A DNA stretch of 64,000 nt, taken from Paenalkalicoccus suaedae (GTDB lineage: Bacteria; Bacillota; Bacilli; Bacillales; Salisediminibacteriaceae). This document shows, one piece after another, positions 1-64,000 of this stretch (within the stretch, counting starts at the first letter, position 1; each line of letters opens with the position of its first letter). Position numbers and translations under genes: made by a program. The stretch lies in assembly GCF_006965545.2 (NCBI RefSeq), contig NZ_CP041372.2:1798001-1862000 (forward strand), given 5' to 3'. The notes beneath the pieces were generated by a model. The model made no database searches. It saw nothing but the letters and a program-made list of their open reading frames with translations, and was not told the origin of the DNA.

Positions 1-1
1 C

Positions 2-985
2 GTCGTCAACTCTGCTAATGCCAATGCATGCACCGGTGAGATCGGTATGGCCAATGCATATGAGACTCGTAAGCTAGTTGCCGAGCGCATCGGCGTGAGC
101 GAGCATTTAGTTGCCGTTGCTTCGACAGGTGTGATCGGCGTTCAGCTACCTATGGAAAAACTGACAAAAGGTATTGAGCAAATTGATCTTGATCAATCTG
201 TAACAGCGGATTTTGAGCAAGCCATTCTTACGACGGATACGGTTACTAAGTACGTGGCTGTTGAAGTAGAAATCGAGGGCAAGGTCATTACACTTGGTGG
301 CGCGTGCAAAGGCTCTGGAATGATCCATCCGAATATGGCAACGATGCTTGCTTATATTACAACAGATGCAAACGTGGAAGCGGAATCTCTACAAACAGCG
401 CTTAAAACAGCTACAAACGAAACGTTTAATATGATCACAGTCGATGGTGACTGTAGCACAAACGATACCGTACTTGCTTTCGCAAACGGTATGAATATGC
501 AAACGGAATTAACGACCGATCATCCTGAATGGCACAAATTCCAGGATGCTTTCACACTCATCAGCCAACTTCTTGCAAAGAAGATTGCGAAGGACGGCGA
601 GGGAGCGACAAAGCTTGTAGAAGTAAACGTGAAGCAAGCCGAATCTACGGACTCTGCCCGTAAAATCGCCAAGGCGATTATTGGCTCTAACTTAGTAAAA
701 ACTGCGATTTACGGAGCTGATCCAAACTGGGGACGCGTTATTTGTGCAGTTGGCTACAGCAATCAGCCGATTGACCCAAGTAAAGTCACTGTCTACCTTG
801 GAGACATTAAGGTAGTCGAAAACGGATTACCAGCTGACTTTAGTGAAGAAGAAGGCAAGGAGTACTTAATGAGTGAAAACGTCTCTGTTACGGTTGAGCT
901 AAAAATGGGTGACGGCGAGGCGACAGCCTGGGGATGTGACTTAACCTACGATTATGTCAAAATAAACGCGTCTTATCGCACGTAA
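2..985 (+). CDS. argJ: Glutamate N-acetyltransferase / amino-acid acetyltransferase ArgJ (5' end outside window)
   Basis: ArgJ moves the acetyl group from N-acetylornithine to glutamate (and, in bifunctional forms, makes N-acetylglutamate from acetyl-CoA) in the cyclic arginine pathway. The reading frame is open from base 2, and the first residues (VVNSANANACTGEIGMANAY) match the family interior, so the start lies upstream of the window. The first ATG in frame, at 47, is internal. The self-cleavage motif HPNMATML is present; the nucleophilic Thr is encoded at 341-343, splitting the precursor into alpha and beta chains. The C-terminus (WGCDLTYDYVKINASYRT) is complete and typical. argB follows after 13 bases, placing this at the head of the visible arg operon; argC is expected just upstream but cannot be seen. 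Confidence 0.96.
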   Translation, partial: VVNSANANACTGEIGMANAYETRKLVAERIGVSEHLVAVASTGVIGVQLPMEKLTKGIEQIDLDQSVTADFEQAILTTDTVTKYVAVEVEIEGKVITLGGACKGSGMIHPNMATMLAYITTDANVEAESLQTALKTATNETFNMITVDGDCSTNDTVLAFANGMNMQTELTTDHPEWHKFQDAFTLISQLLAKKIAKDGEGATKLVEVNVKQAESTDSARKIAKAIIGSNLVKTAIYGADPNWGRVICAVGYSNQPIDPSKVTVYLGDIKVVENGLPADFSEEEGKEYLMSENVSVTVELKMGDGEATAWGCDLTYDYVKINASYRT

Positions 986-998
986 GGAGGGAACCTAA

Positions 999-1775
999 GT
1001 GGAAACACTCGTATTAAAAATTGGTGGAAGTACATTAGAAAGTTTGCCACAAGCCTTTTACAAACATGTACATGAGCTTACGAGGACAAATAACGTGATT
1101 ATCGTGCACGGTGGCGGACCAGCAATTAACGATGCATTAGAAAAGAACGCGATTGAAGCAACGTTTCATCAAGGGTTGCGAGTTACCACGCCTGAGGTGC
1201 TCCAAACGTGTGAGATGGTCCTAAGTGGACAGACAAACAAATATCTTGTTACGAAGCTACAAGAGCAGCACGTAGCAGCTTTTGGGCTAAGTGGAATTGA
1301 TGGAGAGCTATTACAAGCAAAGCTTGCAGATCAAACAGGGGCACTTGGGTTAGTAGGAGACATCGCTCATGTAAATAAGCAGATGATTACGATGCTACTA
1401 GCGAACAACTATGTGCCTGTTATCTCCCCGATTTCGATGACAAAAGAGAAGCAAAAGCTTAACGTGAATGCCGACAGTGCTGCAGCCGCAATTGCGAAAG
1501 CGATGCAAGCGAAGCTCGTTTTTGTCACTAATATCAAAGGTGTCATGAGTAAACAAAAGGAAATCATCCCTTTTCTATCAAAAAAGGCTATTGAAGTGGC
1601 GATAACGGATGGCACGATCTCTGGTGGTATGATCCCAAAGGTCAAGGCCGCGCTATCCTGCATTGAATCAGGCGTTCAAGAAAGTATTATCTTAGACAGT
1701 GAGTCACTTATTGGACTTGCGACTCACACGGCCTGTGGGACATCGATTCGTTTGGAGGAAGCATCTTATGTCTAA
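999..1775 (+). CDS. argB: Acetylglutamate kinase ArgB
   Basis: ArgB phosphorylates N-acetylglutamate, the second step of cytoplasmic arginine synthesis. The 258-residue protein is normal in length for the Bacillus enzyme and shows the amino-acid-kinase signatures: LKIGGST near residue 6, the glycine-rich VHGGGPAIN near 35-45, FGLSGIDG in the middle and TISGGMIPK near 205-215. The start is GTG at 999, preceded by AAGGAGG at 984-990. It begins 13 bases after argJ and its last 8 bases overlap argD, which fits translational coupling inside the arg operon. No arginine-sensing N-terminal extension is present, so any feedback control would have to come through the kinase core or by transcription. 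Confidence 0.96.
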   Translation: METLVLKIGGSTLESLPQAFYKHVHELTRTNNVIIVHGGGPAINDALEKNAIEATFHQGLRVTTPEVLQTCEMVLSGQTNKYLVTKLQEQHVAAFGLSGIDGELLQAKLADQTGALGLVGDIAHVNKQMITMLLANNYVPVISPISMTKEKQKLNVNADSAAAAIAKAMQAKLVFVTNIKGVMSKQKEIIPFLSKKAIEVAITDGTISGGMIPKVKAALSCIESGVQESIILDSESLIGLATHTACGTSIRLEEASYV

Positions 1776-2928
1776 CTCATCATCCGTTATGAATACGTAC
1801 GCAAGATTTGATATCACACTAGAACGCGGACACGGGAGCTATGTCTATGATACGGCTGGAACAAAATATCTAGACTTTACATCTGGAATTGCGACGTGCA
1901 ACCTCGGCCACACGCCAACAATCGTCGTCGATGCTATCACCACTCAGGCTCACACGCTGATGCACGTCTCAAACCTCTATCATATTCCATTACAAGAAAA
2001 ACTGGCGAAACTGCTAACAAATGGACGCCATCTTGAAAAAGTGTTCTTTTGTAATAGTGGGGCTGAAGCGAATGAAGCAGCTATCAAGCTTGCTAAAAAA
2101 TATGCCAATGATCATGGACACACGGAAAAAAACGGTATTGTCAGCTTAAAGCAGTCGTTCCATGGTCGAACAGGTTCAACGATGGCCGCTACAGGACAGG
2201 ATAAAATCCATCAAGGCTTTACACCACTCACGCCCGGATTTTCATACATGGAGATGTATGGCGATCTAAAGGAACACATTGACCCTGCGTCAACATGCGC
2301 GATTATGATAGAGCTTATTCAAGGAGAAGGTGGCGTGCGTCCAGTTAGTCAAGCGTGGGTGCAAGAGGTTGCGACTTATTGTGAGCAGTACGATATTCTC
2401 CTTATTGTCGATGAGATCCAAACAGGAGCAGGAAGAACGGGAACATTTTATGCCTATGAGCAATACGGAATCTCACCTGATATCGTGACCACAGCCAAAG
2501 GAATAGGCTCTGGTTTTCCGGTAGGAGCGATGATGGCAACAGCAACGGTTGCTGAATCGATGGGGCCTGGCACACACGGGAGTACGTTTGGTGGTAATCC
2601 ACTAGCAATGGCTGCTGGAGTAGCTACTGTCGAAGCGATACAAGCATCAGGCTTCTTAGAAGAAGTAAAAGTAAAAGCAACGTATTTTATAGAATCGCTT
2701 AAAAAGCTTGTGCCAAACGTACGAGGCGAAGGATTTTTAATCGGCATCGAATTTGATCAACCGGTTATGCCACTAATTAAAGAACTACAACAAAACGGCA
2801 TTTTAACATTGCCTGCAGGGCCAAACGTATTGAGAGTATTACCACCACTTACGGTGACGATAGAGGAATTAGATCATTTTACAGAGCAGCTAGCGGCTGT
2901 TTTATCAAAGGAGGACGTACTCGTATGA
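1768..2928 (+). CDS. argD: Acetylornithine aminotransferase ArgD
   Basis: This class-III PLP aminotransferase converts N-acetylglutamate semialdehyde to N-acetylornithine. The frame is open from 1699, but ATG 1768 is preferred: it has GGAGG at 1754-1758 and gives 386 residues starting MSNSSSVMNTYARFDI, as in other ArgD proteins. The extra upstream residues would lie wholly within argB. Visible signatures are FCNSGAEANEAAIKLAK, the cofactor-binding VDEIQTGAGRTG, and the Schiff-base lysine K244 in TTAKGIGSGFP. It overlaps argB by 8 bases and its stop overlaps the carA start (ATGA at 2925-2928). Confidence 0.95.
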   Translation: MSNSSSVMNTYARFDITLERGHGSYVYDTAGTKYLDFTSGIATCNLGHTPTIVVDAITTQAHTLMHVSNLYHIPLQEKLAKLLTNGRHLEKVFFCNSGAEANEAAIKLAKKYANDHGHTEKNGIVSLKQSFHGRTGSTMAATGQDKIHQGFTPLTPGFSYMEMYGDLKEHIDPASTCAIMIELIQGEGGVRPVSQAWVQEVATYCEQYDILLIVDEIQTGAGRTGTFYAYEQYGISPDIVTTAKGIGSGFPVGAMMATATVAESMGPGTHGSTFGGNPLAMAAGVATVEAIQASGFLEEVKVKATYFIESLKKLVPNVRGEGFLIGIEFDQPVMPLIKELQQNGILTLPAGPNVLRVLPPLTVTIEELDHFTEQLAAVLSKEDVLV

Positions 2929-3998
2929 CAGGATATTTGATGCTTGAGACAGGTGACGTATTTAAAGGCGATTGGATCGGGGCGGACCTTCAGGCTTATG
3001 GCGAGCTCGTATTTAATACAGGGATGACAGGTTATCAGGAAATGATGACGGACCCTTCGTATAAAGGGCAAATCCTCACATTTTCATACCCGTTAATAGG
3101 GAACTACGGATTAAATCAAGTGGACGCAGAGAGTAAAAAAGTGGCGGTATCGGCAGTTCTTTTAAATGATGTATGTGATAATCCCAGCCATTATCTCTCT
3201 AACTGGACGTTTGATGATTACTTAAAAGAGCAAGGAATTCCAGGACTTAAAAACATGGATACGCGTAAATTGGTCTCCATTATTCGTAAGCAGCACACCG
3301 TTAAAGCGGTTATCTCAAAGGAGCTACTTTCCACATTCCCATCATTCGAATCTGGCGAGCTAGTAAAGGAAGTATCGGTTGGTAAAACAGAAGTACACGG
3401 AGAAGGCGAGAAGCACGTTGCGCTTTATGATTTCGGCTATAAAAAATCGATCCTAGATGCGTTAGTTGCGGAAGGATGTAAAGTGACGATTGTACCTTAC
3501 AACTATTCGTTCGAAAAGCTTGTAGCATTAAAGCCAGACGGGGTGTTATTTAGTAACGGACCTGGAGACCCTATGACACTAGCTCCGTACTTTGAGCTTT
3601 ATAAAAAAATTACAGCAAGCTACCCAACGCTCGGTATTTGCTTAGGGCACCAGCTAGTGGCGTTATCTTACGGTGCTAAAACAGAAAAGATGTTATTCGG
3701 ACATCGCGGTGGCAACCACCCCGTGAAGCATCTACCGACAGGGAAAGTAAGTATCACGTCGCAAAATCACGGCTATGTCGTCACGGATAGCACGATCGAT
3801 ACAGCTGTTTTTGATATTACCTTTAAAAACGTAAATGACGGAAGCTTAGAAGGAATTAAGCATAAAGAGCTACCGGTTCAATCCGTGCAGTTCCATCCAG
3901 AGGCTCATCCAGGACCAAGTGATACAGCGTTTATCTTCGAAGAATTTTTACAGCAGGTGCAGGCAGGAGGCAAAAAGGCATGTTTGATCACACAATAA
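2925..3998 (+). CDS. carA: Carbamoyl-phosphate synthase small subunit, arginine-linked (glutaminase)
   Basis: This small subunit hydrolyses glutamine and passes ammonia to CarB for carbamoyl phosphate. At 357 residues it has the CPSase small-chain N-domain (GYLMLETGDVFKGDW, TGMTGYQEMMTDPSY) followed by a class-I glutaminase. Its nucleophile is C239 in GICLGHQL, with the H324/E326 pair in QFHPEAHPGP. Its place between argD and argF marks it as the arginine-pathway enzyme; Bacilli often carry a second, pyrimidine-regulated copy elsewhere. The ATG overlaps the argD stop by four bases and the gene overlaps carB by 19 bases. Confidence 0.95.
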   Translation: MTGYLMLETGDVFKGDWIGADLQAYGELVFNTGMTGYQEMMTDPSYKGQILTFSYPLIGNYGLNQVDAESKKVAVSAVLLNDVCDNPSHYLSNWTFDDYLKEQGIPGLKNMDTRKLVSIIRKQHTVKAVISKELLSTFPSFESGELVKEVSVGKTEVHGEGEKHVALYDFGYKKSILDALVAEGCKVTIVPYNYSFEKLVALKPDGVLFSNGPGDPMTLAPYFELYKKITASYPTLGICLGHQLVALSYGAKTEKMLFGHRGGNHPVKHLPTGKVSITSQNHGYVVTDSTIDTAVFDITFKNVNDGSLEGIKHKELPVQSVQFHPEAHPGPSDTAFIFEEFLQQVQAGGKKACLITQ

Positions 3999-6900
3999 AA
4001 AAAGTACTCGTAATAGGATCTGGTCCAATTGTTATTGGGCAAGCAGCAGAATTTGACTATGCAGGCACACAAGCTTGTTTAGCGCTTAAAGAAGAGGGAA
4101 TCGAAGTCGTTCTCGTTAACAATAACCCAGCGACCATTATGACAGACGATTCGATCGCCGATCATGTTTATATGGAGCCATTAACCGTTGATTCGGTCGA
4201 AAATATTATAAAAGTCGAGCAACCAGATGGTCTCATTGGTACATTAGGCGGTCAAACAGGTCTTAACTTAACGGTGCAACTGTTTGAGCAAGGGATTTTA
4301 GAGAAGCACAACGTGCGACTGCTCGGCACATCCGTTCCTTCGATTCAACAAGGGGAAGATCGTGAAAAATTCCGCTCGCTCATGCATGACATTAAGGAGC
4401 CAGTCCCGGCTTCAGAGATCGTCGAGTCTCTTGAGGAGGGACTTTCCTTCGTTCATGAAGCTGGATTCCCTGTTATTTTACGTCCGGCTTATACGCTAGG
4501 TGGCGGTGGAGGTGGCTTTGCTTACTCAAAAGAGGAGCTAAAGGATAAGCTTCAAACAGCACTTGAAGCAAGCCCGATTCACCAAGTATTAGTCGAGCAA
4601 AGTATCAAAGGCTGGAAGGAAGTCGAATACGAGGTCATGCGTGATGCAAATGACACGTGCATCATCGTGTGTAACATGGAAAACTTAGATCCAGTAGGTG
4701 TCCACACGGGAGATTCAATCGTGGTTGCTCCGTCACAAACGCTCACTGATACGCAGTATCAAATGCTACGAAATGCTTCACTTAAAGTGATTCGTGCCCT
4801 TGAAATTGTTGGAGGCTGTAATATTCAATTCGCACTTCACCCAGAATCCGAAGAGTACGCAATTATTGAGGTTAACCCGCGTGTGAGTCGCTCCTCTGCA
4901 CTTGCTTCAAAGGCGACAGGCTACCCAATTGCGCGTATTGCAGCGAAGTGCGCGATTGGCTATCAACTTGACGAGATTTTAAATCCGATCACGGGTAATA
5001 CGTACGCATCGTTTGAGCCAGCTTTAGACTACTGCGTCGTAAAGCTACCGCGCTTTCCGTTTGATAAATTCTCAGAAGCAGATCGCACGCTCGGGACGCA
5101 GATGAAGGCGACGGGTGAGGTCATGGCATTGGAGCGTACGTTTGAAGCGGCGATGAATAAAGCGATCCGCTCGCTTGAGATGAACCGCTACAGCCTCATG
5201 GATACAGGCTTTGAGCAAGCATCGGAGCAAGATCTCTTTGACCTGTTAGAAAATCCGAATGACCGCAGACTTTTTGCGATTGGAGAGCTTCTAGCTCGCG
5301 AAACTCCTTTAGAGACGATTCATGAGTTAACGGGCATTGATTATTGGTTCATCTATAAGCTACAGCGAATAGTTGCTGCAGAGCTTGCCATTAAAGGACA
5401 AAAGTTAGAATCGTTAACGAAAGAAGAGCTCCTAAAGCTAAAACGTTTAAATGTGAGTAATAAGCAAATTGCTACCTTAACAGGGACTACAGAGCTGAAC
5501 GTTTATCAAGCATTACAGACATTTGACCTTACGCCGTCTTATAAGCTTGTTGATACATGCGCAGGTGAATTTGATGCGTTAACACCATACTACTATTCTA
5601 CGTGGCAAGGCTTTGATGAGGTAGAAGTAACTCATGACAAGCAAAAGCTACTCGTATTAGGATCAGGGCCAATCCGTATTGGGCAAGGAGTCGAGTTTGA
5701 TTATTGCTCCGTCCATGCAGCACTAGCAGCAAAAGCAAGCGGCTACGAAACGATTGTGATGAATAATAATCCAGAGACAGTAAGTACTGATTATACAATT
5801 GGTGATCGCCTTTACTTCGAACCTTTAACGGTAGAGGACGTTTTAGCAGTCGCTACGAAGGAACAGGTTGATGGCGTTATTGTCCAGTTCGGTGGTCAAA
5901 CGGCGATTAACCTAGCAAATGAGCTAAAGCAGGCAGGTCTTCCTATTATCGGCACGAGTGCTGATTCCATCACTAAGCTTGAAGATCGCGAAGCCTTTTA
6001 TCAGCTATTAGACGCGCACGCGATTCCACATATTGAGGGAACGATTTGTCACCAAAAGTCCGAGCTTAAACAGGCGGTTAATGAGCTTTCTTATCCTGTC
6101 CTCATTCGTCCATCCTTTGTTATCGGCGGGCAGTCTATGTATATTTGTCACTCGGACGCAGAGCTTGATCGCTACCTTTCTAGACTAGAGGATGCAACGA
6201 CTAAAACGAGTTGGCCCCTGCTAGTCGATCGATTTATCCCAGGTAAAGAAGTGGAGATTGACGTGATCTCAGATGGGAAGACCGTCGTCGTTCCAGGCAT
6301 TTTTGAGCATGTGGAAAAAGCGGGTGTACACTCGGGTGATAGTGTCACGATTCTTCCATCTCAGACACTTACACAAGCAGAAAAAGATCGTTTAGTAGAA
6401 ATCGCCACCATTATCGCTAAAGAAGCACAGGTTATCGGCATGATGAATATTCAATTTGTGCTTCACGATTCAACTGTCTACGTATTAGAAGTCAATCCTC
6501 GTTCTTCACGAACGGTTCCGATCATGAGCAAGGTAACGGGTGTTCCTATGGTGGAGTGGGCTGTGCGTGCTCAAATTGGCGAAGTACTAGCGGACATCGC
6601 ACCACAGGGATTAATGAAGGAGCCAGACTTTGTGACAGTGAAAGCTCCTGTATTTTCTGCAACAAAGCTAAAAGGGGTTGATCATGCGGTGAGCCCTGAG
6701 ATGAAATCAACTGGTGAAATGATCGGGTTTGGAGAGACAGTCGCGGAGGCAAAAGCGAAGGTACTACCGATGCTTACGAACCCAACTATCATTGTTTCGG
6801 CTGCGGATGCATCGAAGCAAGCGATTAAGGACGTTCTCTCTTGCATAAAGGCGAGTATTTATGCAACGCCATCCACGCATCAGTATTTAACGGATCATGG

Positions 6901-7153
6901 CGTTCAAGCGGAAAAGGTAGATTATGCGGATATTGAAGCCTTGATGAAGCAGGTGGATATCGATGCAGTGCTTAGCATTGCAACTGCAGGTAGACACCAC
7001 GAGAGTAATGGTTTTAAGCTACGTGAGCTTGCGATTAAGAACCAAGTACCGCTATTTACGCATGAAGATACGTTTACATTCATCACGACAGATAACGAAG
7101 CAACGATCACACCTAAATCGATCCAATCATACAGAAAAGCGCTGGAGGTTTAA
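3980..7153 (+). CDS. carB: Carbamoyl-phosphate synthase large subunit, arginine-linked
   Basis: CarB makes carbamoyl phosphate from bicarbonate, ammonia and two ATP. The 1057-residue protein has the expected internal duplication: a first synthetase half opening with VLVIGSGPIVIGQAAEFDY, and a second from about residue 555 with LLVLGSGPIRIGQGVEFDY. Each half is followed by ATP-grasp features such as EVEYEVMRD and EVEIDVISD. A methylglyoxal-synthase-like allosteric domain occupies roughly residues 925-1057. ATG 3980 is inside carA and has AGGAGG at 3966-3971. The next gene, argF, starts two bases after the stop, so product and user of carbamoyl phosphate are cotranslated. Confidence 0.96.
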   Translation: MFDHTIKKVLVIGSGPIVIGQAAEFDYAGTQACLALKEEGIEVVLVNNNPATIMTDDSIADHVYMEPLTVDSVENIIKVEQPDGLIGTLGGQTGLNLTVQLFEQGILEKHNVRLLGTSVPSIQQGEDREKFRSLMHDIKEPVPASEIVESLEEGLSFVHEAGFPVILRPAYTLGGGGGGFAYSKEELKDKLQTALEASPIHQVLVEQSIKGWKEVEYEVMRDANDTCIIVCNMENLDPVGVHTGDSIVVAPSQTLTDTQYQMLRNASLKVIRALEIVGGCNIQFALHPESEEYAIIEVNPRVSRSSALASKATGYPIARIAAKCAIGYQLDEILNPITGNTYASFEPALDYCVVKLPRFPFDKFSEADRTLGTQMKATGEVMALERTFEAAMNKAIRSLEMNRYSLMDTGFEQASEQDLFDLLENPNDRRLFAIGELLARETPLETIHELTGIDYWFIYKLQRIVAAELAIKGQKLESLTKEELLKLKRLNVSNKQIATLTGTTELNVYQALQTFDLTPSYKLVDTCAGEFDALTPYYYSTWQGFDEVEVTHDKQKLLVLGSGPIRIGQGVEFDYCSVHAALAAKASGYETIVMNNNPETVSTDYTIGDRLYFEPLTVEDVLAVATKEQVDGVIVQFGGQTAINLANELKQAGLPIIGTSADSITKLEDREAFYQLLDAHAIPHIEGTICHQKSELKQAVNELSYPVLIRPSFVIGGQSMYICHSDAELDRYLSRLEDATTKTSWPLLVDRFIPGKEVEIDVISDGKTVVVPGIFEHVEKAGVHSGDSVTILPSQTLTQAEKDRLVEIATIIAKEAQVIGMMNIQFVLHDSTVYVLEVNPRSSRTVPIMSKVTGVPMVEWAVRAQIGEVLADIAPQGLMKEPDFVTVKAPVFSATKLKGVDHAVSPEMKSTGEMIGFGETVAEAKAKVLPMLTNPTIIVSAADASKQAIKDVLSCIKASIYATPSTHQYLTDHGVQAEKVDYADIEALMKQVDIDAVLSIATAGRHHESNGFKLRELAIKNQVPLFTHEDTFTFITTDNEATITPKSIQSYRKALEV

Positions 7154-7155
7154 TC

Positions 7156-8064
7156 ATGAGACATTTTTTAACGATCAATGATTTGTCGAAAGAAGAATTG
7201 CACGAGCTACTTGAAGATGCCATCACGATGAAGCAGGAAGTGAAGGATGGGATTCCCCATCCTCACTTAGCTGGTCAGACGCTCGGAATGATTTTTGAAA
7301 AATCATCGACTAGAACGCGTGTATCGTTTGAGGTAGGCATGTATCAGTTAGGAGGCCACGCGCTATTTTTGAGCGCGAATGATATTCAGCTTGGTCGCGG
7401 TGAAACCGTAGCCGATACGGCGAAGGTGATGTCTCGCTATGTAGATGGGATGATGATTCGAACGTTTGGTCACGCCAAGATCGAGGAGTTTGCGGCGAAT
7501 GCGACAGTGCCGATCATCAATGGGTTAACGAATGAGCATCACCCAACGCAAGTGTTAGCGGACTTAATGACAATTAAAGAGCATAAAGGAGAGCTTAAGG
7601 GGCTGAAGGTTGCGTTTATTGGGGACGGCAATAACAATATGACGCACTCCTTGATTCAAGGCGCGGTGAACGCAGACATGAGCATCATCGTAGCATCTCC
7701 AAAGGGCTATGAGCCAGATCAAGACATTGTAGACGAAGCTGCAACTGAAGGAAGCGTTTCCTTTACGTACGATCCGAAAGAAGCGGTGAAAGACGCAGAT
7801 ATTATCATCACAGACGTATGGGCTAGCATGGGTGATGAGGCAGAGATCGAAACGAGACTACAAACATTTAAGGATTATCAAGTAAATAGTGATTTGGTTG
7901 ATTATGCACAGAGGGATTATTTATTCCTTCATTGTTTACCGGCGCATCGTGGGGAAGAAGTAACAGCCGATATTATCGACGGTCCACATTCCGTCGTATT
8001 TGATGAAGCAGAGAACCGATTACACGCTCAGAAAGCTCTCCTAAAAAAATTATTAAAAAAATAG
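7156..8064 (+). CDS. argF: Ornithine carbamoyltransferase ArgF
   Basis: ArgF condenses ornithine and carbamoyl phosphate to citrulline. The carbamoyl-phosphate loop SSTRTR is at residues 50-55, the HPTQVLADL segment is in the middle, and the ornithine-binding FLHCLPAHRGEEV has C260. The 302 residues are slightly short for the family (about 310-320), mainly at the ends; no catalytic element is missing. The start has GGAGG at 7145-7149. It closes the argJ-argB-argD-carA-carB-argF run. A short A-rich/T-rich segment follows the stop, and argG begins 71 bases later. Confidence 0.96.
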   Translation: MRHFLTINDLSKEELHELLEDAITMKQEVKDGIPHPHLAGQTLGMIFEKSSTRTRVSFEVGMYQLGGHALFLSANDIQLGRGETVADTAKVMSRYVDGMMIRTFGHAKIEEFAANATVPIINGLTNEHHPTQVLADLMTIKEHKGELKGLKVAFIGDGNNNMTHSLIQGAVNADMSIIVASPKGYEPDQDIVDEAATEGSVSFTYDPKEAVKDADIIITDVWASMGDEAEIETRLQTFKDYQVNSDLVDYAQRDYLFLHCLPAHRGEEVTADIIDGPHSVVFDEAENRLHAQKALLKKLLKK

Positions 8065-8081
8065 TGTTTTTTTGTAGCTTT

Positions 8082-8110
8082 TTGCATAAAGATACGTTAT
8101 GATATATAAA
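8082..8110 (+). promoter_or_regulatory. Candidate sigma-A promoter for argG
   Basis: TTGCAT at 8082-8087 and TATAAA at 8105-8110 are separated by 17 bases, within the short argF-argG gap. The A/T-rich stretch over and after the -10 (TATATAAAAATAC) resembles the loose ARG-box consensus of ArgR/AhrC, but the match is weak. Read-through from argF is equally possible, since no good terminator separates the genes. Confidence 0.4.
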
Positions 8111-8135
8111 AATACCGATTAGGGAGATGTTATTC

Positions 8136-9353
8136 ATGAGTAAAGGTAAAGTTGTTCTAGCATATTCTGGCGGACTTGATACGTCCGTATCAATTAAATG
8201 GTTACAAGAGCAGTATGGATATGAAGTTATTGCACTAGGTCTTGAAATTGGCGAAGGAAAGGATCTAGAGGCACTTAAAAATAAAGCACTCGAGGTTGGA
8301 GCGGAGAAAGCCGTTATTATCGACGCGAAGGAGCTATTAGCAGAAGAGTATCTGTTACCAGCTCTGCAGGCTAACTGCTTATATGAAGGGAAGTATCCAC
8401 TATCATCTGCACTATCACGCCCACTTATTTCTAAACTATTAGTGGAAGTAGCAGAGCAAGAAGGAGCAGTTGCAGTCGCACACGGTTGTACGGGTAAAGG
8501 AAATGACCAAGTGCGTTTCGAGGTTTCTATCCAGGCGTTAAATCCGGATCTTGAGGTTATTGCTCCAGTAAGAGAGTGGGGCATGAACCGTGAGCAGGAG
8601 ATTGAATATGCAAAAGAGAAGAATATTCCGATCCCCGTTAATCTAGAGAAGCCTTATTCGATTGATGCAAATATTTGGGGTAGAGCGTGTGAAGCTGGTG
8701 TCTTAGAGGACACGTGGGCGGAAGCGCCAGAGGAAGCATTTGAGTGGACTGCGAATATCGCGCATACGCCAGATGAGCCAGAATACGTAGAGATTTCGTT
8801 TGAAAATGGAAAGCCAACAGCGTTAAACGGAGAAGCGATGTCGTTTGTCGAGATCATTAAATCTCTTAATAAGACAGCTGGAAAGCACGGTGTTGGACGA
8901 ATTGACCACATTGAGAACAGACTTGTAGGAATCAAAGCGCGTGAAGTGTATGAAAATCCGGGAGCGCTCGTATTAATTAACGCGCACAAAGAGCTGGAAT
9001 TCTTAACATTAACAAAGGAAGTAACGCAATTCAAAACGCAGGTGGAGCAGCAAATGACGCAGCTTATCTATGATGGACTTTGGTACTCTCCACTTAAATC
9101 TTCTTTAGAAGCATTCGTTAGTGACACGCAAAAGCAAGTTAATGGTAAGATTAAAGTGAAGCTTTGGAAGGGTACGCAAATGGTTGTTGCGAGACACTCG
9201 GACAATAGCCTGTACAACGAAGAGCTTGCAACGTATTCAAAACATGATGCATTTGATCATAATGCAGCAGTTGGATTTATTAAGCTATGGGGCTTAACAA
9301 CAAAAACGTATGCGCAGGTAAATAACAAGAAGTCTGTTACGGTTACGAAATAA
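8136..9353 (+). CDS. argG: Argininosuccinate synthase ArgG
   Basis: ArgG couples citrulline and aspartate in an ATP-dependent reaction to argininosuccinate. The 405-residue protein has the N-type ATP pyrophosphatase loop AYSGGLDTS at about residues 9-17 and the citrulline/aspartate-binding segments around [14 protein letters not shown]. The frame opens at 8127, but ATG 8136 is preferred: AGGGAG at 8121-8126 gives correct spacing and [13 protein letters not shown] is the usual N-terminus. A strong hairpin follows at 9383-9420, before argH. Confidence 0.95.
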
Positions 9354-9382
9354 GCAAATCGTTTACAGCAAACGATGTATGG

Positions 9383-9420
9383 AGTGCCCCTAGCTTATTT
9401 AGGGGCACTTGTTTTATTAT
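9383..9420 (+). terminator. Hairpin between argG and argH
   Basis: A perfect 10-bp stem (AGTGCCCCTA at 9383-9392, TAGGGGCACT at 9400-9409) with a 7-base loop precedes a T-rich run. It would end argG transcripts or set the argG:argH ratio. It lies 27 bases before the argH start and no separate argH promoter was obvious, so partial read-through is likely. Confidence 0.75.
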
Positions 9421-9446
9421 TAATGGAATGTATGGAGGGTGTTGTC

Positions 9447-10820
9447 ATGGCTAAGCTATGGGGTGGAAGATTTACGAAAGCGACGAATCAATTAGTAGAG
9501 GAAGAAACAGCATCGATTGGCTTTGACCAAAAGCTAATGGAGCAAGACATTAAAGGAAGCATTGCGCATGCAACGATGCTTAGTAAGCAAGAGATCATTA
9601 GCGAAGAGGATGCGGAGCAGATTATTAATGGACTGCATGCAGTAAAAGCGAAGATTTCGTCCGGAGATTATGCGTACAATGTACAAAACGAAGATATTCA
9701 TATGAATATCGAAGCCTTTTTAATCGAGGAAATTGGTCCAGTTGGTGGCAAGCTACATACAGGGCGTAGTCGAAATGACCAAGTTGCAACTGATATGCAT
9801 TTATATTTAGTCGAGCATACACACGCGATTATTGAGCTCGTTGAAGCAACGCAAACAGCGATTCTTAACCAGGCAGATAAGCATATCGATACGCTCATTC
9901 CAGGCTATACGCACCTGCAGCGCGCTCAACCTGTTTCTTTTGCGCATCATTTACTTGCGTACTTTTGGATGCTTGAGCGTGATAAAGGTCGACTCCAGGA
10001 TAGCGTAAAGCGCGCGAATCTATCCCCGCTTGGAGCTGGTGCGCTTGCTGGCACGACTTTCCCGATCGATCGTCATTTTGTAGCTTCTGAGCTTGGCTTT
10101 GATGGTGTGTACGAAAATAGTATGGACGCTGTAAGTGACCGAGATTTTATCGTGGAGTTTATGGCAGCCTCTTCTTTGATGCTGACACACATATCAAGAC
10201 TCTCTGAGGAGCTCATTATTTGGAGTAGCCAAGAGTTCCAATTTATCGAGCTTGATGATTCCTTCTGTACGGGATCTAGCATCATGCCTCAGAAGAAGAA
10301 TCCGGATGTTCCAGAATTGCTGCGAGCGAAGACGGGTCGCGTATTAGGCAACTTAGTCGGACTTTTAACCGTATTGAAAGGGCTACCACTCGCATACAAC
10401 AAAGATATGCAAGAGGATAAAGAAGGCATGTTTGATACGGTGGAAACAGTAGAAGCATCACTCCTAATGCTTGCGCCAATGATTGATACCATGCAGGTGA
10501 AAACAGACAACATGAAGCAGGCAGTAAACGAAGACTTTTCAAACGCAACGGATATTGCGGACTATTTAGTTACAAAAGGACTTCCATTTAGAGAGGCTCA
10601 TGAAGTCATCGGAAAAATCGTCCTTTATGCCATTAACCATAAGAAATTTTTACTTGATCTGACGATGGAAGAGTACAAAGAGCATCATACCCTGTTTGAA
10701 GACGATATTTTTGACGTGTTAAAGCCTGAGCAAGTCGTTGCAAACCGAACGAGCTACGGTGGAACGGGCCAAGAACAGGTGAAAAAACAGCTTCAAATTG
10801 CAAAATCTCATTTATCATGA
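9447..10820 (+). CDS. argH: Argininosuccinate lyase ArgH
   Basis: ArgH splits argininosuccinate into arginine and fumarate, the last arginine step. The 457 residues are standard. The fumarase/aspartase signature [12 protein letters not shown] lies near residues 275-286, and the N-terminus [11 protein letters not shown] is diagnostic. The frame is open from 9375, but ATG 9447 has GGAGGG at 9434-9439; the longer version would begin inside the argG-argH hairpin region. The stop at 10818-10820 abuts the control region of ilvE. Confidence 0.96.
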
Positions 10821-10866
10821 ATTTTCTAAATCATTTATACAATTGCGATTCGAATCGTGATACAAT
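10820..10866 (+). promoter_or_regulatory. ilvE control region: CodY-like site, 12-bp palindrome, -10 box
   Basis: Three elements lie in a row. AATTTTCTAAATCAT at 10820-10834 matches the CodY consensus AATTTTCWGAAAATT at 11 of 15 positions. A perfect palindrome CGATTCGAATCG is at 10846-10857. TACAAT at 10861-10866 is a likely -10, with only a poor -35 at 17 bp. CodY control of a branched-chain aminotransferase is expected in Bacilli; the palindrome's regulator is unknown. Confidence 0.4.
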
Positions 10867-10929
10867 ATAGAACATTCAAACAGTAGGCGAAAAGGTGCAT
10901 GTCACCTCGTAGGCGAGAGGAGATTTTTT

Positions 10930-11997
10930 ATGGAAGCAACATTGGCAATTACAGAAGCGGTGACGAAAAAACCGAAGCCGGATCCGAATTCCCTTCAATT
11001 CGGCAAAACATTTACAGATCATATGTTTACAATGGAGTACAAAGCAGACGAAGGGTGGACAAATCCACAAATCAAACCTTATGCTCCTATTGAGATTGAT
11101 CCTGCAGCTATGGTTTTTCACTATAGCCAAACGGTATTTGAAGGATTAAAAGCCTATCGAACGAAGGATGGCGTTGTCCGACTTTTCCGTCCTGAAGAAA
11201 ACTTTAAGCGATTGAACCGCTCCAATAAACGATTGAGCATTCCGCCAATCGATGAAAAAAGCGCGATTGAGCACTTAAAGCAATTAGTAGCTTTGGAGAA
11301 AGACTGGATCCCTACAGAAGAAGGTACGTCCTTATATATTCGTCCTTTCGTAATCGCAACAGAGCCTAGCTTGCAGGTTGCACCTGCTAAAAGCTATCAG
11401 CTATTCATCATCCTATCTCCAGTAGGGTCTTATTATCCTACTGGCATTCAGCCAGTAAGCATTATGGTCGAGGAGGATACAACTCGGGCAGTTCGTGGCG
11501 GTACTGGAAGTGCCAAAACGGGAGGCAACTACTCAGCGGGGTACAATGCACAGGCAAAAGCTACTGCAAACGGCCACGCACAAGTACTTTGGCTTGATGG
11601 GATGGAAAAGAAGTATATCGAAGAAGTCGGTAGTATGAACGTCTTCTTTAAAATAAACGGCGAGATCGTTACACCAGAGTTAAGCGATAGTATCCTTGAG
11701 GGTATCACTCGTAAATCTGTTATTGAGCTACTAAAGAGCTGGAAGGTGCCAGTATCAGAACGCCGTGTCACGATGCAGGAAGTAAAAGATGCATATGACA
11801 ACGGAACGCTTGAAGAAGCGTTTGGTTCAGGAACAGCCGCAGTAATCTCTCCAATTGGAGAACTAACATGGCGCGATACGACGATGACAATCAATGGTGG
11901 GGAAACAGGTGATGTGACAACATCTCTGTATAAAACAATCACAAACATTCAAACAGGCAAAGAGCGCGATCCATTTGGATGGACGCTTAAGCTGTAG
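10930..11997 (+). CDS. ilvE: Branched-chain-amino-acid aminotransferase
   Basis: This fold-type IV PLP enzyme transaminates the keto acids of valine, leucine and isoleucine with glutamate. The 355-residue length and the N-terminal extension (ITEAVTKKPKPDPNSLQFGK) match the long BCAT type such as B. subtilis YwaA. The PLP lysine is K196 in GSAKTGGNYSAGYNAQ, followed by EEVGSMNVFFKI and the GITRKSVIELL segment. The start has AGAGGAGA at 10915-10922. It stands alone, with its own control region and a terminator just after it. No other ilv/leu genes are adjacent; ilvA is 42 kb away in this window. Confidence 0.93.
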   Translation: MEATLAITEAVTKKPKPDPNSLQFGKTFTDHMFTMEYKADEGWTNPQIKPYAPIEIDPAAMVFHYSQTVFEGLKAYRTKDGVVRLFRPEENFKRLNRSNKRLSIPPIDEKSAIEHLKQLVALEKDWIPTEEGTSLYIRPFVIATEPSLQVAPAKSYQLFIILSPVGSYYPTGIQPVSIMVEEDTTRAVRGGTGSAKTGGNYSAGYNAQAKATANGHAQVLWLDGMEKKYIEEVGSMNVFFKINGEIVTPELSDSILEGITRKSVIELLKSWKVPVSERRVTMQEVKDAYDNGTLEEAFGSGTAAVISPIGELTWRDTTMTINGGETGDVTTSLYKTITNIQTGKERDPFGWTLKL

Positions 11998-12003
11998 TTG
12001 TTG

Positions 12004-12030
12004 AAGGGGAAGCCGTGGGCTTCCCTTTTT
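12004..12030 (+). terminator. ilvE terminator
   Basis: GGGAAGCC (12007-12014), three-base loop GTG, GGCTTCCC (12018-12025) and five T residues, starting 7 bases after the ilvE stop. Confidence 0.9.
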
Positions 12031-12067
12031 GTGTGGGAGGAGTGCTGATTTGCTAAAGAGCTCTTTT

Positions 12068-12306
12068 TTAGTGCAGCTCTTCGAGCTTGGTTGATAAAGA
12101 TCTAACTAGTTTCGTTCAGTTTTATTTGCTTTATAGTAGGAGGAGTCAGCTCTACGAACGCCTTACGACATTAGTAGGGTCTGAATCTAAGCCTACTCGT
12201 CGGCAGGAGTCGACGATCGTCTCCTCCTAAACGCCTTCTGCGTGGTCTTATATCCAGCCTTATCCTACTAATTGTCTTCAGGCATTCTCCGAGTCTGCCT
12301 CCTCTT
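12068..12306 (+). repeat. Left copy of a diverged inverted repeat bounding the toxin island
   Basis: This gene-free stretch (12031-12383) aligns with the reverse complement of 25511-25686. Shared blocks in the same order are TTAGTGCAGCTCTYCGAGCT (12068-12087), TCAGCYCTACGAAC (about 12148), CTCGTCGGCAGG (about 12198), CCTAAACGCCTYCTG (about 12226) and TCTCCGA..GTCTGCC near the end. Between blocks the copies differ and this copy carries an extra ~55 bases after the first block. No ORF or RNA was recognised in it. It looks like an interspersed intergenic repeat family; how many other genomic copies exist cannot be judged here. Confidence 0.6.
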
Positions 12307-12383
12307 ATTTTTGATAAGGCAAGTAACAAGCTTAGGTAATAGGTAGAGCAGGCTTTAAAACAATCTCTTAAAATTAAGATTGA

Positions 12384-15017
12384 GTGCTAAATGATGCTGG
12401 TATAGAACCAAAGGGAGCTTCCTTTATCTCTGCCCCACTTGAGCCAATTCGTGCAGGAAAAACATACACAGCAAGTAGTGTTGTCAGTGGAAAAGAGTTA
12501 GGGGACGCAACGGCATTTATTGCGATTGAGTTATATTCCTCTACAGGAGCCAAATTAGGTCGGGAGGAAATACAGCGACCCATTAATAAATTAGATTATT
12601 GGACACCGCTTTATGTGCAGATGAGCGAGCAACGTGCGAAGCAAATTCACGCGTCTGCGACACATATGCGCGTTGTTGTAGGGTCAAAGGGTCGATTTAC
12701 GGGTACCATGCTCGTCGATAACGTGCGGTTAGATGATCAGATTAGCCGAGACAGCTATGCGTATGATGCAAAAGGCAATTATCTCATCGAAGAAACCGAC
12801 GGGTTAGGCAGAAAAGTCACCTATACGAATGATGCGCGAGGAAATATCACGCGTATTAATTTCTCTAAGAGTGGCGTTTTCACGAATTACGTCTATGATG
12901 AACTAGACCGTGTCACGTCTGTATCGGATCATCGCTTACGATTTGATCTTTCTCATGATGCGAATGGAAACATTTCGCAGATTCAGTACCGACCATCCGC
13001 ATCCTCTAGTGTGTTTAGTTCCGTTTCTCAACACCATGATGAACTAGACCGCCTGACGAGAACGGTCGATCAACTAGGCGCAGAGACACGATTTGCCTAC
13101 GAGCCAAATGGTACGTTGAAGCAGGTCACGTATCCAACTGGCGGACAGATTCACTATGCGTATAATGCGTTTGACGAACTAACGCGCGTCAGCTATGGGG
13201 GAACGGACACGCTTACGTGGGACTATGAGTATGATAAGAGTGGAAATCAAACGAAAGCGACGCAAAATGGATCGCTTGTGACAACCTATACCTATGATTC
13301 TTTAGACCGAGTCACAAAAGAAGAGTATCCCGCTGTCAATGGCACACGAAATACGTTAACCTATACGTATAACGAAGATGGCGATGTGGAGACGTATACG
13401 CACTCGAGAGTGGGACAAGTCCGCTTCGCTCACGATGCTTCTGGGAAATCGAACAGTGCCGAGGGTCCACAAGGACAACGCATGGACTACATGTACGATG
13501 AGTCTGGCGGCATCAAAAAAGCATTTTTAAAACTAAACGCAGAGTCGTTTAGTACGTACTATGACTATAACCCGGTTGGCCAGCCGTCTCGGATTCGTCA
13601 AGAAAATAAGCATGGCGACCTCGTGTCGGATGAGCAGCTCACGTTCGATGAGAATGGGCATATTACCGAGGTACGCTCGTTATCAGGAGCACGCGTCACG
13701 TACGAATACGATAACGACTATCAGCTTCGTAAAGAGACGCATCGCAACGCCGCTGGCGCCATCACGCTCGACCAGTCCTATGAGTACGATTTCTTAGGCA
13801 ACCGTCTATCGAAGACCGTTGGCGCAGCTCGCACAACGTACACGTACGACAAAGCGAATCACCTGCATCATCAAGGATCCCTCACGTACACGCACGATCA
13901 CGTTGGAAACACGACGTCACGTGGGGATACGAACTTTGTCTATAACACGGACCGAGAGCTGACGGAAGTGAAGCGCGCAGGTGCAACCATTGCCACGTAT
14001 GACTATAACCATCACGGCATGCGCACGAAGAAAGTAGCCGGTTCTCGCACCGAGCACTATTACTACACAGGAAAAGATCTAGCCTACATCACGGATGCCC
14101 AAAACCGCATCCGCTCAAGCTTTGTCCGAGATGCTCTTGGTCAATTGATGACGTACACGGATCATACCGGAGCTTCGCCAAAAACATATCTGTATGTACT
14201 GAACCATCGTGGCGATGTGCTTGGTCTTCGTGACGAGGATGGAATCATGGTTGTCACGTATACGTACGATGCGTACGGAAACATTATCAGTCAATCCGGA
14301 ACCGGCCTAACTGGTGATGGGCGTCTCTTACGAGAAGCAAATCCATTCCGTTATGCAAGCTACGTGTATGATGAAGAAACAAGTTTGTACTACGTGCAGA
14401 CTCGTTACTACGATGCGGATACCGGACGATTCTTAACGCGCGATATTGTGGCAGATACAAACCTGTACATTTATGCGGACAACAATCCGGTTAACTTTGT
14501 GGATCCAGATGGTCGCGTGCCGATTCCGTTGATTATCTTCTTAGCAAAAGCAGGATTTAAAGCTTATACGGCTTACTCTACCTATAAGGCGATTAAGAAT
14601 GATCCGAGTATGAAGAATATCCTCTTAAGCCTCATGCCTGGTGGGAAGATCACTCGAATGGGTGGGAAGAAGATACTGGCCTTTGCAAAGGGTACAAAGA
14701 GTGTAGGTATTATAGGAAAGTCTTATGGGAAAAACGGAAGATTTGGAACTGTTGTCAAGAATCCTAAAATAAAAATTTCTAGTTTTTCTGGACATGCAGT
14801 TAATCAAGCTATCACTAGAGGAGTTAAAACTAAAGAAATTCAAAGCACTGTTAATAAGCCAATTGCTGTATTATCTCAATGGGGCGGAAAGAAGTTTGCA
14901 TATGTTTCTAAAAAGGCAGTTGTTGTAATGGACAATAAAGGAAGAATCATAACTATTTGGGGAAAGAAACAATTTGACGACGTTGTGAAGCAAGTTATAA
15001 AAGACTCTAGGAGGTGA
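12384..15017 (+). CDS. YD/RHS-repeat polymorphic toxin, lacking N-terminal part (module 0)
   Basis: The protein has 877 residues. Residues 1-120 are the end of a lectin/CBM-like module. Then come many YD repeats (YDELDRVTSVSD, YTYDSLDRVTKEEYP and similar), the RHS core (PFRYASYVYDEETSLYYVQ to GRFLTRDIVADTNLYIYADN, about 653-710), a hydrophobic pre-toxin linker and a unique tip after KKILAFAKG (about 765-877). The tip (SGHAVNQAITRG...KPIAVL...VVVMDNKGRIITIW) resembles DUF4258-like, probably RNase (BECR-fold) toxins; this is family-pattern inference. Such proteins (e.g. WapA) are normally over 2000 residues with a signal peptide. Here the frame begins at a GTG with no ribosome binding site and no signal peptide, next to the left repeat, so the 5' half is lost. 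It is probably not exported as it stands. Confidence 0.8.
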   Translation: MLNDAGIEPKGASFISAPLEPIRAGKTYTASSVVSGKELGDATAFIAIELYSSTGAKLGREEIQRPINKLDYWTPLYVQMSEQRAKQIHASATHMRVVVGSKGRFTGTMLVDNVRLDDQISRDSYAYDAKGNYLIEETDGLGRKVTYTNDARGNITRINFSKSGVFTNYVYDELDRVTSVSDHRLRFDLSHDANGNISQIQYRPSASSSVFSSVSQHHDELDRLTRTVDQLGAETRFAYEPNGTLKQVTYPTGGQIHYAYNAFDELTRVSYGGTDTLTWDYEYDKSGNQTKATQNGSLVTTYTYDSLDRVTKEEYPAVNGTRNTLTYTYNEDGDVETYTHSRVGQVRFAHDASGKSNSAEGPQGQRMDYMYDESGGIKKAFLKLNAESFSTYYDYNPVGQPSRIRQENKHGDLVSDEQLTFDENGHITEVRSLSGARVTYEYDNDYQLRKETHRNAAGAITLDQSYEYDFLGNRLSKTVGAARTTYTYDKANHLHHQGSLTYTHDHVGNTTSRGDTNFVYNTDRELTEVKRAGATIATYDYNHHGMRTKKVAGSRTEHYYYTGKDLAYITDAQNRIRSSFVRDALGQLMTYTDHTGASPKTYLYVLNHRGDVLGLRDEDGIMVVTYTYDAYGNIISQSGTGLTGDGRLLREANPFRYASYVYDEETSLYYVQTRYYDADTGRFLTRDIVADTNLYIYADNNPVNFVDPDGRVPIPLIIFLAKAGFKAYTAYSTYKAIKNDPSMKNILLSLMPGGKITRMGGKKILAFAKGTKSVGIIGKSYGKNGRFGTVVKNPKIKISSFSGHAVNQAITRGVKTKEIQSTVNKPIAVLSQWGGKKFAYVSKKAVVVMDNKGRIITIWGKKQFDDVVKQVIKDSRR

Positions 15018-15208
15018 TGGTAATACATTATTTTTGCCCACTTTATAATAGAGAAATTGATGAAGGAAAGTGTTTAGATATTAACTATGAATTAATACGA
15101 GCAAAAAAAAAGGAAGAACTTAAAATGCTTCAAAAATTTTTAAAAAAAGATGTGAAAGAAATAGAAAAAACATGTATTTCATGCGAAAATTATCCATTTG
15201 ATAAGTAA
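15017..15208 (+). CDS. Small four-cysteine protein, candidate immunity partner of module 0
   Basis: The roughly 60-residue protein overlaps the toxin stop and has a CPLY...GKCLDINYEL...CISCENYP pattern with four cysteines that could hold a metal. Similar short proteins accompany toxin tips in Firmicutes, but I cannot name a family. The start is doubtful. A perfect AGGAGGTGA (15009-15017) overlaps ATG 15017, which is too close, while the correctly spaced in-frame codon is ATA at 15023, giving (I)HYFCPLY. The canonical start may have been lost by a G-to-A change, or a non-standard start may be used. It is followed by a strong terminator. Confidence 0.55.
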   Translation: MVIHYFCPLYNREIDEGKCLDINYELIRAKKKEELKMLQKFLKKDVKEIEKTCISCENYPFDK

Positions 15209-15216
15209 TGTAATAT

Positions 15217-15262
15217 TAGTACAAAAACCTTGAGGGTCCGATTCCTTAAGGTTTTTGTACTA
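15217..15262 (+). terminator. Bidirectional-type hairpin closing module 0
   Basis: An 18-bp stem (TAGTACAAAAACCTTGAG with the complement ending 15262, one G.T pair) encloses a short loop and contains T5 in its 3' arm. The ACCTTGAG...TTAAGGTTTTT core recurs after the other modules. Confidence 0.85.
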
Positions 15263-15281
15263 AAATAAAAGATAATTGAAT

Positions 15282-15370
15282 TGCTCGCGCCTGTCATTTA
15301 TCGAATTCTGTTGAATAAATTTGTGTATAGCTCTTTAAAGTTCATTTGATAAGACTAACAATAAAGAAGG
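15282..15370 (+). repeat. Inter-module spacer, copy 1
   Basis: Begins TTGCTCGCGCCTGTCA(TTTATCG) and runs through ATAGCTCTTTAAAGTTC and TTTGATAAGACTAACA to AATAAAGAAGG, where homology to the YD coding sequence resumes. The closest relative is copy 5 (20775-20875). It is non-coding in all frames. Confidence 0.65.
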
Positions 15371-16038
15371 CTATTCGTCTATTAATGGCACACGAAATAC
15401 GTTAACCTATACGTATAACGAGGATGGCGACGTGGAAACGTTTACGCACTCGAGAGTGGGACAAGTACGCTTCGCTCACGATGCTTCTGGGAAATCGAAC
15501 AGTGCCGAGGGTCCACAAGGACAACGCATGGACTACATGTACGATGAGTCTGGCGGCATCAAAAAAGTATTTTAAAAACTAAACGCAGAGTCGTATAGCA
15601 CCTACAAGTCGATCAAGAATGATCCGAGTATGAAGAATATTCTCTTAAGCCTCATGCCTGGTGGAAAGATCACGCGTATGGGTGGGAAGAAGATACTGGC
15701 TTTTGCGAAGGGTAATAAGGGTGGGGTAAAGGTTCAATTTTTGGTAAGTGGGTTAATGTATCCAAAAATAAGAATTGGACACGTCATTTTGGTAGTATGA
15801 ATGATTTCTTAAAGAAAAATGGCTATACAGTTAGACCTGCCAGAAACACATTTGATATGCAAGAAAGATTGTTTATTAAAATGGTAAGCCTGTTGGTGAA
15901 ATCCATTTAGGGCAACCGCAATATATTGGAAACAACACAAAAAATAGTATGTCAGGAGGTTTTTACCCTTCACACTACCAGCGGTATAAATCAGGTACAA
16001 CGAAATTATCAAATAATCATATATATTTTAAACCTTAA
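15362..16038 (+). pseudogene. Displaced YD-repeat cassette with internal deletion and decayed tip (module 1)
   Basis: From 15362 to 15595 the DNA matches module 0 codons for NGTRNTLTYTYNEDGD to LNAES, but a base change gives a stop at KKVF*. At 15596 it jumps directly to the pre-toxin linker (YSTYKSIKNDPSMKNILLSL), skipping about 370 codons. The jump is at a short similarity between GTCGTTTAGTACGTA and GCGTATAGCACCTA, which suggests recombination. The tip then needs frameshifts to read WTRHFGSMNDFLKKNGYTV, RPARNTFDMQERLFI, VGEIHLGQPQYIGN and SGGFYPSHYQRYKSGTTK, ending at 16038. It is clearly inactive; the toxin class is not recognised. Confidence 0.75.
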
Positions 16039-16054
16039 AAAAGGAGGGGTATCT

Positions 16055-16525
16055 TTGAATAGTTTTCATTATATTAACAAGTTTTATCAAGTTGATTTAG
16101 AGGATGTAATTTCAATAGTACTTTCGTTTTGTACTGAGAATGATACTATTCTATTCAGTACTATCGAAGATAATTTAAAATATGAGAGCGTTGAAGATAA
16201 AGACTTTATTAATATAAATAAGTTGTTTAAAAATAATAAGTGGATTTTTCCTGAAGAAATGCCAATAAATGTTCCGAATATTATTTGGTATAAAACAAAC
16301 GGTAGAGAGGATATTAAAAAAGCGATTACAATTGAAAGTTTGTTTAGATGTGTCATATTGCCAAAGGGATTAGACATCGAACATTTTAATTATTTAATCT
16401 ATATAATTGAAAATAACGAAGGACCGGTTTTATGTGTATACGATAAAATTAACGACTTTAATGACAGGGTGCTGCCGAAAATACAACCTTATTTGGGAGA
16501 TTGTAAAATAAGTAAAAGTATTTAA
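16055..16525 (+). CDS. Candidate immunity protein of module 1
   Basis: TTG 16055 has AAAGGAGG at 16039-16046 and gives 156 residues starting LNSFHYINKFYQVDLEDV. The reading frame extends upstream to 15926, but that part overlaps the toxin remnant in another frame. The protein is acidic and soluble, with no transmembrane segment, no Cys cluster and no family that I recognise. It starts 16 bases after the broken toxin tip and is followed by a terminator, the placing expected of an immunity gene. It is intact while its toxin is broken. Confidence 0.6.
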   Translation: MNSFHYINKFYQVDLEDVISIVLSFCTENDTILFSTIEDNLKYESVEDKDFININKLFKNNKWIFPEEMPINVPNIIWYKTNGREDIKKAITIESLFRCVILPKGLDIEHFNYLIYIIENNEGPVLCVYDKINDFNDRVLPKIQPYLGDCKISKSI

Positions 16526-16535
16526 AGTCAAATTT

Positions 16536-16570
16536 AAGCCTTAAGAGAATATATCTCTAAAGGCTTTTTA
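16536..16570 (+). terminator. Terminator of module 1
   Basis: AAGCCTTAAGAGA, loop ATATA, TCTCTAAAGGCTT (one mismatch), then a T run. Confidence 0.8.
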
Positions 16571-16689
16571 TATAGGGTGGAGTGCCGAATGAGAACGCTG
16601 TCCGACGATAAATTACATAACAATTCTCTATGTGTATAGAGCATTACTAAAGTATCCTGACGCACTAAACTTTGAAAAGTATGCCTAAA

Positions 16690-16821
16690 TTAATAAACAT
16701 CAACTCCAATAATAACTTCGATCTCATAAGCTACATCCATACTTAGAGTGAAATACCTAGCCTTCGCTTTCTCCCTGTCTAATAAATTATTTTGAATTTT
16801 AATCGCAACTTTCCCCCTCAT
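16690..16821 (-). other. Possible 43-codon gene remnant on the minus strand
   Basis: An open frame on the minus strand reads MRGKVAIKIQNNLLDREKAK and ends in a hydrophobic VAYEIEVIIGVDVY. It has no ribosome binding site. The amino-acid composition is protein-like, so it may be the tail of a gene lost from the island. It lies in the gene-poor 16571-17190 stretch, which otherwise holds spacer copy 2 and unrecognised AT-rich sequence. Confidence 0.25.
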
Positions 16822-16867
16822 AAAACGTTTACTACTATGAAGACACTTTTTCCCTCGTTGCTGCTCG

Positions 16868-16905
16868 ATAATTTGCTCGTGCCTGTCACTTGTCTATTAA
16901 TATAA
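16868..16905 (+). repeat. Inter-module spacer, copy 2 (short)
   Basis: TTGCTCGTGCCTGTCACTTG matches the head of the spacer family. Unlike other copies it is not followed by recognisable YD sequence. Confidence 0.5.
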
Positions 16906-17039
16906 ATTACAGGAGGGTTTACTTGCACCATTAATTCTTGAAGGTTGACTTTCGGAACTAGGCACTTTGAGTTCCATAAACATAACGCTTACAAGTACTA
17001 ATCTTACATAAGCTACTAGAAGTTTATTTGGTTGTTAAT

Positions 17040-17175
17040 AATAGGGGTGGAACATACACGTGTATGAATAACGAGTTTACGATTTGAAAGGTAAGTTGAT
17101 CTCTGGATGTGAACAATAAAAGAATGTTTTATGATAAAGAGGCATGATGAAATTGATATATTTGTCGAATTACTA
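17040..17175 (+). pseudogene. Probable decayed toxin-tip end before the 17192 gene
   Basis: No continuous frame exists, but the segment occupies the position of a toxin tip, ending just before a well-formed ribosome binding site. Only short peptide-like pieces (for example DVNNKRMFYDKEA) can be read. Assignment rests on position alone. Confidence 0.25.
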
Positions 17176-17191
17176 AATAGGAGGGATTAAC

Positions 17192-17512
17192 TTGGCAGTG
17201 ACATTTTATCTAGCTAACTCGATTTCTGAAGCATTAACATCAGATAGCTATTTAGACTTAGAAGATAATGTCCACCTTTATTTGTACAATAATCGAGGAT
17301 TCGTTACATCGCGTGCAGAGCTGTTAATAGGGTTAGATCCATATGGCTATAAAATATTTTCATCAGATGAGATAAGTGACCTGATCTTACTATGCAAGTT
17401 ATGTCGCAATCAGTTAGAAAATAAGGAGGTCTACCTATTTTTAGAAGACCTAATTGGATTTTCTAAAAAGGCAGTAGACGAAAATAAACTCCTTGTTGCA
17501 ATTGGTGATTAG
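17192..17512 (+). CDS. Candidate immunity protein (module 2)
   Basis: The 106 residues start MAVTFYLANSISEALTSDSY; TTG 17192 is preceded by GGAGGG at 17180-17185. The protein is soluble and acidic, with ELLIGLDPYG and SDEISDLILLCKLCRNQLE segments that suggest a helical second half. It is not assignable to a family. It follows a decayed tip and precedes a small hairpin (17522-17541), as expected for an orphan immunity gene. Low GC compared with the metabolic genes of the window suggests transfer. Confidence 0.55.
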   Translation: MAVTFYLANSISEALTSDSYLDLEDNVHLYLYNNRGFVTSRAELLIGLDPYGYKIFSSDEISDLILLCKLCRNQLENKEVYLFLEDLIGFSKKAVDENKLLVAIGD

Positions 17513-17521
17513 ATTAAGTAG

Positions 17522-17542
17522 CTTGTGAGATACAAGTTTTTT
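17522..17542 (+). terminator. Small hairpin after the 17192 gene
   Basis: CTTGT-GAGAT-ACAAG followed by six T residues. The stem is only 5 bp, so termination would be weak. Confidence 0.45.
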
Positions 17543-17563
17543 AGCACGAGAAGGGAGGTTGGC

Positions 17564-17781
17564 ATGCTAGAACTTTCTTTAGTAGGAAAACCTCAAGAGG
17601 AGATAATTACGTTTAATCAGTACATTCCACGCTCATTCTATAGCACTCACATTATGTCATCAGATTAAAAGCATTGATGATACATCATTTAAGCAGCTTA
17701 CTAATGAAAAAGGCATGCCAATCAACATGGGATGAGAGTAATGTTAGAGATGAGATAAGCACGTATTCAATCACTAACTAA
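17564..17781 (+). pseudogene. Frameshifted small gene, likely an immunity relic
   Basis: ATG 17564 has AAGGGAGG at 17551-17558. It reads MLELSLVGKPQEEIITFNQY and stops early at SFYSTHIMSSD*. A +1 shift near 17640 restores SIALTLCHQIKSIDDTSFKQ, and a second near 17730 gives DESNVRDEISTYSITN* to 17781. Two indels in about 72 codons, with good translation signals kept, indicate a recent pseudogene. Confidence 0.5.
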
Positions 17782-17813
17782 TTTAAAATACGGTATGAAT
17801 AGGGGCTTTGACT

Positions 17814-18203
17814 ATGAAAATCAGGCACAGAATTGTATATGACAAGACAGATATAAACCCAGCGTTTATTCGTTTTTTAAAAGATCATAACGCAAACATT
17901 CAAGAGGATGAAACAGATCTGGTAGTTGCCTATATAGTCGAAAAGGAAGAAGAAGAGTGGACAAAAGAATTTAACAGATTATTAGACAAAGAAGATCTCT
18001 CATCTATAGCAGAAAGCATCTATTCGAAGAGCGAGATGAAAAAAGCCGCTTGGTATACAATTAGACCTACATACAGATGGGAATATCCCCAACCAGAGGA
18101 TGAGTATGTCGAGACTATCTATGACACTACTCATTATTGCGAAGAATGTGGCTGTGGGCTTCGGCAAAAACAAGAATTTAAGGTGAAAAAGAACCCAAAA
18201 TGA
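17814..18203 (+). CDS. Small protein with a C-terminal CxxCxC motif, candidate immunity protein
   Basis: The 129 residues start MKIRHRIVYDKTDINPAF (ATG 17814, with AGGGG at 17801-17805; TTG 17808 is an alternative). The middle is rich in Glu and Lys, and the tail has WYTIRPTYRWEYPQPEDEY followed by HYCEECGCGLRQKQEF, a possible zinc-binding knuckle. I do not recognise the family. It sits in the orphan immunity gene series with no toxin tip directly before it. Confidence 0.5.
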   Translation: MKIRHRIVYDKTDINPAFIRFLKDHNANIQEDETDLVVAYIVEKEEEEWTKEFNRLLDKEDLSSIAESIYSKSEMKKAAWYTIRPTYRWEYPQPEDEYVETIYDTTHYCEECGCGLRQKQEFKVKKNPK

Positions 18204-18204
18204 A

Positions 18205-18342
18205 GGAATTCATTATCACATAGAACCAGCGAGCAAAGAGATAGTGGTGCAAACATTAGGGTTTTTTCTGACACCGGAAAGTTGCGAATTAATTGTCGGC
18301 TGTAGTGATGAAAAAGTTATTGATGATTATTTTAAAAAGTGA
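18205..18342 (+). pseudogene. C-terminal fragment of a small immunity-like gene
   Basis: A 45-codon open segment without a start (HYHIEPASKEIVVQTLGFF, ESCELIVGCSDEKVIDDYFK) begins two bases after the previous stop in another frame and ends at TGA 18340-18342, followed by a module-type terminator. It is probably the tail of a gene whose head was deleted. Confidence 0.4.
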
Positions 18343-18361
18343 AATTGATATAAATTAATAG

Positions 18362-18396
18362 ACCTTGAGCGGCATCATACCTTTCAAGGTTTTTTT
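18362..18396 (+). terminator. Terminator after the 18205 fragment
   Basis: ACCTTGA (18362-18368), TCAAGGT (18384-18390), then six or more T residues. Confidence 0.75.
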
Positions 18397-18617
18397 ATGG
18401 AGCTATCAGATTATTCTTAACTTAGTCGGTATGATTATTTTAATCAGCATACTAAGACAGGTAGAACTAGATAGTTTAATACTTAATGTACATAATGACA
18501 AACCTGTTTTCGCTATATAACACTAATTGAATCGTTAATGTACTCGAAAAATAAAGTTGTCTTAAGTGTACTTGGATGTAAATAGAAACTTTTGTAGAGT
18601 GCAAAAGTTGATTTGTA

Positions 18618-18715
18618 AATTGCTCGTACGCTGTCACTTGTTAAATTTAACTGAACGATAAATGGATAGCACTTTAGAAATTGTTTGTAATGACTATATT
18701 TAAAGAAGAATTTCC
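18618..18715 (+). repeat. Inter-module spacer, copy 3
   Basis: TTGCTCGTACGCTGTCACTTGT opens the copy. It ends TTTAAAGAAGAATTTCCTGC, after which YD homology resumes. The 18397-18617 stretch before it is AT-rich and holds nothing I recognise. Confidence 0.55.
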
Positions 18716-18960
18716 TGCTGAGACCGTCTTACGAAATACGTTAAACTATACGCATAACGAGTATGGCGGCGTATAAACGTTTACGTACTCAAGAGTGGGA
18801 CAAGCACGCTTCACCCAATATGCTTTTGGAAAATCGAATAATGCTATGGGTCCACAAGGACAACGCATGGTTTAAATGTACATTGAGTCCGGTGGAATCG
18901 AAAAAGCGTTTCTAAAATATAAATAAGAGTCGTTTAGTAATTACTATGAGTAAACTCGGT
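18711..18960 (+). pseudogene. Decayed YD-repeat fragment (module 3)
   Basis: Translation of the best frame gives YTHNEYGGV*TFTYSRVGQ, NNAMGPQGQRMV*MYIESGG and FLKYK*ESFSNYYE*, clearly the NGTRNTLTYTYNEDGD to FSTYYD section of module 0 with several stops. The RHS core and tip are gone; the sequence runs into an immunity-like frame. Confidence 0.7.
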
Positions 18961-19030
18961 AATCTTTACGGGTATAGACCGTCGAGAAATTTAATTAATT
19001 ACTTTCTAAGCAAATGAGGAGGAGTTTATT

Positions 19031-19354
19031 ATTTTAAAAATAGATCAATTTAAAAATATAGTAGAACAATGGAGAGTAGAGAAACAAACTAGAGACCATT
19101 TTTTGATTAGCTTCAATAATTATAGAGTAGAACAAGAAGAGGAGTTTCATTCTTATTTTGGAGAATTTGTGGAAACGGATTTAGAGTGTTATATAAAAAA
19201 AGTATCAATAGAATTAAGAAACTTTCCAGAATTTGATTATATTCATTTAGTCTCATACCTAAGTATTGAGTATAAAGAGCGTGTATTAGGAGAGTATAGA
19301 TTATATTTTACATTAGAAGGAGATGTGGATGATTCTGATTTTATTATGTATTAA
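19031..19354 (+). CDS. Immunity-like protein with a damaged start codon (module 3)
   Basis: The frame reads LKIDQFKNIVEQWRVEKQTR then DHFLISFNNYRVEQEEEFHS and ends FTLEGDVDDSDFIMY, about 106 residues. A perfect AGGAGGAG (19017-19024) sits 6-9 bases before ATT 19031 and TTA 19034, but no ATG/GTG/TTG is there; a TTG-to-TTA change would explain it. The first regular start in frame is TTG 19103, which would remove 24 well-formed residues. Family unknown. It may be silent or poorly translated. Confidence 0.5.
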   Translation: MLKIDQFKNIVEQWRVEKQTRDHFLISFNNYRVEQEEEFHSYFGEFVETDLECYIKKVSIELRNFPEFDYIHLVSYLSIEYKERVLGEYRLYFTLEGDVDDSDFIMY

Positions 19355-19562
19355 TTTTATAGGAAGTGAATTATCCATATTTTAAAATTAATTTAATTAT
19401 TTAGTGATACGTGTGAGCACATCATAATTGAAGCAACCGGATTAAACTCTAATAGTATTTAAAAACTTTAAAGGAATTTTTCTCTTAAGGGTTTTTCTTT
19501 AAAGTGAATTTCATTATTTAAGATCAATCAGAACAGTTTACTGCATATTTATTTTCTTTATT

Positions 19563-19655
19563 TATTGCTCGTTCTCTGTGTCACTTGTCGAATATTAAAG
19601 TATATGTATGCGGGGAAATCTATAAAAATCATATGTCAAGACTAACGATAAAGAA
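19563..19655 (+). repeat. Inter-module spacer, copy 4
   Basis: TTGCTCGTTCTCTGTGTCAC opens the copy and TCAAGACTAACGATAAAGAA closes it, close to copy 1. The preceding 19355-19562 is AT-rich with a degenerate terminator-like hairpin near 19465-19495. Confidence 0.55.
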
Positions 19656-19985
19656 GATTATTCTTTTACTAATGAACCAAGATATAGGATAACCTATAGT
19701 ATTACGAGAGGATCTTTAAGCTTCACTTAAGATCCTTCTGGGAAATTGAAAAGTGCCGAGTTTCTTACAAGGGTATCGCATGGACTATATAAACGATGAC
19801 TCCGGAAAAATAAAATAGTGTTTTCAAATATAATACAAACTCTTATAGTACATATTAGGGCAAGAACTAAGTTGGCTAGCCGTCACGTAATTTTCAAGAA
19901 TATAAGGATAGAGACGTAGTATTAGATGAGCAACTCACGTTCTTTTAAATTGGCCAGATTACCGATGGGTAAAACATCATTCTCT
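19656..19985 (+). pseudogene. Strongly decayed YD-repeat fragment (module 4)
   Basis: Nucleotide similarity to module 0 remains in order: GATCCTTCTGGGAAATTGAA, AGTGCCGAG, CGCATGGACTATAT, CCGTCACG, GATGAGCAACTCACGTTC and CAGATTACCGA. Stops and indels prevent translation. It is the oldest-looking cassette. The 19986-20340 stretch after it has no recognisable gene. Confidence 0.6.
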
Positions 19986-20357
19986 TTGGTTTGTTCTAAG
20001 TGCCTTCGATTAACTGATGATATACACGGATCCATACCCATTCAACTCTCAAAACGTATTTCTACTTGCTGAAACATCCTGGCTAATTGGAGAATGAACG
20101 GGTGGCCGAGCTAATGTAGTGTACGTAAGGCATATCTAAATTATAGCGAAGCTTATTGGATAATTTAAGAAGATAAAATCTAATGTTTAAATTGTTAATA
20201 TAATAGCCCCTCATTGTTAAAGTTCAAGAGCTTTATTATTTATAGTGCAGTGCGGACTGACAATCAGTACTTTAAGATTAGCTCAACTGAGTAAAGAGGC
20301 TTCGCATTAAAAAGTCTAATTGGATGATAAAATTACTCATAGATAGGGTGATTTGAA

Positions 20358-20690
20358 ATGTTTGTACGATTATTTGTAAATTCAAAAAATGATTCCCAAA
20401 CTCGATCAATTTTGAGGAGTTTTATAAAAAAGTTTCATCCAATTCTAAAGAGTCAAGAGATACAAAAGATTGAGGCTTACTGGAAGATAGAAAATGCTTA
20501 TGTAGTGGAAATAGACCTATCGCTTCTAGATGGGACAAGCGAGGTCGAACTAAATAAGGTTTTAATGAGTATTTCGGATAGGTGGTTAAAATTTGGGAGT
20601 CCGACAAATGAATTTCTAGCGTCTGAAACAACTGAGGGATGTAAGTATATTTTAAATGGTCTTATAATGGTAAACATTCATTTGGAATAA
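20358..20690 (+). CDS. Candidate immunity protein (module 4)
   Basis: ATG 20358 with AGGGTGA at 20343-20349 gives 110 residues: MFVRLFVNSKNDSQTRSILR, then IEAYWKIENAYVVEIDLSLL and EGCKYILNGLIMVNIHLE. The alternation of short strands and one or two helices suggests a compact alpha/beta immunity fold. No named family is recognised and no toxin tip remains before it. A good terminator follows. Confidence 0.6.
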   Translation: MFVRLFVNSKNDSQTRSILRSFIKKFHPILKSQEIQKIEAYWKIENAYVVEIDLSLLDGTSEVELNKVLMSISDRWLKFGSPTNEFLASETTEGCKYILNGLIMVNIHLE

Positions 20691-20698
20691 TGAAAAAG

Positions 20699-20733
20699 CC
20701 TTGAGAGAAAGATAGTATTCTCTTAAGGTTTTT
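20699..20733 (+). terminator. Terminator of module 4
   Basis: CCTTGAGAGAA (20699-20709) pairs with TTCTCTTAAGG (20718-20728, one G.T), followed by five T residues. It ends in the same AGGGTGG.GTG.CGAATGA sequence that follows the module-1 terminator. Confidence 0.8.
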
Positions 20734-20774
20734 ACAAAGGGTGGCGTGTCGAATGAAAGTTACTTACCAATGAT

Positions 20775-20875
20775 TATTTACTGGTGTCTGGTCACTTTTC
20801 GAATTTTGTCGAATTAATGTGTTTATAGCTTTTTAAAGTTTATTTGATAAGACTTACAAATAAAGAAGAGTATCT
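20775..20875 (+). repeat. Inter-module spacer, copy 5
   Basis: Nearly parallel to copy 1: GTCACTTTTCGAATT, ATAGCTTTTTAAAGTTTATT, TTGATAAGACTTACA and AATAAAGAAGAGTATC, running into NGTRNTLTY coding sequence. Confidence 0.65.
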
Positions 20876-22515
20876 CGCTGTTAATGGCACACGAAATACG
20901 TTAACCTATACGTATTTCAGTTGGACTTATCCGCTTTACCCACAATGCTTCTGGGAAATCGAACAGTGCCGAGGGTCCACAAGGACAACGTATGGACTAC
21001 ATGTACGATGAGTCTGGCGGCATCAAAAAAGCATTTTTAAAACTAAACGCAGAGTCGTTTAGTACGTATTATGACTATAACCCGGTTGGTCAGCCGTCGC
21101 GCATTCGTCAAGAAAATAAGCATGGCGACGTCGTGTCGGATGAGCAGCTAACGTTCGATGAGAATGGGCATATCACCGAGGTGCGGTCGTTATCAGGAGC
21201 ACGCGTCACGTACGAATACGATAACGACTACCAGCTTCGTAAAGAGACGCATCGCAACGCCGCTGGGGCGATCACGCTCGACCAGTCCTATGAGTACGAT
21301 TTCTTAGGCAACCGTCTATCGAAGACAGTTGGCGCAGCACGTACAACGTACACGTACGACAAAGCGAATCAACTGCTGCAACAAGGATCTCTCACGTACA
21401 CGCACGATCACGTTGGAAACACGACGTCACGTGGGGATACGAACTTTGTCTGTAACACGGACCGAGAGCTAACGGAAGTGAAACGTGCAGGTGCAACGAT
21501 TGCCACGTATGACTATAACCATCACGGCATGCGCACGAAGAAAGTAGCCGGTTCTCGCACCGAGCACTATTACTACACAGGGAAAGATTTGGCGTACATC
21601 ACGGATGCCCAAAACCGTATCCGCTCGAGCTTTGTCCGAGATGCCCTCGGGCAACTGATGACGTACACGGATCATACTGGAGCTTCGCCAAAAACATATC
21701 TGTATGTGCTGAACCATCGTGGCGATGTGCTGGGACTTCGTGACGAGGGTGGGGTCATGGTTGTCTCGTATACGTACGATGCATACGGGAATATCATCGG
21801 TCAAACTGGAAACGGCCTAACTGGTGATGGGCGTCTTTTACAAGAAGCGAACCCATTCCGTTATGCAAGCTACGTGTATGATGAAGAAACAAGCTTATAC
21901 TACGTGCAGATTCGTTACTACGATGCCGATACCGGACGATTCTTAACGCGCGATATTGTAGCAGATACAAACCTGTATATTTACGCCGATAACAATCCAG
22001 TCAACTTTGTGGATCCGGACGGACGCGTGCCGATTCCGTTGATTATCTTCTTAGCAAAAGCAGGATTTAAAGCTTATACGGCGTATAGCACCTATAAGGC
22101 GATTAAGAATGATCCGAGTATGAAGAATATTCTCTTAAGCATGATGCCTGGTGGAAAGATCACGCGAATGGGTGGGAAGAAGATACTGGCCTTTGCGAAA
22201 GGGGCTAAAGATGTTAAAAAGGTCACAAAAAATATATTTGGAATAGATGCCTCAAAAACAATTAAAGCTTCAGATTTAAGAAAATATGCAGAGTCGCGAG
22301 GTTCGAAAAAAACTCAAACATCTAATGGACCAGAAAAATGGGTGGATAAAAATGGTACGGCAAGAATTACTAAAAAGAGTGGCAGTAACAGGGCCCCGGG
22401 TAGTTCAGGAGCTCATGTAGAAATAAAAGATTCTAGTGGACAAAGAATTAACCCGTTAGGTAATCCGGTAACTCGGAAAAGTGCAGGTAACCATACTCCA
22501 ATAAGCCTTAAATAG
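20870..22515 (+). CDS. Displaced YD-repeat C-terminal cassette with intact tip (module 5)
   Basis: YD homology starts at about 20870, but a deletion after LTYTY shifts the frame, so the long frame begins at ATG 20992 (MDYMYDESGGIKK) without a ribosome binding site. The 507 codons are almost identical to module 0 through the RHS core and the GGKKILAFAKG boundary. They then diverge into a new tip of about 105 residues: KDVKKVTKNIFGIDASKT, KWVDKNGTARITKKSG, SSGAHVEIKDSSGQRIN, NHTPISLK. The tip pattern resembles secreted RNase-type tips but is unassigned. It has no promoter, signal or start of its own, so it is best read as a silent cassette usable by recombination. Confidence 0.75.
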
Positions 22516-22525
22516 GGGGGACAGT

Positions 22526-22990
22526 ATGAACTTAAAATGGTATTTATTTGAACATAGTTATTTGACAGGAATTAATGTTGATCCAATTAATTGTACTTTA
22601 ACGCTTCACATTGATGCTAAAATAACATATGAACATCCTAACGCAAATAGGATCAGAGACGAAGAAAGTTTCGAAAATATTACAATGGTTTTTAAAAATA
22701 TGCAATACCTCAGAATGATTAACAGTCTCAATCTTCTCACCAATCCTAATGAGGATCTTGGTAATATTGAGCAACTTCATTTAGTGAAGACAGACTTAAC
22801 TAAAAATGGTTTATCAGTTTTTGAGAGTAATAACGAAAGAATACTCTCTTTTAACCTGTCAGAAAGTGATCCAATTACCATGATTTCAACTTCCTCAAGC
22901 CTATCTTTTCTAAATTTTGTCTCTGAGTTGATAACCTTTGAAATTGGTTATGAGGAATACTATCTCTCTTTAGCTGAACGGAGAGATTAA
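22526..22990 (+). CDS. Candidate immunity protein of module 5
   Basis: ATG 22526 lies 10 bases after the module 5 stop, with a TAGGGGGG ribosome binding site at 22513-22520. The 154 residues start MNLKWYLFEHSYLTGINVDP. The N-terminal half is rich in beta-strand (CTLTLHIDAKITYEH, SFENITMVFKNMQYLRMI), followed by SNNERILSFNLSESDPI and a helical end. No transmembrane segment or known family was recognised. Tip and partner are both intact here, making this the best-preserved cassette pair after module 0. Confidence 0.65.
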   Translation: MNLKWYLFEHSYLTGINVDPINCTLTLHIDAKITYEHPNANRIRDEESFENITMVFKNMQYLRMINSLNLLTNPNEDLGNIEQLHLVKTDLTKNGLSVFESNNERILSFNLSESDPITMISTSSSLSFLNFVSELITFEIGYEEYYLSLAERRD

Positions 22991-23003
22991 AAAGTGTTAT
23001 ATG

Positions 23004-23039
23004 AAAACCTTGAGGATTATTAAATTTTCAAGGTTTTTA
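23004..23039 (+). terminator. Terminator of module 5
   Basis: AAAACCTTGA (23004-23013) pairs perfectly with TCAAGGTTTT (23028-23037), followed by T. Confidence 0.85.
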
Positions 23040-23153
23040 TAAGTCGAAAAAACATCAAATTAAACTTTCAACTATTTTATTACATTCATCTTTAGTTGAT
23101 TTTTAGGTAATTGTGCTATTTTTTTAAAAAATATTTATTAATGGGCTAATCAA

Positions 23154-24520
23154 ATGGCGACGTCGTGTCGGATGAGCAACTCACATTTGATGAGAATGGG
23201 CATATTACCGAGGTGCGCTCGTTATCAGGAGCACGCGTCACGTACGAATACGATAACGACTACCAGCTTCGTAAAGAGACGCAGCGCAACGCCGCTGGCG
23301 CCATCACGCTCGACCAATCCTATGAGTACGATTTCTTAGGCAACCGTCTTGCGAAGACCGTTGGCGCAGCTCGCACAACGTACACGTACGACAAAGCGAA
23401 TCACCTGCTTCAACAAGGATCTCTCACGTACACGCACGATCACGTTGGAAACACGACGTCACGTGGGGACACGAACTTTGTCTATAACACGGACCGAGAG
23501 TTAACAGAAGTGAAGCGCGCAGGCGCAACGATTGCGACATATGACTATAACCATCATGGCATGCGCACGAAGAAAGTAGCCGGCTCTCGCACCGAGCACT
23601 ATTACTACACAGGGAAAGATTTGGCGTACATCACGGATGGACAAAACCGCATCCGCTCAAGCTTTGTCCGAGATGCTCTTGGTCAATTGATGACGTATAC
23701 GGATCATACTGGAGCTTCGCCAAAAACATATCTGTATGTGCTGAATCATCGTGGCGATGTGCTTGGTCTTCGTGACGAGGATGGAATCATGGTTGTCACG
23801 TATACGTATGATGCGTACGGGAATATCATCGGTCAAATTGGAAACGACCTAACTGGTGATGGGCGTCTTTTACGAGAAGCGAACCCATTCCGTTATGCGA
23901 GCTACGTGTATGATGAAGAGACAAGCTTGTACTACGTGCAGACTCGTTACTACGATGCCGATATCGGACGATTCTTAACGCGCGATATCGTCGCAGATAC
24001 AAACCTGTATATTTACGCCGATAACAATCCGGTTAACTTTGTGGATCCAGATGGTCGCGTGCCGATTCCGTTGATTATCTTCTTAGCAAAAGCAGGATTT
24101 AAAGCTTATACCGCGTATAGCACCCATAAGGCGATTAAGAATGATCCTAGTATGAAGAATATTCTTTTAAGCCTCATGCCAGGTGGAAAGATCACGCACA
24201 TGGGTGGGAATAAGATACTAGGGTTTGCTAAAGGATTGAAAAATAGCAGTGTTATTATTTCTAAATCAAAATCTAAGCATATTCTAAACAGACATAGTTT
24301 CGATAATGTAAAAACTCAAATTTCTAGGGAAATAGCAAATTCGTCTAGAAAAGTAGTAGATAGCTAAATTTCGGAATGAAGCTTTTTTAATAAAAAGTGG
24401 TTTAATTATTATATAGTTAAAGGTACAAATATAGCCTATAATAAAGCTCTAGATAAAGGAGTTAATCATGTAGATTATGTTCATACTGTTTTCGGAGAAA
24501 AGATTATAGTTCCTATTTGA
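23154..24520 (+). pseudogene. Displaced YD-repeat cassette, tip broken by two stop codons (module 6)
   Basis: YD homology begins abruptly at 23154 (GDVVSDEQLTFDENG), later than in other modules and without the usual spacer. A frame of 400 codons from GTG 23165 covers YD repeats, RHS core and linker (GGNKILGFAKG), then a new tip with SKSKHILNRHSFDNVKTQI. It stops at TAA 24365 and again at TGA 24377, yet the same frame then stays open through SFFNKKWFNYYIVKGTNIAY and GVNHVDYVHTVFGEKIIVPI to TGA 24518. Two nonsense changes thus inactivate an otherwise collinear tip. The H.L.RH plus FFN..W pattern recalls EndoU-like or related nuclease tips (inference). Confidence 0.75.
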
Positions 24521-24593
24521 AATGGAAAGATTCAAACAGCGTATGGTAACTGCAAATATAAGTTATCAAATTTCGGTTTCTAGGGGGATTGAA

Positions 24594-25127
24594 ATGTTTA
24601 AGATTAATTATCGTATCGTCCTAGAAGAAAACGAAGATATATCAACTATGGATATAAAATCGTTTAATGAACAAGTTTACGATATTTATGGTCAATTTGA
24701 GATAGTTATTAATGAGTTACACGAAGGATACGTAGATGATTGTTTACCATTTGGAATCGAAATTATAACATTTTGGTTACGCCTTTTAAACCAGGCAGCC
24801 ATAGCTCTTCAAAAAAAGTCATATGTTGCTTTTTGGATACCCGAAACAGATTCTTTTTGGATAGAGATGACTTGTAAAGAAAATACGGTGTTAGTTCGAA
24901 TAGTGGAGTTGATAAAATATTCCGATGTATTAAAGTGCCATATAATTTCGGAACATCATGAAGTATTTAAAAACAAAACCGAATTTACTTCAGTAAGTAA
25001 AGAAGAAGTTATAAATGAAATTAAACGTGTAACCCAAACATTTATTAAAGATATTGAAATGATCAATGATAATCTCCTGTCTTCAGAAGTAATCAATGAG
25101 ATTATCGAACTAAATAAACAAATGTAG
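24594..25127 (+). CDS. Candidate immunity protein of module 6
   Basis: ATG 24594 with AGGGGG at 24582-24587 gives 177 residues (MFKINYRIVLEENEDISTMD); the frame is open from 24522 but that part lacks a ribosome binding site. Features are LPFGIEIITFWLRLLNQAAI, a possible interaction helix, KKSYVAFWIPETDSFWIEM, and a long acidic C-terminal helix. It is intact although the toxin before it carries two stops, as expected if immunity is kept longer than toxicity. Family not recognised. Confidence 0.65.
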   Translation: MFKINYRIVLEENEDISTMDIKSFNEQVYDIYGQFEIVINELHEGYVDDCLPFGIEIITFWLRLLNQAAIALQKKSYVAFWIPETDSFWIEMTCKENTVLVRIVELIKYSDVLKCHIISEHHEVFKNKTEFTSVSKEEVINEIKRVTQTFIKDIEMINDNLLSSEVINEIIELNKQM

Positions 25128-25234
25128 TTATTAAAGGCAATGTAAATGGTTGTAGCTATTGAATCATTTTAGCAAATGAATTGCATAAAAGTTAATGTTT
25201 AAAAACTATTACATTGACATCATTAAGATGCATG

Positions 25235-25268
25235 AACTACTTTACTGATATTAAAAAGTAGTTTTTTT
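25235..25268 (+). terminator. Terminator of module 6
   Basis: AACTACTTT (25235-25243) pairs with AAAGTAGTT (25255-25263), followed by T residues. Confidence 0.8.
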
Positions 25269-25276
25269 AAGTTTAT

Positions 25277-25310
25277 CTATGCTCATGTCTGTTACTTGTC
25301 GAATTTTACC
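25277..25310 (+). repeat. Inter-module spacer, copy 6 (partial)
   Basis: GCTCATGTCTGTTACTTGTC and GAATTTTACCTGAAAG match the spacer head. The following 25311-25510 is gene-free; its end (TTTTAAATTAAACGCAGAG at about 25495-25513) is a last scrap of YD coding sequence, so a seventh cassette once ended here. Confidence 0.5.
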
Positions 25311-25510
25311 TGAAAGAACTAATCAGCTCTGGGAAAAAATGCTACATTTTTACATCACGTTGAAGTAGTAAATAATATAGGCCTTTATACAGAGAGAAGG
25401 AGCTTTTGTTAAAGAAGAGAAGTGATTTTGTACAACTTTAAGCAATCAAAAATGTACATGACTAATTTGACATTTACAAGCTCATTCACAAGATCTTTTA
25501 AATTAAACGC

Positions 25511-25686
25511 AGAGCTGGCAGACCCGAAGAACATTCGGAGACACTCCATAGGGAAAAGAGGTTTTTGAGATCCCACAGGAGGCGTTTAGGGTAATGCGAT
25601 AGACGCAACCTGCCGACGAGGAAGCTCAAAGACCGGCCCTATGCCGAGAGTGTTCGTAGGGCTGACAGCTCGGAGAGCTGCACTAA
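25511..25686 (-). repeat. Right copy of the diverged inverted repeat bounding the toxin island
   Basis: Reverse complement matches the left copy (12068-12306) in five ordered blocks, the best being AGCTCGGAGAGCTGCACTAA at 25667-25686 (one mismatch in 20). Other blocks are CCTGCCGACGAG (25609-25620) and CAGGAGGCGTTTAGG (25576-25590). It sits at the outer edge of the island directly after a YD scrap. No ORF was recognised. Confidence 0.6.
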
Positions 25687-25769
25687 CTAGATAGCATTTC
25701 ATTAAACATATTTATTAACTATAACTATATTATGTAAACTAAACTATTCTACAAAAGGAGGTTTCCAAC

Positions 25770-26303
25770 ATGGAACAATTCCACAAACGCTTTGCATCTT
25801 GGATTTTATTTGCAATCGCTCTTATCATCTTTGCCTCATTTATTGCTTTCGTTCTACCTAACGAAGCGATGGAATCAAGTGCCGTCACTGGCTCAGACCG
25901 ATCGCCAGATGGCTCTTATCTGTATTCAAGCCAAGATCTCTATGAGATGGCAGCCAAATATGGAGAGGAAGGACGTGCTTACTATATTCGTGCTAGATTC
26001 ACTTTTGACCTAGTCTGGCCAGTTGCTTATTGGTTTTTCTTGACGACAGCGCTCGCGCTTTCCTTCAAGCGAGTTGCTATGCCAAGTAGACTTGTTCTTT
26101 TGCCGACATTCGCAGCTCTTTTTGATCTTGCCGAAAATATGGCAGCATCACTCGTCATGTATCGATATCCTGCTACGACGCCATTCATTGATTCACTGGC
26201 ACCTCTGTTTACATTTCTTAAATGGAACGCGATTTATGCAAGCTTTGCGCTTATTCCAGTCGGTATTATCTGGACGGTTGTCTCGAGAAGAAAAAAAGCG
26301 TAG
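25770..26303 (+). CDS. Conserved four-helix membrane protein of unknown function
   Basis: The 177-residue protein has hydrophobic segments near residues 9-29, 78-96, 103-124 and 143-167. An outward or loop region between the first two contains DRSPDGSYLYSSQDLYEMA. Conserved-looking stretches are FTFDLVWPVAYWFFLTT and FAALFDLAENMAASLVMYRY; similar FDL.WP / LFD..EN proteins occur widely in bacteria without a known role. The ribosome binding site AAAGGAGG is at 25756-25763. It is the first gene outside the toxin island and has normal base composition. Confidence 0.6.
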   Translation: MEQFHKRFASWILFAIALIIFASFIAFVLPNEAMESSAVTGSDRSPDGSYLYSSQDLYEMAAKYGEEGRAYYIRARFTFDLVWPVAYWFFLTTALALSFKRVAMPSRLVLLPTFAALFDLAENMAASLVMYRYPATTPFIDSLAPLFTFLKWNAIYASFALIPVGIIWTVVSRRKKA

Positions 26304-26332
26304 CATAATAGAGAGGAAATGGAGGTATCATC

Positions 26333-26782
26333 ATGGACTTAGCGATCCTACCATGTGGGAAGAAAAAAATCTGGGATGTTTCTGATGTTGGTCCTACACG
26401 AGCGGACGAAGCATATATTGGGACTCTTCACAAATTGACAAAAGAGTACGCTAGCATGTTTTGTAATGGCTACGTTATTCTGTCGGCGAAGCACGGATTT
26501 TTAGCACCGAAGGACATAGTACCAGCAAACTACGACCTCACTTTCCCTACTAATCAAGGAATCTCGCAGAAGGAGCTCGCGGCTCAGCTAAGTACCTACA
26601 CGTATGATCGGATTGTTTTGTTAACAGGTAAAAAATATATCTCAGTGGTGAAGCCTATTGTGCGTCACAAGACGGATATCGTTCGCCCGCTTGCTCCCTA
26701 TAAAGGCATTGGCTATATGTTGCAAGCATTGCAACATGCGATCGCTACAAATGAACCGCTTCATGTGAGGAGGAATCACTAA
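26333..26782 (+). CDS. DUF6884-like protein
   Basis: The 149 residues open with AILPCGKKKIWD and contain YVILSAKHGFLAPKDIVP ANYDLTF, the pattern of the DUF6884 family (Cys/Lys N-terminal motif, SAKHG.L.P core). These proteins are predicted cytoplasmic enzymes of unsettled function, thought to be related to nucleoside- or base-modifying folds. ATG 26333 follows GGAGGT. The stop overlaps the next start by one base (TAATG), so it is probably translated together with the DNA glycosylase downstream, hinting at a nucleic-acid role (inference). Confidence 0.65.
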   Translation: MDLAILPCGKKKIWDVSDVGPTRADEAYIGTLHKLTKEYASMFCNGYVILSAKHGFLAPKDIVPANYDLTFPTNQGISQKELAAQLSTYTYDRIVLLTGKKYISVVKPIVRHKTDIVRPLAPYKGIGYMLQALQHAIATNEPLHVRRNH

Positions 26783-27315
26783 TGGACGTTGTCTCCATGG
26801 ATCCGGTCGTCGGATCAAACCCTACCATTCTTATTTTAGGATCGATGCCAGGTGTAAAATCGATAGAAACTCAGCAATATTACGCACATCCAAGAAATCA
26901 CTTTTGGCCGATTATAAGTAGGCTTATAAAAAATCCTTCTTTACCTGATTTTTCGTATGAAAAGCGGGTGGAAGTGATTAAAAATCACGGTATTGCGATT
27001 TGGGATGTGATAGAGTCGTGTTATAGAGAGGGGAGCTTAGACTCGAATATTAAGGATGCGAAGCCAAATGATTTGAAAAGGTTTTTGCATGAACATGCGA
27101 CTATTCAGGTCGTCGCTTGTAATGGATCAAAGGCACATACGTTATTTGAGCGCTATAAAAAGGAGCATAACCTAGATATTCAGGCGATTAAACTGCCCTC
27201 GACTAGTCCAGTACCTGGTAGATACATAAAAACATTTGAACAAAAATTAGATGCATGGCAAGCGCTATGCCCACACATCGGAGGATACTATGACACAAAA
27301 ACTACTGTTGATTGA
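26782..27315 (+). CDS. Hypoxanthine-DNA glycosylase (uracil-DNA glycosylase superfamily, family 6)
   Basis: Base-excision enzyme predicted to remove deaminated adenine (hypoxanthine) from DNA. The signature ILILGSMPGVKSIETQQYYA is followed by HPRNHFW, with the catalytic-type Asn of family 6, and the C-terminal LPSTSPVPGRY corresponds to superfamily motif B. The 177-residue length fits; the last residues after about 165 overlap the next gene. ATG 26782 overlaps the previous stop and has GAGGAGG at 26767-26773. Confidence 0.85.
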   Translation: MDVVSMDPVVGSNPTILILGSMPGVKSIETQQYYAHPRNHFWPIISRLIKNPSLPDFSYEKRVEVIKNHGIAIWDVIESCYREGSLDSNIKDAKPNDLKRFLHEHATIQVVACNGSKAHTLFERYKKEHNLDIQAIKLPSTSPVPGRYIKTFEQKLDAWQALCPHIGGYYDTKTTVD

Positions 27316-28177
27316 TGGATTTAACTTACTGAGCAGAGGATATTTTGCTACGTCCTACGGAAAGGAGCCGGAGCAACTGACGCGTAATGAGCAAGGGCGT
27401 TATACCGGTGCACTGCGCGTGTTTTTTAGTAAGCTATTTCAGCTGCGCGAAAGTCTTGGCATCACACACATCATCGTAGCTTGGGACGGGAAGCGCGAGG
27501 ATAACTTTCGTAATGACTTGACGGATACGTACAAGGCACAGCGAACAGATTTACCAGAGCCACTTATTGACCAGTACTTACTTGCGCTCGATCTATTAGA
27601 AAAAATGGACGTTCACCAGCTTCACGTACCACGCTTTGAGGCGGATGATATTATTGGCGCACTTACAACAAAGTGGTCCAATGAGGAGATAGGTAGTTCG
27701 TATATTTACAGTAACGATCGTGATTTATTGCAACTTTTAAATGAGTCGACGACTCAAATTTTCGTTAAAAAGAAGGAAGAGATTCATTACTCGTATATGC
27801 ATTTTAAAGAAGAGTATGGGATTGAGCCGAGCCAGTGGGTAGATGTGAAGGCATTATTGGGTGATCCGAGTGATAATATTCCTGGGTGCCCTGGAGTTGG
27901 CGAGAAGTCTGCGCTCCCGCTTATTCAAGAGTACGGCACGATCGAAGAGTTGTATGAAAATATTGATGAGCTGGATCCAGCCTTTAAGCGTAATCACAAA
28001 AAGCTGATAGCAGGGGAAGCATCGACTAGGCTCAGTAAACAATTAGCTAAAATTGTGACAGAAATTCCGAATGTCTATGACGTGAGTATGGAAGAATTAG
28101 CGTTTACGATAGCAGGCCGTGAAGAAGAGCTTGCTAAACTACTTGCGGAGAATGGACTTCGTATTAACGTTCGCTAA
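27290..28177 (+). CDS. 5'-3' exonuclease (YpcP/Pol I N-domain type)
   Basis: Stand-alone 5' nuclease of 295 residues, matching the free-standing B. subtilis YpcP type that acts on flaps or RNA primers. It shows LLIDGFNLLSRGYFA at the N-terminus, the helical-arch residues YKAQR, FEADDIIG and YIYSNDRDLLQLL, and the helix-hairpin-helix region DPSDNIPGCPGVGEKSA. The frame is open from 27251, but ATG 27290 has GGAGG at 27280-27284 and gives the usual MTQKLLLIDG start. It overlaps the glycosylase gene by 26 bases, forming a compact three-gene repair-like unit. Confidence 0.9.
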   Translation: MTQKLLLIDGFNLLSRGYFATSYGKEPEQLTRNEQGRYTGALRVFFSKLFQLRESLGITHIIVAWDGKREDNFRNDLTDTYKAQRTDLPEPLIDQYLLALDLLEKMDVHQLHVPRFEADDIIGALTTKWSNEEIGSSYIYSNDRDLLQLLNESTTQIFVKKKEEIHYSYMHFKEEYGIEPSQWVDVKALLGDPSDNIPGCPGVGEKSALPLIQEYGTIEELYENIDELDPAFKRNHKKLIAGEASTRLSKQLAKIVTEIPNVYDVSMEELAFTIAGREEELAKLLAENGLRINVR

Positions 28178-28194
28178 GGAAGGGGAATGTAGCT

Positions 28195-28950
28195 GTGCGT
28201 ATTATCTCACTTTGCCCAAGTAATACGGAGATCCTCCACGCAATTGGAGTTGATCCTATTGCCGTCGACGACTACTCCGACTATCCACCAGATTTAGACG
28301 TGCCTAAGCTTGGACCCGACTTGTCGATTGATCTAGATAAGGTCGAAGCATTAGAGCCTGATCTCGTTTTAGCATCCTTATCTGTCCCTGGGATGGAAAA
28401 GAATGTGGAAGGGTTAGAGGAGAGAGGAATTCCTTATACGATTGTGAAAAATCCCGAGCAACTGGGTGAAATACCTTCTATTGTTCGGGAAGTTGGAGAA
28501 ATGATTGGGAATGTTGAAGAGGCGGATGCTGCGGCAAAGGAGATGGAGCGGGTCTTGCAGCTCTATAGAGAAATGGGCTCGGAGATTACGCCAATAGATG
28601 TGTACTTTGAGTGGTGGCCGAAACCGATTTTTACTCCTGGGAAAACGAACTGGCTCACAGAAATGGCGGAGCTTGCTGGGGCACGGAATGTATTTGCAGA
28701 TGTGGAGGAAGCGAGTGTTCAAACAACCTGGGAAGAAGTACTTGCTCGTAACCCGCAAAAGATAATCGCAATTTGGGTTGGCACAAAACCTGCTCCTTTA
28801 TCTGTGTTAGAAAAACGCGAGGAGATAGACGGACGTGACATCCTCATTTTAGAGGAGGCATTATTTTGCCGACCATCCCCGCGACTTTTTGTTGGACTAA
28901 AAAAGCTTGCTTATTTACTGCATCCTAAGACGTTCCCATCACCCGTCTAA
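28195..28950 (+). CDS. BtuF-like (COG0614) binding protein without signal peptide
   Basis: The 251 residues have the periplasmic-binding-protein fold of cobalamin/iron-siderophore binders: IISLCPSNTEILHAIG, VDDYSDYPPD, KLGPDLSIDLDKVEALEPDL. There is no lipoprotein or Sec signal and no transporter gene nearby, so it probably works in the cytoplasm; such solitary cytosolic family members are often annotated as cobalamin-binding proteins without proof. Start GTG 28195 with AAGGGGAA before it. The 3' end overlaps the convergent DCC gene by 12 bases. Confidence 0.7.
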   Translation: MRIISLCPSNTEILHAIGVDPIAVDDYSDYPPDLDVPKLGPDLSIDLDKVEALEPDLVLASLSVPGMEKNVEGLEERGIPYTIVKNPEQLGEIPSIVREVGEMIGNVEEADAAAKEMERVLQLYREMGSEITPIDVYFEWWPKPIFTPGKTNWLTEMAELAGARNVFADVEEASVQTTWEEVLARNPQKIIAIWVGTKPAPLSVLEKREEIDGRDILILEEALFCRPSPRLFVGLKKLAYLLHPKTFPSPV

Positions 28951-29334
28951 AAATTTGGCACGCTCTTCTGGTGTAGGTAGGCGACACGTGTCGCGTTTGC
29001 CAAAGAATCGATAGCGATTTTTTGCAATGAGCTCATAAACGGCGTCTCGTAGAAAGCGAGGCAGAAGCAGACCGATCTGCAGGATTTTTGGAAAGCCAGA
29101 TAATTGTTTACAAATTCTAAGCGCCGCATCCGATTTTGTATATACTCGACCTGATGGTTCGATCAAGACTACGCTGTCCACTTGGATATCGTAGTCTTTT
29201 TTTAGTTGCGCGCCTTTTTCTCCTTGAAGAGAGGCAAAGGTAAACGTATCTTTTTTATCGTGCTTCATTATAAATTGAATGCTTGCATCACAAACGTGGC
29301 AATACCCGTCAAATAGAATAATAGATGTAGGCAT
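28939..29334 (-). CDS. DCC-family (DUF393) thiol-disulfide oxidoreductase
   Basis: The 131-residue cytoplasmic protein opens with SIILFDGYCHVCDASIQFIM. The DGxCxxCD motif defines the thioredoxin-like DCC family (B. subtilis YuxK). The later region with FLRDAVYELIAKNRYRFFGK and RDTCRLPT is also typical. Substrate unknown. AAAGGAGGAA lies just before the ATG. It is transcribed toward the preceding plus-strand gene. Confidence 0.85.
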   Translation of the reverse strand: MPTSIILFDGYCHVCDASIQFIMKHDKKDTFTFASLQGEKGAQLKKDYDIQVDSVVLIEPSGRVYTKSDAALRICKQLSGFPKILQIGLLLPRFLRDAVYELIAKNRYRFFGKRDTCRLPTPEERAKFLDG

Positions 29335-29369
29335 AAAAATTCCTCCTTTAAAGGATCTATAGATGGTTA

Positions 29370-29918
29370 TTATCTGAAAAGCTTGTACCAGTATAACGTT
29401 GCCTCGATCGCGACATTATTCGAATGCTTTAATGTATCAACGCCACCTAATATGAAGCCGTGTTTTGCATAAAAACGACATGCAGCAAGATTATCGTCTT
29501 GCGCCTCTAATGACATGCCGATTAGCTGATGCTCTTTCGCCCATTCCTCTGCGCGTGTTAAAAGATGAAGACCAACGCCTAACTTTCTAAAATCCTTTCT
29601 TACGGCAATGTTTTCGATATAACAAAACCTGTTCCAATCTCGAATGATGCGAATTTGACCAATACATGTGTCGTCTAAATACGCTAAAAAGAGCGCTTTG
29701 TCGTCTTTGTCTATGTACAAATCCCAATCAAGCTTGTCGTCTGGAAACCAAATTTCTTTTCTGTTCTCGAATAAAGATTCTTTGTAAGACCACCTTCCTG
29801 ATTGAAGACTTGGAATAACTTTACCAAAGATAGAAAACGGCTCATTAGTAGCGGGAATATCCTCTATTTGATTATGTTGTAGGGAAGTAATAGTCATTTT
29901 ATTATGGTTGTTTAACAT
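29370..29918 (-). CDS. GNAT acetyltransferase, streptothricin-acetyltransferase (SatA)-like
   Basis: The 182-residue protein has the GNAT acetyl-CoA loop VRKDFRKLGVGLHLL, then GMSLEAQDDNLAACRFYAKH and GFILGGVDTLKHSN, closely following the Bacillus SatA/YyaR pattern of enzymes that acetylate streptothricin. Whether it gives resistance cannot be told from sequence. ATG 29918 has GGAAGG eight bases upstream; a second ATG seven codons in is possible. Confidence 0.75.
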   Translation of the reverse strand: MLNNHNKMTITSLQHNQIEDIPATNEPFSIFGKVIPSLQSGRWSYKESLFENRKEIWFPDDKLDWDLYIDKDDKALFLAYLDDTCIGQIRIIRDWNRFCYIENIAVRKDFRKLGVGLHLLTRAEEWAKEHQLIGMSLEAQDDNLAACRFYAKHGFILGGVDTLKHSNNVAIEATLYWYKLFR

Positions 29919-30022
29919 ACGAGGTACCTTCCGATCTGTTCCTGACTTTTGTTATGTAGTTAAATCATAACAGATGAAGTTGTTATAGTGTTAATTTGTT
30001 CCACCTAGTAGAAAGACACATG

Positions 30023-30057
30023 AAAAAAAGAAGAGCTCATGATGAACCCTTCTTTTT
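30023..30057 (-). terminator. Likely terminator of the gntR-membrane protein operon
   Basis: AAAAAGAAG and CTTCTTTTT arms enclose a GGTTCATCATGAGCT loop region, with a T run on the minus strand, 20 bases after the last stop. The stem is AT-rich. Confidence 0.5.
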
Positions 30058-30076
30058 ACATCCTATTGAGCTTTTT

Positions 30077-30862
30077 CTACGTAATAAGTATAGCAACCAA
30101 GAATGTCACGTGCGTCATCATATGAGCAACCATGGCGGACTCCAACCCTTTTTTCCAAAAAAGAAAGCCGTAGATCATGCCTCCAAGGCCGTTAAGTAAA
30201 ATCATGCGGATGAAAATGAGAGGTGTAACGTCTGTCACAAGAGCAGTTGCGCTGTAATGCCCAAGACCGAATAATAAAGCGGCTAAAGTAATAGACACCC
30301 ACATGATGATCGCGGTTGGACGTGTTTGTTTACGAGCGAAGAGCTTCCATAGAAGAAAGACAAGTAACGTCATTAAACCGAATCGAAGCAATAGCTCCTC
30401 AACAATGCCGCCATACAGAAGCCTTTGACTGACGTCAGCGAATGAAAATGTTGCGTTATTTGTTAGATGTAAGACGTCCGGAAGGAATGGTTGAAACGCA
30501 TAGTCTAATATGAGAATGAGTATTCCAACAAGAATCCCTAAAGGAATAGAGAATGTTAATGTTGAAATAAAGCGCGATAAAAAGGGCTTTCCGTAACGGT
30601 CCTTGTCATAGACAAATGAGTGAAGTCCAACTCGATGGGAAAGAAAGTGACCAACTATCAGTGCAACGATAAGTAATAATAGGGGGTTAACTAATGACGC
30701 TAGTGCGAGTGCTTCGATAGGAAGCGGTGACTCTACTCCAAGTGTGTCAAGCTGGTCAGGTAAAACGTCTATAAGCATTGGGTACAAGGTTAAGATGCCT
30801 AATAACCCTACTAGTAGATAAAATAGAAAGGCGCGCCACGGTTTTCTGATGTGCTGATGCAT
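30077..30862 (-). CDS. CPBP-family intramembrane metalloprotease (CAAX protease-like)
   Basis: The 261-residue protein is strongly hydrophobic (about seven helices). It carries the three CPBP motifs: GGIVEELLLRFG (EExxxR), LFGLGHYSA (FxxxH) and a late AHMMTHVTF. These residues form the metal site of glutamic-type CAAX/bacteriocin-processing proteases. It lies third in an operon after a GntR regulator and a DUF1648 membrane protein. AAGGAG precedes ATG 30862. Possible roles are peptide processing or bacteriocin self-protection; the substrate is unknown. Confidence 0.85.
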   Translation of the reverse strand: MHQHIRKPWRAFLFYLLVGLLGILTLYPMLIDVLPDQLDTLGVESPLPIEALALASLVNPLLLLIVALIVGHFLSHRVGLHSFVYDKDRYGKPFLSRFISTLTFSIPLGILVGILILILDYAFQPFLPDVLHLTNNATFSFADVSQRLLYGGIVEELLLRFGLMTLLVFLLWKLFARKQTRPTAIIMWVSITLAALLFGLGHYSATALVTDVTPLIFIRMILLNGLGGMIYGFLFWKKGLESAMVAHMMTHVTFLVAILIT

Positions 30863-30911
30863 GGTACCAGCTCCTTTTCATAAAAGTGCTTCTTAAACTC
30901 ATTGCGATCGC

Positions 30912-32018
30912 TCACATTAACAAAAGTGGTAGAGAAATTGCTGTAGCAATAATTCCAATCAGGATCATCCACGCTAAGGGACGAGCAAAATTAATGGTCC
31001 ATCCTACACCAAATCTTTTTTCCAAAAATAAAGATGGGTCATGTTTATTCACGTAGAATTGTCCGAGCTTCCAATACGTATCGTCATCGCGATCAATGCG
31101 AGTTGGCTCCTGGCCGGATGAATACGTGATGCGACTTCCGCCTTGACCAGTGGAGAAAGAAAGTATCATTGCTGCAACGACGATCATTCCTGTTATAGCT
31201 AAACTTATATAGGTGATCACAGCGGGATCTGGCTGGTAAAAGTATGTCCATTGAATAAATGAGAAGAGAGCAGTAAGTAAAATAGATGTAAGTAATAAAA
31301 AGAGGGACCATCGTCTTCGGAATACTTTTAGTTGCTGATAGGATCTTTCTGGGTCTTCTGCATTTAATTGTTGCTTCGATCGCGCAATGACCGTGTTAAG
31401 CAGGACAAACACGAGTAAAAGATAAAGTTGCATGATTGGTAAAAAGAAGGCGGATCTTATCGTTGTTTCTACAGATGACAGGGAGCCAGAGAACGTATTT
31501 ATGCGGACTGGCAATGTATCAGGTAGCGATGAATAAAATACATACGTTAATACAGCTGTCAAAAGTGTGATGCCGAATGGAATGGCATAGAAAAGATTCG
31601 AATAATGCAGTTTTTGTGTACGGAAGTCGGTGCGAATCGCAATTGTTTGTTGCTTATGCGCTGTCCAATTGGAGTCTTTTTTTAGTTGCTTCATTTTTTT
31701 ATGGAAAGAGAGGTAAATAAGAAATGCTACCGCTAAATAGACAAGGATGCTACATGCGAAAAAGATCGATATATTTTGTTCGTTATTTGATAAAGGTGCA
31801 CCTATAGAGAAAAAGGCAATAATTAAAATAAGTGAAGTAATAAGCATGATTACGACATAGCGCTTTCTCCACGATTTTAATATAGGAGAGTCATATTCCT
31901 TCTCAGGAATGGAGACGCCAAAGCTCTCTGTTTTACGAGTCAAAAAGGGAATACTCGTTAAAATAATAGCAATCGGAATAAATAGGCTTAGTAGCAGTAG
32001 GATTGATACATATCCCAT
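30912..32018 (-). CDS. DUF1648/DUF5808-type multi-pass membrane protein
   Basis: About 368 residues with roughly eight hydrophobic helices. The central YSSLPDTLPVRINTFSG matches the DUF1648 signature (P..IP.H....G), and a cytoplasmic tail YWKLGQFYVNKHDPSLFLEK followed by RFGVGWTINFARPLAW matches DUF5808. The ATG at 32018 overlaps the regulator stop as TGATG, with AAAGGAGGA upstream (a GTG one codon earlier is possible). Such proteins are often paired with YtrA-type GntR regulators and respond to envelope stress; function unknown. Confidence 0.75.
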   Translation of the reverse strand: MGYVSILLLLSLFIPIAIILTSIPFLTRKTESFGVSIPEKEYDSPILKSWRKRYVVIMLITSLILIIAFFSIGAPLSNNEQNISIFFACSILVYLAVAFLIYLSFHKKMKQLKKDSNWTAHKQQTIAIRTDFRTQKLHYSNLFYAIPFGITLLTAVLTYVFYSSLPDTLPVRINTFSGSLSSVETTIRSAFFLPIMQLYLLLVFVLLNTVIARSKQQLNAEDPERSYQQLKVFRRRWSLFLLLTSILLTALFSFIQWTYFYQPDPAVITYISLAITGMIVVAAMILSFSTGQGGSRITYSSGQEPTRIDRDDDTYWKLGQFYVNKHDPSLFLEKRFGVGWTINFARPLAWMILIGIIATAISLPLLLM

Positions 32019-32413
32019 CACGATTCATCCTCCTTTGGTGAAAATTCATCAAGCGTCTCTTTAAATATAGCTAATATAGATTCGTCTGAAAGTTGTTTAC
32101 ATAGTCCTTCTGCAATAATCGGACGCAATGTATCTTTCACCGATTCCACATACTTCTCCGTGGCTTTACCTACGCCTTCAGGATGTACAACGACTCCCTT
32201 TTGCCGGTGAATAAGGATATAGCCTTCCTGTTTTAACTGCTGATAAGCTTTATTCACTGTGTGTAAGTTGATTCCGATATCTGCTGCTAAAGAGCGGACG
32301 GACGGAAGAGGATCATTTGGTTGTAATTGCTTTTTAGCAATTCCGATAATGACTTGTTTCACTATTTGCGAATAAATCGCTTCGTCGGATTCAAAATTGA
32401 GCGTAATAAGCAT
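32018..32413 (-). CDS. GntR-family regulator, YtrA subfamily
   Basis: The 131-residue protein has an N-terminal winged helix: SDEAIYSQIVKQVIIGIAKK, LPSVRSLAADIGINLHTVNK, then YQQLKQEGYILIHRQKGVVV. Only a short helical C-terminal dimerisation part follows, with no ligand domain, as in the YtrA subfamily. These usually repress their own operon. AGGAGGTG precedes ATG 32413, and a double inverted repeat lies 30-60 bases upstream. It is first in the operon with the DUF1648 and CPBP genes. Confidence 0.88.
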   Translation of the reverse strand: MLITLNFESDEAIYSQIVKQVIIGIAKKQLQPNDPLPSVRSLAADIGINLHTVNKAYQQLKQEGYILIHRQKGVVVHPEGVGKATEKYVESVKDTLRPIIAEGLCKQLSDESILAIFKETLDEFSPKEDES

Positions 32414-32441
32414 GAAGGCACCTCCTCGTTAGTTGGTTTGT

Positions 32442-32474
32442 TATAACTGTTATACTTATAATATAACAGTTATA
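32442..32474 (-). promoter_or_regulatory. Double operator of the GntR regulator
   Basis: TATAACTGTTATA (32442-32454) and TATAACAGTTATA (32462-32474) are exact reverse complements of each other, and each is itself a near-palindrome (TATAACNGTTATA). Their centres are 20 bp apart, two helical turns. Position upstream of gntR fits self-repression. Confidence 0.65.
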
Positions 32475-32681
32475 TTTAATATGCAATAAGTTATTACTTC
32501 TTGCTGGAAAAATCCTTCTGTTAATCGTTGGAAGGAATTTTTAAATAAGTGCATTTAAAATGGCTTCTGAGAATTCGTTTTAAGGGTCTTTTAAACGAAA
32601 AGGAATAATAGAGTTCTCGAGGTTTTAATTAATTGATTTGGGGCAATCTGAGACGATTTTCTTTAACGGGTGTTAGGTGAT

Positions 32682-32719
32682 AGGAGAGAATACAAAATAC
32701 TCATTTTGTATTCTCTCCT
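32682..32719. repeat. Perfect 16-bp hairpin in the gntR-recombinase gap
   Basis: AGGAGAGAATACAAAA and TTTTGTATTCTCTCCT flank a 6-base centre TACTCA. There is no adjacent T run, so it is not a standard terminator. It lies 154 bases before the recombinase start, in a 400-base gap that otherwise holds only promoter-like AT sequence and the short inverted repeat ATACTAA/TTAGTAT (32820-32842). Confidence 0.6.
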
Positions 32720-32872
32720 TAAGTTTGCTAATATATAAATGGTCATAAAACGTTGATATAAAAGGATTATTGTCGAAATACTAGTGTCGAAACTACTCGT
32801 TAAGAAGTTTCTAATAAGAATACTAAATGAGTCTATTAGTATGTTAAACTAAGAGAGGGAATGGAGGGTGTC

Positions 32873-33598
32873 ATGGTAGAAAAAATACGTTACGCAGATT
32901 ATATTTATCTAACGAAAGAGCAACATACTAAATTAGTAGCGAAATTAGGATCACAGCAATTAAAGCAGCGAATGAAGCGATTAATGCAACTCAAGATGCA
33001 GGGAAAGCGCCCTCTTAAAATGAGTTCGGACTTTCAAGCATTACTCGCTATGACTCCAAGAACAGTGGAGCCAATTCGAAAGCTTGCGACTATTGAGAAA
33101 ATGAAGCAGTTATTAAAGGAGCAGTCGTACCGAGACTACTTTTTATTTTTACTAGGTTTAAATACGGGTCTTCGAATAGGAGATTTATTGCCGTTGAAGG
33201 TGCATCACGTGAGAAGTAAAAAATATATTATTTTAGTAGAAGAAAAAACGGGGAAAGCGAAGCGATTTCCGTTAAATAGAGAAATTAGAGAGCACATCGC
33301 GACATATACGATAGGAATGACGGATGATGATTATTTGTTCCCATCATCTATGACAGGGGAGCCGATCCAGAGGGATCGCGCGTATAAACTATTAAAAAAG
33401 GCAGCCAATGAAGCGGGCGCTGAGTTTGTAGGAACTCACACACTTCGCAAAACATTTGGCTACCATTTTTATAAAAAATATAAGGATGCGTCGATGCTTC
33501 AAAAGATTTTTAATCATTCCTCGCAAAGTGTCACGCTTCGCTACATCGGTATTTCACAAGAAGAGATTGATGATGCTATTGATGACTTTAGCTTGTAA
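32873..33598 (+). CDS. Tyrosine recombinase/integrase
   Basis: Site-specific DNA recombinase of 241 residues with the full catalytic set: R101 in TGLRIGDLL, H189 and R192 in GTHTLRKTFGYHFY, H215 in FNHSSQSV and nucleophile Y224 in RYIGIS. A beta-hairpin lysine is likely in EEKTGKAKR. The N-terminal 75 residues are basic (LKQRMKRLMQLKMQGKRP) and shorter than a normal core-binding domain. ATG 32873 has GGAGGG at 32863-32868; ATG 32861 is too close to its own site. No att site, phage gene or element boundary is seen beside it. Confidence 0.85.
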   Translation: MVEKIRYADYIYLTKEQHTKLVAKLGSQQLKQRMKRLMQLKMQGKRPLKMSSDFQALLAMTPRTVEPIRKLATIEKMKQLLKEQSYRDYFLFLLGLNTGLRIGDLLPLKVHHVRSKKYIILVEEKTGKAKRFPLNREIREHIATYTIGMTDDDYLFPSSMTGEPIQRDRAYKLLKKAANEAGAEFVGTHTLRKTFGYHFYKKYKDASMLQKIFNHSSQSVTLRYIGISQEEIDDAIDDFSL

Positions 33599-34631
33599 GG
33601 GAAGTGAAGTACCAGCTTAAAAACGACGGCACAAAGGTAATGATGATGATAATCCTCATTAGCTGTAGGGAAGAGACAATTGCTGGATCCGCGCCGACTA
33701 TAGAAGCCGTTAATACCATTTCGATAAGACCTCCTGGTGCTGCGGCCAGCATAGCTGTTTGCACATTCATGGTTGTTAGTGTAGATAAGAGAAGGCCAAG
33801 TAAAAAAGATACGGAGATGGTTCCGATAGCAACTGCAGCGTAAATCGGACCATATTTACCGGCCTCTTTAATATCTCCGAATGAAATAGAGCGACCGAGT
33901 GACACGCCTACGCAGAGCTGAGCTCCGAAAAATAAGACATCTGGTACGGAGGCTACAGGAATAGGACTGATGTGAAGGAGAGCAGTAATGATCATAGGAA
34001 GGATCATAATGCCTGCTGGGATCACATGTTGAAACCTTAACCCGATAAGTGCTGGAAGAATAAATAGTAAGGTGAAAACAGATAGAAAGGCAGCATCTCC
34101 GCTAGGTGCTGTGACGATCGGTGCATCTCCTTGTACCGTTCCAAATAAAAAGATAATCGCGTATGGTACGGTGAACAGAACGAGAAGAAGTCGAATTGTT
34201 TGAAAGATCATAACTTGTGCCGGCTTTGCATCAAGTTTTTCGCTCGCAATCACCATCTCCGTAAGCCCGCCTGGAATCGACCCGAATACACTCGTGATCT
34301 TATCGACTTTAATAAACCTAGTTACGGCAATTGCCATGATAATAGTCGCAACAATGAGTAGCGCTGTGATAAATGAATAGGGAAGAAAATAAGGCAGTAT
34401 AAGCTGAATCGTATTCATGGTGAAATAGAGGCCGAAGGATATTCCTAACACGATAAGCCCAAGTTCCTTAAGCCTTGGATTCCATGGTGTATCGCGCTTT
34501 GTGATATTTTTGTAGAGCATAACAGCGGTAAGCGGTCCGAGCATCCACGATAGTGGGAGGGAGAGGTAGGTAAAAATAATACCTCCTATTAATGCGATTA
34601 CTAACGTTTCGAAGGTTTGAAAGAATTTCAT
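33588..34631 (-). CDS. AbrB-family (putative ammonia monooxygenase-like) membrane protein
   Basis: The 347-residue protein has about ten helices in a duplicated arrangement. Each half carries the family's glycine-rich loop: FGSIPGGLTEMVIASEKL in the first, and MLAAAPGGLIEMVLTASIVG in the second. Members of this Pfam AbrB group are often mislabelled regulator or monooxygenase; a permease role is more likely. The 3' end overlaps the convergent recombinase by 11 bases. AAAGGACG precedes the ATG. Confidence 0.8.
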   Translation of the reverse strand: MKFFQTFETLVIALIGGIIFTYLSLPLSWMLGPLTAVMLYKNITKRDTPWNPRLKELGLIVLGISFGLYFTMNTIQLILPYFLPYSFITALLIVATIIMAIAVTRFIKVDKITSVFGSIPGGLTEMVIASEKLDAKPAQVMIFQTIRLLLVLFTVPYAIIFLFGTVQGDAPIVTAPSGDAAFLSVFTLLFILPALIGLRFQHVIPAGIMILPMIITALLHISPIPVASVPDVLFFGAQLCVGVSLGRSISFGDIKEAGKYGPIYAAVAIGTISVSFLLGLLLSTLTTMNVQTAMLAAAPGGLIEMVLTASIVGADPAIVSSLQLMRIIIIITFVPSFLSWYFTSLTS

Positions 34632-34732
34632 CTAGGTAACACGTCCTTTATACGAGGGAAAGTTAAACAGTTTCTTATTAGTAAGTATATCATTTATTTC
34701 GATACTCGACAGAAATACGCATATAAAAAACG

Positions 34733-34772
34733 AGCAGAGAGGCTAACTCTCTGCTCGTTTTACTAGTTAATA
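34733..34772 (-). terminator. ectABC terminator (bidirectional form)
   Basis: AACGAGCAGAGA (34739-34750) pairs perfectly with TCTCTGCTCGTT (34758-34769); T runs exist on both strands. It lies just after ectC. Confidence 0.9.
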
Positions 34773-34779
34773 GTGGCTA

Positions 34780-35172
34780 TTACTCGTCGTCTTCCACGAT
34801 TTCATACGCGCCTTCTTCGTTGTGCGTTTCTTTCCCTGTAATAGGTGGGTTAAATACACAAACCATACGCATATCTGTGTTCGCACGAAGTAAATGCTCA
34901 TCGTTTTTATCTAATGCATAAATTTCATTCGCTTTAATTGGCCACACTTTGCCGTCAGCGATTGTCTCGACTTCGCCGTCACCTTCGATACAATACACGG
35001 CTTCTAGGTGATTTTGATACCAAATGTGCGTTTCTGTTCCAGCTTTAATAACTGTATCGTGAACGGAGTAGCCCATACCGTCTTTTTTCAAAAGTAGGCG
35101 ACGGCTCGTCCAGTTTTCACCTTTTACTTCTTGTTCAGATCCGATAATATCTTCTAATTTAACTACCTTCAT
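34780..35172 (-). CDS. ectC: L-ectoine synthase EctC
   Basis: EctC cyclises N-gamma-acetyl-diaminobutyrate to ectoine, a cytoplasmic osmoprotectant. The 130-residue cupin has the N-terminus [20 protein letters not shown], the cupin motif [20 protein letters not shown] with metal ligands, and [11 protein letters not shown] near the active site. The acidic tail ([13 protein letters not shown]) fits a salt-adapted host. Last gene of ectABC, 18 bases after ectB. No ectD hydroxylase gene is in the window. Confidence 0.96.
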
Positions 35173-35190
35173 GCTGTAACGCCTCCTGAT

Positions 35191-36489
35191 TTATTGTTTA
35201 GCTGTCTCTTTATCTAGATTCATTGATTCCATTGCGTCTTTAATACTCTCTTCAAGTACTGCTAGTCCTGACTGAAGGCCATCCTCATCAATGTTGATAG
35301 GAGGGAATAGCTTAAATACTTCGTCGTGTCCACCGGCAGTTTCCATAATTAATTGACGCTTGAATGCGTGCTCAGCAACTTTTTCACTGAAGCCTTCTAC
35401 ATCAGAATGGATGCCTTGCATAAGACCACGGCCTTTACGACGACCTTCCATCGCAGGGTACTTTTCGATCATATCATCTAAAAATGCTGTTACGGTATCA
35501 GCCTTATCCTGAATGCTTTTTTCGAAAGTAGGATCTTCCCAATACGTTAGCGCCTCCGTAGCAGTTACAAACGCCATGTTATTACCACGGAAAGTACCGT
35601 TGTGCTCACCAGGCTTCCACTGATCAAGCTCTGGTTTAATAAGTGTTAGTGCTAACGGTAGTCCATAGCCACCGATCGATTTTGATAAACAAACGATATC
35701 TGGTTTAATACCTGCTGGCTCGAATGAGAAGAAGGTACCTGTGCGTCCAACACCTGCTTGAACATCGTCAATGATCACTAAGATGCCCCACTCACGACAG
35801 ATTTTTTCGACGCGCTGTAACCATTCCATGCGAGCAGCATTAATTCCACCCTCACCTTGAACGGTTTCTAAGATGACAGCTGCAGGAATTGCTACGCCAC
35901 TTCCGTTATCTTCTAAGAAGCGTTCGAAGTAGTCGAGTGTATCCATGCTTTCGTCATTAACGAAGTTATCGTAAGGCATCGTCACTGTGTTATTTAAAGG
36001 AATTCCAGCACCGCGGCGCTTCATGGAATTACCTGTGACGGAAAGTGAGCCGATTGTCATCCCGTGGAAACCGTTAGTAAAGCTCACGATATCTGTTCTG
36101 CCAGTTACTTTGCGGGCAATCTTAAGGGCACTTTCGACTGTGTTTGTTCCAGTTGGACCTGGGAACATCACTTTGTATTCCATATTACGAGGCTTTAAGA
36201 TAACGTCGTTAAATTTATTTAAGAAATCGATCTTTGCTGTAGATGCCATATCTAGTGAATGAGTAATGCCATCGTCTAAGATGTACTCTACTAATTTCTT
36301 TTTCATGCTTGGTTCATTATGACCGTAATTCAGCGCACCTGCACCAGAGAAAAAATCAAGGTATTCCTTTCCAGCTTCATCCCACATCTTATATCCTTGT
36401 GCTTTAGTGAAAACTGTAGGGAAGCTTCTTACATAGCTTCTTACGCTTGATTCCAACTCATTGATAATGTCTAAATTATTAGTAGTCAT
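35191..36489 (-). CDS. ectB: Diaminobutyrate-2-oxoglutarate transaminase EctB
   Basis: EctB transaminates aspartate semialdehyde to 2,4-diaminobutyrate. The 432-residue class-III PLP aminotransferase shows [15 protein letters not shown], the cofactor Asp in [13 protein letters not shown] and the lysine in [13 protein letters not shown]. The frame extends to 36576, but ATG 36489 with GGAGGGG close upstream gives the normal [14 protein letters not shown] start; the longer form would overlap ectA. Aspartate semialdehyde supply comes from elsewhere. Confidence 0.95.
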
Positions 36490-36526
36490 TAAATTAAACC
36501 CCTCCGAATTGTTTTTTGTTCTCGTT

Positions 36527-37036
36527 TTATTTTGAAAATGGACCGATACGATACGTATACTCAGCGTCGTGTTCATCGCCTGGGAAAACTTCTTCAGGAA
36601 ATGTCTCTGTTACACGATAGGTCGTATTCATTTGTTTGGCGAGCTTTTTAAACAATGCTTGAGAAGCGGTATTGTCTTTCGTAATGGTTGCTTCTAGGAA
36701 GTTGACTTCTTTACATGCTTCTCTACTAATTAGCTCTTTGAGCATCTTGTAGGCAACGCCTTTACCGCGTTGCGACGAGTCGACTCCGACCTGCCAAACG
36801 AAAATCACATCTGGGTGTTCGGGTTGAATAAAGCCAGTAATAAAACCAACAACTTCATCCTTTTCCTTTGCTACAACACAAGTCTCAGAGAAGTATTCTG
36901 CCATCATGATGTACTTGTAGACGGAGTTAAGATCGAGCGAGGTCTTCTTGGCTAACGCCCACATCCCTTGACCATCCTCTTTCGTAGGCTGGCTAAGTGT
37001 GAAAGTGTCTAAAACAGCCGTTGACTCTTTGGACAT
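36527..37036 (-). CDS. ectA: L-2,4-diaminobutyrate acetyltransferase EctA
   Basis: EctA acetylates diaminobutyrate using acetyl-CoA, the second ectoine step. The 169-residue GNAT protein has [18 protein letters not shown] near the start, the acetyl-CoA loop [13 protein letters not shown], and [19 protein letters not shown], all typical of EctA. The tail [20 protein letters not shown] matches well. Starts the ectABC operon; a good promoter with an adjacent palindrome lies about 80-125 bases upstream. Confidence 0.95.
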
Positions 37037-37116
37037 GATAGAATTACCACCTTTACTATTTAGTTGTTGAAGAAAACGTCTTCGACATTTTTATTACCCC
37101 GTTTGCAACACTTCTA

Positions 37117-37160
37117 ATCATAGGAATTATGAACTGATATGGCAAACGTGTTTAAACACG
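37117..37160 (-). promoter_or_regulatory. ectA promoter with upstream 14-bp palindrome
   Basis: On the minus strand, TTGCCA (37145-37140) and TATGAT (37122-37117) are 17 bases apart, a near-consensus sigma-A promoter with a leader of about 70 bases. The perfect palindrome CGTGTTTAAACACG (37147-37160) lies one base upstream of the -35, the place for a class-II-type activator or a repressor. The remaining 37161-37560 has no gene apart from the 21-bp array at 37440. Confidence 0.6.
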
Positions 37161-37418
37161 AAGAACTAGGAATTATATGGATCCTTATAGATAAGAGGGG
37201 ATAAGGTACCGATTAGTATGAATAACTCTCTAATAGTGACGTATAGTCTCTAATGCTCCGATCAGACAAAAGTCGCAGGGAATGTTAAAGCGAGTGTATC
37301 CGTTGGGAGCGTGGGTGTTTGAGAGATTATTTGCCGCAACTTATTCATTGTGAAAAAAAGTGAAATTCTTTTTAGTGGATGAGGATGAGGTAAGTGGGTC
37401 TCAAATAGATGAAGTGGT

Positions 37419-37523
37419 GCGAATCACCGGCGATATGAAGAGAAAGCACGAGGTTGTGCAGAGAAAGTTGCCAGAAGTGAGAAGCAAGTGGAAAGAAGTG
37501 ACGAGAAAGAGAAAATGGACGTG
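37419..37523. repeat. 21-bp periodic array A
   Basis: Four consecutive 21-base units (37440, 37461, 37482, 37503), three beginning GAGAAAG, each with a purine-rich body; a weaker fifth lies before. A 60-codon open frame (37360-37542) crosses the array and reads as heptads (RKHEVVQ, RKLPEVR, SKWKEVT), but it lacks a ribosome binding site, so the frame is probably a by-product of the period. Confidence 0.55.
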
Positions 37524-37552
37524 CAATCCGAAAGAAAGGTAGCAAATTTTAA

Positions 37553-37596
37553 ACACAAAAAAAGCCGAGACGAACATCGTGTTCTCGTCTCGGCTT
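37553..37596 (-). terminator. typA terminator
   Basis: AAGCCGAGACGA and TCGTCTCGGCTT arms with an 11-base loop, and a run of T on the minus strand. It starts 13 bases after the typA stop. Confidence 0.9.
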
Positions 37597-37609
37597 GTAC
37601 ACTTATAAA

Positions 37610-39448
37610 TTAGTTTTTAGCAGAAAGCTTTCTGCGCTTTTCTTCACGCTCACGCATTGCCTTGTCTAACACTTTCTTACGAAGGCGGATGGACTGAGGT
37701 GTTACTTCGCAGTACTCATCTTCGTTACAAAATTCAAGCGCTTCTTCTAAAGTTAGAAGACGTGGACGCTTCATTGTAACAGTTGCTTCCTTCGTTGCTG
37801 AACGGATGTTTGTTTGTGCCTTCATCTTCGTGATGTTAACTGTTAGGTCGTTATCACGCGTGTTTTCTCCAACGATCATGCCTTCATAAATATCTGTACC
37901 AGGCTCTACGAATAGAGTACCACGGTCTTCAATTTGAAGCATGCCGTAACCAGTAGCTTTTCCTGTCTCCATAGAAACAAGTACGCCTTGACGACGTCCG
38001 CCAACATAGCCTTGAGCAAGTGGACGATAGCTATCGTAGCTATGGTTTAGAATTCCGTAACCCTTTGTTTGGGACATGAATTCCGTTGTGTATCCAATAA
38101 GACCACGTGATGGGACTAAGAACTCTAAGCGAACTTGGCCGTCACCTTTGTTGATCATATTTTGCATTTCACCTTTACGCTCACCTAATGATTCCATAAC
38201 AGATCCAGTGTACTCTTCAGGAACGTCTACTTGTACGTTCTCGTAAGGCTCACATGCTGCGCCATCGACGTTACGGATGATTACTTCTGGTTTTGAAACC
38301 TGAAGCTCATAGCCTTCACGACGTAGGTTTTCGATAAGAATAGATAAGTGAAGCTCTCCACGTCCAGATACTGTCCATGCATCAGGGGAAGAAGTTGGCT
38401 CAACGCGTAAGCTTACATCTGTTTCAACTTGCGTTAACAGACGTGCTTCAATTTTACGGCTCGTTACGTGATCGCCTTCGCGTCCAGCAAACGGGCTGTT
38501 GTTAACTAAGAATGTCATTTGAAGCGTAGGCTCATCAATACGAACTGCATCAAGTGCTTCAATATGAGATGGAGGGCAAATGGTGTCACCAACCATGATA
38601 TCTTCTACACCTGACATAGCGATTAAATCACCAGCTCGTGCTACTTCGATTTCTTCACGCTTAAGACCTAAGAATCCGAACATTTTTGTGATACGGAAGT
38701 TCTTAACTGTTCCATCAGGCTGTACTAAAGAAGCTTGGTCACCGCGCTTTAACGTTCCGCGGAAAACACGACCGATACCGATACGACCTAGGTAGTCGTT
38801 ATAATCAAGCATCGTAACCTGGAATTGGAATGGCTCGTCGCCATTGTCAACAGGTGCTGGAACAGATTCAACAATCGTCTCAAATAGAGCCTTCATGTTT
38901 TCGTCCTGCTCTTCAGGATTTAAACTTGCTGTACCGTTAATTGCGGAAGCATATACAATTGGGAACTCAAGCTGATTATCGTCTGCGCCAAGCTCAATAA
39001 AGAGGTCTAATACTTCATCGACAACCTCATCAGGGCGTGCCGCTGGACGGTCAATTTTATTTACAACGACTACTGGAGTCAGCTTTTGCTCAAGCGCTTT
39101 TTTTAGTACGAAGCGCGTTTGTGGCATACAGCCTTCAAAAGCATCGACAACGAGTAATACGCCATCAACCATCTTTAAAATACGTTCTACCTCTCCACCA
39201 AAGTCGGCGTGACCAGGTGTGTCTAAAATATTGATCAGCTTGTCCTCAAAACGAACGGCAGTGTTCTTCGCTAAGATCGTAATACCGCGTTCCTTCTCTA
39301 GATCGTTGTTATCCATTGCGCGTTCTTGAACCTGCTCATTGTCGCGGAAAGTACCGGACTGCTGTAACAGCTGGTCAACTAACGTCGTTTTACCATGGTC
39401 AACGTGGGCAATAATCGCGATATTGCGTAAGTCATTACGTACATTCAT
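37610..39448 (-). CDS. typA: Ribosome-associated GTPase TypA/BipA
   Basis: Translational GTPase of 612 residues that binds 70S/50S ribosomes and helps large-subunit assembly under stress and cold. The G1 loop [15 protein letters not shown]2 [13 protein letters not shown]3 [14 protein letters not shown] and G4 [12 protein letters not shown] are all present, followed by the EF-G-like domains III and V and the TypA-specific C-terminal domain ([31 protein letters not shown]-like region). The end ([20 protein letters not shown]) is basic. Its ribosome binding site is AGGAGT. Confidence 0.96.
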
Positions 39449-39528
39449 TGTTTAAAAAACTCCTGTCCTCGCTAATTTCTACATCTGATCAAATATATCA
39501 TACTAATTCAAAAATAGCACGTTTCATT

Positions 39529-40803
39529 TTAATGAAGAAGGGTATTTAAGATTGGTTGCGCTTTCGTTTGCCCATTTCCTTTAATTCGGTATTTTGTCGA
39601 TGTTAAAGCAGGGAGACCCATTGGTCCACGTACGTGCAACTTTTGTGTGCTTATACCAACTTCTGCCCCAAATCCGAACTCAATTCCATCGGTAAAGCGA
39701 GTAGAGGCATTATGATACACGCAAGCTGCATCAATGGCATTCATAAAGTAGACAACGCTATTTTCGTCTTCTGACAAAATAGCCTCCGAATGCTTCGTGC
39801 CATAGGTGTCGATATGATCCACGGCCTCTTCAACAGAATCAACAACTTTAATTGGTAACGTAAGTGATAAAAACTCTGTGTCAAAATCATCCTCTAAGAG
39901 CGGTACTATCCTCTCATCAATCGCCCTTGCCCGCTCATCTCCGCGGACTGTCACCTTATTTAATAATAAATCATCCATCAAACACGATAAGTGCTTAGAC
40001 GCCCAATCCTTATGCACGAGAAGCGTTTCAAGCGCATTACAAACGGAAGGTCGCTGCGCTTTTGCATCTACAATCACAGAGCGTGAAAGGGTCACATCTG
40101 CCGATTCGTCTACATACATATGACAGTTGCCAGCCCCGGTTTCGATCACAGGCACGGACGACTCTCGAACAACCAGATCAATCAGCTTTTTACCCCCTCG
40201 TGGAATAATCACGTCTACAAATTCCTTTGCATGAAACAAATATTTCGTTGCTTCGCGATCAGGTGATTCAATTAACGAGATTGTATCCTCCGGTAATTCC
40301 GTATCAGCTAAAGCCTGTTTCATAATCGCGACGAGCTTTTTATTCGAGTGAATCGTAGAAGTGCTACCTCGAAGAATGACGCTATTTCCTGTTTTAATAC
40401 TAAGCACCGCGATATCGACCGTGACATTCGGTCTCGCTTCGTAAATGGTTGCGATACACCCAAGAGGGACACGAACTTCTTCAATTACAAGTCCATTAGG
40501 TCTGGCATTTGTGGATACCGTTTCTTGGAGTGGGGAGGAGAGACCGATAACGTCGTAGATCGACTGAACAATCCCAGCTAAGCGCTCCTCCGTAAGTGTT
40601 AAACGATCAATCAGCGCTTCTTGAAGCTGATTCTTTTTGGCCTCTGCAATGTCTTGATGATTCGCCGAAAGGATATCCGTTACGTTTGCTTGAATTGCTT
40701 CAGCTATTCGTTCAAGTGCAAAATCTCGTGCATCATTTGATACTAAGGCAACCTTTTTTGACGCAACTTTACTTCGTTTCGCTTTTTCCTGGACCTCTGT
40801 CAT
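39529..40803 (-). CDS. proA: Glutamate-5-semialdehyde dehydrogenase (gamma-glutamyl phosphate reductase) ProA
   Basis: ProA reduces gamma-glutamyl phosphate with NADPH in proline synthesis. The 424-residue protein has the ALDH-like nucleotide region GCIATIYEARPNVTVDIAVL, the catalytic cysteine in AQRPSVCNALETLLV and the family end LHVRGPMGLPALTSTKY. It follows proB by 15 bases, with AAGGAGG before ATG 40803. Proline synthesis is both housekeeping and osmoprotective in such hosts; control appears to come from the T-box leader ahead of proB. Confidence 0.95.
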   Translation of the reverse strand: MTEVQEKAKRSKVASKKVALVSNDARDFALERIAEAIQANVTDILSANHQDIAEAKKNQLQEALIDRLTLTEERLAGIVQSIYDVIGLSSPLQETVSTNARPNGLVIEEVRVPLGCIATIYEARPNVTVDIAVLSIKTGNSVILRGSTSTIHSNKKLVAIMKQALADTELPEDTISLIESPDREATKYLFHAKEFVDVIIPRGGKKLIDLVVRESSVPVIETGAGNCHMYVDESADVTLSRSVIVDAKAQRPSVCNALETLLVHKDWASKHLSCLMDDLLLNKVTVRGDERARAIDERIVPLLEDDFDTEFLSLTLPIKVVDSVEEAVDHIDTYGTKHSEAILSEDENSVVYFMNAIDAACVYHNASTRFTDGIEFGFGAEVGISTQKLHVRGPMGLPALTSTKYRIKGNGQTKAQPILNTLLH

Positions 40804-40818
40804 GATAAAGCCTCCTTT

Positions 40819-41883
40819 TTACGAATACGTGATCCATTGATCCCGATGAATAATGACTTGATTTTCTTTGGAAGAAAGAGCAGTTAAATCTTCGGAGCTG
40901 ACTTGCGTTTTACCTTTACCTAAAAGTTCGCCGTCTAGACTGTACACTGTGACGACATCATCTCGTGAGAAGGTGCCTTTTATATGATCGATCCCAACAG
41001 CAAGCAAGCTTTTTTTACGTTCGATCATCGCTTCCTTTGCGCCATTATCAATAAAGAGTTCGCCTGCGTGCTTGGAATGAACGGCAATCCACTGCTTCGA
41101 TGTCTTCATCACACCAGTAGTTGGACTAGGTAGGTAAGTGCCCTTACCATCTCCTTTTATGATCGATAAAAGCGACGTCTCTGCTTTTAATGTGCTGATA
41201 TAGGCAGTGACACCAAATTGGTGAGCCAGTGTCGCAGCAGAGAGTTTCGCGCGCATTCCGCCTGTCCCAACCTTCGTCGTCGTTTCTTCCGCTTGAGCAA
41301 ACAGGTCGTCCGTAATCTCTGTAATGGTGTCATACTTTTTAGCATCCGGATTCGTTTGCGGGTTGGCGCTATACACACCGTCTGTATCTGTGAAGAGGAT
41401 GACGTGAGTAGCATGAACCATGCCGCCTACAAGTGCCGCTAGTCGGTCATTGTCGCCAAACGTTAATTCTTCGATAGCAGTAGAATCATTTTCGTTTATA
41501 ATAGGAATAACGTGACGCTTGATTAATTCTGTGATGGTTGCATAGACGTTCTTATACTGCTCTTCGCGATACAAATCACTGCGAGAAACTAAGAGTTGGG
41601 CTGCAGTCATATCGTACGCTTTAAAATGCGTGTGATATCGCTCCATTAAAAGTGTTTGTCCAACTGCAGCGGCAGCTTGCTTTCCATGAACGGTGACGGG
41701 TCTTGTTTGATAGCCGACTTGCTTAAAGCCTGCTGCAACGGCACCTGACGTAACAAGTATAATATCAGCATGATCGCGCGCTTTTGCAATAAACGTGACA
41801 ACCTCTTGTAATTTTTGATCGTCAAGCTCTCCATTAGGTGTCGTTAATGAACTACTACCAATTTTTAATACGATTCGTTCCAC
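40819..41883 (-). CDS. proB: Glutamate 5-kinase ProB with PUA domain
   Basis: ProB phosphorylates glutamate for proline synthesis. The 354 residues contain the amino-acid kinase domain (IVLKIGSSSLT, ILVTSGAVAAGF, IINENDSTAIEE, KVGTGGMRAKLSAA) and a C-terminal PUA domain from about 265. GTG 41883 is preceded by AGGAGGGA. It lies directly behind a T-box leader, so expression should respond to uncharged tRNA-Pro, which marks it as the anabolic rather than the salt-induced kinase. Confidence 0.95.
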   Translation of the reverse strand: MERIVLKIGSSSLTTPNGELDDQKLQEVVTFIAKARDHADIILVTSGAVAAGFKQVGYQTRPVTVHGKQAAAAVGQTLLMERYHTHFKAYDMTAAQLLVSRSDLYREEQYKNVYATITELIKRHVIPIINENDSTAIEELTFGDNDRLAALVGGMVHATHVILFTDTDGVYSANPQTNPDAKKYDTITEITDDLFAQAEETTTKVGTGGMRAKLSAATLAHQFGVTAYISTLKAETSLLSIIKGDGKGTYLPSPTTGVMKTSKQWIAVHSKHAGELFIDNGAKEAMIERKKSLLAVGIDHIKGTFSRDDVVTVYSLDGELLGKGKTQVSSEDLTALSSKENQVIIHRDQWITYS

Positions 41884-41903
41884 GAATCATCCCTCCTAAA
41901 AAT

Positions 41904-42105
41904 AAAAAAACCTCGCCCTTATAAAAAAGGACGAAGAGATCTCCGCGGTACCACCTTTGTTGGTTTAAAACCCAGCTTAAAGGACAATTAACGCTTGCCG
42001 CACGATTATGATAAACTAGAGCAGGTTCGGTATGTGAGGCCTTATAGATCCTTGCAGCCTGTTGGGATCTACTCTCTTAAAGACAGTCATACCTACTATT
42101 CTCTA
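41904..42105 (-). ncRNA. T-box riboswitch leader (proline) before proBA
   Basis: On the minus strand the T-box motif GGTGGTACCGCG (41954-41943) is followed by a terminator hairpin CTTCGTCC/GGGCGAGG with T7 ending at 41904. Upstream lies a long folded stem-I region with an AGTAG segment and GAACCTGC. CCT at 42025-42023, followed by a purine, is the likely proline specifier. The terminator ends 20 bases before the proB start. The core motif and terminator are seen directly; the specifier choice is inference supported by the proBA context. Confidence 0.88.
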
Positions 42106-42197
42106 CATAATAATATTACCTTATTATTTATACTTTTAGAGGTAATGTCAAGGAATAATTGCACAATTCTAAAAACAATTTAAAGAGGGGATTATGG

Positions 42198-42791
42198 ATG
42201 CAAACGACTGTAAAAAAGCGTGATACACTTCTTCGAATGTTATTTATTTGTTTTGGAGCGCTCGTCTTATTTGGCCCATCGTTCCTGCTATTACTCACGC
42301 AGTGGATATGGTTTAGTCATGATTCTATTTGGTTTGTTGGCGCGCATTCCTCTTCATATATTTTACTTACAGCAGGATTTTTGTTCTTGCCAATTGGACT
42401 TTTAGCTTATTTTTATTTTAGAACGAAGGTAACGATACACATGCTAAGAGGGTACACCGTTTATTTAGTAGTGAGCTTGATTGGATTTATTTGCTTAAGC
42501 GCGGTCGCGCTTAATTCCTATTACTACATTACGGATCGTGGCATCACCTTTTCATCCATAAGCATGGTTGGAGAAAGGGAGATTCCTTGGAGTTCGATTG
42601 ACACGCTTGAGGTGTGGATGACGGAAGAGACAGATGCGCAAGCAAATCACTACGTGTTAATGAGAGGGGAAGAGCAGGTATATCGATTTGAGGCGACGTC
42701 CTATACGAATCGCCATCGCGATCGAATGTTTAGAATGGTTACACTTACGCGCGGAGAAGTGAAATTTGTATACGAAGAAGAGGGAGAATAG
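42198..42791 (+). CDS. Membrane protein with C-terminal PH-like domain
   Basis: The 197-residue protein has three hydrophobic segments (about residues 15-37, 50-72 and 85-108) followed by a soluble part: YYYITDRGITFSSISMVGER, EIPWSSIDTLEVWM and GEEQVYRFEATSYTNR. The GI..S....G..EIPWS.I pattern is that of bacterial PH-like (bPH) domains. ATG 42198 has AGAGGGGA at 42184-42191; the frame extends upstream to 42159 without support. It is divergent from proBA. Function unknown. Confidence 0.7.
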   Translation: MQTTVKKRDTLLRMLFICFGALVLFGPSFLLLLTQWIWFSHDSIWFVGAHSSSYILLTAGFLFLPIGLLAYFYFRTKVTIHMLRGYTVYLVVSLIGFICLSAVALNSYYYITDRGITFSSISMVGEREIPWSSIDTLEVWMTEETDAQANHYVLMRGEEQVYRFEATSYTNRHRDRMFRMVTLTRGEVKFVYEEEGE

Positions 42792-42806
42792 CGCTCCCTC
42801 TTCTGT

Positions 42807-44168
42807 TTAGTTAATTAATGATTGAAGTGGTGCAGGGATTCGGCCACCGCGATTAATAAAGCGATCAGATCCGAATGGATTCATCGCAATAATCGGAGCA
42901 CGACCTAGTAATCCGCCGAACTCGACCATGTCACCTTCTTGTTTACCTGGCACAGGAATAACGCGCACGGCCGTCGTCTTTTTATTGATCATTCCAATAG
43001 CCATTTCGTCCGCAATCATTCCAGAAATAGAAGCGGCAGAGGCGTCACCTGTGATCGCGATCATATCAAGACCAACAGAGCATACACACGTCATCGCTTC
43101 TAGTTTAGAAAGGGTAAGTGCGCCATCTTCGATTCCTTTAATCATACCGTTGTCTTCACTAACCGGAATAAATGCTCCGCTTAAGCCACCAACGTAAGAG
43201 CTCGCCATGGCGCCACCCTTTTTGACAGCATCATTCATTAAAGCAAGTGCTGCGATCGTACCGTGCGTACCGACACGCTCGAGTCCGATCTCCTCAAGAA
43301 TTTCCGCCACGCTATCGTTCATCGCATTTGTCGGTGCTAATGAGAGATCCATGATACCAAATGGCACCTCTAAGCGTTCTGCTACCACTCGTCCGATTTG
43401 CTCTCCTGCGCGAGTGATTTTAAATGCTGTCTTTTTGATTACTTCTGAAACTTCGCCTAAGTCTGCATCAGGATAACGACGAAGCGCATGCAAGACAACG
43501 CCAGGACCAGAGACACCTACGTTTAACACAACTTCTCCTTCACCAGCACCGTGGAAGGCACCAGCCATAAAGGGATTATCTTCAACAGGGTTACAGAATA
43601 CAACAAGCTTTGCATTCGCGATTCCGTTTTGATCTTTTGTCAGCTCCGCACCTTCTTTAATGATTTCCCCTAAACGTTTGACGCCGTTCATGTTGATTCC
43701 GGAACGAGTTGTCGCTACAGAGACAGATCCGCACACGCGGTTCGTATCACTTAGGGCTTCTGCTAATGCATCTAGTAAGACAGTGTCTCCTTTAGTTTCG
43801 CCTTTATGAATAAGCGCACTGAATCCACCGATAAAGTCTACTCCTAGCTCACTTGCAGCCTTATCTAGCGTTTTAGCAAGTAAAATAGCATCCTCTCTCG
43901 TAGCACTACCTAGTAGTTCAGCAGCTGGCGTGATGGAGATACGCTTGTTGACGATCGGAATACCATATTCGTCTGCGACTTGCTCCGCCGTTTTTGTAAG
44001 GTCTTTTGCATAGGACGTTATCTTTTTATACACAGCATCTCTCATATGCTCTTGATCATGTGAGATACAGTCTCGTAGGCTGATACCCATTGTTACCGTG
44101 CGAATATCCAGCTTCTCCATTTGAATCATGCGTATGGTTTCTTGAATTTCTTGAAATGCTAAGCTCAT
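42807..44168 (-). CDS. UPF0210 (PFL-like) family protein
   Basis: The 453-residue protein matches UPF0210 along its length: [45 protein letters not shown]-like [20 protein letters not shown] and [20 protein letters not shown]. It has a pyruvate-formate-lyase-like fold but no radical glycine loop, and its reaction is not established. It nearly always follows a small ACT-domain partner, as here (12 bases). AGGAGG is seven bases before the ATG. The upstream glycine riboswitch suggests a link to glycine or one-carbon metabolism. Confidence 0.88.
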
Positions 44169-44180
44169 AGTATCCTCCTA

Positions 44181-44456
44181 TTAAATGCGGTGCATAGAGC
44201 CGAATAGCTCTTCTCGTTGCATGTCAATTTTAAGCTTCATCTCTTCACTAATTGTATCTAGATTATCGTGGAGGCGGTGGAAATCCTCTACGTCCGAAAT
44301 GTCGATAAGCATCATCATCGTAAAGAAGTCTTGTAAGATCGTTTGAGAGATATCAAGCACGTTTACATCATTCTCTGCAAGCATCGTTGTTACTTTCGCT
44401 ATAATACCAACCTGGTCTTTCCCTACTACTGAAATTACTGCACGTTTTTGTTCCAT
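44181..44456 (-). CDS. ACT-domain protein, UPF0237 family
   Basis: A 91-residue single ACT domain: RAVISVVGKDQVGIIAKVTT, MLAENDVNVLDISQTI, DFFTMMMLIDI. It is related to the GcvR-type ACT proteins that sense small amino acids. ATG 44456 is chosen because MEQKRAVISV is the family start; the frame runs on to 44537 but that part lies over the riboswitch expression platform. First gene of the two-gene operon with UPF0210. Confidence 0.88.
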   Translation of the reverse strand: MEQKRAVISVVGKDQVGIIAKVTTMLAENDVNVLDISQTILQDFFTMMMLIDISDVEDFHRLHDNLDTISEEMKLKIDMQREELFGSMHRI

Positions 44457-44540
44457 TTTGCTGTCACTACCTTCTCGTTTTAATATGAAGTCTTCTTGAT
44501 GCACAAAAAAAGAGACAAGGGTTGTCCCTAATCTCAACAG

Positions 44541-44564
44541 AAAAAAACCGGCTCCATGCCGATC
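44541..44564 (-). terminator. Riboswitch expression-platform terminator
   Basis: On the minus strand GATCGGC, loop ATGGA, GCCGGTT, then T7, directly after the glycine aptamer. Seven pairs including G.U. Confidence 0.7.
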
Positions 44565-44667
44565 GTTTCTGTCCTTGTGCCTGAGATTATGAACCCTTCG
44601 GCGTCGCTTAGATGCGAACTCTCCAGAATTTGCTCCCGCAGTAGTGACCCACTGCGCTCATCGCTCG
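44565..44667 (-). ncRNA. Glycine riboswitch, single aptamer
   Basis: Reading the minus strand: GGAGAGTTC (44623-44615), then CGCCGAAGGG (about 44604-44595), then CTCAGGCACAAGGACAGAAA (44584-44565). These are the conserved elements of the gcvT-type glycine aptamer in correct order and spacing. Only one aptamer is seen, followed at once by a terminator, so it is a singlet switch. It precedes the ACT/UPF0210 operon rather than gcvT. Confidence 0.88.
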
Positions 44668-44798
44668 TATTAATTTAACTAAACGTATCAGTTTTCTAAA
44701 TGCTAGTCAAGGGAATGAGAAATTAATATCACTGTAATAGCAACCATTATAAGACCGTGATATGATCAAGTTATTGTAACTGACAGAGGATGATCAAG

Positions 44799-45863
44799 GT
44801 GTATACAAAAATCATAAAGGTATTGATTGTAACAATACTTGTATTGGTGGGATTATTTATGTACGTCTATCTTTCCATGGATTCGTCTTCTGAAACGACG
44901 TGGGAAACGCATGAATCACTAGAGTCCGCTGGATTTAATCCGGCAGCATTAGAGCAGGCTCGTAACTACTATGAATCATTAAATTCGACGGCTGCTATGG
45001 TTATTTATGAAGGCAAAGTGTTGTTCTCATGGGGAGACGTCACGAAGAATACAAATGCCCATTCCGTTCGCAAAAGCTTTATTAGCGCCTTGATCGGCAA
45101 CGAAATAGAGAGAGGGACGTTAAGTTTGGAGCAAACGCTCGAGGATCTTTCCGTCGAGGACGATACACCCCTTACTTCTTTAGAAAAGCGGGCTAATTTG
45201 AGCCACCTGATGACCTCAAGCTCTGGCGTGTACTTGCCAGCAGGAGAAGAGTCGTTTGGTATGAGACTCTCGAGACCTGCACGAGGAAGTAATTTCCCAG
45301 GACAGCACTACTATTATAATAATTGGGATTTTAATGTATTAGGCACGATTTATAATCAGCAAACCGAGAGAGATGTGTTTGAGGATTTTTACGAAAACAT
45401 AGCCGTTCCTTTAGGAATGGAGGATTTTAGTTTATCCAATACGTATTATAAACATGAGGACCGTCGCTCTAGGCACCCTTCTTACTTATTCCGTATGTCG
45501 GCGAGGGATATGGCACGCTTCGGACAATTGTACCTTCAAGAAGGGGAGTGGGAAGGAGAACAGCTTGTTTCGAAAGAATGGATCAAAGAGAGCACCTCGG
45601 CTCAAAAAACCGTCCCCTCTAATTCCGTGTTTGACTACGGGTATTTATGGTGGGTCTCGACAACACCACCATATAGTGATTTAGGCTTATACTCGGCAGT
45701 AGGCAGGTATGGACAATCAATCGACATTGTTCCAGAGCTTGATTTAGTGTTTGTACACCGAGTTGACTCCACTACTTTGACACATCAATTCACGCGCTCC
45801 AGCGTAAACGAACTGCAGCGACTACAGCTGTTGCAGTTAATATTAGATGCCAGAAGATCCTAA
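44799..45863 (+). CDS. Membrane-anchored serine hydrolase (beta-lactamase/class C-like)
   Basis: About 354 residues. An N-terminal hydrophobic segment (IIKVLIVTILVLVGLFMYVY) anchors the enzyme outside the membrane. The SxxK nucleophile is in HSVRKSFIS, the YxN-type motif is in YYYNNWDFN, and a late GRYGQSIDIV replaces the KTG triad element. It belongs to the penicillin-binding/esterase family of YbbE type; likely substrates are peptidoglycan peptides or esters, not proven. GTG 44799 has AGAGGA eight bases before it; ATG 44790 would give three more residues but no spacing. Confidence 0.78.
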   Translation: MYTKIIKVLIVTILVLVGLFMYVYLSMDSSSETTWETHESLESAGFNPAALEQARNYYESLNSTAAMVIYEGKVLFSWGDVTKNTNAHSVRKSFISALIGNEIERGTLSLEQTLEDLSVEDDTPLTSLEKRANLSHLMTSSSGVYLPAGEESFGMRLSRPARGSNFPGQHYYYNNWDFNVLGTIYNQQTERDVFEDFYENIAVPLGMEDFSLSNTYYKHEDRRSRHPSYLFRMSARDMARFGQLYLQEGEWEGEQLVSKEWIKESTSAQKTVPSNSVFDYGYLWWVSTTPPYSDLGLYSAVGRYGQSIDIVPELDLVFVHRVDSTTLTHQFTRSSVNELQRLQLLQLILDARRS

Positions 45864-45870
45864 TAACAGG

Positions 45871-45909
45871 CAGGAACTGACCAGGAGAGAGGTTGGTTCC
45901 TGTTTTTTT
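45871..45909 (+). terminator. Terminator of the serine hydrolase gene
   Basis: CAGGAAC (45871-45877) and GTTCCTG (45896-45902) with an extended imperfect stem, followed by T7. Confidence 0.85.
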
Positions 45910-45946
45910 GGTTGGGGAAGGGGCTTCGATGTTTTTTTGTCGGATA

Positions 45947-46046
45947 CGCGATTAAGGTGGAAATTCACGCAATTCAGGAGGGTATTCGCGCAATCAGCAC
46001 CGAAATATGCGCAGACAGAGACGAAATTCGCGCAATCAACAAAGTT
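45947..46046. repeat. 21-bp periodic array B (CGCRAT core)
   Basis: The core CGCRAT or CGCAGA starts at 45947, 45968, 45989, 46010 and 46031, always 21 bases apart, inside related AT-rich units (ATTCGCGCAATC...). A frame through it reads as heptads (IRAISTE, ICADRDE, IRAINKV) but starts without a good ribosome binding site, so it is taken as non-coding. Confidence 0.7.
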
Positions 46047-46089
46047 TCACTATTAATACCAGTCAATACCCTCTATAAACCCCACAACA

Positions 46090-46116
46090 AAGCCCCCCGC
46101 ACCAAGCGAGGGGCTC
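46090..46116 (-). terminator. Probable terminator of the acyltransferase gene
   Basis: AGCCCCTCGC, loop TTGGT, GCGGGGGGCT on the minus strand, with a weak T-rich tail, 22 bases after the stop. Confidence 0.6.
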
Positions 46117-46137
46117 ACATTTACCTTTTTACAACTA

Positions 46138-47205
46138 TCAAACCGAACTCGCCGGAGGTTTATACGGCGCTCCTATCTTACCGATTACAATATGACCATA
46201 AGGGATTTTATTTAATACATAGACAGTTCCGATTGATAACAGTGTACTAAACACAAAAAGAATCATAATATAAGCTACACCTAACGGGATCGGGTACAAA
46301 CTATAGATGAAGTCGATTGCGAATATATAGAAGTAATGTAATAAATAAATGCCGAATGAGTACCTGCTAATAAATGCAAAAAAGGTAGGTAGTCCCTTCA
46401 TTTGAGAGGTCAAATAAAAGAGAAAGAAGCTACATGCAATGGTGTGAATCAAAATATCAATGCGTTTTGAGCTATGAATCGAGAGAATGCCAGAGTGATA
46501 AACAAATAGTAAAATAAAGCTCGTTACAAGCGGTCCTACAATAATCCAGTACCGATATTTAAGTAAAAACGTCATAAATGATTCATAGTAAAGACCGGCG
46601 TAATATCCTACTGCAAAATAGAAAACCCAACCAAACATGGGGACCCAATAAAATCGTTCCCATAAAAACATCGTCGCTGAATTTTCGATAGGAGGAGTAG
46701 TGAAGTTAAAAATAAATAAATAGATCGCGTTAATAATAAAGGCGATTGTAATAACTGGGAATGGACGCCATTTTTTTAAATATGAGTGGAAGTAATAGTG
46801 AAACAGATAAAACTGAAAGATAATGAGAATAAAATAGCCGTGATAGTCGCCTAATAGAAGGTTCATAGCAACAGTCTCCGCCCAGACGGAAGCGCCTGAT
46901 AATAGAAATGGGAGCGAATAAAACACGCCCATGACGAAAAACGGGATCAGGATAAATTTTGTCCGCTTACTCAAAAAATAGGTTGGAAGCGGTTTGTTCC
47001 GATAGGAATAGGAGATTAAAAACTCCGAAATGAAGATAAACATCGGTGTCCCGTAATAGAGAAGCATTTGTAGCGAATCAAAAAAGATCGCAAACACTTC
47101 GCCCATAGCAATAATGGGAATCGTTTGTAGCGCTATATGAATACTGTGCAAAAAGACGATGCTCAAGCACCCAATACTTCGTAGCACAAAAATTTCTTTA
47201 ATCAT
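46138..47205 (-). CDS. Acyltransferase-3 family membrane protein
   Basis: The 355-residue protein has about ten helices. It shows family features: IGCLSIVFLHSIHIAL (R/S..A...V...H catalytic-type His), FFDSLQMLLYYGTPMFIFIS EFL, and SRYSFGIYLLHYFYIF near the end. Such proteins O-acetylate or succinylate cell-wall polymers and surface sugars (OatA/IcaC group). No secreted SGNH domain is attached. AGGAGG precedes ATG 47205. The target polymer cannot be told from context. Confidence 0.85.
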   Translation of the reverse strand: MIKEIFVLRSIGCLSIVFLHSIHIALQTIPIIAMGEVFAIFFDSLQMLLYYGTPMFIFISEFLISYSYRNKPLPTYFLSKRTKFILIPFFVMGVFYSLPFLLSGASVWAETVAMNLLLGDYHGYFILIIFQFYLFHYYFHSYLKKWRPFPVITIAFIINAIYLFIFNFTTPPIENSATMFLWERFYWVPMFGWVFYFAVGYYAGLYYESFMTFLLKYRYWIIVGPLVTSFILLFVYHSGILSIHSSKRIDILIHTIACSFFLFYLTSQMKGLPTFFAFISRYSFGIYLLHYFYIFAIDFIYSLYPIPLGVAYIMILFVFSTLLSIGTVYVLNKIPYGHIVIGKIGAPYKPPASSV

Positions 47206-47353
47206 ATAATCCTCCTTGCTCTCTTAACACTATTCATTAGACTACCATAATTTTACGATCGTGACGATATCCTTTAGTACGCTAAACCTGTTATTTTTGA
47301 TCGGATGTGGTAGGATATACGTTGCTTTGATATTTTTAGAGAGAAGGGTTTTT

Positions 47354-48268
47354 GTGAACAAATCAGTTACGTATATAATCTTACTAGGAGTCATGGTCAT
47401 TTGGGGCTTAAACGTCGTCGCAGTAAAATACTTAGTGGAGGCCTTCCCACCAGTAATGATGCAAGGTCTTCGCATCGGACTCGCAGGCGTCGTGACCATT
47501 ACACTCCTTTTCTTCTTAAAAGATTTACGAGCGATGACAAAGCGAGAATGGGGCTACACGCTACTCGCTGCCATGCTCGGACAGGTCGCGCATCACTCCT
47601 TACTTGCGATCGGACTTGTCAACACAACCGCAGGCAATGCCTCGCTCATACTCGGACTCATACCTCTTACAACAGCTATATTAACCATGATCTTTCTTGG
47701 TGAAATTGTGACGAGACTGCGTTTTTTAGGAATCGCTTTAGGATTTATAGGTGTTTTATTTATCGTACTTAGTCCGGAAGAAGGGACAGCTAGTGTATCA
47801 TCAGGTGACTTGCTCGTTCTCTTATCGATGATCGCCCAAGCATTCTCTTTTATCGTCATACGCAAAATTACCGTGACATTATCATCTAGGCAGATGACGG
47901 CAGTTATGCTGTTAGTTGGTTCGGTAAGTCTTATTTTGATTAGTTTAGTTTTAGAGCCTGCAAGCGCCTCTGCAATGACTAGCCCTAGCATAACGGTTTG
48001 GATTGTTTTTCTAACGTCTGCTATTTTTGCAACGGGACTTGGACATCTCGTCTATAATGGAGCGATCCAAAAAATTGGCGCGGGTCAAACAGCTGTATTT
48101 AATAATTTCGTGCCCTTTTTCGCGCTAATTGGCTCTTATTATTTTCTCGGCGAGCAGATTTTTGTGTCTCAGCTAATTGGATTTGTCTTTATCGTATTGG
48201 GGGTTCTGCTTGGAACGGGTTATATAGAAGCAAGATTTTTGGCGAGAAGACAAAAAAGACAGGTATAG
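47354..48268 (+). CDS. EamA/DMT-family permease
   Basis: Drug/metabolite-type exporter of 304 residues with ten helices in two EamA repeats. The first repeat opens YIILLGVMVIWGLNVVAVKY, and the second runs from VSSGDLLVLLSMIAQAFSFI to VFNNFVPFFALIGSYYFLGE. The frame opens at 47261, but GTG 47354 with AGAGAAGG at 47339-47346 gives a normal N-terminus. It is transcribed alone and ends in a terminator. Substrate unknown; relatives export amino acids or metabolites. Confidence 0.85.
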   Translation: MNKSVTYIILLGVMVIWGLNVVAVKYLVEAFPPVMMQGLRIGLAGVVTITLLFFLKDLRAMTKREWGYTLLAAMLGQVAHHSLLAIGLVNTTAGNASLILGLIPLTTAILTMIFLGEIVTRLRFLGIALGFIGVLFIVLSPEEGTASVSSGDLLVLLSMIAQAFSFIVIRKITVTLSSRQMTAVMLLVGSVSLILISLVLEPASASAMTSPSITVWIVFLTSAIFATGLGHLVYNGAIQKIGAGQTAVFNNFVPFFALIGSYYFLGEQIFVSQLIGFVFIVLGVLLGTGYIEARFLARRQKRQV

Positions 48269-48282
48269 ATATAGAAGAAGAG

Positions 48283-48319
48283 GCTAGGGCACATGTAGAT
48301 CATGGGTCCTAGCTTTTTT
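48283..48319 (+). terminator. Terminator of the DMT permease gene
   Basis: GCTAGG...CATG and CATG...CCTAGC arms (48283-48313) followed by T6. Confidence 0.85.
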
Positions 48320-48345
48320 ATGTTGGGTGAACGTATTTTGAATGA

Positions 48346-48562
48346 ACGAACTTTATTAGAGCTTCGATTAATCGGAATAGGGTTGAAATAAACCGGAACA
48401 GAGCTTCGATTAACCGAATTGGTGCTGTAATAAACTGGAACAGAGCTCCGATTAACCGAATTGGTGCTGTAATAAACTGGAACAGAGCTCCGATTAACCG
48501 GATTAAGGCTCCAATAAACCGGAATCGACCTTCAATTAACCATTTGCGCTCTCATTAACCAA
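48346..48562. repeat. 21-bp periodic array C (ATTAACCG / ATAAACYG core)
   Basis: Related cores begin at 48367, 48388, 48409, 48430, 48451, 48472, 48493, 48514 and 48535, exactly 21 bases apart, with a tenth at 48554 (19 apart). Two alternating unit types make a 42-bp higher-order repeat, copied almost exactly at about 48420-48490. All frames contain stops. The array lies between the DMT terminator and the amtB control region. Confidence 0.85.
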
Positions 48563-48745
48563 CCCTTATCTACACGTTTCCGCTGCGATTCATCAATGTC
48601 CTTCTGTAAAAGATAATCATCCACTCAATAAAGACAAATCATATAAAAAATATTCTGTTAATTTTAGCTCCTTCAAGTAAACGCTTCCACTCAACTGCCA
48701 CAATAATTACAGGATTTCACACAGTTTGGGACCTTTTGAATAGTC

Positions 48746-48796
48746 TGTTAAATTATCTGACAAATCGATTGTGTCAGAATTTTCAGCATGTATACT
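48746..48796 (+). promoter_or_regulatory. TnrA/GlnR box and promoter of the amtB operon
   Basis: TGTTAAATTATCTGACA (48746-48762) matches TGTNAN7TNACA exactly. TTGTGT (48769-48774) and TATACT (48791-48796), 16 bases apart, form the promoter. With a start near 48803 the box is centred about 49 bases upstream, the position from which TnrA activates nrgAB in B. subtilis. Expect induction under nitrogen limitation. Confidence 0.85.
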
Positions 48797-48858
48797 TGGG
48801 TTCATAGCTGATTGGCACATTTGCTAACAGAAAAAAATTCAAGAGGAGTGACGTAGGA

Positions 48859-50142
48859 ATGGAAGCAATCGCATTAATGGATAATTTATGGGTTATCATC
48901 GCATTTGCTCTAGTATTGCTGATGCAAGGAGGATTCATTCTTCTTGAAGCAGGATCTACACGAATGAAGAATGCCGGGCATATCGCCGGTAAAACGATTT
49001 TCACGGTGGCTATTGCCTCATTAGTATTCTGGGCAGTAGGGTATGGGTTTATTTATGGGGAAGGCAACGCATTTATTGGTTTATCTAATTTCTTCTATGG
49101 TGACTTTTCTTTTGAAGGAGAAGGCTTGGCAGGTTCGGTAGACTTCATTTTCCAACTTGCATTTGCTGCAATTGCATTAACAATTGCCTTCGGTGGTTTT
49201 GCAGAACGAGCTAAGCTATCCGCTTATGTTATCTTCGCTGTACTATTTTCAGCACTTATTTATCCGGTAGTAGCACATTGGGTATGGGGAGGCGGCTGGT
49301 TAGCAGGCTTAGGAAAGCAAGACTTCGCAGGTTCTACAGTAGTTCACTTAACAGGTGCAATGGCTGCATTAGCTGCAACAATTGTATTAAAGCCTCGTAT
49401 TGGTAAATTTAATGCAGATGGAACGTCAAACGACTTAGCTGGACATAACCAAGTATACACGGCTTTAGGTGTTCTAGTTCTTTGGGTAGGTTGGTTTGGA
49501 TTCAACGGTGGTTCTACATTTGGAGTAGACGGAGCATTCTTCGGCTACGTAGCACTTACTACTCAGTTAGCAGCAGCAGCGGGTGCGATTGCAGCCATGC
49601 TTATCGTATCAGCAATGACGGGACGTAACGATATTCCAACGATGTTAAACGGTGCGTTAGCGGGTCTTGTAGCTATCACTGCATCTACAGCATTTGTAGC
49701 GCCATGGGCGGCTGTTATCATCGGTCTAATCGGTGGACTTATCGTACACTTTGCAATGGTTATGTTTGACAAAGCAAAAATTGATGATCCAATTTTCGCT
49801 TTATCTGTTCACGGTGTAGCAGGCGTTTGGGGTACACTTTCAACAGGATTCTTTGCTACACCAGCACTTGCTGAAATGAACGGTGGTCAGGCTGGATTAT
49901 TCTACGGTGGTGGTCTATCACAGCTAGGAGTTCAATTAACTGGGGTTACCGTATCTGGACTTTACGCATTTGCAGTAGCATTCATTATCTTAAAAGTAAT
50001 GGACAAAGTAATGTCAGGTGGTATCCGAGTATCTGAAGAAGAAGAGCTATTAGGTCTTGATATGAGTGAGCACGGAAGCTATGGCTACCCAGAAAACATG
50101 GCACAGCCAGAGCCAGCTAAAACAGAAAAGCCGAGTGCCTAA
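48859..50142 (+). CDS. amtB: Ammonium transporter AmtB/NrgA
   Basis: Membrane ammonia/ammonium channel of 427 residues with 11 helices. It shows LLMQGGFILLEAGSTRMKN at the first helices, the twin pore histidines in VVHLTGAMAAL and SVHGVAGVWGTL, and FGFNGGSTF. The cytoplasmic tail (GIRVSEEEELLGLDMSEHG) carries the stretch that PII proteins contact in relatives. AAGAGGAG precedes ATG 48859. Unusually for the family, no glnK/nrgB PII gene follows; a nucleotidyltransferase gene starts three bases after the stop. Confidence 0.95.
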   Translation: MEAIALMDNLWVIIAFALVLLMQGGFILLEAGSTRMKNAGHIAGKTIFTVAIASLVFWAVGYGFIYGEGNAFIGLSNFFYGDFSFEGEGLAGSVDFIFQLAFAAIALTIAFGGFAERAKLSAYVIFAVLFSALIYPVVAHWVWGGGWLAGLGKQDFAGSTVVHLTGAMAALAATIVLKPRIGKFNADGTSNDLAGHNQVYTALGVLVLWVGWFGFNGGSTFGVDGAFFGYVALTTQLAAAAGAIAAMLIVSAMTGRNDIPTMLNGALAGLVAITASTAFVAPWAAVIIGLIGGLIVHFAMVMFDKAKIDDPIFALSVHGVAGVWGTLSTGFFATPALAEMNGGQAGLFYGGGLSQLGVQLTGVTVSGLYAFAVAFIILKVMDKVMSGGIRVSEEEELLGLDMSEHGSYGYPENMAQPEPAKTEKPSA

Positions 50143-50144
50143 CA

Positions 50145-51113
50145 ATGTCTACTTTACAGGATCCGACGCATATTCCAACATACGATGAAATACGTGACGA
50201 GCTTGTAAATGAACGACAGACGATCAAGTCGCCGCAGGAGTTAAACGAGTTACACGACGACGTGATGAAAAAGATTGTACGCACGGCACAATATCGAACG
50301 GAGAGCGAGCATGGTCCAGCACCTGCTCGCTTTACGTTCCTTTTGCTAGGTAGTGCCGGTCGTCACGAGCAATCTTACTTTAGTGATCAGGACCACGCAC
50401 TTGTTCACTATGGATCGGATAAAGAGACATCGTTTTTTTTACAGTTGGGGGAAGAAATTGTAGAAGGTATGGAGTACTGCGGGTACGAGAGGTGTGACGG
50501 CAAAGTAATGGCCAGTGAGGCGAGATGGTGTAAAAGTGAGGCTGCATGGCGTAAACAAATAGAAGACTATGCAAACGATGCAAGCTTTGATTCCATACGT
50601 TACTTACTCATACTAGCGGATTCTAGAGACTTACACGGGGATCCTTGTCCATTAAAAGAGCACCTCTTATCCATTGCTCGCTTTAGGAAAGAAATTAGAA
50701 GGCGTTTTGTCTCCAATATACAATTTAAACGACGGATGACGACGCTTTTTGGACAGCTTTTAACGGATCAGCACGGATACATTAACGTAAAAGAGGAGCT
50801 ACTCTTTCCATATGTAAATGCAATACGAGTCGCTTCGATCATCGAAGGGATTAAAGAGGCAAGTACATTGGAACGGATGCAAAAGCTGCGAGAAAAAGTA
50901 CCGAAGCTAGCAGGCTTTGAAGGAGCCTTTAAAGAAGCACTTCAGTTTAGACATGATCATACGTCTCACGTGCAAAGCTATGAGGATGTGCATCATATTA
51001 GGCGAAATGACCTATCTCGAGATGAGCAAAAAAAGCTGAAGCATCTCATGCTAGAAGGACGCAGTTGTGTCAAGGCTACTACAAGCTATTATCAGGAGGG
51101 TAAAAAGGAATGA
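50145..51113 (+). CDS. DUF294 nucleotidyltransferase-like protein
   Basis: The 322-residue protein carries the polymerase-beta-type nucleotidyltransferase motif LLLGSAGRHEQSYFSDQDHA (G-S....R.E....DQD). Behind it is the helical DUF294 C-terminal domain (KEELLFPYVNAIRVASIIEG, EALQFRHDHTSHVQ). This architecture is shared with the nucleotidyltransferase part of GlnD/GlnE and with CBS-DUF294 proteins, but CBS domains are absent. It starts three bases after amtB and overlaps the exonuclease gene by four bases. A role in covalent control of a nitrogen protein is inferred from context only. Confidence 0.82.
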   Translation: MSTLQDPTHIPTYDEIRDELVNERQTIKSPQELNELHDDVMKKIVRTAQYRTESEHGPAPARFTFLLLGSAGRHEQSYFSDQDHALVHYGSDKETSFFLQLGEEIVEGMEYCGYERCDGKVMASEARWCKSEAAWRKQIEDYANDASFDSIRYLLILADSRDLHGDPCPLKEHLLSIARFRKEIRRRFVSNIQFKRRMTTLFGQLLTDQHGYINVKEELLFPYVNAIRVASIIEGIKEASTLERMQKLREKVPKLAGFEGAFKEALQFRHDHTSHVQSYEDVHHIRRNDLSRDEQKKLKHLMLEGRSCVKATTSYYQEGKKE

Positions 51114-51826
51114 ATGCGATGGATCGCTTTATGAGACAGCTTACGGGATTTGTACAACCAAATAGCTATAAATCTAAAGAGCGGGATCCAGCTAAAATTG
51201 CTTACGCCAGGAGACTTCAAAAAGCCTCTCGTAAGCAAGCGCATTTGGAGATGCCCTTCGATCAGCTCCCTACCGTTATTTTTGATTTAGAAACAACGGG
51301 GTTTCATCCTACAAAGGGTGATACGATTTTGTCTATAGGAGCAAAAAAGCTAGTTGGACAGGAAGAAGTGGGAGAGTTTTATTCCCTTGTTTATCATGAA
51401 GAGGACCCGCCGGCTCACATACAAGAGCTGACGGGTCTTACCCTTACAGATTTAAAAGAAGCTCCAACGATGGATGAAGTGCTTCCTCAGTTTTTCGAGT
51501 TTATTCACGAACATACGCTAGTTGCTCACCATGCGATGCATGAGAAAAAGTTTATGGAGCATGTCACGTGGAATTTATACAAGTCCTCGTTTGACTATCG
51601 CTTACTTGATACAAGCTTTTTAACAAAGCTTATCCCTGAGATGAAGTCTCTGCACTCATTGGAAGAATGCTGCTCCTATTTTGACATTGACTTTAACGAA
51701 CGTCACCATGCTCTAGCAGATGCTACCGTTACAGCTGAGCTGTGGAATCAGAGCATAGAAAAAGTGAAATCTCTTGGCTATCACACACTTCGTGATGTAT
51801 ATACGTACATTGCACGTACAAGATAA
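51110..51826 (+). CDS. DnaQ/PolC-type 3'-5' exonuclease
   Basis: DEDDh exonuclease of 238 residues: Exo I VIFDLETTGFHPTKGD, Exo II VAHHAMHEKKFM, Exo III HHALADATVTAELW with the catalytic His. The N-terminal 45 residues are basic. DUF294 nucleotidyltransferase and DnaQ genes are often neighbours in other bacteria, usually beside a cation/acetate symporter; here the transporter is AmtB. ATG 51110 overlaps the previous stop (ATGA). It converges on the HAD gene with four bases between and no visible terminator. Confidence 0.85.
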   Translation: MNAMDRFMRQLTGFVQPNSYKSKERDPAKIAYARRLQKASRKQAHLEMPFDQLPTVIFDLETTGFHPTKGDTILSIGAKKLVGQEEVGEFYSLVYHEEDPPAHIQELTGLTLTDLKEAPTMDEVLPQFFEFIHEHTLVAHHAMHEKKFMEHVTWNLYKSSFDYRLLDTSFLTKLIPEMKSLHSLEECCSYFDIDFNERHHALADATVTAELWNQSIEKVKSLGYHTLRDVYTYIARTR

Positions 51827-51830
51827 AAAC

Positions 51831-52478
51831 TTACAGGGCCTCTTTTTTACGAAGTTTGTGATAGATGTCCTCAAAAGACGATACTTCTGTAAAAGGTACG
51901 CCTTTCTCAGAGAGGATTGGTACTAACTTATCACGAGCAAACGCATCGGTCACAATTTCTGACGGGTGTGAGTCTGGCTCACTGTCACCAAAATAATACG
52001 TTCTGCTATAGTTGGATTGAATGTCTTTTACTACTTTTTTCTTATCGATCCCGTAGCGATCGGAAAAGTAAGGTCCTTGCTCATCAATCTGAAACGTTAA
52101 CGTGTCGTTAATGACAGCGGAGTCATTCGCGTAAAGCTTTGTGTATGGAATATCGTGATAGGTGAGGAAGTGCTTAATATAAAAATCCGCTCCCGCACTA
52201 ACCACATAGAGGTCCACATTTGCGTTCGCTAATTTGTTAGCGAACGTTTTAAATGTCTGATCAAAAGGGATTGTCTCCGCGTAGTCACGTAGCTTTGACT
52301 CAGACATGGGAGCTTGGTTAAAAACATGCTGTAAAAAATCGCGATCTTTGTATTTACCTGCTTGCCAAGCCTCGTATTCTTCTTTCCCATTCGCATAAAA
52401 ATCATCAATCATCATCCAATAAAAATCCTTTGATGAGATTGTTCCGTCAAAATCGGTTATAAACGCCCAATCTGCCAT
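51831..52478 (-). CDS. HAD phosphatase, MtnX-like
   Basis: The 215-residue HAD-IB phosphatase has nucleophile motif FITDFDGTISSKD, motif II LYVVSAGADFYI and motif IV YYFGDSEPDSHPSEIV. The closest pattern is MtnX-type (2-hydroxy-3-keto-5-methylthiopentenyl-1-phosphate phosphatase) proteins, but no other methionine-salvage gene is nearby, so the substrate is open. GGAGAGGA precedes the ATG. Confidence 0.75.
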   Translation of the reverse strand: MADWAFITDFDGTISSKDFYWMMIDDFYANGKEEYEAWQAGKYKDRDFLQHVFNQAPMSESKLRDYAETIPFDQTFKTFANKLANANVDLYVVSAGADFYIKHFLTYHDIPYTKLYANDSAVINDTLTFQIDEQGPYFSDRYGIDKKKVVKDIQSNYSRTYYFGDSEPDSHPSEIVTDAFARDKLVPILSEKGVPFTEVSSFEDIYHKLRKKEAL

Positions 52479-52573
52479 TCTATCCTCTCCTTTGCGCTCT
52501 CATTATACATATTATTCGGAATAGTTGCACGAGCTATCTATTATCTATATGGTGGAAGAAAGGAGTGATTAGC

Positions 52574-53236
52574 ATGCAAAAAATCGTTGTCATTACAGGA
52601 GCACGTGGAATAGCGGCTGACGTTATTGAGAGAATGATTAAAAAAGAGTACAAAGTAATTGCCATCACAAAAACAGATGCAGCATCAATCCCTAGCAGTT
52701 GCAGTAGATATGTGGCTGATATTACGGATGAAGCAAAAGTAAAAGAGGTTCTCCATCAGATTGACCAAGAATTCGGAAGAATTGATGCGCTCATTAACAA
52801 CGCTGGTGTCGGGCATTGGAAAACGGTTGAAGATATGACGAGCGAAGAATTTGATGATCAGATGCAGACAAATGTGAAGGGCGTCTTTTTAATGAGTAAA
52901 TACGCCATTCCATTATTACGTAAGTCGAGTCAAGGACATATCATTCATGTTGCTTCAGATCTATCCTATACGTCACGACCTAAGGCAAGTGCTTATTGTG
53001 CGAGCAAATGGGCGCTACTAGGTTTTGCAGGGTCATTAAAACTAGAGCTCGCTGAAGATGGTATTGCCGTATCGACAGTTGCTCCAGGACTCGTGCAAAC
53101 AGACTTTGGTGGGGTACCTAAAGAGAAAAAGGAGCATGGTCTATTACCAGAAGAGGTTGGTGCTTATATTGACCTATTAGTGGAAGCGAATGGAACATCC
53201 CAAGAGATAATTATCCGTCCTAAACCGCTTACATAA
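52574..53236 (+). CDS. Short-chain dehydrogenase/reductase
   Basis: A 220-residue SDR with the NAD(P)-binding VVITGARGIAADVIERMI (a variant TGxxxGI loop), ALINNAGVGHWKTV, and the catalytic pair in SAYCASKWALLGF (Y and K). ATG 52574 has AGGAG at 52561-52565; the frame starts nine bases earlier at a GTG. Substrate unknown. It stands alone before ilvA. Confidence 0.82.
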   Translation: MQKIVVITGARGIAADVIERMIKKEYKVIAITKTDAASIPSSCSRYVADITDEAKVKEVLHQIDQEFGRIDALINNAGVGHWKTVEDMTSEEFDDQMQTNVKGVFLMSKYAIPLLRKSSQGHIIHVASDLSYTSRPKASAYCASKWALLGFAGSLKLELAEDGIAVSTVAPGLVQTDFGGVPKEKKEHGLLPEEVGAYIDLLVEANGTSQEIIIRPKPLT

Positions 53237-53320
53237 TAAAAAGCGTCTAGTTTCTGTTCCGAAAGCCATAAGGATGTGTTAAGATAAGTTTTAATATTTT
53301 GAATATAAAGGAGCATGATT

Positions 53321-54583
53321 ATGGCGAAGACGAAAGTAGAAACGGTGCAGGTTAAGGACATCTTACTCGCTCATCAAGCTCTAAAAGAAGTGATCGTGAA
53401 AACACCTTTACAATTGGACCCTATCCTTTCAGACAAATACGAGGCAAACGTATATTTAAAGAGGGAGGACCTTCAAGTTGTTCGTTCGTTTAAGCTACGT
53501 GGTGCGTACAACCTTATGCAGGGTCTATCGGAAGCGGACTTGCAGCGTGGCGTCGTATGTGCAAGTGCAGGGAACCACGCGCAAGGCGTCGCATACTCCT
53601 GTAAAGCGCTCGGTGTAAGAGGCAAAATCTTTATGCCAAGCACGACTCCAAGGCAAAAGGTATCACGCGTCGAATTTTTTGGAGAGCCGTTTGTCGAAGT
53701 AATTTTAACTGGCGACACGTTTGATGATGCATTTAAAGAAGCGAAAGAGGCGTGCGATGAGGAAGGCATGACCTTTATTCATCCATTTGATGACATGAGA
53801 ACAATGACTGGGCAAGGGACCGTTGGTTTAGAAATTTTAGAAGATATCGAGGTACCTGTCTCACATATCTTTATGAGCATCGGCGGAGGTGGCTTGATAG
53901 CTGGGGTTGGATCGTACTTTAAACAAATTAGTCCTTCAACAAAAGTAATCGGTGCTGAGCCGCTTGGAGCACCTGGAATGAAGCGTTCGCTTGAATCAGG
54001 TGAAGTCGTGACGTTACCGAAGATTGATAAATTTGTAGATGGCGCAGCGGTAAAACGAGTTGGCGATACATCGTTTGAGGTAGCAAGGCAAGTAACGGAT
54101 GATATTGTTGTGATACCAGAAGGAGAGGTGTGTACGACGATGCTCTCTCTTTATAACGAGAATGCAATCGTTGCAGAGCCTGCTGGGGCGCTTTCCATCT
54201 CAGCTTTAGACCACTATAAGGATGAAATTAAAGGAAAAAATATCGTTTGTGTGGTTAGTGGTGGGAACAACGACATTGATCGCATGCAGGAAATTAAAGA
54301 GCGCTCGTTAATTTATCAAGGTTTAAAGCATTATTTTATCGTCAATTTCCCTCAGCGAGCAGGGGCACTACGTGAATTTTTGATTGACGTATTAGGACCG
54401 ACGGACGACATTACACGATTTGAGTATACGAAAAAGAACAATCGTGACCAAGGACCTGTGCTTGTTGGCATCGAATTGAAGCATCGCGCTGACTACGATA
54501 GTTTGATTGGTCGTATGGACAAAAAGGGCTTTGGCTATATTGAAATTAATAAAGATGAAGATCTATTTAACTTACTCATTTAA
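53321..54583 (+). CDS. ilvA: Threonine dehydratase IlvA (short form)
   Basis: PLP enzyme deaminating threonine to 2-oxobutyrate, the first step to isoleucine. The 420 residues match the short Bacillus form. The PLP lysine is in VRSFKLRGAYNLMQ; ASAGNHAQGVAYSC, SIGGGGLIAGVGS and CVVSGGNNDIDRM bind the cofactor. One ACT-like regulatory domain follows from about residue 325 (YFIVNFPQRAGALREFL). ATG 53321 is chosen over 53315 because AAAGGAG (53307-53313) is correctly spaced only for the second. A terminator follows at 54653. Confidence 0.94.
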   Translation: MAKTKVETVQVKDILLAHQALKEVIVKTPLQLDPILSDKYEANVYLKREDLQVVRSFKLRGAYNLMQGLSEADLQRGVVCASAGNHAQGVAYSCKALGVRGKIFMPSTTPRQKVSRVEFFGEPFVEVILTGDTFDDAFKEAKEACDEEGMTFIHPFDDMRTMTGQGTVGLEILEDIEVPVSHIFMSIGGGGLIAGVGSYFKQISPSTKVIGAEPLGAPGMKRSLESGEVVTLPKIDKFVDGAAVKRVGDTSFEVARQVTDDIVVIPEGEVCTTMLSLYNENAIVAEPAGALSISALDHYKDEIKGKNIVCVVSGGNNDIDRMQEIKERSLIYQGLKHYFIVNFPQRAGALREFLIDVLGPTDDITRFEYTKKNNRDQGPVLVGIELKHRADYDSLIGRMDKKGFGYIEINKDEDLFNLLI

Positions 54584-54652
54584 TTTAATTTTATCTTTAA
54601 ACGAATAATACACCTTGATATTTGGCATTATTTAAGCTAAGTTAAGGAAAAG

Positions 54653-54689
54653 ACCTTGTCCGTGTAACAATGAAATGGACAAGGTTTTT
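54653..54689 (+). terminator. ilvA terminator
   Basis: ACCTTGTCC (54653-54661) pairs perfectly with GGACAAGGT (54677-54685), followed by T residues. Confidence 0.88.
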
Positions 54690-54709
54690 CTTATGAGGAG
54701 TTGGTATGA

Positions 54710-55561
54710 ATGAGTGATAATTTAATTGGACAAGTAGTAACAGCAGAAGTTTTAAGTAAGACGGCGAACGGTTTTTTACTGAACTATCAAAACACCCGCA
54801 TTTTCCTCCCAAAGGAAAGCGTAAAGGGTCCTATAGGTGATGAGGTAGACGTCTTTTTATATAATGATAATAATGGACAAATCATTGCATCCCTTCAAAT
54901 CCCGACGATTTTATCCGGCACCTACGATTGGGTAACTGTGGTGAAGGTTGTCGCGAAGCTAGGGGTATTTGTTGATATTGGTATGCAAAAGGATATTTTA
55001 GTATCGATGGATGATTTGCCACTATTTGAACGCGCATGGCCAAACGAAGGAGATCGACTCTTTGTGACACTTTCTAATGATCGACGCGGTCGTTTAATTG
55101 CGCTACCGGTTAAAGAAGAGATGATTGAAGAGGAAAGAGATCGCGCATCGCTCGCGCTTAAAGGCAGTGAGATTGAGGGGCACATTTATCGTGTAAGTAA
55201 AGTTGGCTCATTTATGATTACGGAGCAAGGCTATCGTGGATTCATTCATGAGTATGAGAGAAAACGTGAGCCGAGACTTGGCGAATTTGTTAAAGGAAGA
55301 GTGATTGACGTCAAAGAGGACGGTTCGTTAAACGTGACGCTGCGATCGAAGGCTCAGGAGAGTCAGTCTCAAGACGCAGATGAGATTCTAGCATATTTAG
55401 AACGCTCTGGTGGTCTGATGCCATATACGGATAAATCTGATCCAGATGAGATTCGTGAGCAGTTTAAGATTAGTAAAGCGTCGTTTAAACGCGCTTTAGG
55501 GAAGCTTATGAAGGACGGAAAAATTAAACAAGAAGATGGACAAACAACGCTAGTAGAATAG
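54710..55561 (+). CDS. cvfB: CvfB/YitL-type S1 RNA-binding protein
   Basis: The 283 residues hold a short first S1-like unit (LIGQVVTAEVLSKTANGFLL), two S1 domains (GTYDWVTVVKVVAKLGVFVD; IEGHIYRVSKVGSFMITEQG) and a C-terminal winged helix (DEIREQFKISKASFKRALGK). This is the CvfB architecture; the Staphylococcus protein binds RNA and affects virulence gene expression, and B. subtilis YitL is the homologue. GAGGAG lies nine bases before ATG 54710. Confidence 0.88.
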   Translation: MSDNLIGQVVTAEVLSKTANGFLLNYQNTRIFLPKESVKGPIGDEVDVFLYNDNNGQIIASLQIPTILSGTYDWVTVVKVVAKLGVFVDIGMQKDILVSMDDLPLFERAWPNEGDRLFVTLSNDRRGRLIALPVKEEMIEEERDRASLALKGSEIEGHIYRVSKVGSFMITEQGYRGFIHEYERKREPRLGEFVKGRVIDVKEDGSLNVTLRSKAQESQSQDADEILAYLERSGGLMPYTDKSDPDEIREQFKISKASFKRALGKLMKDGKIKQEDGQTTLVE

Positions 55562-55572
55562 TTGCGTTTTAG

Positions 55573-55617
55573 ACGTGCGTACCGTATGATAAAAAACATA
55601 CGTTCGCACGTTTTTTA
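55573..55617 (+). terminator. cvfB terminator
   Basis: ACGTGCG...GTATG and CATAC...CGCACGT arms around an A-rich loop, followed by T6. Confidence 0.88.
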
Positions 55618-55702
55618 TTTTGGAGAGGGGATATGCCTAGATGATTCATTCCACTGTAGTAAAGGCAGCACGATCATTAATTACGTGCCAGGAGGGGATG
55701 GA

Positions 55703-57883
55703 ATGGTAAAAGTAATACTATCCGAAAAGCCTTCTGTAGCAAAAAACATCGCGGATGCTCTTAAAATAAAGACGAAACAGGATGGCTATTTCGAAGGAAA
55801 TGGCTATATCGTGACGTGGGCATTCGGACATTTACTCCAATTATTTGACGCACTTGATTATGATGCGAAACTAAAGCGGTGGCACATGGATAACTTTCCA
55901 TTTATTCCGAATGACTTTCGTTATAAAGTGAAGCGTGATTTTAAACAGAAGCAAAAAGAGGATTTCCGCGCTAAAAAGCAGTTAAAAACGATTCATCAGC
56001 TAATCAATCGCTCTGATGTCGATGGAGTCATTCAAGCGTGCGATTATGATCGCGAGGGTCAAATCATTGGAGATACGATCATTTATCAACTTAAAACGAA
56101 AAAGCAGACGTATCGACTCCTATTAAACGAATGGACAGCTGACGAAGTAAATAGAGGACTCGAGCGTTTGAAGCCAAATACAGAGATGCGACCGCTTCTA
56201 GATGCAGGTATTAGTAGGCAGTGGGCAGACTGGGTGATTGGTATTAATTTGACCTCTGTTGCGACATTGAAATATCAAAAGGGTGGTGGAAAGGCGCTGA
56301 ATATTGGTCGCGTCTTACTACCTACATTAAAAATTATTTATGATCGTGATAAAGAAATAAACGAATTTGTCCCGAAAGACTATGCGAAGCTAGCTGCTAC
56401 GTTTCAGACACCTAAAAAAGAAACATATGAGGGCACGTACACATTAGATAAACAGGATAAATTTGAAAAGAAGGAAGAGCTTGAAGCCATTCAAAAGCTG
56501 ATAGATGGGAAGCAAGGTACCGTGATCAAGAAAACGGTAGAAAAGAAAAAGGAGTTTCCCCCTTATCTGTTTAATCTCTCGAATCTACAGGGTTATATTA
56601 CGAGTAAGTATAAGGGTTTCACCTCCGATAAAGTATTGAAGGTAGCCCAATCTCTATACGAGAAGAAATACATTACGTATCCGAGGACAGCGAGTGTCGT
56701 GCTAGATGAAACATTAACAGGCAAAGCAAAGCAAGTGTTAGATAAAGTGAAGACTGGACTGCCTTATGAAGACGAGATCCAATTCGCTAAAAAGAAACGG
56801 GTGTTTGATTCATCTAAAGTGGACAGTCATAGCGCTATTATGCCAACCTACGTATTACCGAAATCGCTTAATCGCGATGAGGAGCTCGTTTATACTGCTA
56901 TTAAAAATCGATTTATTATGCAGTTTATGCCGATTGCGGAGTATGAAGAAACAAAACTGACGACTCAAATAGAGAAAGAAGCTGTAAATGGTGTGTTCCT
57001 GACGAGTGGAAGAGTTCAGCTCGTGGAAGGCTTTAAAAAGGTGGAAAAAATCGAATCAAAGGATCAGCTTCTACCCTTTGTCAACGAAGGAGAAGCGGTT
57101 GATGTTATGAGTCACAAGGTGTCGATGCATACAACAAAACCACCAAAGCCTCATACCGAGAAAACGTTACTTCGTGTTATGGAAACGTGCGGGAAAAAGC
57201 AAAAGGAAGCGGCTGAGGATAATCCCGAAGAAATGATGCAGGCTATTTTAAGTGGATATAGCATCGGTACGCCGGCAACACGTGCGGAGACGATTAAAAA
57301 ATTGAAGGACGTTGGCTATATTACAGCAAATCAAAAAAATCTCGTCTGTACAGAGCTTGGTGTTCGATTAGTAGAGACGTTCCCTGTGAAGGAGCTATTT
57401 GATTTAGAATTTACAGGGCGTCTTGAAAAAACGCTGTCGGATATAGAAAAGCAAAAACAAACGCGGGAGAGCTTTTTACAGTTTATTTATTCGTTTACAC
57501 GAGAGTCCGTCGATAAAATTAAGCAGGATCAAGACGTGACACTTCACGTGGTAGAACGCGCGAGAAGAAGTAATGAAACGTTAGGAAAATGCCCATTATG
57601 CCAGTCTAAAGTGGTTGAAGGGCAAAAGGGATTTGGATGTAGCAACTGGAAGAGTGGATGCAAATTTGTTATTTGGAAGAACGATAAATATTTAGCCTCT
57701 ATGAAGAAAAAGCCAACAAAAACGATGGTGAAAAGCTTATTAAAAGATGGCGTTGCAGTGGTGTCGGGGTTAAAAAGTAAAAAGGGATCCACCTTTGAAG
57801 CGAAGCTACGCTACGAAAAAAATTCGGATAACGACTACTTCAGTTGGAAAATGGAGTTTGATAATAACAAACAAGCAAAATAA
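55703..57883 (+). CDS. topB: DNA topoisomerase III TopB
   Basis: Type IA topoisomerase of 726 residues, the size of B. subtilis TopB, that resolves DNA junctions and precatenanes. It has the Toprim start VILSEKPSVAKNIADALK, the acidic Toprim motif ACDYDREGQIIGD, the active-site tyrosine Y326 in YITYPRTASV, and a C-terminal zinc-ribbon-like CPLCQSKVVEGQKGFGCSNW ending SGCKF. The frame starts at 55562 through the terminator, so ATG 55703 with GGAGGGGA (55691-55698) is the start. A bidirectional terminator separates it from the convergent phosphoesterase gene. Confidence 0.94.
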   Translation: MVKVILSEKPSVAKNIADALKIKTKQDGYFEGNGYIVTWAFGHLLQLFDALDYDAKLKRWHMDNFPFIPNDFRYKVKRDFKQKQKEDFRAKKQLKTIHQLINRSDVDGVIQACDYDREGQIIGDTIIYQLKTKKQTYRLLLNEWTADEVNRGLERLKPNTEMRPLLDAGISRQWADWVIGINLTSVATLKYQKGGGKALNIGRVLLPTLKIIYDRDKEINEFVPKDYAKLAATFQTPKKETYEGTYTLDKQDKFEKKEELEAIQKLIDGKQGTVIKKTVEKKKEFPPYLFNLSNLQGYITSKYKGFTSDKVLKVAQSLYEKKYITYPRTASVVLDETLTGKAKQVLDKVKTGLPYEDEIQFAKKKRVFDSSKVDSHSAIMPTYVLPKSLNRDEELVYTAIKNRFIMQFMPIAEYEETKLTTQIEKEAVNGVFLTSGRVQLVEGFKKVEKIESKDQLLPFVNEGEAVDVMSHKVSMHTTKPPKPHTEKTLLRVMETCGKKQKEAAEDNPEEMMQAILSGYSIGTPATRAETIKKLKDVGYITANQKNLVCTELGVRLVETFPVKELFDLEFTGRLEKTLSDIEKQKQTRESFLQFIYSFTRESVDKIKQDQDVTLHVVERARRSNETLGKCPLCQSKVVEGQKGFGCSNWKSGCKFVIWKNDKYLASMKKKPTKTMVKSLLKDGVAVVSGLKSKKGSTFEAKLRYEKNSDNDYFSWKMEFDNNKQAK

Positions 57884-57888
57884 GCAAA

Positions 57889-57916
57889 CAAAAAAGCTGC
57901 CGAGGCAGCTTTTTTT
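57889..57916. terminator. Bidirectional terminator between topB and the phosphoesterase gene
   Basis: A run of A, GCTGC, loop CGAG, GCAGC, run of T: symmetric, so usable from both sides. Confidence 0.9.
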
Positions 57917-58976
57917 ACGTTTCATCTGAAAAGGTGACATCAATACATACAATCTCAGACCGAGTGCCAATTCTAATTGGCGGTCCCCAAAATCCGAAGC
58001 CACTGGAGACAAAAGCGTGCAGTTGCTTATGCTTTTTGTATCCGTAATCTAAGAAAAACATTCGCTCTGTAATGAGGTGAAATGGCCAAATCTGACCTCT
58101 GTGCGTATGCCCACTGACACTAATATGTGCACCAGCATCTGCGATCTTTTCAAGCTCTGTCGGCTGATGATCCATGACTAAAACGGGTAAATGCTCGTCA
58201 CCAATCATGTCATCTACAGATTGACGATTTCGGTCTGTTTGATCTAAACGACCGATCACTCGCAGGCTGTCTGCTACAACGAATGATGCATCCTCCAGTA
58301 ACTGGATGTTAATCGTTGATAAAATGTCACGTAGTTTAGGAATCTCCTTGCCGTAATATTCGTGATTACCGAGCACCGCTAGTTTACCGAATGGCGCTTG
58401 GAGCTTCGCCATCGTCTCATCCATATGCTTATTATGGAAATGTGCTGGATCATCATCGACAATATCCCCAGCTAAAAGAATGGAGTCTGGTTTTAGTGCG
58501 TTTACGTGTTTAACTAGTCTTTTTACATGGGTATGTCCAGAAAGTCCACCAAAGTGCATGTCAGATGCAAGTACAAGCCGAAGCTTATCTTGTGTTGCTT
58601 GTCGTTTAGGTACGGTGATCGAGTAAGCGATCGTTTTTGTGCTATATGCGCCAAATAAGCCAGCAATCATATAAAGAATAAACGTTGTTGCAAATACAAT
58701 CTGTAAAAGCGCAAATGGTGCCACATAATAAAGCAAATGTAAGATTGGTAGTACCATAAGCATATACGTCAAAATAGCAAACCAGATAGAACCTATAAGC
58801 TTGGCTAGTAATAGTTTGTTAGCAAGTAAATAGCTAAGGCCGAGTAGTGAGAATAGAATGGCTAAAAGGGTAAATGAAACTGGTATGAATAATGCTGTTA
58901 CAAAGGCTAAATACACGTGCAGAGCAATGTACATAAGGATAAAAATGCCTGCACCAATAACGACAGTTCGGTTCAT
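57915..58976 (-). CDS. Membrane-anchored metallophosphoesterase
   Basis: 353 residues. The first 120 form four or more hydrophobic helices; then comes a calcineurin-like domain with LVLASDMHFGG (DxH), LAGDIVDDD, LAVLGNHEYY (GNHE), VMDHQP and SGHTHRGQIWP. This layout matches the B. subtilis YkuE/YkoQ group of membrane phosphoesterases, for which the substrate is largely unknown. The last three bases overlap the terminator hairpin. Confidence 0.85.
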   Translation of the reverse strand: MNRTVVIGAGIFILMYIALHVYLAFVTALFIPVSFTLLAILFSLLGLSYLLANKLLLAKLIGSIWFAILTYMLMVLPILHLLYYVAPFALLQIVFATTFILYMIAGLFGAYSTKTIAYSITVPKRQATQDKLRLVLASDMHFGGLSGHTHVKRLVKHVNALKPDSILLAGDIVDDDPAHFHNKHMDETMAKLQAPFGKLAVLGNHEYYGKEIPKLRDILSTINIQLLEDASFVVADSLRVIGRLDQTDRNRQSVDDMIGDEHLPVLVMDHQPTELEKIADAGAHISVSGHTHRGQIWPFHLITERMFFLDYGYKKHKQLHAFVSSGFGFWGPPIRIGTRSEIVCIDVTFSDET

Positions 58977-59083
58977 GGGTTGATTCCTCTCTCATGTTCA
59001 TTCTGTTTTATCTGTTGTATAATAGTATATACTAGCCTTAAATCGGCATCTTGTACAAAGAATCGCACTTATGGAGGGTACTC

Positions 59084-59386
59084 ATGAAACCAATCGTTGT
59101 TGATCAAGGGAAACTGTTTACAGAAGTAAAGCTGAAAGTAAATGGAGAATCTGTTTTATTATCGCGTGTTGTCATAGACACTGCAGCGCCTATTACTACG
59201 TTCAATAAAGCAAAAATTACGCAAGCTAAAGTGGACGCGATTAGCGTAGGACCACTAAAAATGATTGATTTTGAAGGGACTCTAGAGGACTCTGAATTTG
59301 ATGGCGTACTCGGACTTGATTTCCTCAAAAAGACGGGTGCAAAGATAAATTTAGATTCTATGACGATCTCTAGTTCGCGCACATAA
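59084..59386 (+). CDS. Single-domain retropepsin-like aspartic protease homologue
   Basis: The 100-residue protein (ATG 59084, GGAGGG at 59073-59078) has VVIDTAAPITTFN, the active-site D-T-A triplet, and a C-terminal FDGVLGLDFLKKTGAKINLD, the hydrophobic-hydrophobic-G-x-D-F motif of clan AA retropepsins. Active enzymes of this kind work as homodimers, each chain giving one Asp. D-T-A instead of D-T-G is tolerated in some viral and bacterial members. No membrane anchor or signal peptide. Target unknown; it stands between the phosphoesterase and DUF2187 genes. Confidence 0.7.
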   Translation: MKPIVVDQGKLFTEVKLKVNGESVLLSRVVIDTAAPITTFNKAKITQAKVDAISVGPLKMIDFEGTLEDSEFDGVLGLDFLKKTGAKINLDSMTISSSRT

Positions 59387-59462
59387 GGGAAACGATTTGA
59401 CCAACACATTCAAATTTTGTATGATCATAGTCTAAACAGTTTAAGCGAGAGGGGATTTAATC

Positions 59463-59669
59463 ATGGCAGAAGAACAAGAACAGCCGCTAATTGCGTCCGG
59501 TGATCCGGTTATCGTATTAGAGGGTGAATATAAAGGTAAGACAGCAACTGTTATCGCTCCCTATACAAACTCCATTTCGATTGAACTTGATGATCGCGAT
59601 GAAGACGGTACGAAGCCACGTACTGTATTAAGACATTCGGAATACGAGCTACTTGAAAAAAGTGAATAA
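59463..59669 (+). CDS. DUF2187 family small protein (KOW-like)
   Basis: The 68 residues contain IASGDPVIVLEGEYKGKTAT, then SISIELDDRDEDGTKPRTV and a C-terminal HSEYELLE. This is the DUF2187 pattern of B. subtilis YkvS, a compact SH3-like fold resembling KOW motifs. Acidic composition argues against direct nucleic-acid binding. AGAGGGGA precedes the ATG. Function unknown. Confidence 0.75.
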   Translation: MAEEQEQPLIASGDPVIVLEGEYKGKTATVIAPYTNSISIELDDRDEDGTKPRTVLRHSEYELLEKSE

Positions 59670-59672
59670 GAA

Positions 59673-59717
59673 AAAAAGGCTGAGACAATGAGGTTAGAAG
59701 TTGTCTCAGCCTTTTTA
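59673..59717 (+). terminator. Terminator of the DUF2187 gene
   Basis: AAAAAGGCTGAGACAA (ending 59688) pairs perfectly with TTGTCTCAGCCTTTTT (from 59701). Confidence 0.92.
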
Positions 59718-59832
59718 TTTTTTAAGTGAAGATATAGGAAATGGGTCAATTGGCGTTGGATGAGTTGTTGTAGGAATTAAAGAGAAGGTTTGCGTGGTTT
59801 ACGTGGAAACGTGAGTAGTTACTTTGATGATG

Positions 59833-59945
59833 CGCGATTATTTTTGAGTTACGCAATCGGAGGCGATTTTCACGCGATTGAGTAAGAATTTCGCGCAATT
59901 CCACTGTGAACTTGCGCAATTAGCTACTCAATTTACGCGATCACC
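59833..59945. repeat. 21-bp periodic array D (CGCRAT core)
   Basis: CGCGAT/CGCAAT cores begin at 59833, 59852, 59873, 59894, 59915 and 59936: one step of 19, then four of exactly 21. The core is the same as in array B at 45947, though flanking bases differ. It lies in the 360-base gap before the minus-strand permease gene; nothing else is recognised there. Confidence 0.75.
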
Positions 59946-60029
59946 AATAGGGCGTCCCGAAATAGATATGAGTCTCCAAGCTTTAAACATCTCTATAAAA
60001 CAGCCGCAAAGCTTCTAATCAAACGTCAA

Positions 60030-61394
60030 TTAAATAAGGCCCAAACGCTCTAGCGCATATAAGATTCCAGCAAAACAGATAAAGCATGTAGCAATAAAGA
60101 GCGCATTTTGTTTAGAGAGTTGTAATGCTGGTGTTTTTATGAGACGAGCACTCATTAACATTTGACCAGAGAAAGGCGATACTTGAGTTGCTAATGTCCA
60201 TGATAATAAGAGGAGCATAGCAACAAACACTGGCGTCACGCCAAAGGTATCTGGATGCAGGGAGCTTGAGAGTCCAATAATGACGATGATTGGATGAACG
60301 CCTATCATAGAAAGTGCAACCGTGACTATCATGACACTAACAATGACGATAAATATGGACCCATTCGCGACATTCACTAACATAGTCGATAAATAATCTC
60401 CAACGGAAGTTAACGCGAGGGCCGTACCGAAAAATCCGGCTGCAATAAAGATACCTAGCTCGTTTTTGAGTCGGGTAAATGCTCCGCTCATTTGCGTAAT
60501 GGCATCTGCCGTGTATATTTTCGTGTCACGTCTAAAAATGGAATAAACGATAGGCATGAAAATAGCGAGTAGGGATACAACGGCGAGCATTGTAGCATCC
60601 AGTGCGTAATACATCGTAAACGAAAGAAGAACAAATATAAGCGAAAATTGCACCAATGGTCGAATGGATGAAGCTTTGCTAATACTTGGAGCAGCAAGCT
60701 TTTCTATCACTGGATCATCTTTGAATGCAACCAGAGGTAAAAACAACGCTGATAAACAGGCATAAACAAAGGCAAAGCCAAGTCCGTATACAGCTATGTC
60801 AAACCAAGAGACATAAAATAATGTCAATACGAGACCGACGTTAACGAAATACGGAGACCATAGCATACAGAAGGCAAAGCCTCGCATAATATGTAACGTC
60901 AATTTCTTCTCTCGATAGCCTCGAAAGCTTTCGTCTGCAATTTGCTTTACAATAGCGATCGTACCGAAGTTTAAGATGAATGCGATCGACATCATCAGAC
61001 CGTAGCTCATTTTATACGGCTTATTACCGTGTTTCGCCTCATAGGCAACGACATTTTCTTTAAGTGCATGTAAAAAGCCAGTGGAAGACATATAGGTACC
61101 GACGAGTGGAATGAGTAGAAATAAAGAGAGAATGGTTGCATTCGTTCCGAAGGCGAGTAAAATAGTGGAGATACTCGCTCTCTCGATCATGAATACATAA
61201 AAGCCGATCGCAAGGAGCACTGTCACGATCATCTTTGTACCCCATTTGACGGTAAATAAGGTTGCTAATACAAGAATTGCAGAAAGGGTAGCGGATAAAA
61301 ATGCTGCAGGAATCGAGACGAAAAACGCATCTATTAAATAAAAGATAGAAGATAGGTATGCTAAAATACTCAAGAGAGTGAGCAAACGATTCAT
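60030..61394 (-). CDS. Twelve-helix membrane permease, paralogue of the 62231 gene
   Basis: The 454-residue hydrophobic protein has about 12 helices. Landmarks are FAFCMLWSPYFVNVGLVLTL, GTALALTSVGDYLSTMLVNV, SMIGVHPIIVIIGLSSS and SWTLATQVSPFSGQMLMSA. The repeated hairpin-loop patterns (IGVHP; TQVSPFSG) recall the re-entrant loops of ion-transporter superfamily carriers (DctM/ArsB-like), but I cannot name the family. The same landmarks occur in the 62231 gene. The gene is divergent from the SDR gene, 39 bases between coding starts. Substrate unknown. Confidence 0.6.
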   Translation of the reverse strand: MNRLLTLLSILAYLSSIFYLIDAFFVSIPAAFLSATLSAILVLATLFTVKWGTKMIVTVLLAIGFYVFMIERASISTILLAFGTNATILSLFLLIPLVGTYMSSTGFLHALKENVVAYEAKHGNKPYKMSYGLMMSIAFILNFGTIAIVKQIADESFRGYREKKLTLHIMRGFAFCMLWSPYFVNVGLVLTLFYVSWFDIAVYGLGFAFVYACLSALFLPLVAFKDDPVIEKLAAPSISKASSIRPLVQFSLIFVLLSFTMYYALDATMLAVVSLLAIFMPIVYSIFRRDTKIYTADAITQMSGAFTRLKNELGIFIAAGFFGTALALTSVGDYLSTMLVNVANGSIFIVIVSVMIVTVALSMIGVHPIIVIIGLSSSLHPDTFGVTPVFVAMLLLLSWTLATQVSPFSGQMLMSARLIKTPALQLSKQNALFIATCFICFAGILYALERLGLI

Positions 61395-61433
61395 AGTAGC
61401 TCAACTCCTTTCAATAAATGTGGAGGAATCATG

Positions 61434-62234
61434 ATGCAAAAAGTAATCGTTGTTACTGGGTGTAATAGTGGGTTTGGCGAAGTTCTGACATCTTCGCTAC
61501 ATGACTATACACTCGTTGGTACTGTTAGAAAGTTGCCGGCGAATCCTAGTAAACACGTAGACTATCAGCTACTCGAATTAACGAATCAGCAAGATATAGA
61601 TAGGCTATATACATATATCGAAAAAACGTATGGTCGTATCGATGTTCTCATTAACAATGCAGGCTATTCGCAAGGTGGCGTGATAGAAGCATTAACCATA
61701 GACGACATGCGGCAACAGTTTGAAACGAATGTATTTGGACAGCTTGCCCTAACTAAATCGCTTTTACCTCTATTAAAAAAGTCTACTACTAGTAAGATCA
61801 TTATGCTATCGAGTATTAGTGGACAAATCGGCTTCCCGGCACTAGGAGCCTATGCGGCTTCTAAATTTGCGCTAACAGGCTTTAGTCAATCGCTTCGCTC
61901 GGAGCTTTTACCTTTAGGCATAACAACGAGTATCATCGAAGCTGGCGCATTTAAAACGAACATTTGGAAAAAAGCACGGAACTCAGCAAAGCTTTCGGAG
62001 GAAGCTACTTATAAGGAGCTACAAGACTATATGATGACATATGTACAGCAAGTGGAGACAGCAGGAGCAGACCCGATTAAACTGGTTAAAACGGTTACAC
62101 GCATTATACAAGCAAAAAAGCCGGCCTTTCGTTACACCATAGGCGTAAGGACAAAGCTTGCGATTACGATGACTAGGCTATTTCCTGCCACTGTTGAAAA
62201 GCTAGTATTACGGCGCATGAGGCACATGCGATGA
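61434..62234 (+). CDS. Short-chain dehydrogenase/reductase
   Basis: A 266-residue SDR of the classical type: VVTGCNSGFGEVLTSSL (TGxxxGxG), VLINNAGYSQGGVIEALT, catalytic SSISGQIGFPALGAYAASKF (S, Y, K). The C-terminal extension (AFRYTIGVRTKLAITMTRLF) is typical of members acting on lipophilic or sugar substrates. ATG 61434 is favoured over 61431 by spacing to GGAGGA (61422-61427). Its stop overlaps the permease start (ATGA at 62231-62234), so the two are translationally coupled and probably act together. Confidence 0.85.
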   Translation: MQKVIVVTGCNSGFGEVLTSSLHDYTLVGTVRKLPANPSKHVDYQLLELTNQQDIDRLYTYIEKTYGRIDVLINNAGYSQGGVIEALTIDDMRQQFETNVFGQLALTKSLLPLLKKSTTSKIIMLSSISGQIGFPALGAYAASKFALTGFSQSLRSELLPLGITTSIIEAGAFKTNIWKKARNSAKLSEEATYKELQDYMMTYVQQVETAGADPIKLVKTVTRIIQAKKPAFRYTIGVRTKLAITMTRLFPATVEKLVLRRMRHMR

Positions 62235-63559
62235 GACAGTATTATTATCTTCTTTATCTGCTTGTAGTAGTTTCATATCTATTCGCCTATTTTACAGGCG
62301 CAACACTACTAAATTATGTAGCGAGCGCGGTCATGATGGTTGCCCTCTTATTATCCTTTATCTATGCGACAAATCTATTTAAGGTACTTGGTCTCTTATT
62401 CCTATCAGTAGGTGTTTACCTTGTTTTTACTTATGATATCCAAGGATTTTGGCTATTTTTTAATAGTAACACAGGGCTAGTTGCCTTGCTTTTAATGTTA
62501 CCTTGGATGAATAATGCTGTTCGAGCTGGAGGGTTCGACCGAAAGCTTCAGCAATTACTTAAATCAAATGTAAGCCACGCGGGATCCCTTTATGTGCGAG
62601 CAAAAGCTACATCGTATATACTCGTCACCTTCATTAACCTATCCGCTCTATATGTTGCGCAAAACCTTTTAAAGGAGCAGCTAAAGGGGTGGAAAGAGAA
62701 GAACACCTTTATTAGTCAAACGACGCTACGCGCATTTGCCTTAGCGCTCGCCTGGAGTCCCATGGAGGTACTCGTTGCTATTAGTGTTGATGCTACGGGA
62801 GTTAGCTACTTAACGCTTTTCCCATGGCTTCTAGCAATATCCCTTATCACCTTCTCGATCGATTCCTTCTTTGGGAAAAGGCGCTATCAACATGTACCGA
62901 TCGACAAGCAAGAGGCGCGTCCTGTGCCTATCATGTCTATTCTGCACTTATTCCTAGTGTTAAGCCTATTTTTAGTGGCGATTGTGTCTATTAGCTCCTT
63001 CTTTAATCTGAGCTTTATTTTAACCGTTACCCTGGTTATTTTACCTTTTGCGATGCTTTGGTCGCTATGTATGGGACGAATTCGCCGCTTCTTAAAAATT
63101 GGAGTTGTCAATTGGAAAGAACGCGCAAATGGGATGCAAAACTTCGTTGTGTTATTTGGAAGTCTTGCATTCTTTTCTGACGCATTAAACGCTTCGCCAG
63201 TACTTGGAGCATTTCAAACGCCATTTTTAGCACTCGGTGAGCAACCGTTACTCCTTTTCTTATTAATTCAGTTTACGTATTTATCAATGAGCATGGTAGG
63301 TATTCATCCAATTGCAACTGTTTCTATTTTGATTGAAGCAGTAGGTCCTCTAATGGGTGTCATCAATCCATTAAGCTTTGGGATTATTCTTGTTACTGGG
63401 GCGCTTGCCACAGCTACTGTTGGAACATTTGGCGTAACAGTCACGATGACGTCGATGAATACCGCACAAAACCCTTACAGAATTACCAAAACAAATATGC
63501 CATTCGCGTTACTGTATGGCTCGATCGGGACAATCGTCGCGTACTTACTAACGCTATAG
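62231..63559 (+). CDS. Twelve-helix membrane permease, paralogue of the 60030 gene
   Basis: The 442-residue protein has about 12 helices. It shares with the gene at 60030 the segments FALALAWSPMEVLVA (LxWSP), SMSMVGIHPIATVSIL (IGxHP) and GALATATVGTFGVTVTMTSM (TxxxxxFG), in the same order and spacing, though overall identity appears low. Likely a carrier with two re-entrant loops; substrate unknown. Coupled to the SDR by a four-base overlap and followed 15 bases later by a phosphoglucomutase-like gene, which hints at sugar-related chemistry (inference). Confidence 0.6.
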   Translation: MRQYYYLLYLLVVVSYLFAYFTGATLLNYVASAVMMVALLLSFIYATNLFKVLGLLFLSVGVYLVFTYDIQGFWLFFNSNTGLVALLLMLPWMNNAVRAGGFDRKLQQLLKSNVSHAGSLYVRAKATSYILVTFINLSALYVAQNLLKEQLKGWKEKNTFISQTTLRAFALALAWSPMEVLVAISVDATGVSYLTLFPWLLAISLITFSIDSFFGKRRYQHVPIDKQEARPVPIMSILHLFLVLSLFLVAIVSISSFFNLSFILTVTLVILPFAMLWSLCMGRIRRFLKIGVVNWKERANGMQNFVVLFGSLAFFSDALNASPVLGAFQTPFLALGEQPLLLFLLIQFTYLSMSMVGIHPIATVSILIEAVGPLMGVINPLSFGIILVTGALATATVGTFGVTVTMTSMNTAQNPYRITKTNMPFALLYGSIGTIVAYLLTL

Positions 63560-63574
63560 GGAGGATGTTTACGT

Positions 63575-64000
63575 ATGAAAATGCCGAAAGCCGTTATATT
63601 TGATCTAGATGGAGTAATTGCAAATACTGTGCCGCTTCATTACGTTGCAACAAAGCAAGTCGCGGATGAAGTCGGTGTCCCTTTTACTTATAAAATGAAT
63701 GAAGCTTTCCAAGGTAGAAATCGTATGGAGATGATTCGAGAGCTTTGCGAAGGATTAGATAAGTCAGAAGAGGAGCTCATTCGATTAGGAGAAAAGAAAA
63801 ACGAGTATTACAAGGAGCTTATCGCAACGATATCTGAAAAAGATGCTCTGCCAGGGATGATTATGTTAATGAAAGAATTAAAAGAAGCGGGCGTCTTACT
63901 CGCTATTGCTTCATCAAGCTCCAATGCCGAGTCAGTGGTTAATCAATTAGGCGTATCCATGTACGTCGATTATCTTGTCCCTCATCATAAGGTCACGCAT
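63575..64000 (+). CDS. HAD hydrolase, beta-phosphoglucomutase-like (3' end outside window)
   Basis: The first 142 codons of a HAD-IA protein: KAVIFDLDGVIANTVPLHYV (nucleophile Asp and the beta-PGM-type DGVIxD/NT), an alpha-helical cap (EAFQGRNRMEMIRELCEGL) and LLAIASSSSNAESVVNQLG (motif II). The FDLDGVI.NT..LHY pattern favours beta-phosphoglucomutase (pgmB-like) over general phosphatases. ATG 63575 follows GGGAGGAT at 63559-63566. The frame is open at the end of the window. Confidence 0.8.
   Translation, partial: MKMPKAVIFDLDGVIANTVPLHYVATKQVADEVGVPFTYKMNEAFQGRNRMEMIRELCEGLDKSEEELIRLGEKKNEYYKELIATISEKDALPGMIMLMKELKEAGVLLAIASSSSNAESVVNQLGVSMYVDYLVPHHKVTH

Follow-up and report, generated by a model that had tools for sequence, protein, structure and literature searches.

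A ten-unit intergenic array upstream of amtB in Paenalkalicoccus suaedae belongs to a genome-wide class of arrays with a step of 20 or 21 bp

The window, a stretch of 64,000 nucleotides (C3:1798001-1862000 of the 4.04-Mb genome), holds an array of short tandem units between an EamA-family transporter gene and the ammonium transporter gene amtB. The features of the region are as follows.

45941..46046, unstranded: weaker 21-bp array with another core (CGCGCAATC-like), found by TRF, likely a further member of the class in the window
47393..48268, + strand: EamA-family transporter gene upstream of the array (start from a home-made gene finder; longest open reading frame from 47261)
48278..48319, + strand: terminator-like hairpin with a T6 tail after the EamA gene (-22 kcal/mol, z -5.25)
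48358..48561, + strand: array of ten core-bearing units, step 21 bp (last 19), from sequence and TRF
within 48358..48561, + strand: units alternating between type A (ATTAACCGAATTGGTGCTGTA) and type B (ATAAACTGGAACAGAGCTCCG)
48367..48542, + strand: nine cores in exact 21-bp register, starting at 48367, 48388, 48409, 48430, 48451, 48472, 48493, 48514 and 48535
48554..48561, + strand: tenth core, ATTAACCA, 19 bp after the ninth
48746..48762, unstranded: TnrA/GlnR-type box TGTTAAATTATCTGACA, apart from the array; sole match to that consensus in the 64-kb window
48859..50142, + strand: amtB, starting about 300 bp after the array

The first nine of the ten cores follow one another at exactly 21 bp, eight times in succession. 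The core at 48367 is ATTAATCG, cores up to 48514 read ATTAACCG or ATAAACYG, and the degenerate cores are the first and the last two. TRF reported a period of 42 at 48358-48541 (4.4 copies, score 217) and a period of 21 at 48357-48541 (8.8 copies, score 104). The identity at lag 42 was 0.865 over 126 bp, compared with a maximum of 0.460, at any lag of 10-60, among 1000 dinucleotide shuffles of the intergenic sequence. Among lags 10-59, only 21 and 42 exceeded 0.46 over 126 bp in the 64-kb window. Coordinates, TRF and lag identity agree with an earlier note on this DNA, which had described nine cores every 21 bases followed by a spacing of 19, and the 42-bp superunit that it had read from the A/B alternation was confirmed. 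The weaker array at 45941-46046 is flanked by genes for a beta-lactamase-fold protein and an acyltransferase.

The ten-unit array starts some 40 bp past the EamA hairpin, which was missed by a stricter pattern scan (loops 3-8) and by another terminator scan, and it lies between this hairpin and the box at 48746-48762, which fits the TnrA/GlnR consensus perfectly. As amtB has such a box of its own, its control does not require the array. The position in the amtB upstream region would suit a regulatory platform for amtB itself, and the upstream regions of 2 of 57 amtB loci in relatives (L086 and L094) hold an array with a step of 20 or 21 bp within 500 bp of the gene, with other cores. Nevertheless, the same detector found none there in the other 55 loci, the box could explain the control, and the window array is just one among dozens, the others lying in other gaps. 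The specific link to amtB was not upheld, given this box and the ATTAWCCG family described below, which follows no orientation rule relative to genes. Regulation of amtB fits poorly and is highly unlikely as an explanation.

BLAST with the window array found 12 places in its own genome, itself included, and no match in 39 relatives. The pair pattern CGGNTWAT-N13-CGGNTWAT (at most one mismatch) gave 416 matches in the genome against 4 for the reversed control, and the triple pattern gave 328 against 0. At least 42 chains of the core ATTAWCCG (CGGWTAAT on the other strand), each with three or more cores, were catalogued from stretches around the listed matches; the count is 41 if slightly more distant chains are bridged. 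A second family, GGWWCAT, has a step of 20 bp and gave 221 matches against 0 for the control, all of them in this genome among 10 genomes. All array counts are lower bounds. The step between neighbouring perfect cores was 21 bp in 235 of 237 cases, and 20 bp in 130 of 132 and in 73 of 76. A further 20-bp array (L161, 6410-6490) has the palindromic core GCGTACGC, unlike the other 20-bp family.

The earlier note had proposed a genome-wide search for the 21-bp period. In 28 fixed-position stretches, which cover 560 kb of the genome and were not chosen for arrays, every step between 12 and 63 was scored for chains of four 8-mers, allowing up to one mismatch. The result was a sharp peak, with 9 chains at step 20 and 7 at step 21, and none at 13-17, 19 or 22-26; chains were counted irrespective of coding overlap, and two pairs (in L200 and L208) adjoin within one array region each. 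Other steps were 12 (2 chains), 18, 27, 30, 33 and 36 (1 each), 42 (3) and 53 (1). Coding repeats would be expected to give multiples of three, and 42 is a harmonic of 21. The window array belongs to a genome-wide class of arrays with steps of 20 or 21 bp.

Core and spacer conservation was compared in those ATTAWCCG arrays that have four or more cores and keep their register throughout. The core was perfect in 174 of 220 inner units, had one mismatch in 44 and two mismatches in 2. The identity between adjacent units was 0.94 in the core versus 0.36 in the spacer, and between next-but-one units 0.96 versus 0.82; the search by core that yielded these arrays inflates the core values, although detection did not depend on most units of the long arrays. 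Adjacent spacers are close to unrelated, the cores are constant and two-unit blocks recur. A weak extended consensus flanks the core. Alternation of A-rich and T-rich spacers was only a trend (19 mixed versus 14.7 expected among 36 arrays, p 0.066) and was rejected as a general rule.

That an exact step across diverged units points to constraint, as had been supposed from the window alone, is borne out for core and step together by the 20/21 peak and by the difference between core and spacer. Recent slippage followed by drift is not supported as a full account, as drift should not leave one and the same 8-bp element intact at dozens of loci. Ordinary minisatellites, formed by replication slippage and neutral drift, would be in keeping with the location of the arrays in gene-free DNA and with A/B dimers that recur as 42-bp blocks, as unequal exchange or slippage predicts. 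Slippage and drift alone are nevertheless poorly compatible with periods concentrated at 20/21, with one core at dozens of loci between nearly unrelated adjacent spacers, and with a step that for the same core is specific to the genome. Such an origin is considered improbable.

The nearest named relatives by AmtB are Salipaludibacillus and Alkalicoccus (82-86% identity, first eight loci). The exact ATTAWCCG triple at step 21 occurred 162 times in the P. suaedae genome, and 1 and 2 times in two of 248 other genomes of an order sample. A looser core with one mismatch gave 1 to 5 matches in 5 of 39 relatives. In genome G001, from the same family and another genus, the core GRACAAAY occurs at step 20 with 101 matches and none in 9 other genomes; neighbouring perfect cores in G001 are 20 bp apart in 92 of 97 cases.

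The same period scan in 12 relatives (1.16 Mb) gave 6 chains at step 20 and 1 at step 21, with none at 19, 22 or 23. These chains were confined to G001 and G014, two of the G001 chains probably being one array, and none was found in the sampled stretches of the other 10 relatives. Further steps included 12 (3 chains), 52 (3), 59 (1), 40 (2, the harmonic of 20) and several divisible by three. Around the 57 amtB loci, nearly all from Bacillaceae (630 kb), one chain had step 20 (Gracilibacillus boraciitolerans) and two had step 21 (Gracilibacillus timonensis and Alkalihalobacterium chitinilyticum); repeats of 51 and 52 bp were also present (2 each). A looser lag-identity scan of relatives (360 kb) was less sharp, with counts of 5 at lag 20, 7 at 21, 6 at 45 and 5 at 33.

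One core allowed the step to be compared between genomes. Triples of GGATAAA, with gaps allowing steps of 19 to 22, were found in 3 of 14 genomes. The step is 20 in G001, where the sum of two steps was 40 in 10 of 10 triples; in G008, congeneric with G001, the sum was 42 in 43 of 57 triples and 41 in 14, and the single triple in G027 had a sum of 42. Since the steps differ between G001 and G008, the step is a property of the genome more than of the core. Together with the 20-bp families, this change of step for one core argues for a fixed distance between neighbours rather than an exact helical face. The statement that all cores face one side of the DNA holds for 21 bp at 10.5 bp per turn and is inexact for the 20-bp arrays of the same genome. 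Selection for phase, as the earlier note had suggested, likewise stands as a constraint on core and step, while strict selection for a helical face is weakened by the coexistence of 20- and 21-bp families.

Shared sites were compared next to two genes that we presume from their sequences to be pcrB and ispG. Within 1.5 kb upstream of pcrB, arrays with a step of 20 or 21 bp were present in 4 of 12 genomes, with differing cores:

G001: step 20, core GGAYAAA
G008: step 21, core GGATAA
G018: step 21, core TATGCW
G017: step 21/20, core TTATGSAGA, spotted by eye and then checked

At the same site, G014 (L341, 430-1300) and G004 (L342, 1228-1440) have tandem repeats of 51-52 bp instead. Downstream of ispG, G001 alone among the 12 genomes had an array. 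When the 40-60 kb nearest the origin were compared in nine genomes, G001 had one 20-bp array and G008 none. This G001 array (L317, from 16917) is long and nearly perfect and follows a probable rRNA operon; its left flank is more than 90% identical to stretches of three other genomes.

Gene contexts were taken from a home-made gene finder based on codon usage. By this measure 2 of the 42 ATTAWCCG chains overlap a predicted gene and the other 40 overlap none. A coding heptapeptide repeat, in which 21 bp would equal seven codons, could point to the one frame that is open across the window array. Open frames are trivial for a 21-bp period, however, and together with the location of the chains the 20-bp step of arrays of the same kind (GGWWCAT and GRACAAAY) excludes coding repeats for the class; for the window array this reading fits poorly and is barely credible. 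Six viral contig stretches matched the triple pattern and look by eye like coding repeats of seven residues, and a phage origin was rejected. A search of plasmids gave no match.

By type of gap, 22 ATTAWCCG chains lie between co-directional genes, 13 between convergent and 6 between divergent ones, with 1 undetermined. Sampled intergenic gaps of at least 250 bp had similar shares (80 co-directional, 26 convergent and 18 divergent). In co-directional gaps, 12 chains read with the genes and 10 against them.

An element acting at the RNA level (3'-UTR, terminator-associated or antisense) with a post-transcriptional role was weighed against these data. In its favor, a terminator-like site lies upstream, in the ATTAWCCG direction, of 16 of the 42 arrays, the window array follows a strong hairpin, and the ATTAWCCG arrays are nearer to 3' than to 5' gene ends (medians of 129.5 versus 255 bp). 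Moreover, arrays of other families in co-directional gaps tend to read with the genes: 9 of 13 for GGAACATA, 8 of 12 for GGTWCAT and 7 of 8 for GRACAAAY in G001. Folding showed a small, consistent excess on both strands (mean z -0.81 and -0.79 over 32 arrays; lowest single values -2.7 and -4.4), and the units of the window array fold weakly (z -0.90 and -1.87). Nevertheless, the orientation of ATTAWCCG relative to genes is balanced, divergent gaps hold arrays too, and a search of window positions 48200-48900 against Rfam 15 gave one chance-level match of 19 bits, against a gathering score of 70. RNA structure was rejected, since the units fold only slightly better than controls, and an RNA-level element is quite improbable.

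Intrinsic curvature was calculated from wedge angles and set against composition-matched periodic controls. The 30 ATTAWCCG arrays were somewhat more curved than these (4 of 30 past the 5% tail), and the 27 GGWWCAT arrays were less curved. As a common cause curvature is doubtful, because not all families share it.

Orientation relative to replication was scored with the terminus of the P. suaedae genome placed by GC skew of samples at 1.86-2.0 Mb (1.93 used), so that arrays at 1925021, 1929687 and 1987650, near this terminus, have uncertain polarity. In G001 the skew placed it at 2.3-2.5 Mb (2.25 used), and the interval from 2.1 to 2.79 Mb contains none of the arrays counted. Orientation followed the leading strand in some families. 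Among arrays with at least three perfect cores, GRACAAAY did so in 18 of 18 (p 8e-6); with weaker matches included the count was 19 of 20 places, the array omitted before, at 1664924, reading the opposite way. The GGAACATA family followed it in 22 of 25 arrays (p 2e-4). By comparison, 9 of 25 GGTWCAT arrays (p 0.23) and 25 of all 41 CGGWTAAT arrays (p 0.21) did so, neither significant, and TGTSATAA had the opposite sign (0 of 5). In G008, 12 of 15 arrays outside the skew-placed origin interval of 0.5-1.0 Mb read with the leading strand.

For GRACAAAY, the effects of genes and replication cannot be told apart completely, as its arrays in co-directional gaps mostly read with the genes. The two can be separated for GGAACATA, for which all 13 arrays in co-directional gaps read with replication. 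Where both flanking genes run against replication, the array follows replication in 5 of 5 cases for GGAACATA and 4 of 5 for CGGWTAAT, and follows the genes in 3 GGTWCAT cases and 1 TGTSATAA case. When CGGWTAAT arrays were divided by spacer, those alternating between A-rich and T-rich spacers read with the leading strand in 20 of 23 cases and those with all-A spacers in 3 of 15 (Fisher 9e-5), a split made post hoc after the mixed polarity had been seen, on classes scored earlier.

The main rival explanation draws on this polarity. Core-dependent, strand-biased copying at replication forks, as a selfish or molecular-drive process, would fix the core and the 20/21 step through its own machinery and need no host function. 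It would account for genome-specific cores and steps, for several families per genome and for replication polarity in two or three of them. In addition, 99 of 114 arrays have their purine-rich strand as the leading strand, compared with 63% (P. suaedae) and 69% (G001) of other intergenic 200-bp windows; part of this excess may come from ordinary strand-biased mutation of spacers. Against this process, no candidate enzyme emerged, transposases of the Y1 (IS200/RAYT) type were not found in the array-rich P. suaedae genome, and the weak extended consensus around the core is more like a binding motif. Copying of this kind is possible, if somewhat unlikely.

With a probability of roughly 0.4, the window array is one of many dispersed, multi-copy platforms for one or more sequence-specific DNA-binding proteins, with a role at the level of the chromosome rather than of amtB. 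This is the best supported interpretation, given the constant core, free spacer, locked two-turn step and absence of a transcription rule for ATTAWCCG. Each unit of 20-21 bp, with its one conserved core of about 8 bp, would carry about one protein (or dimer) per two helical turns, so that neighbours could line up along the DNA. Of this picture, the cores, their step and their spread over the genome are observed, and the bound protein and its chromosomal role are inferred. The genome-specific cores suggest that cores and the cognate protein or proteins change together. Location mostly between terminators and promoters and the replication-tracking orientation of some families suggest a chromosome-level role, which might lie in nucleoid organisation, segregation or replication. 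To judge from the A/B pattern, unequal exchange probably expands the arrays and makes them homogeneous, frequently by two units (42 bp) at a time.

Several points speak against binding platforms. With several core families in one genome, there would have to be several proteins or one of great plasticity, and 20-bp steps do not hold all cores on one face. Polarity is uneven among families, and the G001 arrays in co-directional gaps mostly read with the genes. The ispG site has its array in a single genome, most sampled relatives had no 20/21 chain, and the conservation of the core is partly a matter of ascertainment. A wider proposal is rather doubtful: that the arrays form an undescribed class in Bacillaceae, with dozens to perhaps a hundred per genome, each a series of one core peculiar to the species at a locked step of 20 or 21 bp and often oriented by replication, in which core and step turn over together genome-wide in satellite-like concerted evolution, presumably through a co-evolving protein that organises or segregates the chromosome.

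Should the arrays prove to be platforms for a co-evolving protein, they would be the bacterial counterpart of satellite repeats with their binding proteins, and their DNA could serve as bait to pull down a factor that organises the chromosome. Should they come from copying, the step of that process would be fixed, unusually, at two helical turns, and in some families it would prefer one strand. Under both readings the class is clearly delimited, readily detected from its period and open to direct testing.

The abstract openings in the literature searched contained no description of such arrays. Pneumococcal BOX and RUP and staphylococcal STAR elements are likewise short, multi-copy, intergenic and lineage-specific (see also PMC3049150). 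Unlike these, the present arrays keep an exact tandem step of 20/21 bp in which the core is constant and the spacer free; one genome holds several core families, and some families show replication polarity. REP/BIME elements with their RAYT proteins are also dispersed intergenic repeats; the arrays differ in having no strong palindrome, and no hairpin-forming palindromic unit of the REP/RAYT kind was found in them. An origin from RAYT/IS200 elements was rejected and fits poorly, as none of the 11 candidates scored in the P. suaedae genome matched the Y1 transposase family (PF01797). Matches to Y1_Tnp were present in 9 of 9 other genomes given.

CRISPR arrays resemble the present ones in a constant short element, variable spacers and a constant step. 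Here, in contrast, the same spacer returns with every second unit, the constant stretch measures about 8 bp and each genome holds dozens of arrays. KOPS and SpoIIIE recognition sequences share an orientation by replication with some families; they differ from the arrays, which are exact tandem clusters with a core that varies by species and a polarity not found in all families. Plasmid iterons and the repeats of partition sites are direct repeats of about 20 bp, about two turns apart, on which one protein binds side by side. The arrays share with iterons direct repeats of about 20 bp at a constant two-turn step and differ in that dozens of them lie on the chromosome contig, rather than at one origin or centromere. 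A likeness of TTATCC to the DnaA box was also noticed.
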